45,396 nucleotides of DNA, taken from positions 1 to 45,396 of the forward strand of contig JADGPN010000003.1 in assembly GCA_017882465.1 (NCBI GenBank), in the 5' to 3' direction. The notes under the pieces are model-generated. The model did not search any database, had not been told where the DNA came from, and saw nothing but the letters and a program-made list of their open reading frames with translations. Below are positions 1-45,396 of the stretch, piece after piece (the stretch's first letter is position 1; the number at the start of each line of letters is the position of its first letter). The translations under genes were made by a program, and so were the position numbers. The DNA is from Solirubrobacteraceae bacterium (lineage in GTDB: Bacteria; Actinomycetota; Thermoleophilia; Solirubrobacterales; Solirubrobacteraceae).

Positions 1-68
1 TCTGAAGCGGATTCCGGGTCCCGCGATCCCTGTTGGGGCGCGTTCTCTGTAGCCACACCCGGAGTCTA

Positions 69-94
69 CTTCAGAGAAGGCTATTTCTCTGAAG
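69..94. repeat. Perfect 10-bp inverted repeat (CTTCAGAGAA-ggctat-TTCTCTGAAG)
   Basis: Read directly; 6-nt spacer, no obvious T-tract, no supported ORF around it. Confidence 0.8.
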
Positions 95-599
95 GTTCCG
101 CTTTCGCTCTGCGATTCCAGGAGCAGCAGCGACCGACGCCTTCGAGACGGCTTCTGCCGCTGCTCAAAGCGCAAGCGACGGGTTGGACTTCCGCTTGATC
201 GGGAGAATGCAGCAGCTGCTTCGCGGTTGTCGTGCGCTATCGGAGCTCATCCAGCTGGAAGCCTGCTGAGGCAGGTCGGTGACGCTTCGTTGGCCGCGAG
301 AGCGGAAGAGCCCGCCACTTGCTGCGTGGCGCTTGTCGCAGGCGCGGTAAGCAGATCGTGGGTGTGGCGGCACTGTCGCTTCCGCCCGGGTAGAGCGGAA
401 TGTTCCCGCCGACCAGCCGCCGGGTTCTCAGAGGTCGTACGCAGTTAGCGTTAGCGTCTGGCTGACGTGGCCCTGACGCCGCTCGTTGCGTGACGGAAGT
501 GCGGAAGCACCGACACGGGGGCGCCTCCGCGGTACAGCGATCGCTGTTGCCCGACCCGCGGACACGCTCCGCCGACGGGATGAGACTCGATCGTGAGCG

Positions 600-2168
600 C
601 TAGCCAGGCGTCGCCGCCGCCCGCTCGCGGTCGATGAGCACACGGCGAAGGATCTTGCCCGAGGGCGACTTCGGGATCTCCTCGAGGATCTCGACGGCGC
701 GGACCTTCTTGTACGGCGCCACGCGCTCGGCGACGAACGCGCTCACCTCCTCGGGGGTGAGCGGCGCGGTGGGCACGACGAACGCCTTCGGGACCTCGCC
801 GGCCTCCTCGTCGGGGATCCCGATCACGGCCGCGTCGGCGATCGCGGGGTGGGTGAGCAACAGCGCCTCCAGTTCGGCGGGGGCGATCTGAGAGCCCTTG
901 TACTTGATCAGCTCCTTGACCCGGTCGACGATCCGCACCGCGGCGTGCTCGTCGACGGTGGCGATGTCGCCGGTGCGCAGCCAGCCATCGGGATCGATCG
1001 CCAGCGCGGTGGCCTGCGGGTTGTTGAGGTAGCCGTTCATCACCTGCGGGCCGCGGATCAAGAGCTCACCGCGCCCGCCGGCGGGCACGTCCTCGCCGCT
1101 GGCGACGTCGACGATGCGGCACTCGGTGTTCGGGAGCGGGGGGCCGATCGAGCCGGGCATCTGCCCCGCGAGGTCGTCCGGAACACTGTGGGTGGTCGGG
1201 CTTGTTTCGGTGAGGCCGTAGCCCTGCAGCATGCGGCAGCCCAGCCGCTTGCCGCACGCCACCTCGAGTTCGGCGGACAGCGGCGCGGCGCCGGAGAGCA
1301 TGAACTCAAGGCTCGAGAGGTCGAACTCGTCCACGAGCGGCTGCTTGGCCAACGCGAGCACGATCGGCGGGACGACCCAGGCGCGGGTGATGCGGTACTG
1401 CTGAACGACGCGCAGGAACTCGGGCAGGTCGAAACGCGGCATCGTCACGATCGTGGCGCCGCGGTAAAGGGGCATGTTCATCAGCACGACCAGGCCGTAA
1501 ATGTGAAAGAACGGCAGCACCGCGATGACGCGGTCATCCTCGCGGGTGCGTTGGTGAGCGATCGTCTGGCAGATGTTCGCCACGAGGTTTCGGTGGGTGA
1601 GCATCACGCCCTTCGGCAGTCCCGTGGTGCCGCTCGAATACGGCAGCGCGACGACATCCTCGGGGGGCTCAATCGCGACCTCCGGCGGCTCGCCGGCCGC
1701 CTCCGGCAGGGAGCTGAACGGCGTCGCGCCGTCGGCCTCGCCATAGACGAAGATCTCCTGCACGCCCGCCGCCCGCGCCGCCGCCCTCGCCTTCTCCGCC
1801 TGCTCGGGCACGGTCACCAGCATGCGCGCACCGCAGTCACGCAGCTGGCGCTCAAGCTCCTCGGCCGTGAACAGCGGGTTGGCGGTCGTGTTGATGCCGC
1901 CGAGCGTCGCGACGGCGTGAAAGGTGACCGCGTACTCGGGCAGGTTGGGGGCGAAGTGCGCGAAGACGTCGCCCTTGCCAAAGCCCCGCTCGGCAAGGCC
2001 TACCGCGACCGCGCGCACGGACTCCACCAGCTGCGCGTAGCTGATCGTCCGACCGCTGGGTCCATCGATCAGAGCCGGCTTGTCGCCAAGCTCGCCAGCA
2101 CCAGCGAGGACAAAATCGGGCAAAGACACGTCCGGAATCTCAACATCCGGAAACGGGCTACGGATCAT
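600..2168 (-). CDS. AMP-dependent acyl-CoA synthetase/ligase (4-coumarate-CoA ligase / FadD-like)
   Basis: ORF 600..2609 with likely start MIRSPFPDVEIPD at 2168; motifs YSSGTTGLPKGV, GYGLTETSPTTH, GWLRTGDIA, KELIKYKGSQIAPAELE, PKSPSGKILRR. Confidence 0.93.
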   Translation of the reverse strand: MIRSPFPDVEIPDVSLPDFVLAGAGELGDKPALIDGPSGRTISYAQLVESVRAVAVGLAERGFGKGDVFAHFAPNLPEYAVTFHAVATLGGINTTANPLFTAEELERQLRDCGARMLVTVPEQAEKARAAARAAGVQEIFVYGEADGATPFSSLPEAAGEPPEVAIEPPEDVVALPYSSGTTGLPKGVMLTHRNLVANICQTIAHQRTREDDRVIAVLPFFHIYGLVVLMNMPLYRGATIVTMPRFDLPEFLRVVQQYRITRAWVVPPIVLALAKQPLVDEFDLSSLEFMLSGAAPLSAELEVACGKRLGCRMLQGYGLTETSPTTHSVPDDLAGQMPGSIGPPLPNTECRIVDVASGEDVPAGGRGELLIRGPQVMNGYLNNPQATALAIDPDGWLRTGDIATVDEHAAVRIVDRVKELIKYKGSQIAPAELEALLLTHPAIADAAVIGIPDEEAGEVPKAFVVPTAPLTPEEVSAFVAERVAPYKKVRAVEILEEIPKSPSGKILRRVLIDRERAAATPG

Positions 2169-2750
2169 TGCCACACGCTCCTCGCTCGACTGCTTGGACG
2201 AGTCTACGCCGCTCCGAGCAGACCTAGGAGACAGTTGCGAGCCCGGTACTCGTCCCCCAGGCTCAGGTGCGCATTCGCGGCCGGACGAGAGTCGGCGTTC
2301 ACCCGGGGCACCGCTGGTATGGACGACGTGCGGGTGCCTCGCTAACGCGGAGGAAGGTCGGCTTCCGCATTCTCGGCGAGCAGGAGTCTCAGTCGACCCG
2401 TTCGAGCCTGACGAGACTTGTGCAAAGGAACGGGAGCAGAAGCCGTCCGACAGGCATCGGCTGGATACCGCGCCAGATGGCAAGGGGGTGATCGACCCCG
2501 TTTCGTGCGACGTCACTCGCGAGTTGTTCAAGCCGCTCCTCGAACTCGAGGTGCCGTGGGCGTCCCAGACGTCGATCGATCGGGTCGTGACCAACGACCC
2601 AACGGCCATCCAGGGACAACCACGATGGCGAGATCACGCCGCCGATTTCCGCACGGACGACCAAAGTTAGTCGTCCAATAAACGTCCATCGGGGCGAGGA
2701 GCGCGTCTGGTGCCACGGACGATGTAGTTGATTTGCAGGCTTTTCGTTAG

Positions 2751-2824
2751 TCGGGGAGACAGGATTTGAACCTGCGACCGCCCGGCCCCCAGCCGGGTGC
2801 GCTACCAGACTGCGCCACTCCCCG
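2751..2824 (-). tRNA. tRNA-Pro (anticodon GGG)
   Basis: Cloverleaf by eye: CGGGGAG/CTCCCCG acceptor, CCCGG-CTGGGGG-CCGGG anticodon arm, GGTTCAAAT T-loop. Confidence 0.93.
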
Positions 2825-2917
2825 TGGTCGGCCGATGATAACCGGCGCAGCGTGGGCGATCAGTGCGGTCCTCGCCGCCCCGAGGCGTGAAGAGGCGGAA
2901 TCGCTGCGGTCGGGCAG

Positions 2918-2988
2918 AGCGGGCGACGGGAATCGAACCCGCCCTCGGAGCTTGGAAGGCTCCTGTGCAACCACAACACTTCGCCCGC
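2918..2988 (-). tRNA. tRNA-Gly (anticodon TCC)
   Basis: GCGGGCG/CGCCCGC acceptor, loop CTTCCAA, GGTTCGATTCC T-arm. Confidence 0.93.
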
Positions 2989-3018
2989 GGGGCTACGCGC
3001 AGGATGGTACCCGCGCGT

Positions 3019-3114
3019 GCACGAGCCCCGTCCGCACACACCCACAGGCGCCTACCCGCGCACGCACGAGGCCGGTCCGCACGCACCTCACGAACGAGCC
3101 CCGTCAGCACGCGC
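3019..3114. repeat. Three imperfect ~23-bp copies (GCACGAGCCCCGTCCGCACACAC-like), irregularly spaced
   Basis: Copies at about 3019, 3064 and 3092. Confidence 0.6.
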
Positions 3115-3861
3115 GCCGGGCCGCCCCGATCAGACCGCCGGCCGGCCAGGCGTATTCCTGCACATCGCCCAGCCGCTGCAGGGGCACCGTGTCGCGGCGG
3201 CGCTGCGCCACATCTCGGCCGGGTACTTGCGCAGCGACTCGGTCGCGAAGCGGCCGATCGCCACGGCGGTCACGGCGACGCCGTCGGCGGCCCACTCGGC
3301 GGCCAGCTCGCGGGTGAGCGACTCGACGGCCGCGCGCGCGGTGCCCGTGTGGGCCATCGCCGGCATCCCGCGATGAGGCGAGACGGTGACGTTGACGATC
3401 GTGCCCGCACCGGCCGGGCGCATCGCGAGCTCATGGGCCGCGCGGCACATGCCGAGCGTGCCGCCGACGTTCAGGCGCTGGACGGCCCGCCAGCCCTTGA
3501 TCGTGATGCCCTCGGCGGGCACGAAGTACTGGCCGCCGGCGTTGTTGAGCACGAAGTCGAGGCGCCCATGACGGTCGAGCGCGGTCTGTACGATCCGCTC
3601 GGCATCGGGGCGCTCCCGGATGTCTCCCGAGACCCAGGAACAGCGCTCTCCGATCGCGTCTACGGTCTCGGCGAGGACGTCCTCGCGCCGGCCGGCGATC
3701 AGCACCGAGGCACCGCAGCGGGCGAGCTCGACGGCCGCTGCCTTGCCCAGATTTGTCCCGCCGCCCGTCACCAGCGTCACCCGGTCGGCCAGTGCCCCGT
3801 CGCCGAACACGCTGGACGGCTTGGCGCCCAGCTCGCCGGTGCCGGATGCGCGCTCCGCCAC
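3104..3861 (-). pseudogene. Short-chain dehydrogenase/reductase (2,4-dienoyl-CoA reductase-like), 3' frameshifted and probably truncated
   Basis: Frame 1 has VTLVTGGGTNLGKAAAVELA..LNNAGGQYFVPAEGITIKGWRAV..ESLRKYPAEMWRSAA; family-like continuation DTVPLQRLGDVQEYAW lies in ORF 3104..3295, a different frame. Confidence 0.75.
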
Positions 3862-3863
3862 CC

Positions 3864-4325
3864 CTACTCCCCCAGCACCTTGATCACCAGGCGCTTGGGC
3901 CGGCCGCCGTCGAACTCGCAATAGAAGACCTGCTGCCACGGTCCCAGATCGAGGCGGCCGTCGGTGACCGGGACGATCACCTGGTGGTGGACCAGGAGGT
4001 TCTTGAGATGGGCGTCGCCGTTGTCCTCACCACCGCGGTGATGGCGGTAATCGCCCGGGTCCGGCAGCAGCTCGCGAGCCACGTCGTTGGCGGGCGGCTG
4101 CCAGCTCGGCGGCGCCAGCTTGTCCAGCCATTCGAGCGCGTCGGCCTGGATCCCCGGCTCGTCGTCATTGATCCACACCCCGGCGGTGATGTGCATCGCC
4201 GAGACGAGCACCATGCCCTCGCTGATCCCGGACTCGCGCAGCGCCGCATCGACGTCCTCGGTGATGCGCACGAACGCGCGGCGCTGGGCGGTGCGGAACG
4301 TCCGGTACGCGGTGTGGGACCTCAT
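3864..4325 (-). CDS. YjbQ family protein (secondary thiamine-phosphate synthase-like)
   Basis: [78 protein letters not shown]. Confidence 0.9.
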
Positions 4326-4494
4326 CGGCGCCGGATCGTACGCGCTCGGGCGCTCGGCCGGGCGCGGGCACCCCGCTCGGGGCTCGGGCGCTCGCGGCGC
4401 GTGCGCGCAAAAGGGGCGCTCGGAGGCGAAAGTCGGAGCCACCGGCTGCCCATCCGCTCTGAACAGCTCGTCGCTACGATGGCGAGCCAGTCCA

Positions 4495-4565
4495 GGGGGA
4501 CTGGTGTATCGGTAACACGGTGGTCTCCAAAACCGCAACGCGAGGTTCGACTCCTCGGTCCCCCG
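4495..4565 (+). tRNA. tRNA-Trp (anticodon CCA), atypical short D-arm
   Basis: GGGGGAC/GTCCCCC acceptor, GTGGT-CTCCAAA-ACCGC anticodon arm, CGAGG-TTCGACT-CCTCG T-arm, G73; D-arm GTGT-ATCGGTA-ACAC. Confidence 0.85.
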
Positions 4566-4631
4566 TCAGCCGCAGCGCGCGCATCCGCGCCGACCCCGTG
4601 ATCGGGCGTGGGTACTCACCGCTCCTCGTCA

Positions 4632-4715
4632 TGCGGGCGGAGGGACTCGAACCCCCAAGAGCGTAAGCCCACCGGCACCTAAAGCCGGCGCGTCTGCCAG
4701 TTTCGCCACGCCCGC
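4632..4715 (-). tRNA. tRNA-Leu (anticodon TAG)
   Basis: Class II tRNA; GCGGGCG acceptor, CCGGC-TTTAGGT-GCCGG anticodon arm, long variable arm. Confidence 0.93.
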
Positions 4716-4807
4716 TGGCGGAGGGGATTCTAGGCCGCTGACGGAGATCGCACTGGCACAAGGGAAACCGCCACACGCGGCCGCCCGAGAATGTATGGTC
4801 CGCACCC

Positions 4808-5371
4808 GTGCCCCCTGTGCGCAATCTCCCGCCGGGCTACACGATCAGCTATCCCAACCGGGACAAGCCGGCCGCCAGGGCGACCAAGGCGATCGTGATC
4901 CTGCTGTTGCTGATCTCGGTGGCGCTGATGCTGATCGTGACCATGGGCGGCTGGTCGAAGCTCCAGGGGCTGAAGCCGGTCAACTTCGCCTGGTGCCTGA
5001 TCTACCTGGTGATCGCTTTCTACGTGGCGCGATGGACTCGAGGGCTGCTGCCGATCGCCGCCGCGATGGCGATCCTGCTGCTGATCCTGGCCGTGATCGC
5101 GGGCACCGGATACAGCGGCACCAGCTGGTTCGACCGCAGCCACGCCGGCTTCGCACCGGCGCAGTCCAGCTTCGGCGGATCCGGGCTGAGCCCCGACACG
5201 CTCGGGCTCGTGACGCTCCTGATCGCGCCGGTTCAGGTGCTGCTGATCTTCTTCGCCATACGCGGCTTCTCGCAGGGCTGGAACGTCGAGGTCGAGGTGC
5301 CGATCGACGAGGCCAAGCGTCGCGGCGCAAGCCCTTCCGCTTCACCGCCTCCCAAGCCGGCGGCGGCTTAG
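4808..5371 (+). CDS. Multi-pass membrane protein of unknown function
   Basis: 187-aa ORF with several hydrophobic segments (AIVILLLLISVALMLIVTM, FAWCLIYLVIAFYVA, LPIAAAMAILLLILAVIAG). Confidence 0.75.
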   Translation: MPPVRNLPPGYTISYPNRDKPAARATKAIVILLLLISVALMLIVTMGGWSKLQGLKPVNFAWCLIYLVIAFYVARWTRGLLPIAAAMAILLLILAVIAGTGYSGTSWFDRSHAGFAPAQSSFGGSGLSPDTLGLVTLLIAPVQVLLIFFAIRGFSQGWNVEVEVPIDEAKRRGASPSASPPPKPAAA

Positions 5372-5456
5372 CCGCGGCGGCCACTCGGCAGTGCCCGTCG
5401 TCGCGCGGGACGCAAACGGCGGTCGCCGGGACGTGACTCGACCGCTGCCCGAGGTC

Positions 5457-6490
5457 CTATCGGAAGCGGATGCTGACCCTGCAGCCGGCGGTGTGCTGAG
5501 AGCCGGCCTTCGTGGACTGCCAGTACACGTGGAGCGCGTGGTGCTGGGTCACGTGCTTCGGCTTCGTGACCGACGCAAGTGTCATATGCGCCCTCTGGAG
5601 CAGGGCCTTCGCGGCGGCGAGGGTCCTCCCTGCAGGTTCGGCGTGGCGTACGCCGCCTGCACGGCACTCGTCGTAGCGGAGCCCGCCGCCATCGATCCGC
5701 CGGCGCTCGTCGCCGTGACCACGACGCGGATCCGATGACCGACGCTGCTGCGCGGCAACACGTAGCTCGCGGAATCGCCACCGTTGCTGCTGCAGCTTCT
5801 GCCGGCGCCATCGCACGTCTGCCGCTGGTAGGCGTAGCCGGTGGCGCAGCGCGTCCCCCACGAGTTCTCGATCCGCATCCCGTTCTGGTCGTAGCCGAGC
5901 ACCGTCACCGCGTGCCAGCCCTGGAACGGCCCCCGGTCCTGTTCATACGGATAGGCCCCGCCGTTGCCGGATCTCACGGCGTAGAAGTCCCGGTAGACCG
6001 GGATCGAGATGACAACCGGGGTTCCCTGAGCGAGAGCTGCCTCGATTGACGCCCGGTCGGTGCCGACGTCGGTGTAGCCGGTGAGCTTCCACTGTGCCGC
6101 GCTGGCGATCTCACTGGCGCTGGGTTGATCTGACCAGTCGAAATCGCCCCTGGAAGTAGTCGGCGCGGTTGTCAACGCCCTGTGACCTCGCGATGTCGAG
6201 GTTCGCGTCGATGCCGCTTCCGCTGTCCTGCCCCCGGTTGGTCCGCGAGTAGGTGTACATCGGGCTCGGAGCCGCCGGGCGCCGGGAGGTCGTCACGCCT
6301 CTCCCAGTAGCCCAGGGCGGTGTTGGCGGTGGCCCAGGCCGAGCAGGAGTTGACCTGGCCCTGATCGCCGGGAGATGGCATATCTGGTCAGGTCAACGTG
6401 CTCCGGCAGGGAGACCACGCTCCGTTCCCACGGTTTGAAGCGGCGGCAGCAAGCAGCGACGCCTTTGCCTCGATCAGGTTGAGGTTGGGG
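5457..6490 (-). pseudogene. Decayed C1 (papain-like) peptidase with C-terminal Ig-like and PASTA-like segments, several frameshifts
   Basis: Fragments across three frames: FKPWERSVVSLPEHVDLTRYA / GDQGQVNSCSAWATANTALGYWE / MYTYSRTNRGQDSGSGIDANLDIARSQGVDNRADYFQG / FDWSDQPSASEIASAAQWKLTGY..GWHAVTVLGYDQNGMRIENSWGT..SVGHRIRVVVTATSAGGS / GRTLAAAKALLQRAHMTLASVTKPKH. Confidence 0.8.
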
Positions 6491-6566
6491 AGACCTCCTC
6501 TGTCATCGGCCGCCGGACATGCCTGCGCCACGTGGCACGACGCACAGGTCGCCGGAGGACTACGAA

Positions 6567-6650
6567 TACGGCGGGTGGGAGTCGAACCCACACGTCCTCT
6601 CGGACACCGGGACTTGAATCCGGGGCGTCTACCAATTCCGCCACCGCCGC
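6567..6650 (-). tRNA. tRNA-Leu (anticodon CAA)
   Basis: Class II tRNA; GCGGCGG/CCGCCGT acceptor (G1-U72 wobble), loop TTCAAGT, GTGGG-TTCGACT-CCCAC T-arm. Confidence 0.9.
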
Positions 6651-6681
6651 TTCAGGCGCGGAGTCTAGATCGGCCGGGGGC

Positions 6682-8256
6682 CTAATGGCCTGCGCCGAGC
6701 ATCCGGCCCAGCAGGTTCTCGGTCAGTCTGACCAGCCGCCGATCCGCCGCGCGCGGCGCGTCCGGGGAGGTCGAGGGCACCGGCGAGAGCCCGAGCTGCC
6801 AGCCCATCGTGCCGGCCGAGAACACGAGCGCTCCCGACCGTGCTCGGTAGAGCGTGCTGTAGGTCTGATCCGACGGGGCGATTCTGCTCTGGCACACCGC
6901 CGATCCGCCGCCGATCACGTCGACCGGGCCCGGCGGCAGCGGCGCGATCCGGTCGAGCTCGTAGCCGACGATCCCGTCCACCACCGAGCCGGCGGTGAAG
7001 CCGGTTCCCCGGAACAGCCATCGCGGCCTCAGCGTCGGCGCCGGTGACCACCCGTAGTAGGCGTAGACCGGCGGGCCGGCCGCGTGGGTGAGGCGCGGCG
7101 TGATGCAGTTCTCGTACACGGTGCCGGTGACCGAGGCGCCGCCGTCAGGAAACCGGCCGCTCGGCTGGGAGCGGTCGACGTCGAGCAGCGCGTGCTGCTT
7201 GTAGGCGATGATCACGTGGTCAGGGTGTCCCGCTTCGCTCGATGCGGGCGTCGCGCGGGCATAGCGGACGCGCCAGCCCATCGTGTCCGAGGTGAAGAAG
7301 GCCAGGTTCACGCCGGCATCGCGGGCGGCGGCGTAGGCGTCGTGCGCCCGCAGGGACCAGTACTCGGAGTGACCGATGTCGAGCACCGCGCGCGCGCCGA
7401 GCAGCTCGGTGGAATGCAGATCGACGCCGGTGTCGGTGGCGTAGGTCAGCGGGTAGCCCTCGCGCTCGAGGAAGCGCACCATCGCGATGTCACGGGCGAA
7501 CAGCTGACCGGCGCCAGTGGCGGTGTCATAGGGCCGGTCGTAGGAAACCTCGATCCCCTGGGTAGTCCCGGTCTCGATCACCGGCGTGACGGCCGGGTAC
7601 AGGTCATCGCCGCCCCAGTCGTTGTAGGCCTCGTAGGTCGCCGTCGCCAGCTGCGCCACCAGCGGCCCGGCTCGCCTGGCTCGAACCACCAGCAGCGTGT
7701 CCTTCTGCGCCCCGGCGCTGGTCACGAGCTTGCCCACATAGACGCCGCTGACCAGCGAGCTCGGCAGGCGCGGCGACCACGTGGCGTGCCAGCGGCACTC
7801 GGTGAGACCCGTCCGGAGGTCGTGATGGCAGGGCGGCTGTCGGATCGCCGGCAGCTGACCGGAGCGCAGCACGAGCCGGCCGCCGCGGCCACCGTACCAC
7901 CCCATCCTGAACAGCTCCACGCGGACCCATCTCGCCCCCGGCGCGTGGACGTAGAAGCGCTCGACCCGCCCGGGCGTGACCTCCTGCTCGGACACATAGC
8001 CCTCGACCAGCCCCGAACCGGGGCGGCCCGAGAGCTGCCAGGCCCGGGTCCCGGGGAGCCGGTTCTCGTCCGCGACCGACAAGGTCGGAGCTACGGGAGC
8101 CAGGGACCGCTGGGGCCCGGGACCGAGCGACGCGGGCGCACCGGTGGCCGCGGTGCCGGGGCCGAGCTCCTTGATGCTGTGACCGCAGGACGCCGCCAGC
8201 AGGGCCAGCACCAGCGCCCCGGCGGCCGTCCACGGCCGCCGCCATCGGGTCCTCAT
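6682..8256 (-). CDS. Lipoprotein with N,N-dimethylformamidase beta-subunit-like domain
   Basis: Signal plus LAASC; VRVELFRMGWYGGRGGRLV..ATYEAYNDWGGDDLY..REGYPLTYATDTGVDLH..DIGHSEYWS. Confidence 0.8.
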   Translation of the reverse strand: MRTRWRRPWTAAGALVLALLAASCGHSIKELGPGTAATGAPASLGPGPQRSLAPVAPTLSVADENRLPGTRAWQLSGRPGSGLVEGYVSEQEVTPGRVERFYVHAPGARWVRVELFRMGWYGGRGGRLVLRSGQLPAIRQPPCHHDLRTGLTECRWHATWSPRLPSSLVSGVYVGKLVTSAGAQKDTLLVVRARRAGPLVAQLATATYEAYNDWGGDDLYPAVTPVIETGTTQGIEVSYDRPYDTATGAGQLFARDIAMVRFLEREGYPLTYATDTGVDLHSTELLGARAVLDIGHSEYWSLRAHDAYAAARDAGVNLAFFTSDTMGWRVRYARATPASSEAGHPDHVIIAYKQHALLDVDRSQPSGRFPDGGASVTGTVYENCITPRLTHAAGPPVYAYYGWSPAPTLRPRWLFRGTGFTAGSVVDGIVGYELDRIAPLPPGPVDVIGGGSAVCQSRIAPSDQTYSTLYRARSGALVFSAGTMGWQLGLSPVPSTSPDAPRAADRRLVRLTENLLGRMLGAGH

Positions 8257-9032
8257 GTGGCCCGCACCAAAGCCATCAGTGGCTCAATGAGAGCAGCCGG
8301 AGCGGCGGCAACGCCCGAGGGGTCCTCGGGCGTTGCCGCCAGCGGGCGCACGTCGATCGCGGCGCGGGCTGCGATCAGGGCGCCGGCGGCCAGGTCCCAG
8401 GCCTTGAGCCCGCGCTCGAAATAGGCGTCGTAGCGCCCGCAGGCGGTCCAGGCCAGGTCGAGCGCTGCAGCACCGAGCCGGCGGATGTCGCGGACCCGCG
8501 GCAGCAGCCGGGCGATGACCACCGCTTGGCGCTCGCGTACCTGGGCGTCGTAGCTGAATCCGGTGGCGATGAGCGCCGTCGAGAGGTCGGAGCGCTTGGA
8601 TGCTTCGATCGCCTCGCCGTTGAGGGTCGGCGGCCCGGACCGGGTCGCCGCGAAGCATTCGTCGCGGATCGGATCGAGCACCACGCCGGCGAGCGCGCCG
8701 CGTGCGTCCTCGCAGGCGATCGAGACGGCGAAGACGGGGATGCCGAACAGGTAGTTGATCGTGCCGTCCAGAGGGTCGACCACCCATCGCAGCGAGCCGT
8801 GACCGCTGGCCCCGCCCTCCTCGGCCAGGATCGAGTCCCCGGGACGGCGCGCGGCGAGCACGTCCCTGATCGCGGACTCGGCGGCGAGATCCGCGTCGGA
8901 GACGAGGTCCGTCGGTCCACTCTTGGCGCGCACGCCCTCACGCTGGCCGAAACGGGCTCGGAGCTCAGCGGCCGCCGCGGCGGCGGCCTCCTCAGCGATG
9001 GCGAGGAGCGCCTGCTCCCCGGTGTCGGTCAT
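8253..9032 (-). CDS. Inositol monophosphatase family protein
   Basis: Start MTDTGEQALLAIAEEA; motifs ILAEEGG, WVVDPLDGTINYLFGIPVFAVSIA, WDLAAGALIAA. Confidence 0.93.
   Translation of the reverse strand: MTDTGEQALLAIAEEAAAAAAAELRARFGQREGVRAKSGPTDLVSDADLAAESAIRDVLAARRPGDSILAEEGGASGHGSLRWVVDPLDGTINYLFGIPVFAVSIACEDARGALAGVVLDPIRDECFAATRSGPPTLNGEAIEASKRSDLSTALIATGFSYDAQVRERQAVVIARLLPRVRDIRRLGAAALDLAWTACGRYDAYFERGLKAWDLAAGALIAARAAIDVRPLAATPEDPSGVAAAPAALIEPLMALVRAT
8304..8340. repeat. Perfect 17-bp inverted repeat with 3-nt loop inside the 3' end of the IMPase CDS
   Basis: GGCGGCAACGCCCGAGG-GGT-CCTCGGGCGTTGCCGCC. Confidence 0.9.
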
Positions 9033-9146
9033 CGCCCACGTTGTAGCGAATCGCGGCCAAAGCCGAGCTACAGGCCATTCCGGCGAGGCGCCGCCGCCCC
9101 GGCTAACGCCGCGGGCGGCGAACCGGCCTGGGATCATGCCCGCTCG

Positions 9147-10361
9147 ATGGGAGCAGCGGAGACGGTCATCGGTCTGGCGCAGTTCGACCGGCGCGGAGCC
9201 GGCACGGACGCCGAGCGCCGAGCGGCCGCGTGGCTGTGCGGGGAGCTCCAGGCCAGCGGGCGCGATGCGCGCCTGGAGACGTTCTGGTGTCGTCCGAGCT
9301 GGGCCCTGACCCACGCCTGGCACGTGGCGCTGGGGCTGGCCGGCTGCCTGGTCGCCGCCTCGGACCCGCAGATCGGCGGTGCGCTGATCCTGGTCGCGGT
9401 GCTGTCGGTCCTGGCCGACGCCGTGTTCGGAGTCTCGCTCGGCCGGCGCCTGACGCCCGAGCGAGCGAGCCAGAACGTGGTCGGCGGCGGTGATCCTGGG
9501 GATGACCGGATACGGCTGATCGTTACGGCCAACTACGACGCCGGCAGGATGGGACTCGTCCACCGGGACGGTGTCCGGGCGGCCACGGCGAGGCTCCGGA
9601 GGCTCACCGGCGATCTGTCACTCGGTTGGGTCGGATGGCTGGTGATCGCGCTCCTGTGGCTGCTCGCGGTGGCGATCCTGCGGCTCGAGGGTCAGCGCGG
9701 CACAGTCGCCGGCGTCGCGCAGCTGCTACCCACGGTCGTGCTGGTGATCTCGCTGGCGCTCCTGATCGAGCTGGCCAGCGCGGGCTTCGGCCCCGGCGCT
9801 GGTGATGACGGCGCCGGGGTCGGCGTCGCCCTGGCCCTGCTGCGCGCGCTCGATGCCGGGCCGCCGGGCCAGCTGGCGGTGGAGCTGGTGCTGCAGGGGG
9901 CCGGGGACGGAGGCGCGATCGGCCTGCGGCGGCATCTGCGCGCCCGCCGCAGGACGCTCAACGTCACCAACACCGTCGTGCTGGGGATCGCGGCCTGCGG
10001 CGCGGGCCGCCCGCGATGGTGGGTGAGCGACGGCACGCTCGTCCCTCTGCGCTCCTTCGCGCGGCTGCGCGAGCTCAGCGCCCGGGTGGCTGAGGCCGAG
10101 GCCAACCTCTCGGCCGGCCCGCACCGAGGCCGGGGCATCGCTCCCGCGCTGCCCGCCCGGGCGGCCGGACTGCCCGCGCTCACGATCGGCTGCCTGGACG
10201 AGCGCGGGATCGCTCCACGCTCGCACACTCCCGCCGATGCGGCCGACGCCGTGGAGCCGGCCGCGCTGGACGCGGCGCTCGTGTTCGCGCTCGCGCTGGT
10301 CGATGCAATCGACGCCGATGTGGCGAGATTGCGCCGCGACCGGGAGGCGGTCGGCGGGTAG
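9147..10361 (+). CDS. Membrane-embedded M28 peptidase-like protein, probably catalytically degenerate
   Basis: RRGAGTDAERRAAAWLCGELQASGRDARLETF N-terminus; NYDAGRMG, GAGDDGAGVGVALALL and SHTPADAADAVEPAAL motifs; hydrophobic segments. Confidence 0.75.
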   Translation: MGAAETVIGLAQFDRRGAGTDAERRAAAWLCGELQASGRDARLETFWCRPSWALTHAWHVALGLAGCLVAASDPQIGGALILVAVLSVLADAVFGVSLGRRLTPERASQNVVGGGDPGDDRIRLIVTANYDAGRMGLVHRDGVRAATARLRRLTGDLSLGWVGWLVIALLWLLAVAILRLEGQRGTVAGVAQLLPTVVLVISLALLIELASAGFGPGAGDDGAGVGVALALLRALDAGPPGQLAVELVLQGAGDGGAIGLRRHLRARRRTLNVTNTVVLGIAACGAGRPRWWVSDGTLVPLRSFARLRELSARVAEAEANLSAGPHRGRGIAPALPARAAGLPALTIGCLDERGIAPRSHTPADAADAVEPAALDAALVFALALVDAIDADVARLRRDREAVGG

Positions 10362-10436
10362 CCCGCCTCCGGCCGGCGCCGCGACGAGGCCCGCTACCCG
10401 GCAGCGCCGCAGCGAGACGAGTCCGGGGCGCTGACC

Positions 10437-11957
10437 CTACGCCGGTGTCACCGCGTTGCGCTTGGCCGGCCATTCGCGGTGTTTCCCGGCCGCCAGCGCA
10501 AAGCGGCGCACCAGCTCGGCGCGCAGATCCTCAGGCGGGATCACCGCATCGACGACGAGCTCGGAGCCGAGGTGGAGGATGTCGATGTCCTCCGCATACT
10601 CCCGCCTGAGCTCCTCGGTGCGAGCGGCGCGGAGGTCGGGATCGTCGATCGCCTGCAGCTGGTTGTAGTAGACGGCGTTGATCGCCGCCTGCGGGCCCAT
10701 GACGGCGATCGAGGCGCTGGGCAGGGCGATGCAGCAGTCGGGCTCGAAGGCCGGCCCGGCCATCGCGTAGAGCCCGGCTCCGTAGGCCTTGCGCACGATC
10801 ACCGAGATCTTCGGCACCGTCGCCTCCGATACCGCGCTGATCATCTTCGCGCCATGGCGGATGATGCCCTCGCGCTCGACCTGAGTGCCGATCATGAAGC
10901 CGGGCACGTCGGCCAGGAACAGCAATGGGACGTTGAAGGCGTTGCAGGTCTGGATGAATCGCGCGCACTTGTCGGAGGAGTCGACGAACAGCACCCCGCC
11001 CTTGACCTTGGGCTGGTTGGCCACCACGCCCAGGACCCGGCCGTCCAGCCGCCCGTAGGCCACGATCACCTCCTTGGCCCAGCGGGCGTGGATCTCGAGC
11101 AGCGAGCCCGCATCGAGCAGGCTGTCGAGCAGTTCGCGCATGTCGAACGGCTTGTTCTCGTCGGCCGGGATCAGCTCCCGGATCGGCCGGTCTGACTCCG
11201 GCTCGGCCGGCGGGGCAACGGGCGGCTCGCCCTCCCAGTTCGCCGGGAAGTAGCTCAGGTACCGGCGCGCGAGCTCGATCCCCTCCTCGTCGCTGCGCAC
11301 CAGCACATGGCCACAGCCGCTCTTGGAGGTGTGCATCCTGGCGCCGCCCATCTCCTCGAGCGTGACCTTCTCGCCGATCACCATCTCCGCCATCCGCGGC
11401 GAGCCGAGGTACATCGAAGCGTTGCCGTCGCGCATGATCACGATGTCGCAGAAGGCGGGGATGTAGGCGCCGCCGGCGGCGCTCGGCCCGAACAGGACGC
11501 AGACCTGCGGCACCAGGCCGGAGAGCCGCACCTGGTTGTAGAAGATTCGGCCGGCGTGCCGCCGCCCGGGAAACATCTGCACCTGGTGATCGATCCGGGC
11601 GCCGGCCGAATCGACCAGGTAGATGATCGGCGCGCGCAGCGTCAGCGCCCGCTCCTGGATGCGGAGGATCTTCTCGACCGTCTTGGGCCCCCACGATCCG
11701 GCCTTCACGGTCGGGTCGTTGGCCATCACCGCGACGACGCGGCCGCCGATCGTGCCCAGCCCGGTGACGACGCCCTCGGCGCCCAGCCCCTCCTGCTCCC
11801 AGCTGGCCAGCAGCCCGTCCTCGGCGAACGAGCCGGGATCCAGCACCTTGGCCACCCGCACGCGCACCGGCAGCTTGCCCTGCTCGGCCGCCTTGGCACG
11901 GTGGCGGTCCGGTCCGCCGGCGAGCGCGCGGGCCTCTGCGTCTTGCACATCGGTCAT
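10437..11957 (-). CDS. Acyl-CoA carboxylase carboxyltransferase (beta) subunit
   Basis: Start MTDVQDAEARALAGG; LVDSAGARIDHQVQMFPGRRHAGRIFYNQ, GPSAAGGAYIPAFCD, DVPGFMIGTQVEREGIIRHGAKMI. Confidence 0.93.
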   Translation of the reverse strand: MTDVQDAEARALAGGPDRHRAKAAEQGKLPVRVRVAKVLDPGSFAEDGLLASWEQEGLGAEGVVTGLGTIGGRVVAVMANDPTVKAGSWGPKTVEKILRIQERALTLRAPIIYLVDSAGARIDHQVQMFPGRRHAGRIFYNQVRLSGLVPQVCVLFGPSAAGGAYIPAFCDIVIMRDGNASMYLGSPRMAEMVIGEKVTLEEMGGARMHTSKSGCGHVLVRSDEEGIELARRYLSYFPANWEGEPPVAPPAEPESDRPIRELIPADENKPFDMRELLDSLLDAGSLLEIHARWAKEVIVAYGRLDGRVLGVVANQPKVKGGVLFVDSSDKCARFIQTCNAFNVPLLFLADVPGFMIGTQVEREGIIRHGAKMISAVSEATVPKISVIVRKAYGAGLYAMAGPAFEPDCCIALPSASIAVMGPQAAINAVYYNQLQAIDDPDLRAARTEELRREYAEDIDILHLGSELVVDAVIPPEDLRAELVRRFALAAGKHREWPAKRNAVTPA

Positions 11958-12922
11958 TCGGTGTCCTTGGGATCGAGGGAAACGGTGGGTGCGATGCCCG
12001 AGGCGGGCTCGGGCGGCAGCGGCCGGCGCGGGCGCAGCCCGACGATGAGCCCCACGGCTCCGAGCGCGAACAGGAACAGGGGCCAGCCGACGAGCGCGCC
12101 GCGGTTGATCGCCGGGACGCCGGCGAGAGCGGCGAACACGATCAGCACCGCCGTGCCGAGGTAAGCCGGCCCGGGCTCGCGGTCGGCGCCGGCGTAGGCG
12201 ACGAGGCCGAAGCCGATCGCCAGCAGATAGAGCTCCCAGCCGACCGCCGCCCCGGCGGCTGAGGGCAGCCGGCCTCCGGCGGGCGCCTGAATCGTCGCCG
12301 CCACCAGGGTGCCGAGCAGGAAGCTGGCGCCGAGCACCAGCGCGAGCAGCCCGGCCGCGTTGACGAGGGAGACAGCGTGCCGGCGCCGGCTGTCGCGCAG
12401 GCGGACCGCCCCGGCGATCAGCGGCACCGTCAGCACCAGCAGCAGGGCCCGGAAGGTCCCGAGGCTCTCCGGCCCCCACGCCCAGGCCACGAACGCCTCG
12501 ACGGCGACCACCGCGGCGAGCGCGGCGAGCAGCGTGCACACGGCAGAATTGGCCCGGAGCGCGACGGTGGCGGCGAGCACGGCCTCGGCGGCGAGGATCC
12601 ACGCGACGGCGCCGCTGCCCGGCCGGCGCCCGGAGCCGAGGATCTCGGCCAGCAGCACCAGCGCCGGGAGCAGCGTGAGCAGGCCCGCGACCAGCAGCAC
12701 GGTGTGGTAGGACCGGGGTCCGTCGAACTGGAGCGGCGCCAGCCAGCCCATGGTCAGGACCAGGCCCCCGACCAGCGCCACCACGACAAAGCGCGGCCCG
12801 AGCGACCACTGCGCCATCCGCAGCTCGATGATCACCGCCGAGAGCGCCAGCGGCACCGCACCCGCAGCGATCACGTCACCGCGGTGCGGGTGCGGCCGCA
12901 GTCGCTCGATCACCCGGCTCAC
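11954..12922 (-). CDS. Multi-pass integral membrane protein of unknown function
   Basis: GTG start VSRVIERLRPHPHRG overlapping the upstream CDS by 4 bp; repeated hydrophobic segments. Confidence 0.75.
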   Translation of the reverse strand: MSRVIERLRPHPHRGDVIAAGAVPLALSAVIIELRMAQWSLGPRFVVVALVGGLVLTMGWLAPLQFDGPRSYHTVLLVAGLLTLLPALVLLAEILGSGRRPGSGAVAWILAAEAVLAATVALRANSAVCTLLAALAAVVAVEAFVAWAWGPESLGTFRALLLVLTVPLIAGAVRLRDSRRRHAVSLVNAAGLLALVLGASFLLGTLVAATIQAPAGGRLPSAAGAAVGWELYLLAIGFGLVAYAGADREPGPAYLGTAVLIVFAALAGVPAINRGALVGWPLFLFALGAVGLIVGLRPRRPLPPEPASGIAPTVSLDPKDTE

Positions 12923-13806
12923 CTCAGACCGGGGTTCTCCACCGGCGTCTCGCCCGAGTAGTCGTAGAAGCCGATCCCGGACTTGCGCCCGTACCAGCCC
13001 GCGGCGAGCATCTTGCGCAGGGTCGGCGGCCGAGCGAAGCGCCGCTCCCGGAACTCGTCGTACAGCGCGTCGCACACCGCTCCGATCGTGTCCAGGCCGA
13101 TCAAGTCGAGCAGCGCGAGCGGGCCCATCGGGTGCGCGGCGCCGCCCTTCATCCCCTCGTCGATCTCGGTGATCGACCCGACGCCCTCCTCGTAGGCCCG
13201 AATCGCGTCGAGCATGTACGGGACCAGCAGCCGGTTGACGATGAAGCCCGCCTTGTCGTTGGTCTGCACCGTCAGCTTGCCGAGCCGGCGGCCGAACTCG
13301 AGCCCCACCTCGAGCGCCTCGGGCGAGGTGGTCACGCAGCGGACGACCTCGAGCAGCTTCATCACCTGAACCGGGTTGAAGAAATGCAGCCCCAGGAAGC
13401 GCTCGGGGCGGCTCGTGCTGGCAGCCTGCTCGATCACCGCCAGCGAGGACGTGTTGGTGGCGAAGAACGCCTCGGGCTTGGCCACGGCGTCGACCGCGGC
13501 CCACATCTCGAGCTTCAGCCCGAGATCCTCGGTGATCGCCTCGAGCACCAGGTCGCAGTCGGCGAGATCGCCGTAGTCAACCGTTCCCTGGATGCGCGAA
13601 CGCACCGCGTCGGCATCCTCCTGGGTGGCCTTGCCCTTCTCCACAGCCCGAGCGAGCTGCTTCTCGATCTTGCCGATCCCCTTGGCCAGCGGGGCCTCGT
13701 CGACCTCGCGGACGACCACCTCGTAGCCCGCCTGGGCGGCCACCTGCGTGATGCCGTGGCCCATCAGGCCACATCCGAGCACCCCAACCTTCTCGATCTC
13801 CGCCAT
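12919..13806 (-). CDS. 3-hydroxybutyryl-CoA dehydrogenase
   Basis: EKVGVLGCGLMGHGITQVAAQAGYEVVVREVDE..TNTSSLAVIEQAAST..GLHFFNPVQVMKLLEVVR. Confidence 0.93.
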   Translation of the reverse strand: MAEIEKVGVLGCGLMGHGITQVAAQAGYEVVVREVDEAPLAKGIGKIEKQLARAVEKGKATQEDADAVRSRIQGTVDYGDLADCDLVLEAITEDLGLKLEMWAAVDAVAKPEAFFATNTSSLAVIEQAASTSRPERFLGLHFFNPVQVMKLLEVVRCVTTSPEALEVGLEFGRRLGKLTVQTNDKAGFIVNRLLVPYMLDAIRAYEEGVGSITEIDEGMKGGAAHPMGPLALLDLIGLDTIGAVCDALYDEFRERRFARPPTLRKMLAAGWYGRKSGIGFYDYSGETPVENPGLR

Positions 13807-13888
13807 GCCGTCTCCCTTATCGCTTGCGAGGCGCGCAAGCGTACGCCACCCGAGCCCGACGGGACCGGCAGAGCGCGCCGGTGGCGGC

Positions 13889-14653
13889 TCAGAGGACCTT
13901 GGACAGGAACGTCCTGGTGCGCTCGTGCTGCGGGTTCGAGATCACGTCGTCGGGCTTTCCCGACTCGACGACGACGCCCGCGTCCATGAACACGACCGTG
14001 TCGGCGACCCCGCGGGCGAAGCCCATCTCGTGCGTGACGACGATCATCGTCATGCCCTGGGAGGCGAGCTGGCGCATCACGTCGAGGACGTCGCCGACCA
14101 GCTCGGGGTCGAGCGCCGAGGTGGGCTCGTCGAACAGCATCAGCTTGGGGCGCATGGCCAGCGCGCGGGCGATCGCCACCCGCTGCTGCTGGCCGCCGGA
14201 GAGCTGGGCCGGATAGCTATCGGCCTTCTCGGCCAGCCCGACCTGCGCGAGCAGCTCACGGGCGCGCTCGCGCGCCTCCGCGCGGCGCAGCTTCAGCACC
14301 TTGACCGGCGCCTCGACGACGTTGTCCAGCGCCGTCATGTGCGGGAACAGGTTGAAGTGCTGGAACACCATCCCGATCTGGGCCCGCTTTCCGCACACCT
14401 CGGAATCGCGCAGCTCGTGCAGCTTGCCGCCGGTCTCGCGGTAGCCGACCAGCTCGCCGTCGACGGACAGGCGCCCGGAGTTGATCTTCTCCAGATGGTT
14501 GATGCAGCGCAGGAACGTCGACTTGCCAGACCCCGACGGCCCCAGCAGGCACATCACCTCGCCGGCCTTCACCTCGAGGCTGATTCCGTTCAGCACCTCG
14601 AGGCGCCCAAAGCGCTTGTGCACGCCCTCGGCTTTGACCATCGGCTCGCTCAT
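13889..14653 (-). CDS. Polar amino-acid ABC transporter ATP-binding protein (GlnQ-like)
   Basis: Walker [46 protein letters not shown]. Confidence 0.96.
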
Positions 14654-15588
14654 GGCGCACCGCCGGCGCTGCCGCGCCCGAAACCGAGCCAGCGTTCTCG
14701 CATCCCGGCCTGCTCAGCGCGCGAGAAGCCGCGCCCGAACCGCCGTTCGATGAAGTACTGACCCACGTACAGCACGCTCGTCATGACCAGATACCAGAAG
14801 CTGGCCACGATCAGGAGCTGAATCGTCTTGTAATTCACGCTGTAGATCAGCTGCGCGGAGTACAGCAGCTCCGTGTAGGCAATCACGCTGACGAGCGACG
14901 AGTTCTTCAGCATCGAGATCGTCTCGTTGCCGGTCGGCGGCACGATCACGCGCATCGCCTGCGGCAGCACCACCCGCCGCATCGTCAGCAGCCGGCTCAT
15001 CCCCAGCGACGCGGCCGCCTCGGACTGGCCCTCGTCGACCGAGATGATGCCGGCGCGAACGATCTCGGCCATGTACGCCGCCTCGTTGAGGCCCAGTGCG
15101 AGCACGGAGACGAGGAACGGCTTCAGCAGCGAGTTCGCATCGGCGTGGATGAACGCGGGGCCGAACGGGATCCCGAGGTTGATCTTGGGGTACAAGGCCG
15201 AGATGTAGCTCCAGAACAGGATCTGGACCAGCAGCGGCGTGCCGCGGAAGAACCAGATGTAGACCCAGCTCGCCCCGGATACGAGCGGGTTGGGCGACAG
15301 CCGCATCACGGCGAGCAGGACCCCGCCCACGATCCCGACGATCATCGCCACGACGGTCAGCTCGATCGTGATCCGGACGCCATGCAGGATCCGGGGGTCG
15401 AACAGGTACTGGCCGACGATGCTCCACTCGAAGCGCGGGTTGGTCGCGACCGAGTTGATGATCGCGACCGTGATGAGCAGCACGATCGCCGCGGTGATCC
15501 AGCGCCCCGGGTGGCGGACCGGGACGGCCTTGATGTCCTCAGGCCGTCCCTGTCCCTCCTGACTCTCGGTGGCCTCGGTGGAGGGCAC
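14650..15588 (-). CDS. Polar amino-acid ABC transporter permease
   Basis: [59 protein letters not shown] (EAA loop). Confidence 0.95.
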
Positions 15589-15599
15589 GAGCGTCTACC

Positions 15600-16523
15600 T
15601 CAGCTCGTCGCTCCGTTGATCTGCGGGTTGGTGATCGCGCCCGGCTCGATCCCCCACTTGGTGAGGATCGCCTTGTAGGTGCCGTCGGCCATCAGCGCCT
15701 TGACCGCGGCCAGCACCGCCGGAGCCATCCCGTTGCCCTTGGGCAGCGCGAGGCCGTATGGGGCGGTGCCGTAGGTCTGGCCGACGAGCTTGAACGTGCC
15801 GTTCGACTGCTTGACCGCGTAGTCGGCCACCGGCGAGTCGGCCATCACGACCTGGGCGCGACCCGACTGCAGCGCGAGGTTGGCGCCGTTCTGGTCGGGG
15901 AACACGAGCACGGTCACGCCGCCCTTGCCGGCGCTCTTGCACTTGGCGCTCTGGGCGGTTGCGTCCGTCTGCTGGGTGGTGCCCTTCTCGACCGCGACCG
16001 TGTGCCCGCACAGGTCGGCCAGCGTGTTGACCGAGACGCCGCCCTGAGCCTTGGTGTAGAACGAGGTGCCGGCGGAGAAGTAGGTCACGAAATCAACCGT
16101 CTTCTCACGGGCCTTGGTGTCGGTGAACGAGGAGGCGCCCATGTCGTACTTGCCGGCGGCCAACCCGGGGATGATGCTGTCGAAAGTCGCGTTGACGACG
16201 CTGACTTTCAGTCCCATCGCGGCGCCCAGTGCCTGGGCGAGGTCGGCGTCCATCCCCTGCACGGTGTGGCCGTCGCTGGCGACGAACTCGTTGGGGGCGT
16301 AGCTTGCGTCGGCGGCGACCGTGTACGTCCCCTTCGATTTCACCGACGCCGGCACCAGCGCCACGACGGAGGCGACGGCGGCTGTCGTCGGGGTGCTCGC
16401 GGTCGTGCTCGCGCCCGACGAACTGGAGCTGCTCGAGCTGCTGGAGCTGGAGCCGCAGCCGGCCACCACGACCGCGGCGATCGTACACATGGCCATGCCC
16501 AACCGGCCCACACTGAAACGCAT
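15600..16523 (-). CDS. Polar amino-acid ABC transporter substrate-binding lipoprotein
   Basis: Start MRFSVGRLGMAM; VVAGCGSSSS lipobox; YTVAADASYAPNEFVASDGHTVQGMDADLAQALG, FTDTKAREKTVDFVTYF. Confidence 0.93.
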   Translation of the reverse strand: MRFSVGRLGMAMCTIAAVVVAGCGSSSSSSSSSSSSGASTTASTPTTAAVASVVALVPASVKSKGTYTVAADASYAPNEFVASDGHTVQGMDADLAQALGAAMGLKVSVVNATFDSIIPGLAAGKYDMGASSFTDTKAREKTVDFVTYFSAGTSFYTKAQGGVSVNTLADLCGHTVAVEKGTTQQTDATAQSAKCKSAGKGGVTVLVFPDQNGANLALQSGRAQVVMADSPVADYAVKQSNGTFKLVGQTYGTAPYGLALPKGNGMAPAVLAAVKALMADGTYKAILTKWGIEPGAITNPQINGATS

Positions 16524-16630
16524 CACTGACCTCCTGGTCGAAAAGTCGTTGCACGGTCGCCCCCGGATGCGGCCCAGAATATGTGAACTCCCGGCCACGG
16601 TCGAGGTCTGCGGTACCTGCTAATCAGGGT

Positions 16631-17560
16631 CTAACCTGCCGCGGGCGAGGCCCACTGGACGGGTCCGGCCCGGAGCACATGGCTCCCGAGGGTCCTCCCC
16701 AGCACCTGCTGGACCGATCTCGACGCCTGCACCAGCGCGATCAGATCAATGCCGGTCTCGATCCCCATCTCGTGCAGCATCGAGACCAGATCCTCGGTGG
16801 CGATGTTGCCGGTCGCCCCCGCCGGAACCGGGCAGCCGCCGAGCTCGCCGAAGCTCGACTCGAAGCTGTCGATGCCCACCTCCAGCGCCGCCAGCACGTT
16901 GGCCAGGCCCTGCCCCCGGGTGTTGTGGAAGTGGGCGGTCAGCTCCACTCGCGGCAGCGCCTCGCGCGCGGCGGCGAAGAACGCACGCACCTGCACCGGG
17001 TTGGCCATGCCGGTCGTGTCCCCGAAGCCGATCTCCTCGGCGCCGGCGTCGGCCAGCCGGCGCGCGATTGAGAACACGCGCTCCGGGGCCACCCGGCCGT
17101 CGTACGGGCAGCCGAACGAGACCGAGATCACGCCCTCGCAGCGCAGGCCCTCGGCGCGGGCCCGGGCGAAGGTGCGCTCGAGGCCGGTGAGGGACTCCTC
17201 GATCGAGCGACCGACGTTGCGCTGGTTGTGCGACTCCGAGGCCGAGAGGAAGCCGTTGATCTCCTGAAATCGCGCGCGGTGCTCGAGCGCCCGCTCGAGG
17301 CCGCGCTGATTCGGGATCAGGACGCTCACGGACACGGTGTCCGGCAGCTCGACCGCCTCGAGCACCGCGGCGGCGTCGGCGAGCTGCGGGATCACGTCGG
17401 GGCGCACGAAGCTGGTCACCTCGATCCGGCGCAGGCCGGTGCGCCCGAGCTCCCCGATCAGCCGCACCTTGTCCGCCGTCTCGATCACGTCGGGCTCGTT
17501 CTGGAAGCCGTCACGCGGGCCGACCTCGCGGATGCGGACACTGCTGGGAAGCGCGCTCAC
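16631..17560 (-). CDS. Hydroxymethylglutaryl-CoA lyase family protein
   Basis: IREVGPRDGFQNEPDVI; FGDTTGMANPVQV; HFHNTRGQGLANVLAALEVGIDSFESSFGELGGCPVPAGATGNIATEDLV. Confidence 0.93.
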   Translation of the reverse strand: MSALPSSVRIREVGPRDGFQNEPDVIETADKVRLIGELGRTGLRRIEVTSFVRPDVIPQLADAAAVLEAVELPDTVSVSVLIPNQRGLERALEHRARFQEINGFLSASESHNQRNVGRSIEESLTGLERTFARARAEGLRCEGVISVSFGCPYDGRVAPERVFSIARRLADAGAEEIGFGDTTGMANPVQVRAFFAAAREALPRVELTAHFHNTRGQGLANVLAALEVGIDSFESSFGELGGCPVPAGATGNIATEDLVSMLHEMGIETGIDLIALVQASRSVQQVLGRTLGSHVLRAGPVQWASPAAG

Positions 17561-17616
17561 CAGGACGATTCTATGGTGCGGCCCCGGCGCTCAGGGACTC
17601 CCGCCCTGATCCACGC

Positions 17617-18810
17617 TCAGCGATAGATCAGCTGAGCGCCGAGCAGCTGGGTGACGGTCTCGAACCGGAAGCCGCGCTGCTTGAGCGTCGCGATCTCCCG
17701 CGGGAGGGCGGCCAGGGTCTCCGAGCGGTCGCCGCCGCCGTCGTGCTGGATGACGATCGAGCCGTTCGTGACCGCGGCGACCACGCGCTGGTAGATCGCG
17801 TCGGTGCCGGGGCGGGCCCAGTCGGTCGGGTCGACGTTCCACTCGATCGTGGTGAAGCCCATCGAGCGGGCCTCGGCGATCAGGGCGCCGCTCACGGAAC
17901 CGTACGGGGCGCGGAACAGGCACGGCCGGAAGCCACCGGTGGCCCGGCTGATCGCGTTGGCGGTCGAGGAGATCTGCGACGCGGCGAACGGGCCGGCGCC
18001 GGCCACATTGGGATGGCTCCAGGTGTGGTCGCCGACCATGTCGCCGTCGGCGAGCATGCGCCGTTCGATCGCGCCGCCCTGACCGTAGGTCGAGATCTGC
18101 TCGCCGATCTCGAAGAAGGTCGCCACCACGTGCTCGCGCTCGAGCACGTTCAGGAATTGGGGCGTGTCGTACCACGGCCCGTCGTCGAAGGTCAGGGCGA
18201 CGACGCGGCGGTTCGCCGGTCCGCCATTGACGTACGCCGGACCGCGAGTCGTGCAGCCGATCAGCTGCGGCGGGTGCATCGCGCCCAGCGCCGGGCGAGC
18301 CGGGAAGCGGGAGCCGCACAGGGAGGTGTTGCCCGCCACCGCCGCACAGCCGAGGCCGCGGACCGAGGTGAGCACCTGCCAGCGCAGCGTCCGGTAGCCG
18401 AGGGCGATGCTCGACGGCAGGAAGGTGGCAGTCAGCTCGCGGGCATCGGCGCGGGTGACCGCGGCCGCGACCACGCGTCCGCCGGCGAACCCGGAACGGG
18501 TAGCGTGCCGGTAGATGAGCTGCGGATGACGCCGGCTCCCGGGGTGCTTGACGCACAGCTCGCCGACCACGGTCGCGGGGCTGAGCCGCTCGACCAACAG
18601 GCACAGCGAGCGCCCGTCGTGTTGCATCTCGTTGGGTGAGAACGCAGCCAGCGTCCGCACGCTCCAGACGAGTTGCTGCCCGCGCTGGCGTAGCGAGGCC
18701 TGTTGAACGCGAATCGGGGCCGGCGTGCCGCGGGCCGCCGATGCGCCCGCCGGTGCGGCCAGGGACCCGAACAGGATCAGGGCACCGAGGAGGGACAGCG
18801 CGCGGGTCAC
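17617..18810 (-). CDS. Polysaccharide deacetylase (NodB domain), secreted
   Basis: Signal peptide; VVALTFDDGPWYDTPQFLNVLEREHVVATFFEIGEQ, GDHTWSHPNV, FRAPYGSVS, IVIQHDGGGDRS. Confidence 0.92.
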   Translation of the reverse strand: MTRALSLLGALILFGSLAAPAGASAARGTPAPIRVQQASLRQRGQQLVWSVRTLAAFSPNEMQHDGRSLCLLVERLSPATVVGELCVKHPGSRRHPQLIYRHATRSGFAGGRVVAAAVTRADARELTATFLPSSIALGYRTLRWQVLTSVRGLGCAAVAGNTSLCGSRFPARPALGAMHPPQLIGCTTRGPAYVNGGPANRRVVALTFDDGPWYDTPQFLNVLEREHVVATFFEIGEQISTYGQGGAIERRMLADGDMVGDHTWSHPNVAGAGPFAASQISSTANAISRATGGFRPCLFRAPYGSVSGALIAEARSMGFTTIEWNVDPTDWARPGTDAIYQRVVAAVTNGSIVIQHDGGGDRSETLAALPREIATLKQRGFRFETVTQLLGAQLIYR

Positions 18811-19189
18811 GATCCTGGGACCGCCTCGATCATCCGCCGCTCGTGGGTCCCGACGCCGATCGTGCGGCCGTCCTCAGCCATCACCTCGACCGCGAACCGG
18901 AGCTTGCGCCCGTCGAGCACCTCGTCGAGGCGAGCGTGCGCGGTGCAGCGGGCGCCCTCCTGGACCCCGGCGACGTGCTTGACGCAGACCTCGAACCGGA
19001 CCGTCGCGCGGCCCTCGGGCAGCAGCGGGTGCACGAGCATCGCCGCGGTGCGCTCCATCATCCCGATCATCCCCGGCGTCGACAGAACCGAGAAACCGAG
19101 CGTGCCCCCGACGTCGGTGAGCAGCCGGCCCTCCACGACGAACTCCTCGGACCGCTCGATCCCTGGCTCCAGCGCGCTCACCGCGGACC

Positions 19190-19193
<4 letters not shown>
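18807..19193 (-). CDS. Hotdog-fold thioesterase (FlK-like)
   Basis: GTG start with 4-bp overlap; FSTPGMIGMMERTA-like LSTPGMIGMMERTAAMLVHPLLPEGRATVRFEVCVKHVAG. Confidence 0.82.
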
Positions 19194-19927
<734 letters not shown>

Positions 19928-20017
19928 GGCAGCACAGTACCGTGAACCGGCCGCCCAACCGCCCCGCGAGTCCGCACTGGACCCCCCGGCGCCAGCCAAG
20001 GCCGCGGAGCGGCCTAT

Positions 20018-20710
20018 ATGGTTCGGCCCGTGCCAGAGCCAGTCTGCATAGTGGGCGCGACCGGTGCGCTCGGGTTCGGCCTCGCGCTGCGCCTGGGCCG
20101 CCAGGGAGTGCCGGTCGTGATCGGATCACGCGACGCCGGTCGCGCGGGCGAGGCCGCCGAGCGCGCCGCGGGGCTGGTGCCGGAAGGGTCGTTCTCGGGG
20201 CTGCAGAACGCCGAGGCCGTGCTCGGTGCGGAGATCGTGGTGCTCTCGGTCCCGTTCCGCAGCCAGTCCGAGACGCTGACCAACCTGAAGACGGCGCTGG
20301 CCGCCGGCCAGCTGGTCGTCGATGCCACGGTGCCGCTGGCGGCCGCGGTCAGTGGCCGGGCGACCAGGACGCTGGGCGTGTGGCAGGGCTCGGCCGCCCA
20401 GCAGGCGCAGGAGATGGTGCCCGACGGCGTCATCGTGGTCTCGGCTCTGCACACCGTCAGCGCGGCGCTGCTCACCGATCTCGACCACGAGCTCGACGAG
20501 GACGTCCTGCTGTGCGGCGATCGCCGCGCGGACAAGGCCCGGGTGGCCGAGCTGCTGGAGCAGATCCCCGGCCTGCGCGCGGTCGACGCGGGCCGGCTCG
20601 AGATGGCGCGGATCGTCGAGCAGCTGACGGCGCTGCTGATCTCGATCAACGTGCGGTACAAGACGCGAGCGGGGATGAAGATCACCGGCCTGGCCGGCGA
20701 TCTGTGGTGA
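20018..20710 (+). CDS. npdG: NADPH-dependent F420 reductase
   Basis: VCIVGATGALGFGLALRLGRQGVPVVIGSRDAGRAGEAAERA..VVLSVPFRSQSETLTNL; first of four F420 genes. Confidence 0.9.
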   Translation: MVRPVPEPVCIVGATGALGFGLALRLGRQGVPVVIGSRDAGRAGEAAERAAGLVPEGSFSGLQNAEAVLGAEIVVLSVPFRSQSETLTNLKTALAAGQLVVDATVPLAAAVSGRATRTLGVWQGSAAQQAQEMVPDGVIVVSALHTVSAALLTDLDHELDEDVLLCGDRRADKARVAELLEQIPGLRAVDAGRLEMARIVEQLTALLISINVRYKTRAGMKITGLAGDLW

Positions 20711-21636
20711 GCGGCCCGGTGGTCGTGCTGGCCGGCGGGACCGGCGGCGCGAAGCTGGCCCGCGGGATGCTCGACGTCATCGGCGACGAGCTCGTGGTCG
20801 TGGCCAACACCGCCGACGACGTCGAGATCTACGGCGCCTACGTGTCCCCCGATCCCGACCTCGTCACCTTCTGGCTGGCAGACCGCATCGACGAGCGCGG
20901 GTGGGGCCTGGACGGGGACACGTTCGAGGTGATGAACGGCCTGCGCGAGCTGCGGACCGAGGTGTGGTTCAACCTCGGCGACCGCGACCTCGCCGTGGGC
21001 CTGGAGCGAGCGCGGGCGCTCGACGCCGGTGACCGGCTGACCGACGCCCAGGCCTCGATCAGCCGCGCCTTCGGCGTGCGCGCCCGGGTTCTGCCGATGA
21101 GCGACCAGCCGGTGCGCACCCGGGTCACGGCCCAGGGCCGCAACTGGCCGTTTCAGGAGTTCATGATCAAGGGCCGCGGCGAGGGCCCGATCGAGAGCTA
21201 CGACTTCCGGGGCGCTCGGGCGGCAAGGCCGACTCCGGAGGTGCTCGAGGCGATCGCCGCTGCCCGCGCGATCGTGATCGGGCCCTCGAATCCGGTGATC
21301 TCGATCGGTCCGATCCTGGCCCTGCCCGGCCTGCGCGAGGCAGTGACCCAGAGCGGCGCGCCGGTCGTGGCGGTGAGCCCGCTGGTGCGCGGGGCCGTGC
21401 TCAAGGGACCGACCGCCGTCTTCATGCAGGCGGCCGGCCTGAGCGTCGACGCCGACGGCGTCGTCGCGGCCTACGCCGGCCTGATCGACGGTCTCGTCTC
21501 CGACCAGCGAGCGGACGGCGTGCCCGTGCTCGAGACCGAGGTGTTGATGGACGATCCCGGCCGACGGCGTCACCTGGCCCAGCAGACACTCGCGTTCGCG
21601 CTCGCCCTCGGGCGTGAAACCGAGCCCAGCGAGTAG
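20707..21636 (+). CDS. cofD: 2-phospho-L-lactate (or PEP-derived) transferase CofD/FbiA
   Basis: GTG start overlapping npdG stop; VVLAGGTGGAKLARGM, VVVANTADDVEIYGAYVSPDPDLV, WFNLGDRDLAVGLERA, IGPSNPVISIGPIL. Confidence 0.95.
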   Translation: MSGPVVVLAGGTGGAKLARGMLDVIGDELVVVANTADDVEIYGAYVSPDPDLVTFWLADRIDERGWGLDGDTFEVMNGLRELRTEVWFNLGDRDLAVGLERARALDAGDRLTDAQASISRAFGVRARVLPMSDQPVRTRVTAQGRNWPFQEFMIKGRGEGPIESYDFRGARAARPTPEVLEAIAAARAIVIGPSNPVISIGPILALPGLREAVTQSGAPVVAVSPLVRGAVLKGPTAVFMQAAGLSVDADGVVAAYAGLIDGLVSDQRADGVPVLETEVLMDDPGRRRHLAQQTLAFALALGRETEPSE

Positions 21637-21648
21637 CGTGTGGAACCC

Positions 21649-22308
21649 ATGCGGACGCTTGCGATCCTGCCCATCAAGAGCTTCGCCGACGCCAAGCAGC
21701 GGCTCGAGACCGAACTCACTCCGGGACCCCGCCGTGCGCTGGCGGAGGCGATGTTCTCCGACGTCCTGACCGCCCTGCGCCGGGCGACCGCGGTCGACGA
21801 CGTCCTGGTGGTGACGATGGATCACGGGGCCCAGCAGATCGCCGGGGGCTACGGAGCGACCGTGCTCGACGATGCGGAGCAGGGACACAGCGAGGCCGGT
21901 GCGCTCGGTATCGAGCACGCGATCGAAGCCGGCTACGAACGGGCGCTGCTCGTTCCCGGCGACTGCCCGGCGCTCGATCCGGCGCAGCTCGACGCGCTGA
22001 TCGGGCATCCGTTCGAGACCCCCTCGGCGCTGATCGTCGCCGATCGGCACGGCACCGGCACGAACGGGCTGCTGCTGACGCCGCCGAACGCGATCGCCCT
22101 CTCGTTCGGGCTCGGAAGCCGCGACCGCCATCTCGCGATCGCCCGCCAGGCCGGCGCCGCGGGCGAGGTGGTGGACGTGCCGTCGCTGGCCCTCGACGTC
22201 GACACCCCCGAGGACCTCGCGGCGCTGCGGGCGGCGCTGGCCGTCACGCACGGCCGCGCCGCACACACCCGCGGCATGCTCAACCAGCTGATGCGCAGCC
22301 GGGCGTAG
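21649..22308 (+). CDS. cofC: 2-phospho-L-lactate guanylyltransferase CofC/FbiD-like
   Basis: MRTLAILPIKSFADAKQRLETELTPGPRRALAEAMFSDVL..ALLVPGDCPALDPAQLDALI..DRHGTGTNGLLL; an alternative GTG start exists at 21640. Confidence 0.93.
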   Translation: MRTLAILPIKSFADAKQRLETELTPGPRRALAEAMFSDVLTALRRATAVDDVLVVTMDHGAQQIAGGYGATVLDDAEQGHSEAGALGIEHAIEAGYERALLVPGDCPALDPAQLDALIGHPFETPSALIVADRHGTGTNGLLLTPPNAIALSFGLGSRDRHLAIARQAGAAGEVVDVPSLALDVDTPEDLAALRAALAVTHGRAAHTRGMLNQLMRSRA

Positions 22309-23087
22309 TGTCGTGGTGTGAACTCGACCCGCCAGGGGCCGTAGTGCTGAGTGCCACCGCGCTCGAAGGGCTGCCCGAGATCGCGGCCGGCGACGATCTC
22401 GCCGCCCTGATCGCCCCGGCTTCCGGAGGGTTGCACGAGGGCGACGTGGTGGTCGTGGCCCACAAGGTGGTGTCGAAGTCCGAGGGGCGCGTCCGGTCGC
22501 TGGCCGGCGTGGTCCCCGGGGCGCGAGCGCTGGGGCTGGCCGCCGAGCACGGCAAGGACGCTCGGGCCGTGCAGGTGGTGCTCGACGAATCACGCGAGGT
22601 GATCCGCGCCGCCCACGGAGTGCTGATCTGCGTCACCCGCCACGGATTCGTGTGTGCCAATGCCGGCGTCGACGCGTCGAATGCGGCCGAGCCCGACACG
22701 GTGATCATGCTCCCGGAGGATCCCGACCGCTCGGCCCGGGGGCTGCGTGAGCGGCTGACCGCGCTCACCGGCATCTCCCCCGCGGTCCTGATCACCGACT
22801 CGTTCGGCCGCGCCTGGCGCCACGGGCAGTGCGACGTGGCGATCGGGTGCGCCGGCCTGGAACCGCTCGAGGACTGGCGCGGGCGCATCGACGCATCCGG
22901 TCGTGAGCTGCGCGCGACCTGGATCGCGATCGCCGACGAGCTCGCGGGGGCCGCCGACCTGGCCCGGTCCAAGGACGGCCGCCAGCCGGCGGTCCTGGTC
23001 CGCGGCGCCGGCGCTCACGTGAGCGCCGATCACGGGCCGGGTGCCGCGGCGCTGATCCGCCCCCGCAAGGAGGATCTGTTCAGGTAG
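22308..23087 (+). CDS. cofE: Coenzyme F420-0:L-glutamate ligase (CofE domain only)
   Basis: LEGLPEIAAGDDLAALI, VVVVAHKVVSKSEGRV, RHGFVCANAGVDASNA, ITDSFGRAWRHGQCDVAIG; start codon uncertain. Confidence 0.93.
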   Translation: MSWCELDPPGAVVLSATALEGLPEIAAGDDLAALIAPASGGLHEGDVVVVAHKVVSKSEGRVRSLAGVVPGARALGLAAEHGKDARAVQVVLDESREVIRAAHGVLICVTRHGFVCANAGVDASNAAEPDTVIMLPEDPDRSARGLRERLTALTGISPAVLITDSFGRAWRHGQCDVAIGCAGLEPLEDWRGRIDASGRELRATWIAIADELAGAADLARSKDGRQPAVLVRGAGAHVSADHGPGAAALIRPRKEDLFR

Positions 23088-23883
23088 CGGGCTCGGCCGC
23101 CGGGCCGGGATACTCGAGCGGCGCGCCAATGGCGTGAAAGCCGCCGTCGACGTGGAGGATCTCGCCGCTGATCGCCTGGGCATAGTCCGAGAGCAGGAAG
23201 CAGATCGCGCGGGCCACCGGGACCGGGTCCTCCGCATCCCAGCCGAGCGGCGCCTGCGCCCGCCATAGGTCGGCCAGACGCTCAAAGCCCGGGATCCCGC
23301 GCGCCGCCACCGTCCCCAGGGGGCCGGCGGCCACGAGGTTCACCCGGATCCCGCGCGGCCCGAGGTCACGGGCCAGATAGCGCGACACCGATTCCAGCGC
23401 CGCCTTGGCCACGCCCATCCAGTCGTAGATCGGCCACGCGACGGTGGCGTCGAAGTCGAGACCGACGAGGCTCGAACCGCTGCCCATCAACGGCGCGAGC
23501 GCGGTGGCCAGCGACTTGAGCGAGAACGCGCTGGTCTGAAACGCCTGCGCTGCGCTCTCCGGCGGCGTGGTCAGGAAGCGCCCGCCGAGGGCGTCCTCGG
23601 GAGCGAACGCGATCGCGTGCAGCGCTCCGTCCACACGGCCCCAGCTGTGATCGAGCGATCGGGTGAGCGACGCGAGGTCCTCGGGGTTGTTGACGTCGAG
23701 CTCGAGCACCTCCGGAACGGGGTCGAGCTTCTGGGCCGCGCGCTCGGTCATCCGCCGCACGCGGCCGAAGCTGGTCAGCGCGATCTCGGCGCCCTCCTGC
23801 TGGGCCTGCTCGGCCACGTGGTAGGCGATCGAGTCCTTGGTGATGACGCCGGTGATCAGCAGGCGCTTGCCGGCCAGGATCAC
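23080..23883 (-). CDS. fabI: Enoyl-[acyl-carrier-protein] reductase
   Basis: GKRLLITGVITKDSIAYHVAEQAQQEGAEIALTSF; DGALHAIAFAPEDALGG; YDWMGVAKAALESVSRYLARDLGPRGIRVNLVAAGPLGTVAARGI. Confidence 0.95.
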   Translation of the reverse strand: MILAGKRLLITGVITKDSIAYHVAEQAQQEGAEIALTSFGRVRRMTERAAQKLDPVPEVLELDVNNPEDLASLTRSLDHSWGRVDGALHAIAFAPEDALGGRFLTTPPESAAQAFQTSAFSLKSLATALAPLMGSGSSLVGLDFDATVAWPIYDWMGVAKAALESVSRYLARDLGPRGIRVNLVAAGPLGTVAARGIPGFERLADLWRAQAPLGWDAEDPVPVARAICFLLSDYAQAISGEILHVDGGFHAIGAPLEYPGPAAEPAT

Positions 23884-25322
23884 CTCGTCTCCCCCGCCTG
23901 GCGTCCGAACGGGCCGGCGAGGGTGCGCAGCGCCCAGGCCAGCCGCTCCCGCGTCCGCGACGGGTCCACGAGCTCGTCGACAAATCCCGAGGCCGCCGCC
24001 GCCTCGGCCCGCAGGTGCTCCTCGGTGTAGCTCGCCGCCAGGCGCAAGAGCTCGGACTCAGCGTCGTCGGCCACCCGCAGCGCGCGGCCATGGACGATTC
24101 CCACCGCGGCGCGCGCGCTCATGATCCCCAGCTCGGCCTCCGGCCAGGCGAGCACCAGGTCGGCGCCCAGGTCGCGGGAGTTCATGGTGATGTAGGCGCC
24201 GCCGTAGGACTTGCGCAGCACCACGGTCAGTTTCGGCACCCGCGCCGAGGCGAAAGCGCGCACGAGCGAAGCGCCGTGACGGATCACGCCCGCCTGCTCC
24301 TGACGGCTCCCGGGCATGAATCCGGGCGTGTCAACCACGGCGATCAAGGGCAGTCCGAACGAGTTGCACAGGCCGACGAAGCGGGCCGCCTTCTCGGATC
24401 CGTCGGCGTCGAGCACTCCCCCGAGGTGGCGCGGCTGATTGGCGACGATGCCGACCGGCCGGCCGTCCAGCCGCGCGAACGCGGTCACGATGTTGCGCGC
24501 CCAGCGCGGGCACAGCTCCAGCAGCGACCCGGCGTCGACGATCCCGGCCAACGCGTCGCGAACGTCGTAGGCCCGTCGCGGTTCGGCCGGTAGAACCGAT
24601 CCGGGGTTCTCCAGCTCGGGCTGGAGCGGCTGGGCCCGTGGCGGCGCCTCGCCGGCGGACGAGGGCAGATACTCGAGCAAGGCGCGGACCCGGGCGGCGG
24701 CGGCGGCGGCGTCGGGCTCGACGAGATGGCAGACCCCGTTGCGATCGTGAACGTGCGGGCCGCCGAGCGCGGCGGCGTCGATCTCCTCGCCCAGCGCCTC
24801 GCGCACCACGCCCGGGCCGGTGAGGAACATCGCCGCGTCCTCGGTCATCACGATCAGGTCGGTCAGCGCCGGTGAGTACGCGCCTCCGCCGGCCGACGCC
24901 CCCGAGACGACCGAGAGCTGCGGAACGACGCCCGTGAGGCCGACGCTGTGGCGGAAGATCCGGCCGTAGCCGGCCAGCGCCGCCGTCCCCTCCTGCATCC
25001 GCGCGCCACCGGACTCGACGAACGCGACCACGGGGATGCGCGCCCGGCCGGCCGTCTCCAGCACGCGCACGATCGTGTCGGCGTGTCGCTCGCCCAGCGA
25101 GCCGCCGAAGTACGACCCGTCCTGGGCGTAGCACGCGATCGGACGCCCGTGCACCAGCCCGGTCGCGCCGACGACGCCGTCGCCGTGGGCGGCGCGGACT
25201 CCGAGCCGCGGGGAGGTGACGCGTGAGCGCAGCGGCTGGACGCTGCCCGAATCGCACAGAGCCTCGAGCCGCTGGAGCGGATCAAGGCGCGCGGCGCGCT
25301 CGGGCAGGACGGTCAGGCTCAC
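23880..25322 (-). CDS. Acyl/acetyl-CoA carboxylase carboxyltransferase, both CT halves in one chain
   Basis: FVESGGARMQEGTAALAGYGRIF, SGASAGGGAYSPALTDLIVM, DTPGFMPGSRQEQAGVIRHGASLVRAFASA, YGGAYITMNSRDLGADLVLAWPEAELGIM; inside the FAS operon. Confidence 0.9.
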   Translation of the reverse strand: MSLTVLPERAARLDPLQRLEALCDSGSVQPLRSRVTSPRLGVRAAHGDGVVGATGLVHGRPIACYAQDGSYFGGSLGERHADTIVRVLETAGRARIPVVAFVESGGARMQEGTAALAGYGRIFRHSVGLTGVVPQLSVVSGASAGGGAYSPALTDLIVMTEDAAMFLTGPGVVREALGEEIDAAALGGPHVHDRNGVCHLVEPDAAAAAARVRALLEYLPSSAGEAPPRAQPLQPELENPGSVLPAEPRRAYDVRDALAGIVDAGSLLELCPRWARNIVTAFARLDGRPVGIVANQPRHLGGVLDADGSEKAARFVGLCNSFGLPLIAVVDTPGFMPGSRQEQAGVIRHGASLVRAFASARVPKLTVVLRKSYGGAYITMNSRDLGADLVLAWPEAELGIMSARAAVGIVHGRALRVADDAESELLRLAASYTEEHLRAEAAAASGFVDELVDPSRTRERLAWALRTLAGPFGRQAGETR

Positions 25323-25333
25323 GGTCGGAGCAC

Positions 25334-26551
25334 CTACACGCCCCTCAGCACGAGCGACACGTTGTGGCCGCCGAACGCGAACGAGTTCGAGATCGCCACC
25401 GGAGCGCGGCCGTTGCCGGTGCTCAGTGGTCGCGCCTCGCCCGGCACGTAGTCGAGATCGAGCTCGGGGTCCGGGACCTCGTAGTTGAGCGTCGGCGGGA
25501 CGATGCGGTGCTGCAGCGCCTGGACGGTGGCCACGGCTTCGACCGCGCCCGCCGCGCCGAGCAGATGCCCGATCGCCGACTTGGTCGAGGAGACCGGGAT
25601 CTGTTTGGCGCGCTCGGCTCCGAGCGCCCGCTTCAGCGCCGCCGTCTCGGCCGCGTCGTTGAGCTGCGTCGAGGTGCCGTGGGCGTTGACGTAGTCGATG
25701 TCTTCGGGGGTCAGACCGGCGTCGCCGAGGGCCAGCTCGATCGCGCGCGAGGCCGGCCCGCCGCTCGGCTCGGGCGCGGTCAGGTGGTAGGCGTCGGAGG
25801 TGGACCCGTACCCGATCACCTCAGCCAGCACGGTGGCCCCTCTCTCGGCCGCCGCGTCGGCTTCCTCGAGCACCAGCGCGCCGGCGCCCTCGCCCATCAC
25901 GAAGCCGTCACGACGGGCGTCGAACGGCCTCGAGACTCCGGTCGGGGAGAGCGCCTGCATCGAGTTGAAGCAGGCGAAGCCGAACTCGGTCAGCGTCGCC
26001 TCGGCTCCTCCGGTGACCACCGCGTCGGCGTCGCCGTACTGGATCATCCGCAGCGCGGAGCCGATCGCATGGGCGCCCCCGGAGCAGGCCGAGACGACCC
26101 CGTACATCTGGCCCTGGAGCCCGTGCTTCATTGCCACCGCCGCGGCGCCGGCGTTGGGCATGTACTGCGGGACGCCGAGCGGGGAAACCATCTTCGCCCC
26201 CTTGTCGCGCATCACGTCGTGCTGTATCTCGACCGTCTCGATGCCGCCGATCCCAGTCGCGATCACGCAGCCGATGCGCAGCGAGTCATACGGCAGTCCT
26301 TCGCTCCAGCCGGCCTGCTCGAGCGCCTCTCCCGATGCCACCACAGCGAACTGGGAGAACCGGTCCAAGCGCCGGGCCTCCTTGACCGACAGATGGTCCT
26401 TGGGCTCGAAGTCGCGGCAGGCCCCGGAACCGTCCTCGATTCCGGACTCACCCGCCGCCCAGCGTCGGTGCAGCGTGGCCGCACCGACGCCGAGCGGGGT
26501 GACCGTCCCCAGCCCAGTGATCACTGCCCTTCGCTTCAAACCTGAGCTCAC
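25334..26551 (-). CDS. fabF: Beta-ketoacyl-ACP synthase II
   Basis: RRAVITGLGTVTPLGVG, SACSGGAHAIGSALRMI, DYVNAHGTSTQLNDAAE, STKSAIGHLLGAAGAVEA, ISNSFAFGGHN. Confidence 0.97.
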   Translation of the reverse strand: MSSGLKRRAVITGLGTVTPLGVGAATLHRRWAAGESGIEDGSGACRDFEPKDHLSVKEARRLDRFSQFAVVASGEALEQAGWSEGLPYDSLRIGCVIATGIGGIETVEIQHDVMRDKGAKMVSPLGVPQYMPNAGAAAVAMKHGLQGQMYGVVSACSGGAHAIGSALRMIQYGDADAVVTGGAEATLTEFGFACFNSMQALSPTGVSRPFDARRDGFVMGEGAGALVLEEADAAAERGATVLAEVIGYGSTSDAYHLTAPEPSGGPASRAIELALGDAGLTPEDIDYVNAHGTSTQLNDAAETAALKRALGAERAKQIPVSSTKSAIGHLLGAAGAVEAVATVQALQHRIVPPTLNYEVPDPELDLDYVPGEARPLSTGNGRAPVAISNSFAFGGHNVSLVLRGV

Positions 26552-26553
26552 CG

Positions 26554-26796
26554 CTACGCCCGGCTGACGATCAGGTCGACCGCGTCTCCGACGGTCTTCA
26601 GCTCCTTCATGTCCTCGCCCTTGAGGACCACGCCGTACTCGTCCTCGACGATCTGGGCCAGCTCGACGAGATCGAGGGAGTCGATGTCGAGCTCCTCGAA
26701 CGTCGCGTCTCGGGTGATCTGGGAGGGATCGGGCCCAAAGCTCGCGAGCGCCTCGACGACGCGGGCCTCGACCTGTTCGTTGGTGACGGTTGACAT
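26554..26796 (-). CDS. acpP: Acyl carrier protein
   Basis: MSTVTNEQVEARVVEALASFG..FEELDIDSLDLVELAQIVEDEYGV; DSLD phosphopantetheine site. Confidence 0.96.
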   Translation of the reverse strand: MSTVTNEQVEARVVEALASFGPDPSQITRDATFEELDIDSLDLVELAQIVEDEYGVVLKGEDMKELKTVGDAVDLIVSRA

Positions 26797-26824
26797 GGTT
26801 CTCCTATCGCTTGGTGGTCTGGTT

Positions 26825-27571
26825 CTAGGCGGCCAGGCCGCCGTCAACGGTAAGGACTGCCCCGGTCACGTAGCCCGCCTGATCGGACACCAGGAAGCGT
26901 ACGCAGGCCGCGACGTCCTCCGGAGTTCCGGCCCGCCGGGCGGGTACCGCGGCCAGCAGGTCCTTTGAGACCTCCGCCGTCATGTCGGTCTCGATCCAGC
27001 CGGGGGCGACCGCGTTGACGGTGATGCCGCGCCGCGCGACCTCGACGGCCACGGTCTTGGTGAAGCTGATCAGCCCCGCCTTCGCCGCCGCGTAGTTGGA
27101 CTGGCCGGGGTTCGCCCGCAGGCCGACAACCGAGGAGATGTTGACGATCCGGCCGGCGCGCTGCTTGAGCATCGGCTTCAGCGCGCGCCGGGTGAGGCGG
27201 AATGCCGCGGTCAGATTCGTGTCCAGCACGGTCGCCCACTCCTCGTCGGTCAGCGAGGGCGACAGGTTGTCGGCGCTGACACCGGCGTTGTTGACCAGCA
27301 CCTGCACCGGCAGCTCGAAGTGAGACTCGAGGCGCTCGAACAGCTGATCGGGCACCACGGGGTCGGTGACGTCCCCGGGCAGCGCGATGGCCCGGCCGCC
27401 GTCGCGCTCGATCTCGGCCACCACCGCCCCCGCTCCGTCGCGGCCGGAGCGGTAGTTGACGCCGACCGGCCAGCCGTCGGCGGCCAGGCCGCGCGCGATG
27501 GCAGCCCCGATCCCGCGCGAGGCACCGGTGACGAGGGCGGCTCCGGGGCGCGCCGGAGGCGATTCAGCCAT
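26825..27571 (-). CDS. fabG: 3-oxoacyl-ACP reductase
   Basis: ALVTGASRGIGAAIARGLAADGWPVGVNYRSG, LVNNAGVSADNL, NYAAAKAGLISFTKTVA; operon position. Confidence 0.95.
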   Translation of the reverse strand: MAESPPARPGAALVTGASRGIGAAIARGLAADGWPVGVNYRSGRDGAGAVVAEIERDGGRAIALPGDVTDPVVPDQLFERLESHFELPVQVLVNNAGVSADNLSPSLTDEEWATVLDTNLTAAFRLTRRALKPMLKQRAGRIVNISSVVGLRANPGQSNYAAAKAGLISFTKTVAVEVARRGITVNAVAPGWIETDMTAEVSKDLLAAVPARRAGTPEDVAACVRFLVSDQAGYVTGAVLTVDGGLAA

Positions 27572-27710
27572 GCGGCGCACCCCCCCACTCGATCACGCCG
27601 GCGCCCCAGGTGAAGCCCGCGCCGCGGAGCTGGGCCAAGGCGGCCGCAATTCGGGGGATCGGCCCCGGGCGCGACTCCAGGGCCCGTTCCCTGACCGGAG
27701 ACTCAAGCAC
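27564..27710 (-). pseudogene. Intact 48-aa GTG-initiated mini-ORF carrying only the C-terminal signature of FabH (KAS III)
   Basis: My translation: VLESPVRERALESRPGPIPRIAAALAQLRGAGFTWGAGVIEWGGAPHG*; GAGFTWGAGVIEW matches the FabH C-terminus; overlaps fabD stop and fabG start. Confidence 0.75.
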
Positions 27711-28539
27711 TGACCAGCTCCACGTCCTTGAGCGTGCGCTTGGCCAGGCCGGTCAATACCTTGCCCGGCCCGACCTCGACGAAGCGCTCGGCGCCGAGCT
27801 CCTGCAGCGCGAGCATCGTCTCGCGCCACCGCACGGGCTGGATCAGCGCCTCGGTGAGACGCGCCCTGACGTCGTCGAACGGCTCAGCGGTGACGGCCGA
27901 GAGCACGGTAACCCGGGGGGCTCGCACCTCGACGCGCTCGAGCGCTGCGGCGAACTCGGGCACGGCCGACTCCATCATCGGCGAGTGAAAGGCGCCGGTC
28001 ACGGCCAGCTCCATCGCCCGCAACCCCAGTTCCTTGCCGGCGGCAATCGCGCCCGGCAGCGACGGGCGCGGCCCGGAGAGAACGATCTGCTGCGGGGAGT
28101 TGTCGTTGGCCACGGCAAGGCCGTGGGCGTCCGCGAGCGACTGGGCGTTCTCGGCCGCCCCCGCGCCCATCACCGCGATCATCCCGCCATCCCCGGCCTG
28201 CTGTCCGGCCCGCTGCATCAGGGCGCCACGCAGGGCCACGAGCTCGATGCCGTCGCGCTCGCCGATGCTGCCGGCCGCGACCAGGGCCGCGAGCTCGCCC
28301 AGGGAGTGGCCGGCCATGAAGTCGCCCTCTGGACGCCCGAGCCGAGCCCACCCGGCCAGGCTGGCGCAGAAGATGGCCGGCTGCGCGAATCGGGTTCCGT
28401 CCTCCGCGCGCGGGAACGGGTCCTCGCCCACGGCGTCGACGGCCATGGCCAGCAGGTCAGGGCGGACCTGCGCGACGGTGTCGCGCATCTCGGAAGTCTG
28501 GCTGCCCTGGCCGGGAAAGACGATCGCGGTGCGAGGCAT
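27703..28539 (-). CDS. fabD: Malonyl-CoA:ACP transacylase
   Basis: MPRTAIVFPGQGSQTSEM; MAGHSLGELAALVAAG; VTGAFHSPMM; QPVRWRETM. Confidence 0.96.
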   Translation of the reverse strand: MPRTAIVFPGQGSQTSEMRDTVAQVRPDLLAMAVDAVGEDPFPRAEDGTRFAQPAIFCASLAGWARLGRPEGDFMAGHSLGELAALVAAGSIGERDGIELVALRGALMQRAGQQAGDGGMIAVMGAGAAENAQSLADAHGLAVANDNSPQQIVLSGPRPSLPGAIAAGKELGLRAMELAVTGAFHSPMMESAVPEFAAALERVEVRAPRVTVLSAVTAEPFDDVRARLTEALIQPVRWRETMLALQELGAERFVEVGPGKVLTGLAKRTLKDVELVSA

Positions 28540-28651
28540 CTGCTGGCAACGTACGCGGCGGGTGCCGCGCGGGTACACCATCGCGAGCAACGACCCCCCG
28601 TTCGGGGGGCGGATCGGGGTCAATCGACCGTCGGCCGTCCCGTCTAGATAC

Positions 28652-28670
28652 GTCCATGTACACGATGGAC
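28652..28670. promoter_or_regulatory. Putative TetR operator in the fabD/tetR divergent promoter region
   Basis: GTCCAT-GTACACG-ATGGAC inverted repeat; TATACT -10-like element at 28676-28681 on + strand. Confidence 0.6.
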
Positions 28671-28687
28671 ACACCTATACTGCAGAT

Positions 28688-29353
28688 CTGACCACACGGC
28701 CCACACCCCCGCCGCTGACTCCACTCGACCGCCTGCCGAGCGGACGCCACCGCTTGACCCGCGAGGCCGTGGTCGAGTCCCAGCGCGGCCGGCTTGTCTA
28801 CTCGATCGCTCAGGTCGTCGCCGGGAAGGGCTACGCGGGCACCACGGTGGCTGACATCGTCGACCGGGCCAGCGTCTCCCGCTCCACCTTCTACGACCAG
28901 TTCCCCGACAAGGAGGCCTGCTTCCTGGCCGCCTACGACGCGGGCGCCGAGTTCATGCTGCACCGGATGCGCTCCGCGCGCGAGTCGCTCGGCATCGATC
29001 CGGATTGGCGACGACAGCTGCGCTCGGACATCGAGACGTATCTGAGCGTGCTGGCCAATGAGCCTGCGTTCGCGTGGTCGCTGCATGTGGAGGTGCTGGC
29101 GGCGGGCAACGCCGCGCTCTCCCGGCGGGCTCATGTCCTGGGCCTGTTCACCGAACGCACGCGTCGGCTCCACGTTGAGGCCTGCCGGCTCGATCCGTCG
29201 CTGCCGGAGCTGCCGCCGGCCGCGTTCACGATCCACACCGGCGGCATGGACGAGATCATCCGCGACTGCTTGCGCACGGAGGGCGTCGACGCCCTCGCGT
29301 CGCTGCGCGAGCCGGCCGTGAAGGCCACGCTGGCGATGCTCGGAGGCGCGTAG
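28688..29353 (+). CDS. TetR family transcriptional regulator
   Basis: VYSIAQVVAGKGYAGTTVADIVDRASVSRSTFYDQFPDKEACFLAAYD HTH; start codon uncertain (CTG 28688, TTG 28754 or GTG 28769). Confidence 0.88.
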   Translation: MTTRPTPPPLTPLDRLPSGRHRLTREAVVESQRGRLVYSIAQVVAGKGYAGTTVADIVDRASVSRSTFYDQFPDKEACFLAAYDAGAEFMLHRMRSARESLGIDPDWRRQLRSDIETYLSVLANEPAFAWSLHVEVLAAGNAALSRRAHVLGLFTERTRRLHVEACRLDPSLPELPPAAFTIHTGGMDEIIRDCLRTEGVDALASLREPAVKATLAMLGGA

Positions 29354-29469
29354 CGCCGGCGGTCGACGCGGCGGATTGGGGTTCGCGCGGCGCCGGGTGG
29401 CGCTAGCGCCTGCGGCGCCGGCGACTCTGGGTCCCGCGGCTCCACTCGCTCATGGGTGTCAGCGTGCCG

Positions 29470-30099
29470 CTAGCCCAGAAGCCCGATCCGCTGCGCGCGC
29501 TGAACGGCCTCGGCGCGGTTGCGCGCCTGGAGCTTCCGGTACAGGGCGCTGGTGTGCTCCTTGACGGTGTGCGGCGAGAGGTAGAGCCGCTCGGCGATCT
29601 CCCGGTTCGTGGACCCGGCGGCGATCAGGTCGAGGACCTCACGCTCCCGCTCGCTCAGCATCGGCGCCGGCTGATCGGCCTTGGGCGGGAACATGGTCAT
29701 GCCGAGGCCGACCATGCGCACAGCCATGGCCACGTCGCGGGCCTCCCAGTCCTTGGATACGAACCCTGACGCGCCTGCGGCGCGGGCGGCGTGCGGGGAC
29801 ATCCGCCCCGCGCCGGAGATCAGCAGCACTCGCGTCGACGGCGACTCGACGCGGATCGACTCGCACACGTCGGCGCCCGACTCCCCGGCCAGGAACAGGT
29901 CCACGAGGGCGACATGCGGGCCGAACGTGCGCGTCAGCTCGAGCGCCTCGGCGCCGGTGCGGGCGGCCAGGCAGCGCTCGACCCAGGGCTGCTCGCCGAG
30001 CAGCACCCGGAAGCCCCAGTGCACGACGTCGTGATCGTCGACCACCAGGACCCGCAGCCGCCGCTCGGCGAGCCTCCCGGTCGGCGCGTGGAGGTTCAT
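29470..30099 (-). CDS. LuxR/NarL family response regulator
   Basis: RVLVVDDHDVVHWGFRVLL receiver; LSEREREVLDLIAAGSTNREIAERLYLSPHTVKEHTSALYRKL HTH. Confidence 0.95.
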   Translation of the reverse strand: MNLHAPTGRLAERRLRVLVVDDHDVVHWGFRVLLGEQPWVERCLAARTGAEALELTRTFGPHVALVDLFLAGESGADVCESIRVESPSTRVLLISGAGRMSPHAARAAGASGFVSKDWEARDVAMAVRMVGLGMTMFPPKADQPAPMLSEREREVLDLIAAGSTNREIAERLYLSPHTVKEHTSALYRKLQARNRAEAVQRAQRIGLLG

Positions 30100-30130
30100 G
30101 CGCGGCCGCCCTGTGGTGCGGTGGCGGGCA

Positions 30131-31306
30131 CTAGCGCTGCTCGCTCGGCAGTGGCACCACCAGCCGGACCCGCCAGCTGTCCTCGCGGGCGGGACCGAAC
30201 TCGAGCACGCCGCCGTGCTGGAGCGCCTCGAAGGTGGCCAGGCGCAGGCCCATGCCGGCGCCCCTGACATCGGAGCGGGCGCCGTCGTTGCGGACCTCGA
30301 GCGTGAACGTATCGGTATCGCACGCGACCGAGACCTGCACCTGGGAGGCGGTGGCGTGCTTGGCGATGTTCCGCAGCGCCTCGGCCAGCACGGACTGCGC
30401 CAATGGCTCCACGTCTCCCGGGACCATCAGCCCGGGCTGCCAGTCGACCGTCAGCGGGAGCGCGGTCGAGCTGCTCAGGCGCTCCAGCTCCGCCTCGAGC
30501 GTGGTGCCCGTCTCCGGTGGCAGCGGCGCCAGTGGCCGCTCGAGCGCCCGGCGCAGGTCGGAGACAGCCTCCTGCATCTCCACCCGGCAGCGCTCCCGCT
30601 CCTCGGGCTCGAGCGCCTTCACGGCGCTGAGCGCCAGCGAGACCCCGAACAGCCTCTGCAGGACCCGCTCGTGGATCTCCCGGGCGAGATCGAGCCGCTC
30701 GGTCAGCCGGCGGGCGCGCTCCTGCTGTCGGGTGGCGTTGCGCGCGGTGGCCACCAGCGCCGCCGTCTTGCCAAGCGTCCACAGTAGGTGTCGCTCGCCG
30801 TCGGAGAGCTCGAACCGGCCACCGCCGCGGTCGGCGCAGATCACCCCGTAGGCCCGGCCGGCGGCGCTCAGCGGGGTGCACACGAGGGTGGTGATCCCGA
30901 GCATCCGAGCGTACTCGGCCGGCACCGCCTGCTCGATCTGCTCCGAGACGACGATTACCTTGTCCTCCAGCAGCGCGCGCTGGGCGATCGGCGTGTTGAC
31001 CAACGTCGGGCGCAGGGCCGACAACTGCTCGAACGAGGTGCCGTGCGAGCCCACGGCGCGCACGCGCCGGCGGCCCGCGTCGGCGAGGAAGATCGCCGCC
31101 CGGCGCATCGTCGTCAACCGGCAGATCGCCTCGCAGATCCGGTCGTAGAACTCGTTCGACGACGTGTCCGTGTCGATCCCGGCCAGCAGCTCCACGAACA
31201 CCTCGAGCGGCTCGACGCCGGCGAACAGCGCCGACGGCCGCGTGGCGCCGACGGGAGCGGCGCCTAGAGCAGCGCCGGAGCGCGGGGAATCAGGTCGAGC
31301 GGCCAT
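30131..31306 (-). CDS. GAF-domain sensor histidine kinase (HisKA_3 type)
   Basis: GAF-like segment; LTERLDLAREIHERVLQRLFGVSLAL; ALRNIAKHATASQVQVSV; GAGMGLRLATFEAL. Confidence 0.93.
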   Translation of the reverse strand: MAARPDSPRSGAALGAAPVGATRPSALFAGVEPLEVFVELLAGIDTDTSSNEFYDRICEAICRLTTMRRAAIFLADAGRRRVRAVGSHGTSFEQLSALRPTLVNTPIAQRALLEDKVIVVSEQIEQAVPAEYARMLGITTLVCTPLSAAGRAYGVICADRGGGRFELSDGERHLLWTLGKTAALVATARNATRQQERARRLTERLDLAREIHERVLQRLFGVSLALSAVKALEPEERERCRVEMQEAVSDLRRALERPLAPLPPETGTTLEAELERLSSSTALPLTVDWQPGLMVPGDVEPLAQSVLAEALRNIAKHATASQVQVSVACDTDTFTLEVRNDGARSDVRGAGMGLRLATFEALQHGGVLEFGPAREDSWRVRLVVPLPSEQR

Positions 31307-31539
31307 GGCTCCTGGAGCGCCAGCCGCAGGGCCTGACCCTGCGTGAGATAGACGGTTCGGGTATTGCCGCAGCCGCGGCACTCGCAGCGAACGCTGGGAT
31401 CGTCCTCGGTATCGAGCAGCTGCCAATCGATGTCACTCGACAGGCACGACGGGCAGGCGAGCGAGACGAGCACCAGGCAGGGCTCGTCCTCGTCTCGGAA
31501 GCTGGCGATCTCGGTGGCCACAAGCCCAGCATGGAGCAT
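31264..31539 (-). CDS. Small zinc-ribbon-like protein
   Basis: 91-aa ORF with CPSC..CECRGCG; 43-bp overlap with the histidine kinase start. Confidence 0.65.
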   Translation of the reverse strand: MLHAGLVATEIASFRDEDEPCLVLVSLACPSCLSSDIDWQLLDTEDDPSVRCECRGCGNTRTVYLTQGQALRLALQEPWPLDLIPRAPALL

Positions 31540-31611
31540 CGCGGACCGCGGTGAAAACGACTACCCCCACATGGGGGGTGACGCTCCGGGCCCGGCGGCC
31601 GCGAGCGCGCG

Positions 31612-33825
31612 CTACGCCGCGAGCGGCGGCTCGTACCGGCGCCGGATCTCATAGAGCGTCGTGCGCTCGGCTGCGGGGCGGCCGGCGCGGTGAGCCGCGG
31701 CGATCAGGTCCTCGGGCTCGAGCATCACGCCGTGATAGCTGCCGGCCATGCGTGAGATCGACTCCTCCATCAGCGTGCCGCCGAGATCGTTGACGCCCCA
31801 GCGCAGCGATTCGGTGGCGGCATCGAGCCCCATCTTCACCCAGCTGGCCTGAAGGTTGCGCACGGTCCTGCCGAGCGCGAGCCGGAACACCGCCGTGTGC
31901 TTGAGGTTCTCCTCACGGGAGATCTCCTCGACGCCGTGGGTGCGACCCAAAAGCGTGTGGAAGGGGATGAACGACAGCGGCACGAACTCGGTGAAGCCCC
32001 CGGTCCGCTGCTGCAGCTCGCGCACCACGCGCATGTGCTCGGCCAGCTCCCACGGCTCCTCGATGTGGCCGAACATGACCGTCACGGTGGAGCGGATCCC
32101 CTCCGCATGCGAGGCCTCGATGATCTCGACCCAGCGCGCGACCGGAAGCTTGTTGGGTGAGATCCGCTCGCGGACGCCGTCGTGGAGCACCTCGGCCGCC
32201 GTGCCGGGCGTCGAGCCCAGCCCCGCCTCGCGCAGCCGCTCGAACACCGCCCGCGGGGCCAGGCCGCTGACGTCGCAGATGTGCGAGATCTCCATCGGCG
32301 AGTAGGCGTGCAGGTGCAGCTGGGGAGCGACCTCGTGGGCCAATCGCAGCCACTTCTCGTAGTCCTCGAGCCCCCAGTCGGGATGGATTCCCGACTGCAT
32401 GCAGATCTCGGTCGCGCCCACGTCAACGGCCGACTGGACCCGATCGATGAACTCCTGCTCGGAGTGCTCGTAGGCGTCTGGGGACCGGCGGCCCTGGCCG
32501 AAGCCGCAGAACGCACAGCCGACGATGCACACGTTCGAGAGGTTGATGTTGCGATTGACCACGAACGTCACCGTGTCCCCCGCCAGCTCGCGGCGAAGCT
32601 CATCCGCGGCCGCGCGCATGTCGGTGATCACCGGCGGGCGGCGCTCGGCGAACAGGGCGGTCAGCTGCTCGGCGGTGAGGGCGCGGCCCTGGCGCGCCAG
32701 CTCGATCGCCCGCGGGGCAACGTCGTCGGCCACCGAGACCTCGGACCGCCGCCCCGATCCGCGACGCGGGATGAATGACCAGTAGTTGGTCTTGATCGCA
32801 TCGAGCACGCCCTGCGAGATCCATTCGGCATCGATGTACTCGGGGTACACGCACAACCGCTCGGTCAGCGCGTAGCCGTCGGCCTGGAGCCGCTTGCGCA
32901 CCTGGTTGGGCGAGGGAAACGGGTGCTCGGGTGAGATGTGGTCCCCGTTGGCGCTCAGCCCGCCGAGGTCCGTCGCCCCGGCGGCCACGAGCTCGGGCCA
33001 CCAGTCGGACAGGTTCGGGGGCACCTGGATCCCGACGTCGGGCATCAGCCGCCTCGCCTCCGCGATCAGCCGCTTCATGTCCTCGATCGTCACCTCGCAG
33101 GCCCAATCGGGAGCATCGAGCCGTGGCCCGGTCGATACGCCCGAGCGCCAGTACTCGCGCGCCGCCGAGTCGGCGATCTGCGCCGGTTCACGCCCGTAGT
33201 AGCTCTGGTGCGGGACGAAGTTCTGGAGGATCACCTCCTGGATGTGGCCGAACTCGCCGTGCAGCGCGGCGAGCGCCTCCAGCGAGGCGACCCGCTCCTC
33301 CTCGGCCTCGCCGATTCCCACCAGGATCCCGCTGGTGAATGGAATCCTCAGCTCCCCGGCGGCGCGGATGCAGGCCAGCCGGCGCGCTGGATGCTTGCTC
33401 GGGGAGCCCGCGTGCACCGTGTCCATCAACCGCTCGGAGATCGACTCCAGCATCAGGCCCTGCGACGCGGTCACCTCACGCAGACGGGCCAGGTCCTCCC
33501 GCTCGAGCACTCCGAGATTGGTGTGCGGCAGCAGCCCCCGCTCCAGCGCGCGCTCGCACGTCCAGACGACGTATGCGGTGAAGTCCTCGTGGCCGTGGTA
33601 GCGGAGCCGCTCGGCCACGTCGCGGTTGACCTCGGGATGCTCGCCGGTCAGCACCAGCAGCTCCTTGACGTTGCGGCGAGCGGCGTGGTCCAGCATCCGC
33701 TCCACCTCTTCGGGCGCGTACAGATGTGCCCCGTGCGTCGCGAACGAGCAGTACTTGCAGTAGCAGCGGCACGTACGTGAGAGCGAGAGCGTGAAGTTGC
33801 GGCTGAAAGTGACGCGGCGGCGCAT
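31612..33825 (-). CDS. fbiC: FO synthase, fused CofG-CofH (7,8-didemethyl-8-hydroxy-5-deazariboflavin synthase)
   Basis: Two radical-SAM motifs, CRCYCKYCSF and CIVGCAFCGF; GLSANGDHISPEHPFPSPNQV; start MRRRVTFSRNFTLSLSRTC. Confidence 0.95.
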   Translation of the reverse strand: MRRRVTFSRNFTLSLSRTCRCYCKYCSFATHGAHLYAPEEVERMLDHAARRNVKELLVLTGEHPEVNRDVAERLRYHGHEDFTAYVVWTCERALERGLLPHTNLGVLEREDLARLREVTASQGLMLESISERLMDTVHAGSPSKHPARRLACIRAAGELRIPFTSGILVGIGEAEEERVASLEALAALHGEFGHIQEVILQNFVPHQSYYGREPAQIADSAAREYWRSGVSTGPRLDAPDWACEVTIEDMKRLIAEARRLMPDVGIQVPPNLSDWWPELVAAGATDLGGLSANGDHISPEHPFPSPNQVRKRLQADGYALTERLCVYPEYIDAEWISQGVLDAIKTNYWSFIPRRGSGRRSEVSVADDVAPRAIELARQGRALTAEQLTALFAERRPPVITDMRAAADELRRELAGDTVTFVVNRNINLSNVCIVGCAFCGFGQGRRSPDAYEHSEQEFIDRVQSAVDVGATEICMQSGIHPDWGLEDYEKWLRLAHEVAPQLHLHAYSPMEISHICDVSGLAPRAVFERLREAGLGSTPGTAAEVLHDGVRERISPNKLPVARWVEIIEASHAEGIRSTVTVMFGHIEEPWELAEHMRVVRELQQRTGGFTEFVPLSFIPFHTLLGRTHGVEEISREENLKHTAVFRLALGRTVRNLQASWVKMGLDAATESLRWGVNDLGGTLMEESISRMAGSYHGVMLEPEDLIAAAHRAGRPAAERTTLYEIRRRYEPPLAA

Positions 33826-33892
33826 CCTCAGCGGGGATTCTAAGCAGGCCCGCCGTCGGGCCCGATCCGCCGCCCATATCCTGCCCACCCTG

Positions 33893-34891
33893 ATGCACCG
33901 CAAGCGGTTCGCCATGCTCGCCGTCGTCCTGCTGGCCGCGTTTCTCGCCGGCTGTGGGTCGAGCGGCAACCCGCTCCCCTACGAGGACGCGACGCTGGTG
34001 CTCGACTTCACCCCCAACGCGGTCCACGCCGGGATCTACTCCGCGCTGGCGCGCCGATTCGACCAGGACGAGGGCGTGACCCTCCACGTCGTGGCGCCGT
34101 CGGCCTCGACGGACTCGGTCAAGCTGCTCGAGACGGGCAAGGCCAACTTCGCGATCCTCGACATCCACGATCTGGCCATCGCCCGCGAGCGCGGAGAGGA
34201 CATCGTCGGGATCATGGCGATCGTGGAGCGTCCCCTGGCGTCGGTCATCGCCCGGCCCTCGGTGCGCTCGCCGCGCGCGCTGGCCGGCATGACCGCCGGC
34301 GTCACCGGGGTGCCCAGCGACTCCGCGGTCCTGCACTCGATCGTGTCCGGATCCGGCGGTGATGCGGCCGCCGTCAAGCAGGTGACGATCGGCTTCAATG
34401 CCGTGCCCGCGCTGCTCTCCGGCCGCGTCGCAGCCGCGACGGCGTTCTGGAACGACGAGGGCGTGACGCTGCAGCGCCGGCGGCCCGGCTTCCACGTGTT
34501 CCGGGTGGACGATTACGGCGCTCCGGCCTATCCAGAGCTGATCCTGTGCGCGACACGCGCCAGTCTGAAAGCGGATCCGAACCTCGCCCACGCCGTCGTG
34601 CGGTCGCTCGTCCGCGGCTACGGCGTGACCCTGAATGACCCCGAAGGCAGTGAATCGGATCTCGAGAGCCGCGTTCCCGGGCTCGACCCGACGCTGGTCG
34701 CCGCCGAGCTCGGTGCCGTCTCGCCCGCGTTCGAGGCCCCCGACGGCCACGTCGGAGAGCTGGTGGCGCCCACCCTGCGGGCCTGGGCGGCGTGGGAGGC
34801 GCGGTTCGGGATCGTCAAGCGCCCGCCGGACGTGCTGACGATGTTCGACCCGCGCTTGCTGGTTGGGACGGCGGGGCTCATCGGAAGCTGA
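33893..34891 (+). CDS. NMT1/THI5-like (ThiY/RibY-type) ABC substrate-binding lipoprotein
   Basis: MHRKRFAMLAVVLLAAFLAGCGSS lipobox; LVLDFTPNAVHAGIYSALARRFDQDEGVTLHVV; KANFAILDIHDLAIARERGEDIVGIMAIVERP. Confidence 0.88.
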   Translation: MHRKRFAMLAVVLLAAFLAGCGSSGNPLPYEDATLVLDFTPNAVHAGIYSALARRFDQDEGVTLHVVAPSASTDSVKLLETGKANFAILDIHDLAIARERGEDIVGIMAIVERPLASVIARPSVRSPRALAGMTAGVTGVPSDSAVLHSIVSGSGGDAAAVKQVTIGFNAVPALLSGRVAAATAFWNDEGVTLQRRRPGFHVFRVDDYGAPAYPELILCATRASLKADPNLAHAVVRSLVRGYGVTLNDPEGSESDLESRVPGLDPTLVAAELGAVSPAFEAPDGHVGELVAPTLRAWAAWEARFGIVKRPPDVLTMFDPRLLVGTAGLIGS

Positions 34892-34946
34892 CCGCGGCCG
34901 CTCGAGCGCTCGCATCAGGCGTCGCTCGCCGGCTCGGGTGGTGGCT

Positions 34947-35016
34947 CGCGTCAGTCGCCGGAGGCCAGGCGTCCGTCGTTCCCTGGCGGCGCGCGTCAGT
35001 CGCCGGAGACCAGACG
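34947..35016. repeat. 25-bp direct repeat (2 mismatches), 45-bp period, at the 3' end of ORF 34996..35340
   Basis: CGCGTCAGTCGCCGGAGGCCAGGCG / CGCGTCAGTCGCCGGAGACCAGACG. Confidence 0.8.
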
Positions 35017-35340
35017 GCTGACCAGGGCCGGTCCCTCTCGGTTGATCCGCGAGCGTGGCACCACGAGGTCGAACCCGGCCTGCTCGGCCAGCGCGCGCAC
35101 ATCGGGCTCCACGTGCGAGTAAAACGCCAGTGTCCGAACCCCGTCGGTTCCTGCCGCCTCGACGAGACCGATCCGATGCTGCGGCTCTGCCGTCAGATCG
35201 ACAACCAGCACGTCGGCCGCGGCAAGCGCCGAGGACTCCGGCCGGTCGACCAGCACGGCCTCGTGGCCCGCCGCGCGCAGCGCCCCCAGCACGTGCGATC
35301 CGAACAGCAGGTCAGGAACGAAGGCGATGACCCGGGCCAC
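34996..35340 (-). CDS. Hypothetical protein, receiver-like Rossmannoid
   Basis: VARVIAFVPDLLFGSHVLGALRAAGHEAVLVDRPESSALAAADVLVVDLTAEP. Confidence 0.65.
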   Translation of the reverse strand: MARVIAFVPDLLFGSHVLGALRAAGHEAVLVDRPESSALAAADVLVVDLTAEPQHRIGLVEAAGTDGVRTLAFYSHVEPDVRALAEQAGFDLVVPRSRINREGPALVSRLVSGD

Positions 35341-35342
35341 GG

Positions 35343-35705
35343 TTACTGCGCGCGCAGGCGGCGAAACTCCTCGCGCACCGACTCCGTGCGTCCCCACATC
35401 TGCTGGATCTCCACTCGACCGGTACGCGCCTCACGGACCGCCATCTCGCCCTTGATCCCGGCGTTGTCGAGCAGCGTCAGCGCCGCGTGGACGGCGGAAG
35501 GAGCGGCGGCGTGGCCGAACCGGTGTGCGATCAGCAGCCGCCAGTGCCAGTCGTACTTCGAGTAGGGCTGCGCGTTGCAGGTGACCAGGAACAGCGCCGC
35601 ATCGATGTACCGGCGCTCGTCGAAGATGCGCAGGTCGATCTCGAGGTCGGTCCAGTCGTCGGGCAGCGAGGCGAGGATCTTGTCGAAGGTCTGTGCGAGC
35701 TTCAT
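35343..35705 (-). CDS. Hypothetical protein
   Basis: MKLAQTFDKILASLPDDWTDLEIDLRIFDERRYIDAALFLVTCNAQPYSKYDWHWRLLIAHRFGHAA; non-repetitive, 2-nt gap to the next ORF. Confidence 0.7.
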   Translation of the reverse strand: MKLAQTFDKILASLPDDWTDLEIDLRIFDERRYIDAALFLVTCNAQPYSKYDWHWRLLIAHRFGHAAAPSAVHAALTLLDNAGIKGEMAVREARTGRVEIQQMWGRTESVREEFRRLRAQ

Positions 35706-35718
35706 CGCCGCCTGAAGG

Positions 35719-37005
35719 CTAGCCGACCACGACCTGCCCGATCAGGAACAGGTTCAGCGCCACGATCAGACCGCCCACCAGCGAGGCGACGAGCATCGTC
35801 CCGCGGCGGTTGGCCAGCGCGCCCATCACGTCGCGCCGTGAGGTGAGTATGACGAGCGGGATCAGCGCGAACGGGATCCCGAACGACAGCACCACCTGGC
35901 TGAGCACCAGTGACCGCGTCGGGTCCAGTCCGATGGCCAGCACGAGCAGCGCCGGCAGCATCGTGATCAGGCGGCGCAGGACGACCGGGATGCTGCGGTG
36001 GATGAATCCCTGCATCACGACCTGACCCGCCTGGGTGCCGACGCTGGAGGAGGCCAGGCCGGACGCGAGCAGACCGAGCGCGAACGCCAGCGCCGCGCCA
36101 GGGCCGACCAGCTGCGCGAACCCGGTGTGGGCCTGCTGGAGCGTGTTCACGTGAGAGCCCGGGTGATGGAATACGGTGGCCGCGATCGCCAGCATCGCGA
36201 TGTTGACCAGACCGGCCACGCCCATCGCCGCGCCCACGTCGAAACGCTGGAAGCGAAGCAGCTGGCGGCGCTCGGCGTCGTCCCGGGCCGGGATCCGGTT
36301 CTGGGTCAGGGACGAATGCAGGTAGATCACGTGCGGCATGATCGTGGCGCCGAGGATCCCGGTCGCGAGCAGCAGGCTGCCCGAGCCCGAGAACGAGGGC
36401 AGGAACCCGCGGGCTACCTGACCCGCGTCGCCGCCGATCTGGAGCGTGTCATACAGGAAGGCGAGCAGGATCATGGCCAGCAGGAACGCGATCACGAGCT
36501 CGAACCCGCGGTAGCCGCGAGACTGCAGGCCCAGGATCCCGAAGGCCGCCATCGCGGTGATCACCCCGGCGGCGAACAGCGGGATCCCGAACAGCAGGTT
36601 GAGCGCGATCGCCGCGCCGATGAACTCGGCCAGGTCTGTGGCCATCGCCATCAGCTCGGCCTGCATCCACAGTCCCCACACGACGGGTCGCGGGAACCGC
36701 TCCCGGCACAGCTCGGGCAGATTGCGCTCGGTGACCACGCCCAGCTTCGCCGACAGGTACTGGACGATCATCGCCATCACGTTGGCGACCAGCACCACCC
36801 ACAGGAGCAGGTATCCGTAGCTCGCGCCGCCCTGGACGTTGGTGGCGAAGTTCCCCGGATCGACGTAGGCGATCGAGGCCACGAACGCGGCGCCGAACAG
36901 CGGCAGGGTCCCGCGCAGGCGTCCGCGGGAGCGGATCAGCTGCAGCGCGCTCGGTACCGGAAGAGCGACAGCGCCGGCTTCGACGGGCGGCGGTGGTGGC
37001 GTCAA
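35719..37005 (-). CDS. mntH: Nramp-family divalent metal transporter
   Basis: AFVASIAYVDPGNFATNVQGGASYGYLLLWVVLVANVMAMIVQYLSAKLG; ATIMPHVIYLHSSL. Confidence 0.96.
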   Translation of the reverse strand: MTPPPPPVEAGAVALPVPSALQLIRSRGRLRGTLPLFGAAFVASIAYVDPGNFATNVQGGASYGYLLLWVVLVANVMAMIVQYLSAKLGVVTERNLPELCRERFPRPVVWGLWMQAELMAMATDLAEFIGAAIALNLLFGIPLFAAGVITAMAAFGILGLQSRGYRGFELVIAFLLAMILLAFLYDTLQIGGDAGQVARGFLPSFSGSGSLLLATGILGATIMPHVIYLHSSLTQNRIPARDDAERRQLLRFQRFDVGAAMGVAGLVNIAMLAIAATVFHHPGSHVNTLQQAHTGFAQLVGPGAALAFALGLLASGLASSSVGTQAGQVVMQGFIHRSIPVVLRRLITMLPALLVLAIGLDPTRSLVLSQVVLSFGIPFALIPLVILTSRRDVMGALANRRGTMLVASLVGGLIVALNLFLIGQVVVG

Positions 37006-37682
37006 GGCCCGACCCCCACCCGCATCGCGCGGGACAGCGCTCCACCGAGCACGTGAACCTGATCGCCGAAGCGAACGAACAGCGGCCCGTCGAACGGCTG
37101 CTTATCGATCACCTCGAACCGGTCTCCCGGAGCGATCCCGCGATCGGCGAGGAAGCGGAGCATCTCCGGATCGGAATCCGAGATGCGGGTGAACGTGCCG
37201 CACGCGCCGACCTCGAGCAAGTGCAGGCTCTCGGTGCTGCCCTCGTCGATGGTCAGCTCGCGGGTGGGGATCGGATCGCCGTGGGGATCGTGAGTGGGAT
37301 CGCCGAGCTTGGCGGCGATCAGCTCCTCCAGCTCCTCCGAGAGGACGTGCTCGAGCACCTCCGCCTCGGCGTGGACGCGATCCCACGGGACTCCCAGGCT
37401 GTCGGCCAGGTAGAGCTCGAGCAGGCGGTGATGCCGGATCACCTCCAGCGCGACCCGACGCCCGTCCTCGGTGAGCGAGACGCCGTGATAGGGCCGGTGC
37501 TCGACGAGCCCGAGCTCGCCGAGCCGCTTGACCATCCCGGACGCCGACGCCGGGGTGACGCCCATGCGGCTGGCCAGGGCATTCGTGCTCACCGCGCCGG
37601 TGCGCCGCTCGAGCGAGTAGATCGCCTTCGCGTAGTCCTCGACCGCAGAACTCCGCGCCCCTGCTGACTCCTGGTGCGCCAT
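37002..37682 (-). CDS. DtxR/MntR family metal-dependent regulator
   Basis: VEDYAKAIYSLERRTGAVSTNALASRMGVTPASASGMVKRL; HHRLLELYLADSLG; HAEAEVLEHVLSEELEELI; FeoA-like C-terminus. Confidence 0.94.
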   Translation of the reverse strand: MAHQESAGARSSAVEDYAKAIYSLERRTGAVSTNALASRMGVTPASASGMVKRLGELGLVEHRPYHGVSLTEDGRRVALEVIRHHRLLELYLADSLGVPWDRVHAEAEVLEHVLSEELEELIAAKLGDPTHDPHGDPIPTRELTIDEGSTESLHLLEVGACGTFTRISDSDPEMLRFLADRGIAPGDRFEVIDKQPFDGPLFVRFGDQVHVLGGALSRAMRVGVGP

Positions 37683-37690
37683 TACAGAAG

Positions 37691-37721
37691 TTATGGTAAG
37701 CCTAAACCTTGATTTCGTCAA
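37691..37721 (-). promoter_or_regulatory. Putative mntR promoter with overlapping DtxR-like box
   Basis: -35 TTGACG (37716-37721), 17-bp spacer, -10 TACCAT (37693-37698); TTATGGTAAGCCTAAACCTT at 37691-37710. Confidence 0.6.
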
Positions 37722-37757
37722 GTCTGGCGAAGTGGCGGCGCCGTTATGCTGTGTGCC

Positions 37758-38708
37758 GTGGCTACCACCGATACGCTCGCGACCGACTATCGGATGCTCA
37801 CCGAGATGTGCGGCCTGCTCGACTGCTCCGAGCGCGGCAAGCTCGCCCTCTCCGGTGGCGATGCCAAGTCGTTTCTGCAGGGCCAGGTGTCCAACGAAGT
37901 CGAGGGCCTGACCGACGGCGAGGGCTGCTACGCCGCGTTCCTGACGCCCAAGGGCAAGATGCTCGGCGACCTGCGCCTCCTCGACGCCGGCGACGAACTG
38001 CTGCTGGACACCGAGCGCCCGGCCCTGCAGGAGCTGTTCAACATGATCCGCCGCTTTAGCATCGGCTACGACGTCGTGCTACACAAGCGCACAGTCGAGC
38101 GCGGCCTGCTGGCGCTGATCGGCCCCGACGCCGCGACGGTGGCGGGCGTCGCGGATCTCCCAGTGAAAGAGCATTCGCATCGCGTCGCCGAGCTCGCTGG
38201 CATTCCCGTCCGCGTGGTCCGCAGCGACGTCGGCATCGATCTGCTGTGCGACAGCGGTGCCACTGATGAGCTGCGCCGCGCTGTGGTCGAGCGGGGCGCC
38301 GCGCCGGTGGCGGAGGCGGCGGCCGAGATCGTGCGGGTCGAGCGCGGCCGGCCGCGCTACGGCGTCGACCTCGACGACACGGTGATCCCCCAGGAGGCGG
38401 GGCTCAACGAACGCGCCGTCTCCTTCACCAAGGGCTGCTATGTGGGCCAGGAGACAGTCGCCAGGCTCTACTACCGCGGCAAGCCCAATCGCCATCTGTG
38501 GGGCATCAGGCTGTCGGCGCCGGCTCAGACGGGCGATCAGGTGAGCTGCGACGGCCGCGTGGTCGGCGCCCTCGCAAGCGTGGCCGAGTCTCCCTCACGC
38601 GGCCCGATCGCGCTGGCGCTGGTCCGCCGCGAGGCCCCGCCGGGATCCACGGTGGCGGTCGGACCCGCCGGGACCACCGGCGAGGTGGTCGAGCTTCCGT
38701 TCAGCTGA
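37758..38708 (+). CDS. ygfZ: YgfZ/GcvT-domain folate-binding protein
   Basis: LALSGGDAKSFLQGQVSNEVEGL; RYGVDLDDTVIPQEAGLNERAVSFTKGCYVGQETVARLYYRGKPNRHL. Confidence 0.94.
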   Translation: MATTDTLATDYRMLTEMCGLLDCSERGKLALSGGDAKSFLQGQVSNEVEGLTDGEGCYAAFLTPKGKMLGDLRLLDAGDELLLDTERPALQELFNMIRRFSIGYDVVLHKRTVERGLLALIGPDAATVAGVADLPVKEHSHRVAELAGIPVRVVRSDVGIDLLCDSGATDELRRAVVERGAAPVAEAAAEIVRVERGRPRYGVDLDDTVIPQEAGLNERAVSFTKGCYVGQETVARLYYRGKPNRHLWGIRLSAPAQTGDQVSCDGRVVGALASVAESPSRGPIALALVRREAPPGSTVAVGPAGTTGEVVELPFS

Positions 38709-40432
38709 GCTGCGGTGGCCGCCGCGGCGGCCGACACGAACTGCCCGAGCCGTTCACGGTCAGGTCCCGGCTCGAGCGTGAGCTGCGCCGCATCGGGGTG
38801 TGAGGCCAGCCATCCGGAGACGATCCTGACCTCGTCCACCTCGTGGCGCGGAACATGGGCGCCGACGTCGCCGGGCCGGCCGGCGCGGCGCAGCGCCTCT
38901 CGCGTTCGCCGCTCGAGCGCCTCGAGCTCGGGCAGCGGCCCCCAGTCGACGAGCCGGCCGGCGACCAGCCAGAAGACGTCGAAGCGCGCATCGGCGGGAT
39001 GCGCCGCCAGGACCACGCGGGGCCGGGCATGCGTCGCGCTCAGCACCCCGCCCAGGCGGCTGAGCACCAGCTCCAGACGCCGCGAGCGGCGGCGCAGCCA
39101 CGCCGCCCGCTCATACCGGCGTTCCCGCGCCGCGGCCCGCATCTGGGCGGCGACGTGGGCGAGCAGGTGCTCACGGCCGTCGGATTTGCCCACGAACAGC
39201 CGCAGTGCCGCGTCCAGTCGCGTGCGGTACAGGTTTGGGTCCAGATCTCCGAGACACGGCGAGAGGCAGCGGCCCATCTGACCGTAGGCCGAAGGGTGCT
39301 CGCGCCGGGGCAGGCGCCGGCCGCAGTGCCGCAAGCCGAACAGCGAGTCGATCTGCTCCACCAGCTCGGCCGCCAGGCGCCGCCCGCGCAGCGGTCCGAT
39401 CGTGATCGCGTGGCCCGACGCCGGCTCTGGTGCGACCTCGAGGATCGGGAACGGGATGTCGAGCCGGCAGCGGATGTAGACCAGCCGGTCGTCGTCGCGC
39501 ACCAGCCGTACGTTGCCGGGCGGCCGAAGCTCCTTGATCAGCCGGCTCTCCAGCACCAGTGCCCCGAGCTCGGACTGCGTGGCGCGGTAGTCGACGATCG
39601 AGGCATGCGAGGTCCAGCCCGCCCCCTGGGCGGATGCGCGCGTGGAGGGCGCGAAGTGCGCTCGCGCGCGGCTGCGGATGGAGACGGACTTGCCGACGTA
39701 CAGCGTCGCCCCCTGTGCGTCCCGGAACAGATACACGCCCGGATCGCGCGGGAGCTCGGCGAAGTTGGGCAACGGGAGGTGACCGCCCGGCGCCAGGTGC
39801 GTGCCGGCCGCGGCCGAGGTTCGGGTGCGCGAGCGCGCCGCCCGCCGGGGCCGCCCTGGGGACAGCAGTGCGACCGCTTCGGGGATGGTGGTCGCGTTGG
39901 CGCACAGACGGGGGAACAGTGCGCACAGCACCCGCGCGCAGGTCTCGGCATCGGCCAGCGCGCGATGGGCGATCTCGACCTCGATCCCCAGCGCCTCCGC
40001 GAGCGCGGTCAGCCGGCGCTCACGCTGAAGCGGCAGGACCGCGCGGGCGAGCGCGGCCGTGCACAGCACCGGGGGGCTCGGCCACTCGATCCCCACGCGC
40101 TCGAAAGCCTGCCGCAGCACGCGCCGGTCGAAGGGGGCGTTGTGGGCCACGAGCACCTTGCCCTGCATCTGTCCGGCAATCGTCGGCAGGATGGATTCAG
40201 GCGCCGGCGCCGCGTCGACCATCGCCTGGGTGATGCCCGTGAGCCGCTGGATCCCGCGCCGCAGCGGCATGCTGGTCCGCACGAGCGACTCCCAGCGGTC
40301 GTGCAGCTCGCCGCCGCCGACCAGCACCGCACCGACCTCGGTGAGCTCGCAGGCATCGCCGCCGAGGCCGTTGGTCTCGGTGTCGACGACGAGGAACTCG
40401 GCGGTGGCGAGCGGTTGCGCGAGCAGATCCAT
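38537..40432 (-). CDS. DEDDh (DnaQ-like) exonuclease fused to a GIY-YIG (UvrC-N-like) nuclease domain
   Basis: EFLVVDTETNGLGGDACELTEVGAVLV; VLVAHNAPFDRRVLRQAFE; LPRDPGVYLFRDAQGATLYVGKSVSIRSRARAHF; C-terminal 172 bp antisense to ygfZ. Confidence 0.9.
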   Translation of the reverse strand: MDLLAQPLATAEFLVVDTETNGLGGDACELTEVGAVLVGGGELHDRWESLVRTSMPLRRGIQRLTGITQAMVDAAPAPESILPTIAGQMQGKVLVAHNAPFDRRVLRQAFERVGIEWPSPPVLCTAALARAVLPLQRERRLTALAEALGIEVEIAHRALADAETCARVLCALFPRLCANATTIPEAVALLSPGRPRRAARSRTRTSAAAGTHLAPGGHLPLPNFAELPRDPGVYLFRDAQGATLYVGKSVSIRSRARAHFAPSTRASAQGAGWTSHASIVDYRATQSELGALVLESRLIKELRPPGNVRLVRDDDRLVYIRCRLDIPFPILEVAPEPASGHAITIGPLRGRRLAAELVEQIDSLFGLRHCGRRLPRREHPSAYGQMGRCLSPCLGDLDPNLYRTRLDAALRLFVGKSDGREHLLAHVAAQMRAAARERRYERAAWLRRRSRRLELVLSRLGGVLSATHARPRVVLAAHPADARFDVFWLVAGRLVDWGPLPELEALERRTREALRRAGRPGDVGAHVPRHEVDEVRIVSGWLASHPDAAQLTLEPGPDRERLGQFVSAAAAATAAQLNGSSTTSPVVPAGPTATVDPGGASRRTSASAIGPREGDSATLARAPTTRPSQLT

Positions 40433-40506
40433 CGATGCCGGTGATACGACGTGCGCCGGACGTCGTGCAGCGGCGGTTGCACGACCGGCTCGAGGTCGCG
40501 CGGGGC

Positions 40507-40541
40507 GGTCCGCGGGGGCGGTCCGGTCCGCGGGGGCGGTC
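40507..40541. repeat. GC-rich 18-bp tandem duplication (GGTCCGCGGGGGCGGTC[C/G])
   Basis: Read directly. Confidence 0.75.
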
Positions 40542-40667
40542 GGTGGGGGGCGCGCCGGATCGCGCGCGGGGCGGCCAGTCAGCGAATCTTGAGGCTCATG
40601 CGTAACTGCGTCCAGTGACCGAATCTCGGGGTAGCATGGATTGATCAGCTAGGGAAGGAGTCGTGGC

Positions 40668-40871
40668 ATGAGCGCCTTCGCGACCGACACCGAAAAGCTA
40701 CGCGAGCTGGACGCAGGAACCCGCCGCGCATGGGCTGCGTACAGCAAGGCACTTCGCGAGCTGACGGGAGCGGAATACGAGCAGGCCGAGCGGGAATCGT
40801 GGGACGAGCTGCAGAGTGAGCTGCGCAGCCTCGACCGCCGCCGCCGCACGTTGCACCACGAATCGGACTGA
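40668..40871 (+). CDS. Small hypothetical protein (67 aa, charged, helical)
   Basis: MSAFATDTEKLRELDAGTRRAWAAYSKALRELTGAEYEQAERESWDELQSELRSLDRRRRTLHHESD; AAGGAG-like RBS upstream. Confidence 0.75.
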   Translation: MSAFATDTEKLRELDAGTRRAWAAYSKALRELTGAEYEQAERESWDELQSELRSLDRRRRTLHHESD

Positions 40872-41012
40872 CTTTCCGCTTCGCCCTGAGCTCGACATGG
40901 GCCGATGTCAGCTTGCGGTCGCGCGACGCTCTGCCGTCGGTTAGGGTTACCGCCGGTCGCGAGCGCCCGACCGGCACCGCCGGAGAGGGATTGTGGAGAG
41001 GAGAGGGCGAAG

Positions 41013-41450
41013 ATGCGGCGGATGACGATCGGGATCCTCGGGTGCTGCGCGATCACCGCGGCCGGCTGCGGCAGCGGAAGCACATTCGCCAACCGGCCTC
41101 GCCCCCCGATCCCCGTGAACCTGACGGTGTACATCAACGACGCACGGGTGTCCGTGTCCCCCGACCGCCTCGGCGCCGGCCCGATCGTGTTCATCGTGAC
41201 CAACCAGGCCAGCCATGCCGAGAACCTCCAGATCCAGGCCTCTGGCCAGTCCGTCGCCGACACCGGCCCGATCAACCCCCAGGCCAACGCGACGGTCAAG
41301 GTCACCGTTCCTCCGGGCACCTACACGATGACCACCAACACCGGCGGCGCCACCGATGCCGCACTCGCCACCGCCTCCACGATCCAGCCGGCACGCCTGC
41401 TGATCGGGCCGCCCCGCCCGAGCGCCAAGAACGAAGTGCTGCAGCCGTAA
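41013..41450 (+). CDS. Small lipoprotein, cupredoxin-like beta-rich fold
   Basis: MRRMTIGILGCCAITAAGCGSGS lipobox; VNLTVYINDARVSVSPDRLGAGPIVFIVTNQASHAENLQI; VTVPPGTYTMTTN. Confidence 0.82.
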   Translation: MRRMTIGILGCCAITAAGCGSGSTFANRPRPPIPVNLTVYINDARVSVSPDRLGAGPIVFIVTNQASHAENLQIQASGQSVADTGPINPQANATVKVTVPPGTYTMTTNTGGATDAALATASTIQPARLLIGPPRPSAKNEVLQP

Positions 41451-41536
41451 GGGCGGCGCCGGCGGGCCGCCGGGTCGCGGCGCCGGCAAGCGAGGTTAAG
41501 CACCCGGGACCCCCACCCCACCCTCACCCCCACCTC

Positions 41537-41586
41537 GTTGCGATTGCGCAACCAGAACTTGCGTGCAATACTTGCATGCGTGCAAG
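41537..41586. promoter_or_regulatory. Two palindromes over the putative leaderless marR promoter
   Basis: GTTGCG-ATTG-CGCAAC (41537-41552) and CTTGCA-TGCG-TGCAAG (41571-41586), start spacing 34 bp. Confidence 0.6.
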
Positions 41587-42155
41587 CAACTCACACCCAG
41601 GACGCAGCGTCCCTGACGCCCACTCAGAACGTCGCGTCCGAGACGCAAACCCAGCCCCCCGCGTCCGAGACGCCCACCGCAGGGCAGACTCCGCCGGCGA
41701 GCGATCTCGCCTTGGACCTCTATGCGCTGGTCGTCTTCCTGCACAAGAACTGCAACTCCGACCTGTTCGAGGCCGTCGGCGCGCTGGAGCTGACGCTGAC
41801 CCAGATCAAGCTGCTGCACCACCTCGAGGCGCCGGGCGCGGCGCTGACCGTCAAGGATGCGGCGGAGCTGGTGCACCTGTCGTTCCCGGCCGCGAGCCGG
41901 ACGGTCGATGATCTCGTCAGGCGCGGCTTCGTCGAGCGGCACGAGGATCCGGATGACCGGCGGATGAAGCGCGTCAGCCCCACCGAGGGCGGACGCGCCG
42001 TGATCCGGCGCCTGAACGCGGCCCGTCTCACCGGCCTCGAGCAGTTCACCCACACATTGAGCGACACCGAGCGTCGCCGGCTTGGCGGTGCGCTCAGCGA
42101 GCTGCTCGAAAGGCCCGATGTCGCAGCTTGCCGACGGGAAGGACTCGACTCTTGA
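41580..42155 (+). CDS. MarR family transcriptional regulator
   Basis: LTLTQIKLLHHLEAPGAALTVKDAAELVHLSFPAASRTVDDLVRRGFVERHEDPDDRRMKRVSPTEGG; N-terminal Q/T/P-rich extension, start uncertain. Confidence 0.9.
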   Translation: MQATHTQDAASLTPTQNVASETQTQPPASETPTAGQTPPASDLALDLYALVVFLHKNCNSDLFEAVGALELTLTQIKLLHHLEAPGAALTVKDAAELVHLSFPAASRTVDDLVRRGFVERHEDPDDRRMKRVSPTEGGRAVIRRLNAARLTGLEQFTHTLSDTERRRLGGALSELLERPDVAACRREGLDS

Positions 42156-43756
42156 CGTCACGCATCAAGGCTCACCAGCACCGCCTGATCACCGACGAGA
42201 ACAGCCGTTGGTGGACGTTGGGCGCGATGTGCTTCGCGCTGTTCATGATCATGCTCGACAACACGGTCGTGAACGTCGCGCTGCCGTCGATCCAGCGCGA
42301 CCTTCATGCCTCCCTTTCCTCGCTCGAGTGGACGGTCAACGCGTACACGCTCACGTTCGCGGTGCTGCTGGTGACCGGCGGACGGCTGGGCGACATCTTC
42401 GGCCGTCGGCGGATGTTCATCTTCGGCGTCGTCGTGTTCGCGCTCTCCAGCCTGGCCATCGGGCTCGCGCCCAGCGATACTGCGCTGGTCGCCTTCCGGG
42501 CCGTTCAGGGCATTGGCGCGGCATTCATGATGCCGGCCACCCTGTCGATCATCACCCAGGCCTTCCCGCCCCATCAGCGGGGCACCGCGATCGGCACCTG
42601 GGCGGGCGTCAGCGCGCTGGCGCTCGCGATCGGCCCCGTCGTCGGCGGCTTCCTGACCCAGCAGGTGAGCTGGCGCGCCATCTTCTTCATCAACCCGCCG
42701 ATCGCCGTCATTGCCGTGGCCGTCACTCTGTTCGCGACCCGCGAGTCCCGTGACGAGACCGTCTCGCGCACGATCGACTACCCGGGGATCGCCGCCGTCA
42801 CGGTCTCTCTGACCGCGCTGATCCTGGCGCTGGTAGAGGGCAACCGGTGGGGCTGGAGCTCGGCTCGGATCATCACGCTGTTCGCGATCGCAGCCGCCGG
42901 CCTGGCCGCCTTCATCGCGATCGAGATGCGGTCGCGGTCGCCGATGGTGGACTTCGCCTTCTACCGCTCGCGGTCGTTCCTGGGCGCGAACATCGTCGCC
43001 TTCATCGTCTCCTTCGCGATGCTCGCGATGTTCTTCTTCATGGCGCTCTACCTGCAGAACATCCTGCACTTCACCCCGCTTCAGGCCGGCGTCCGCTTCC
43101 TCCCCACGACGCTGGTGATCATCGTCATGGGGCCGCTGGCCGGCCGGCTCACCGACAGGATCGGCCCGCGTCCGCTGATGACGCTCGGGCTCGTGACGGT
43201 CGCGCTGGCGCTGTTGCTGCAGTCGCGGATCACCGTGCACACCGGGTATGGGACCCTGCTGCCGGGCTTCACGCTGATGGGCGCCGGAATGGGCCTGGTG
43301 ATGTCGCCGATGAGCACCGCGGCGATGAACGCCGTCGACCGCACCAAGGCCGGCGTCGCGTCCGGTGTGCTGTCGATGAGCCGGATGGTCGGCGGCACCT
43401 TCGGAGTGGCGGTGATGGGGGCGCTGATCACGACCATCGGCCGGTCGAAGATCGACGCCGGCCTCCCCCATGTGCCGGCCGCGACTCGGGCGGCGATCGC
43501 CAACTCCCTCGGAGGCGGCGGCGCGGTCACCGGCCACCACGTGTCCGCCCAGATCGTGACCACGGTGCGCGAGGCGTACGTGTCGGCGCTCTCCACCGGA
43601 CTGCTGATCGGAGCCGCGACGACGCTCGTCGGCGCAGTCGTCGCCTGGGTACTGATCCAGAAGACACCGACCGGCGCCGAGCCCGCGCCGGCCGCGATCG
43701 CCGGGGCCGAGCCGGAAACCGCGCCGGAGCCACCGGTGGAGGCCGGGATCGTCTGA
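42128..43756 (+). CDS. MFS drug transporter, DHA2/14-TMS (EmrB/QacA) family
   Basis: MCFALFMIMLDNTVVNVALPSIQRDL; GGRLGDIFGRRRMFIFGVVVFALSSLAIGLA; GPVVGGFLTQQVSWRAIFFINPPI; alternative start near 42152. Confidence 0.95.
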   Translation: MPTGRTRLLTSRIKAHQHRLITDENSRWWTLGAMCFALFMIMLDNTVVNVALPSIQRDLHASLSSLEWTVNAYTLTFAVLLVTGGRLGDIFGRRRMFIFGVVVFALSSLAIGLAPSDTALVAFRAVQGIGAAFMMPATLSIITQAFPPHQRGTAIGTWAGVSALALAIGPVVGGFLTQQVSWRAIFFINPPIAVIAVAVTLFATRESRDETVSRTIDYPGIAAVTVSLTALILALVEGNRWGWSSARIITLFAIAAAGLAAFIAIEMRSRSPMVDFAFYRSRSFLGANIVAFIVSFAMLAMFFFMALYLQNILHFTPLQAGVRFLPTTLVIIVMGPLAGRLTDRIGPRPLMTLGLVTVALALLLQSRITVHTGYGTLLPGFTLMGAGMGLVMSPMSTAAMNAVDRTKAGVASGVLSMSRMVGGTFGVAVMGALITTIGRSKIDAGLPHVPAATRAAIANSLGGGGAVTGHHVSAQIVTTVREAYVSALSTGLLIGAATTLVGAVVAWVLIQKTPTGAEPAPAAIAGAEPETAPEPPVEAGIV

Positions 43757-43777
43757 CGCTCCGCATAGCGTTCGGGC

Positions 43778-44728
43778 ATGTTCGTCCTCGACCACATCGA
43801 CGACGAGAAGCTCGATTCGCTGCTCTCGCGGAACGAGTTCTTCTGGCTTGACCTCGCCGCGCCCTCGGCGCAGGACATCTCGCGGCTCGGCAGCCGGTTC
43901 GGCTGGCATCCGCTGGCCGTCGAGGACCTGGTCAGCTTCGGCCAGCGTCCCAAGATGGACCGCTACGGCGACTACATGCTGCTCGTCTTCTACGGCGCGG
44001 GCCGCGAGCCCGATGGCGCAGCCAAGCTGATCGAGGTCCACGTCATGGTCAGCGGCAGTTACATCGTCGCGATTCGCCACACCGGGTGCTCGGAGATCGA
44101 CGACCTGCGCCGCAGGATCAGCGCCAAGCCCGACGCGAGCGAGCAGTACATCGTGTACTCGGTACTCGACACGCTGACCGACACCTTCTTCCCGGTCCTG
44201 TCCTCGATCGATGACGAGATCGACGAACTCGAGGAGAACATCGTCGTCAGACCGACGGACGAACAGCTCCAGCGCCTGTTTCGCCTCAAGCGCGTGCTGG
44301 TAACCCTGCGGCGCGTCGTGACCCCGCAACGCGACCTCGCCGCGAGGACCATGGACGAGATCCGGGACCTTCCCGGACTCGATCCGGACTCGCGCGACTA
44401 CTACCGCGACGTCTACGACCACCTGATCCGGATCTCCGACCTGATCGACTCCTACCGCGACCTGCTCACCGGGGCGATGGACGTTTATCTCTCGACGGTC
44501 TCCAACCGCCTCAACGTGATCATGAAGCGGCTCACCATCGTCGCCACTATCTTCCTGCCGATCACCGCCCTGACCGGCTTCTTCGGCCAGAACTTCGGGT
44601 TCCTGGTCAGGCACATTCAGCCTGTGTGGGCGTTTTGGGTCTTCGGCATTGGCGGGATCCTGCTGTGCACGGTGGTGCTGTTGGTCTGGTTCAGGCGCAG
44701 CGGTTTCTTCGATCGCACCGGGCCCTGA
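43778..44728 (+). CDS. corA: CorA-family magnesium/cobalt transporter
   Basis: FWLDLAAPSAQDISRL; TIVATIFLPITALTGFFGQNFGF (variant of the GMN region), two C-terminal TMs. Confidence 0.93.
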   Translation: MFVLDHIDDEKLDSLLSRNEFFWLDLAAPSAQDISRLGSRFGWHPLAVEDLVSFGQRPKMDRYGDYMLLVFYGAGREPDGAAKLIEVHVMVSGSYIVAIRHTGCSEIDDLRRRISAKPDASEQYIVYSVLDTLTDTFFPVLSSIDDEIDELEENIVVRPTDEQLQRLFRLKRVLVTLRRVVTPQRDLAARTMDEIRDLPGLDPDSRDYYRDVYDHLIRISDLIDSYRDLLTGAMDVYLSTVSNRLNVIMKRLTIVATIFLPITALTGFFGQNFGFLVRHIQPVWAFWVFGIGGILLCTVVLLVWFRRSGFFDRTGP

Positions 44729-44841
44729 CCGCCCGCGGCAGCTTCGATCCCCGCTGACCGGGTTGATGTGGCCTCGCCAGCGCGCCCGTCCGGGTACGAT
44801 CCCATCCCTCTCCGTCAGCGAATCCGAGCAGGAAGGTTTCT

Positions 44842-45396
44842 GTGGCCGTCGATCTGAACCAACTTGCCAATCTCGATACCGAGCCGGGCCAGCTTCCGCC
44901 CACGATGGCCGCCTGGGTCATCAGGGAGGAGCGCTTCGGTGAGCCGGTCGACGCGTTCCAGATCGAGCAGATCGAGGTACCGGAGCCCGGGGCGTTCGAG
45001 GTCATCGTCCGCGTGATGGCAGCCGGCGTCAACTTCAACAACGTTTGGGCCGCGCTCGGCGAGCCGGTCTCGGTGTTCCGCTATCACCCCAACGAGGACC
45101 ATCACATCGGCGGATCCGATGCCTCAGGAGTCGTCTGGAAGGTCGGTCAGGGCGTCACCCGCTGGAAGCCCGGCGACGAGGTCGTCGTCCACTGCAACCA
45201 GGCCTCCTACGAGGACCCCGAGGTGCACGGCCTCGACCCGCTGGCCGCGCCGTCGCAGCAGATCTGGGGCTATGAGACGAGCTGGGGCTCGTTCGCCCAG
45301 TTCTGCAAGGTGCAGGCGCAGCAGCTGCTGCCCAAGCCCAAGCATCTCGCCTGGGAAGAGGCCGCCGCCTACGGCCTGACCTACTTCACCGCCTAC
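44842..45396 (+). CDS. ccr: Crotonyl-CoA carboxylase/reductase, 5' partial (runs off window)
   Basis: My translation from GTG 44842: [98 protein letters not shown]. Confidence 0.9.

What the first reader, a model, noticed from the sequence alone, without database searches (positions are those of the whole stretch)
5457..6490. Multiply frameshifted C1 peptidase / Ig-like / PASTA-like mosaic between two tRNA-Leu genes
On the minus strand the catalytic-Cys segment (GDQGQVNSCSAWA), the middle (MYTYSRTNRGQD..GVDNRADYFQG), the His/Asn segment (GWHAVTVLGYDQNGMRIENSWGT) and a PASTA-like tail are in different frames, needing at least three indels. After ENSWGT the usual end of the C1 fold is missing and the sequence runs directly into GYAYQRQTCDGAGRSC..SVGHRIRVVVTATSAGGS, which resembles actinobacterial secreted Ig-like repeats entered partway through. 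This suggests a deletion fusion followed by decay.
Basis: partly seen in the sequence, partly recalled or inferred. Interest (0 to 1): 0.6.

Follow-up and report, generated by a model that had tools for sequence, protein, structure and literature searches.

The report
Decayed secreted cysteine protease gene
This stretch is the broken remnant of a gene for a secreted papain-like protease with attached Ig-like repeats in a soil actinobacterium, disabled by several frameshifts and an internal deletion, and is an ordinary case of gene decay.

Summary
On the minus strand between tRNA-Leu(CAA) and tRNA-Leu(TAG), pieces of a papain-family (C1) peptidase, half an Ig-like repeat and a PASTA-like tail lie in order but in different frames. 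A frameshift-aware alignment to an intact 1565-aa protein of Solirubrobacter soli DSM 22325 (C1 peptidase, then at least 11 Ig-like repeats) scores 416, against 47 ± 5.5 for shuffled targets. It needs three frameshifts in the peptidase; a fourth precedes the PASTA-like tail. Codon usage switches frame at about the same places.

The interpretation needs one change. C1 followed by Ig-like repeats already exists in this family, so the join is best read as a deletion inside one gene, not a mosaic of unrelated genes. The gap equals 61 residues of the S. soli protein: the end of the C1 fold, the linker and the first half of Ig repeat 1.

Two neighbouring genes align without frameshifts. Four congeners have only 10-226 bp at this site and one carries a different gene, so the gene was probably gained here and then decayed. 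Catalytic Gln, Cys, His and Asn remain, but no function is expected. Ordinary pseudogene; reads, not available here, would exclude an assembly error.

The parts
6376..6493 (-). N-terminal remnant before the C1 domain (..LPEHVDLTRYAIS); weakest piece, no signal peptide seen
   Evidence: alignment to S. soli protein; no codon-usage support
6286..6369 (-). C1 piece with oxyanion Gln and catalytic Cys (GDQGQVNSCSAWA), in a second frame
   Evidence: third-position G+C 0.93
6154..6270 (-). C1 middle piece (MYTYSRTNRGQD..GVDNRADY), in a third frame
   Evidence: third-position G+C 0.92
5855..6148 (-). C1 piece with catalytic His and Asn (GWHAVTVLGYD..IENSWG)
   Evidence: third-position G+C 0.85 over 5648-6148
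5854..5855 (-). Deletion junction: end of C1 fold, linker and first half of Ig repeat 1 missing (61 residues of the S. soli protein), frame kept
5648..5854 (-). Second half of an Ig-like repeat (GYAYQRQTC..RVVVTATSAGGS) and the link to the tail
   Evidence: matches to Ig-like repeats in many relatives
5457..5636 (-). PASTA-like C-terminal tail in another frame, ending at a stop codon
   Evidence: below the Pfam cut-off

Best explanation
A pseudogene of a secreted multidomain protein: papain-family (C1) cysteine peptidase, then Ig-like repeats, then a PASTA-like domain. The working ancestor was most likely exported, its C1 domain cleaving proteins outside the cell while the repeats held or spaced the enzyme at the cell surface (inferred from the domains, not tested). 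A deletion joined the C1 active-site Asn region directly to the middle of an Ig-like repeat, and at least four frameshifts and loss of the 5' end with its signal peptide ended its function (shown, apart from the original presence of the signal peptide, which is inferred from S. soli). Gly-Thr codons on both sides of the deletion could have served as short homology; this is speculation. High third-position G+C in each frame suggests that the decay is recent.
For: Colinear with an intact C1+Ig protein of S. soli, score 416 vs 47 ± 5.5, with three frameshifts and one 61-residue gap; PASTA-like tail aligned with one more frameshift; coding-frame switches seen without any homology; C1 identity by PDB 3ois (cysteine protease), E = 3.9e-11; adjacent genes aligned to homologues with no frameshift; eight gene stretches of the window have no internal stops; the Trp of the Ig-like repeats is replaced in the remnant (YQRQ against YQWQ).
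Against: No close intact orthologue was found (best 46% identity over 111 residues), so single mutations cannot be dated or polarised. Reads are not available, so assembly error is not formally excluded. The N-terminal piece has no coding signal.
Confidence: 0.88

Rival explanations
1. The gene is intact in the organism and the frameshifts and the gap are errors of sequencing or assembly in a repeat-bearing gene of a metagenome-like draft genome.
For: The genome is a draft of 757 contigs; Ig-like repeats can be collapsed by assemblers; codon bias is still strong in each piece.
Against: Four frameshifts in 1 kb while two neighbours have none; the missing stretch begins in the non-repetitive C1 end; no export signal before the tRNA gene; conserved Ig Trp replaced.
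Confidence: 0.08
2. Two unrelated genes, a stand-alone C1 peptidase and an Ig-like/PASTA secreted protein, were fused by a deletion and then decayed.
For: Most C1 relatives in the order are stand-alone enzymes; Ig-like repeats occur in many other secreted proteins; the join enters a repeat partway.
Against: The best relative of the C1 part has Ig-like repeats in the same order, and the alignment continues across the gap.
Confidence: 0.12
3. The pieces are still expressed as one protein through recoding, or as short separate functional proteins.
For: Catalytic motifs kept; one frame of 197 aa is open.
Against: At least four frame changes in both directions with no known recoding signal; catalytic Cys and His/Asn in different frames; C1 end and half the Ig-like repeat missing.
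Confidence: 0.01

Closest known systems
Solirubrobacter soli DSM 22325 1565-aa C1 peptidase with Ig-like repeats (NZ_AUIK01000022.1)
   Same: Order C1 then Ig-like; 46% identity over 111 residues of the C1 domain; same catalytic motifs
   Different: Intact single frame, at least 11 repeats, complete C1 end, no PASTA match
Short bacterial C1A peptidases of the xylellain type (PDB 3ois; the type is named in PMC10380794)
   Same: Papain family by sequence, Gln/Cys/His/Asn motifs
   Different: Stand-alone enzyme; the remnant is frameshifted and its ancestor carried repeats
Rv2525c-like glycoside-hydrolase-like proteins with a C-terminal PASTA-like domain in the same genus (L143, L144)
   Same: C-terminal tail resembles the remnant's tail (43-46% identity)
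   Different: Different enzyme domain

Membership tests
Papain family C1 peptidase (PF00112) | Oxyanion Gln, catalytic Cys, then His and Asn in order | tested here: met
   GDQGQVNSC, GWHAV and ENSWG present in order, though in different frames
Papain family C1 peptidase (PF00112) | Complete domain in one open frame | tested here: not met
   Three frameshifts and missing end after ENSWG; a pseudogene of this family, not a working member
Actinobacterial Ig-like repeat (PF23197 IG_AIR9 in S. soli) | Sequence match to the repeat family | tested here: met
   Residues 103-180 of the 197-aa frame match repeats in many relatives, best E about 1e-12
Actinobacterial Ig-like repeat (PF23197 IG_AIR9 in S. 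soli) | Complete repeat with its conserved Trp | tested here: not met
   First half absent, YQWQ reads YQRQ
PASTA domain (PF03793) | Pfam score above the gathering cut-off | tested here: not met
   11.8 bits against 23.2; resembles same-genus PASTA-like tails, of which one scores 16.2 bits and one is not matched, so only 'PASTA-like'

The most novel reading that the evidence does not exclude
The C1-Ig-PASTA combination was a distinct secreted protease architecture of this soil lineage, moved between species through the variable spot beside tRNA-Leu(CAA), and this remnant is the only trace seen.
Probability: 0.15. Interest if true: 0.3.

Novelty: new member of a known kind. Interest (0 to 1): 0.13.

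Why it matters
It is a clear example of a long secreted repeat protein decaying by deletion plus frameshifts, and it marks the stretch after tRNA-Leu(CAA) as a variable spot in this genus. For annotation it warns against calling the 197-aa and 134-aa frames as genes. Otherwise it is ordinary.

Tried and rejected
NCBIfam gave no match. The first scan of GTDB contigs with the 197-aa frame found nothing; with the S. soli domain it found only S. soli and a distant Leptospirales protein. A duplicated tRNA-Leu 3' end (attachment site) was sought and not found, so integration by a tRNA-targeting element is not shown. No second copy of the region exists in the same genome. The neighbour control was first run with homologues in the wrong orientation and repeated correctly. 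The G004 gene in the same spot was first taken for the dimethylformamidase-like gene; Pfam shows an arylsulfotransferase. Structure prediction was not run because it would not decide between decay and error.

Full report
What is there. The region occurs once in the genome, a 5.5 Mb assembly in 757 contigs. The closest named genome found in the same family is Solirubrobacter soli DSM 22325.

Homology. The pieces joined with X at the breaks match PDB 3ois, a bacterial cysteine protease, at E = 3.9e-11, from before the catalytic Cys to ENSWG. Pfam gives only a weak C39-like match to the remnant itself, while the S. soli relative is a clear Peptidase_C1. The part after ENSWGT matches Ig-like repeats in many genomes of the order. 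The tail matches C-terminal PASTA-like domains of same-genus proteins but is below the Pfam PASTA cut-off.

The key comparison. S. soli has an intact 1565-aa frame with an apparent signal peptide, a C1 domain and at least 11 Ig-like repeats spaced 94-102 residues apart. A frameshift-aware local alignment of window 5380-6566(-) to this protein scored 416, against 46.7 ± 5.5 for shuffled targets, with 115 of 254 residues identical, three frameshifts in the C1 part and a single 61-residue gap between ENSWG and the middle of Ig repeat 1. The gap covers the end of the C1 fold, the linker and half a repeat. A fourth frameshift lies before or within the start of the PASTA-like tail. The remnant is therefore best read as one gene of the C1-then-Ig kind with an internal deletion, not a mosaic of unrelated genes. 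Only S. soli was seen with this form in the family, most other C1 relatives being stand-alone enzymes, which leaves some room for a separate fusion. More distant relatives in the phylum also carry long extensions after the C1 domain, in one case TIG (Ig-like fold) domains.

Independent check without homology. Codon-usage scores trained on intact window genes favour one frame after another along the region, changing near 6300, 6150 and 5650, and third-position G+C is 0.85-0.93 in the frame given by homology for each piece from the catalytic-Cys segment onwards. The N-terminal piece shows no such signal. The pieces were thus coding until recently.

Decay or error. The dimethylformamidase-like gene on one side and the membrane-protein gene on the other align to homologues without any frameshift. 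Four frameshifts in 1 kb beside neighbours without any, a deletion and no visible signal peptide before the tRNA gene point to real decay. Only reads could settle it.

Site. In four same-genus genomes (G008, G019, G022, G023) only 10-226 bp separate tRNA-Leu(CAA) from the membrane-protein gene, against 1195 bp here. G004 has an arylsulfotransferase-like gene in this spot, and G015 has a phage-type integrase followed by a tRNA-like fragment about 2 kb from the membrane-protein gene. The spot is variable, which fits gain of the peptidase gene followed by decay. No duplicated tRNA end marks an insertion in the window.

Function. The ancestor's action as a secreted or surface-held peptidase is inferred from its domains. 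The remnant is not expected to work: no single frame holds both the catalytic Cys and the His/Asn pair, and no export signal was seen.

Noticed in passing
window 5372-6566; L081, L083, L084, L086, L087: The stretch between tRNA-Leu(CAA) and the conserved membrane-protein gene is variable in the genus: nearly empty in four genomes, an arylsulfotransferase-like gene in G004, the pseudogene here.
   Followed up: partly
L085:619-1950: G015 carries a phage-type integrase directly followed by a tRNA-like 3' fragment near the same membrane-protein gene, which looks like one end of an integrated element.
   Followed up: partly
window 6682-8256: An intact gene for an N,N-dimethylformamidase-beta-like (DMFA2_C) secreted protein sits between the inositol-monophosphatase-like gene and tRNA-Leu(CAA), where several congeners have none.
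   Followed up: partly
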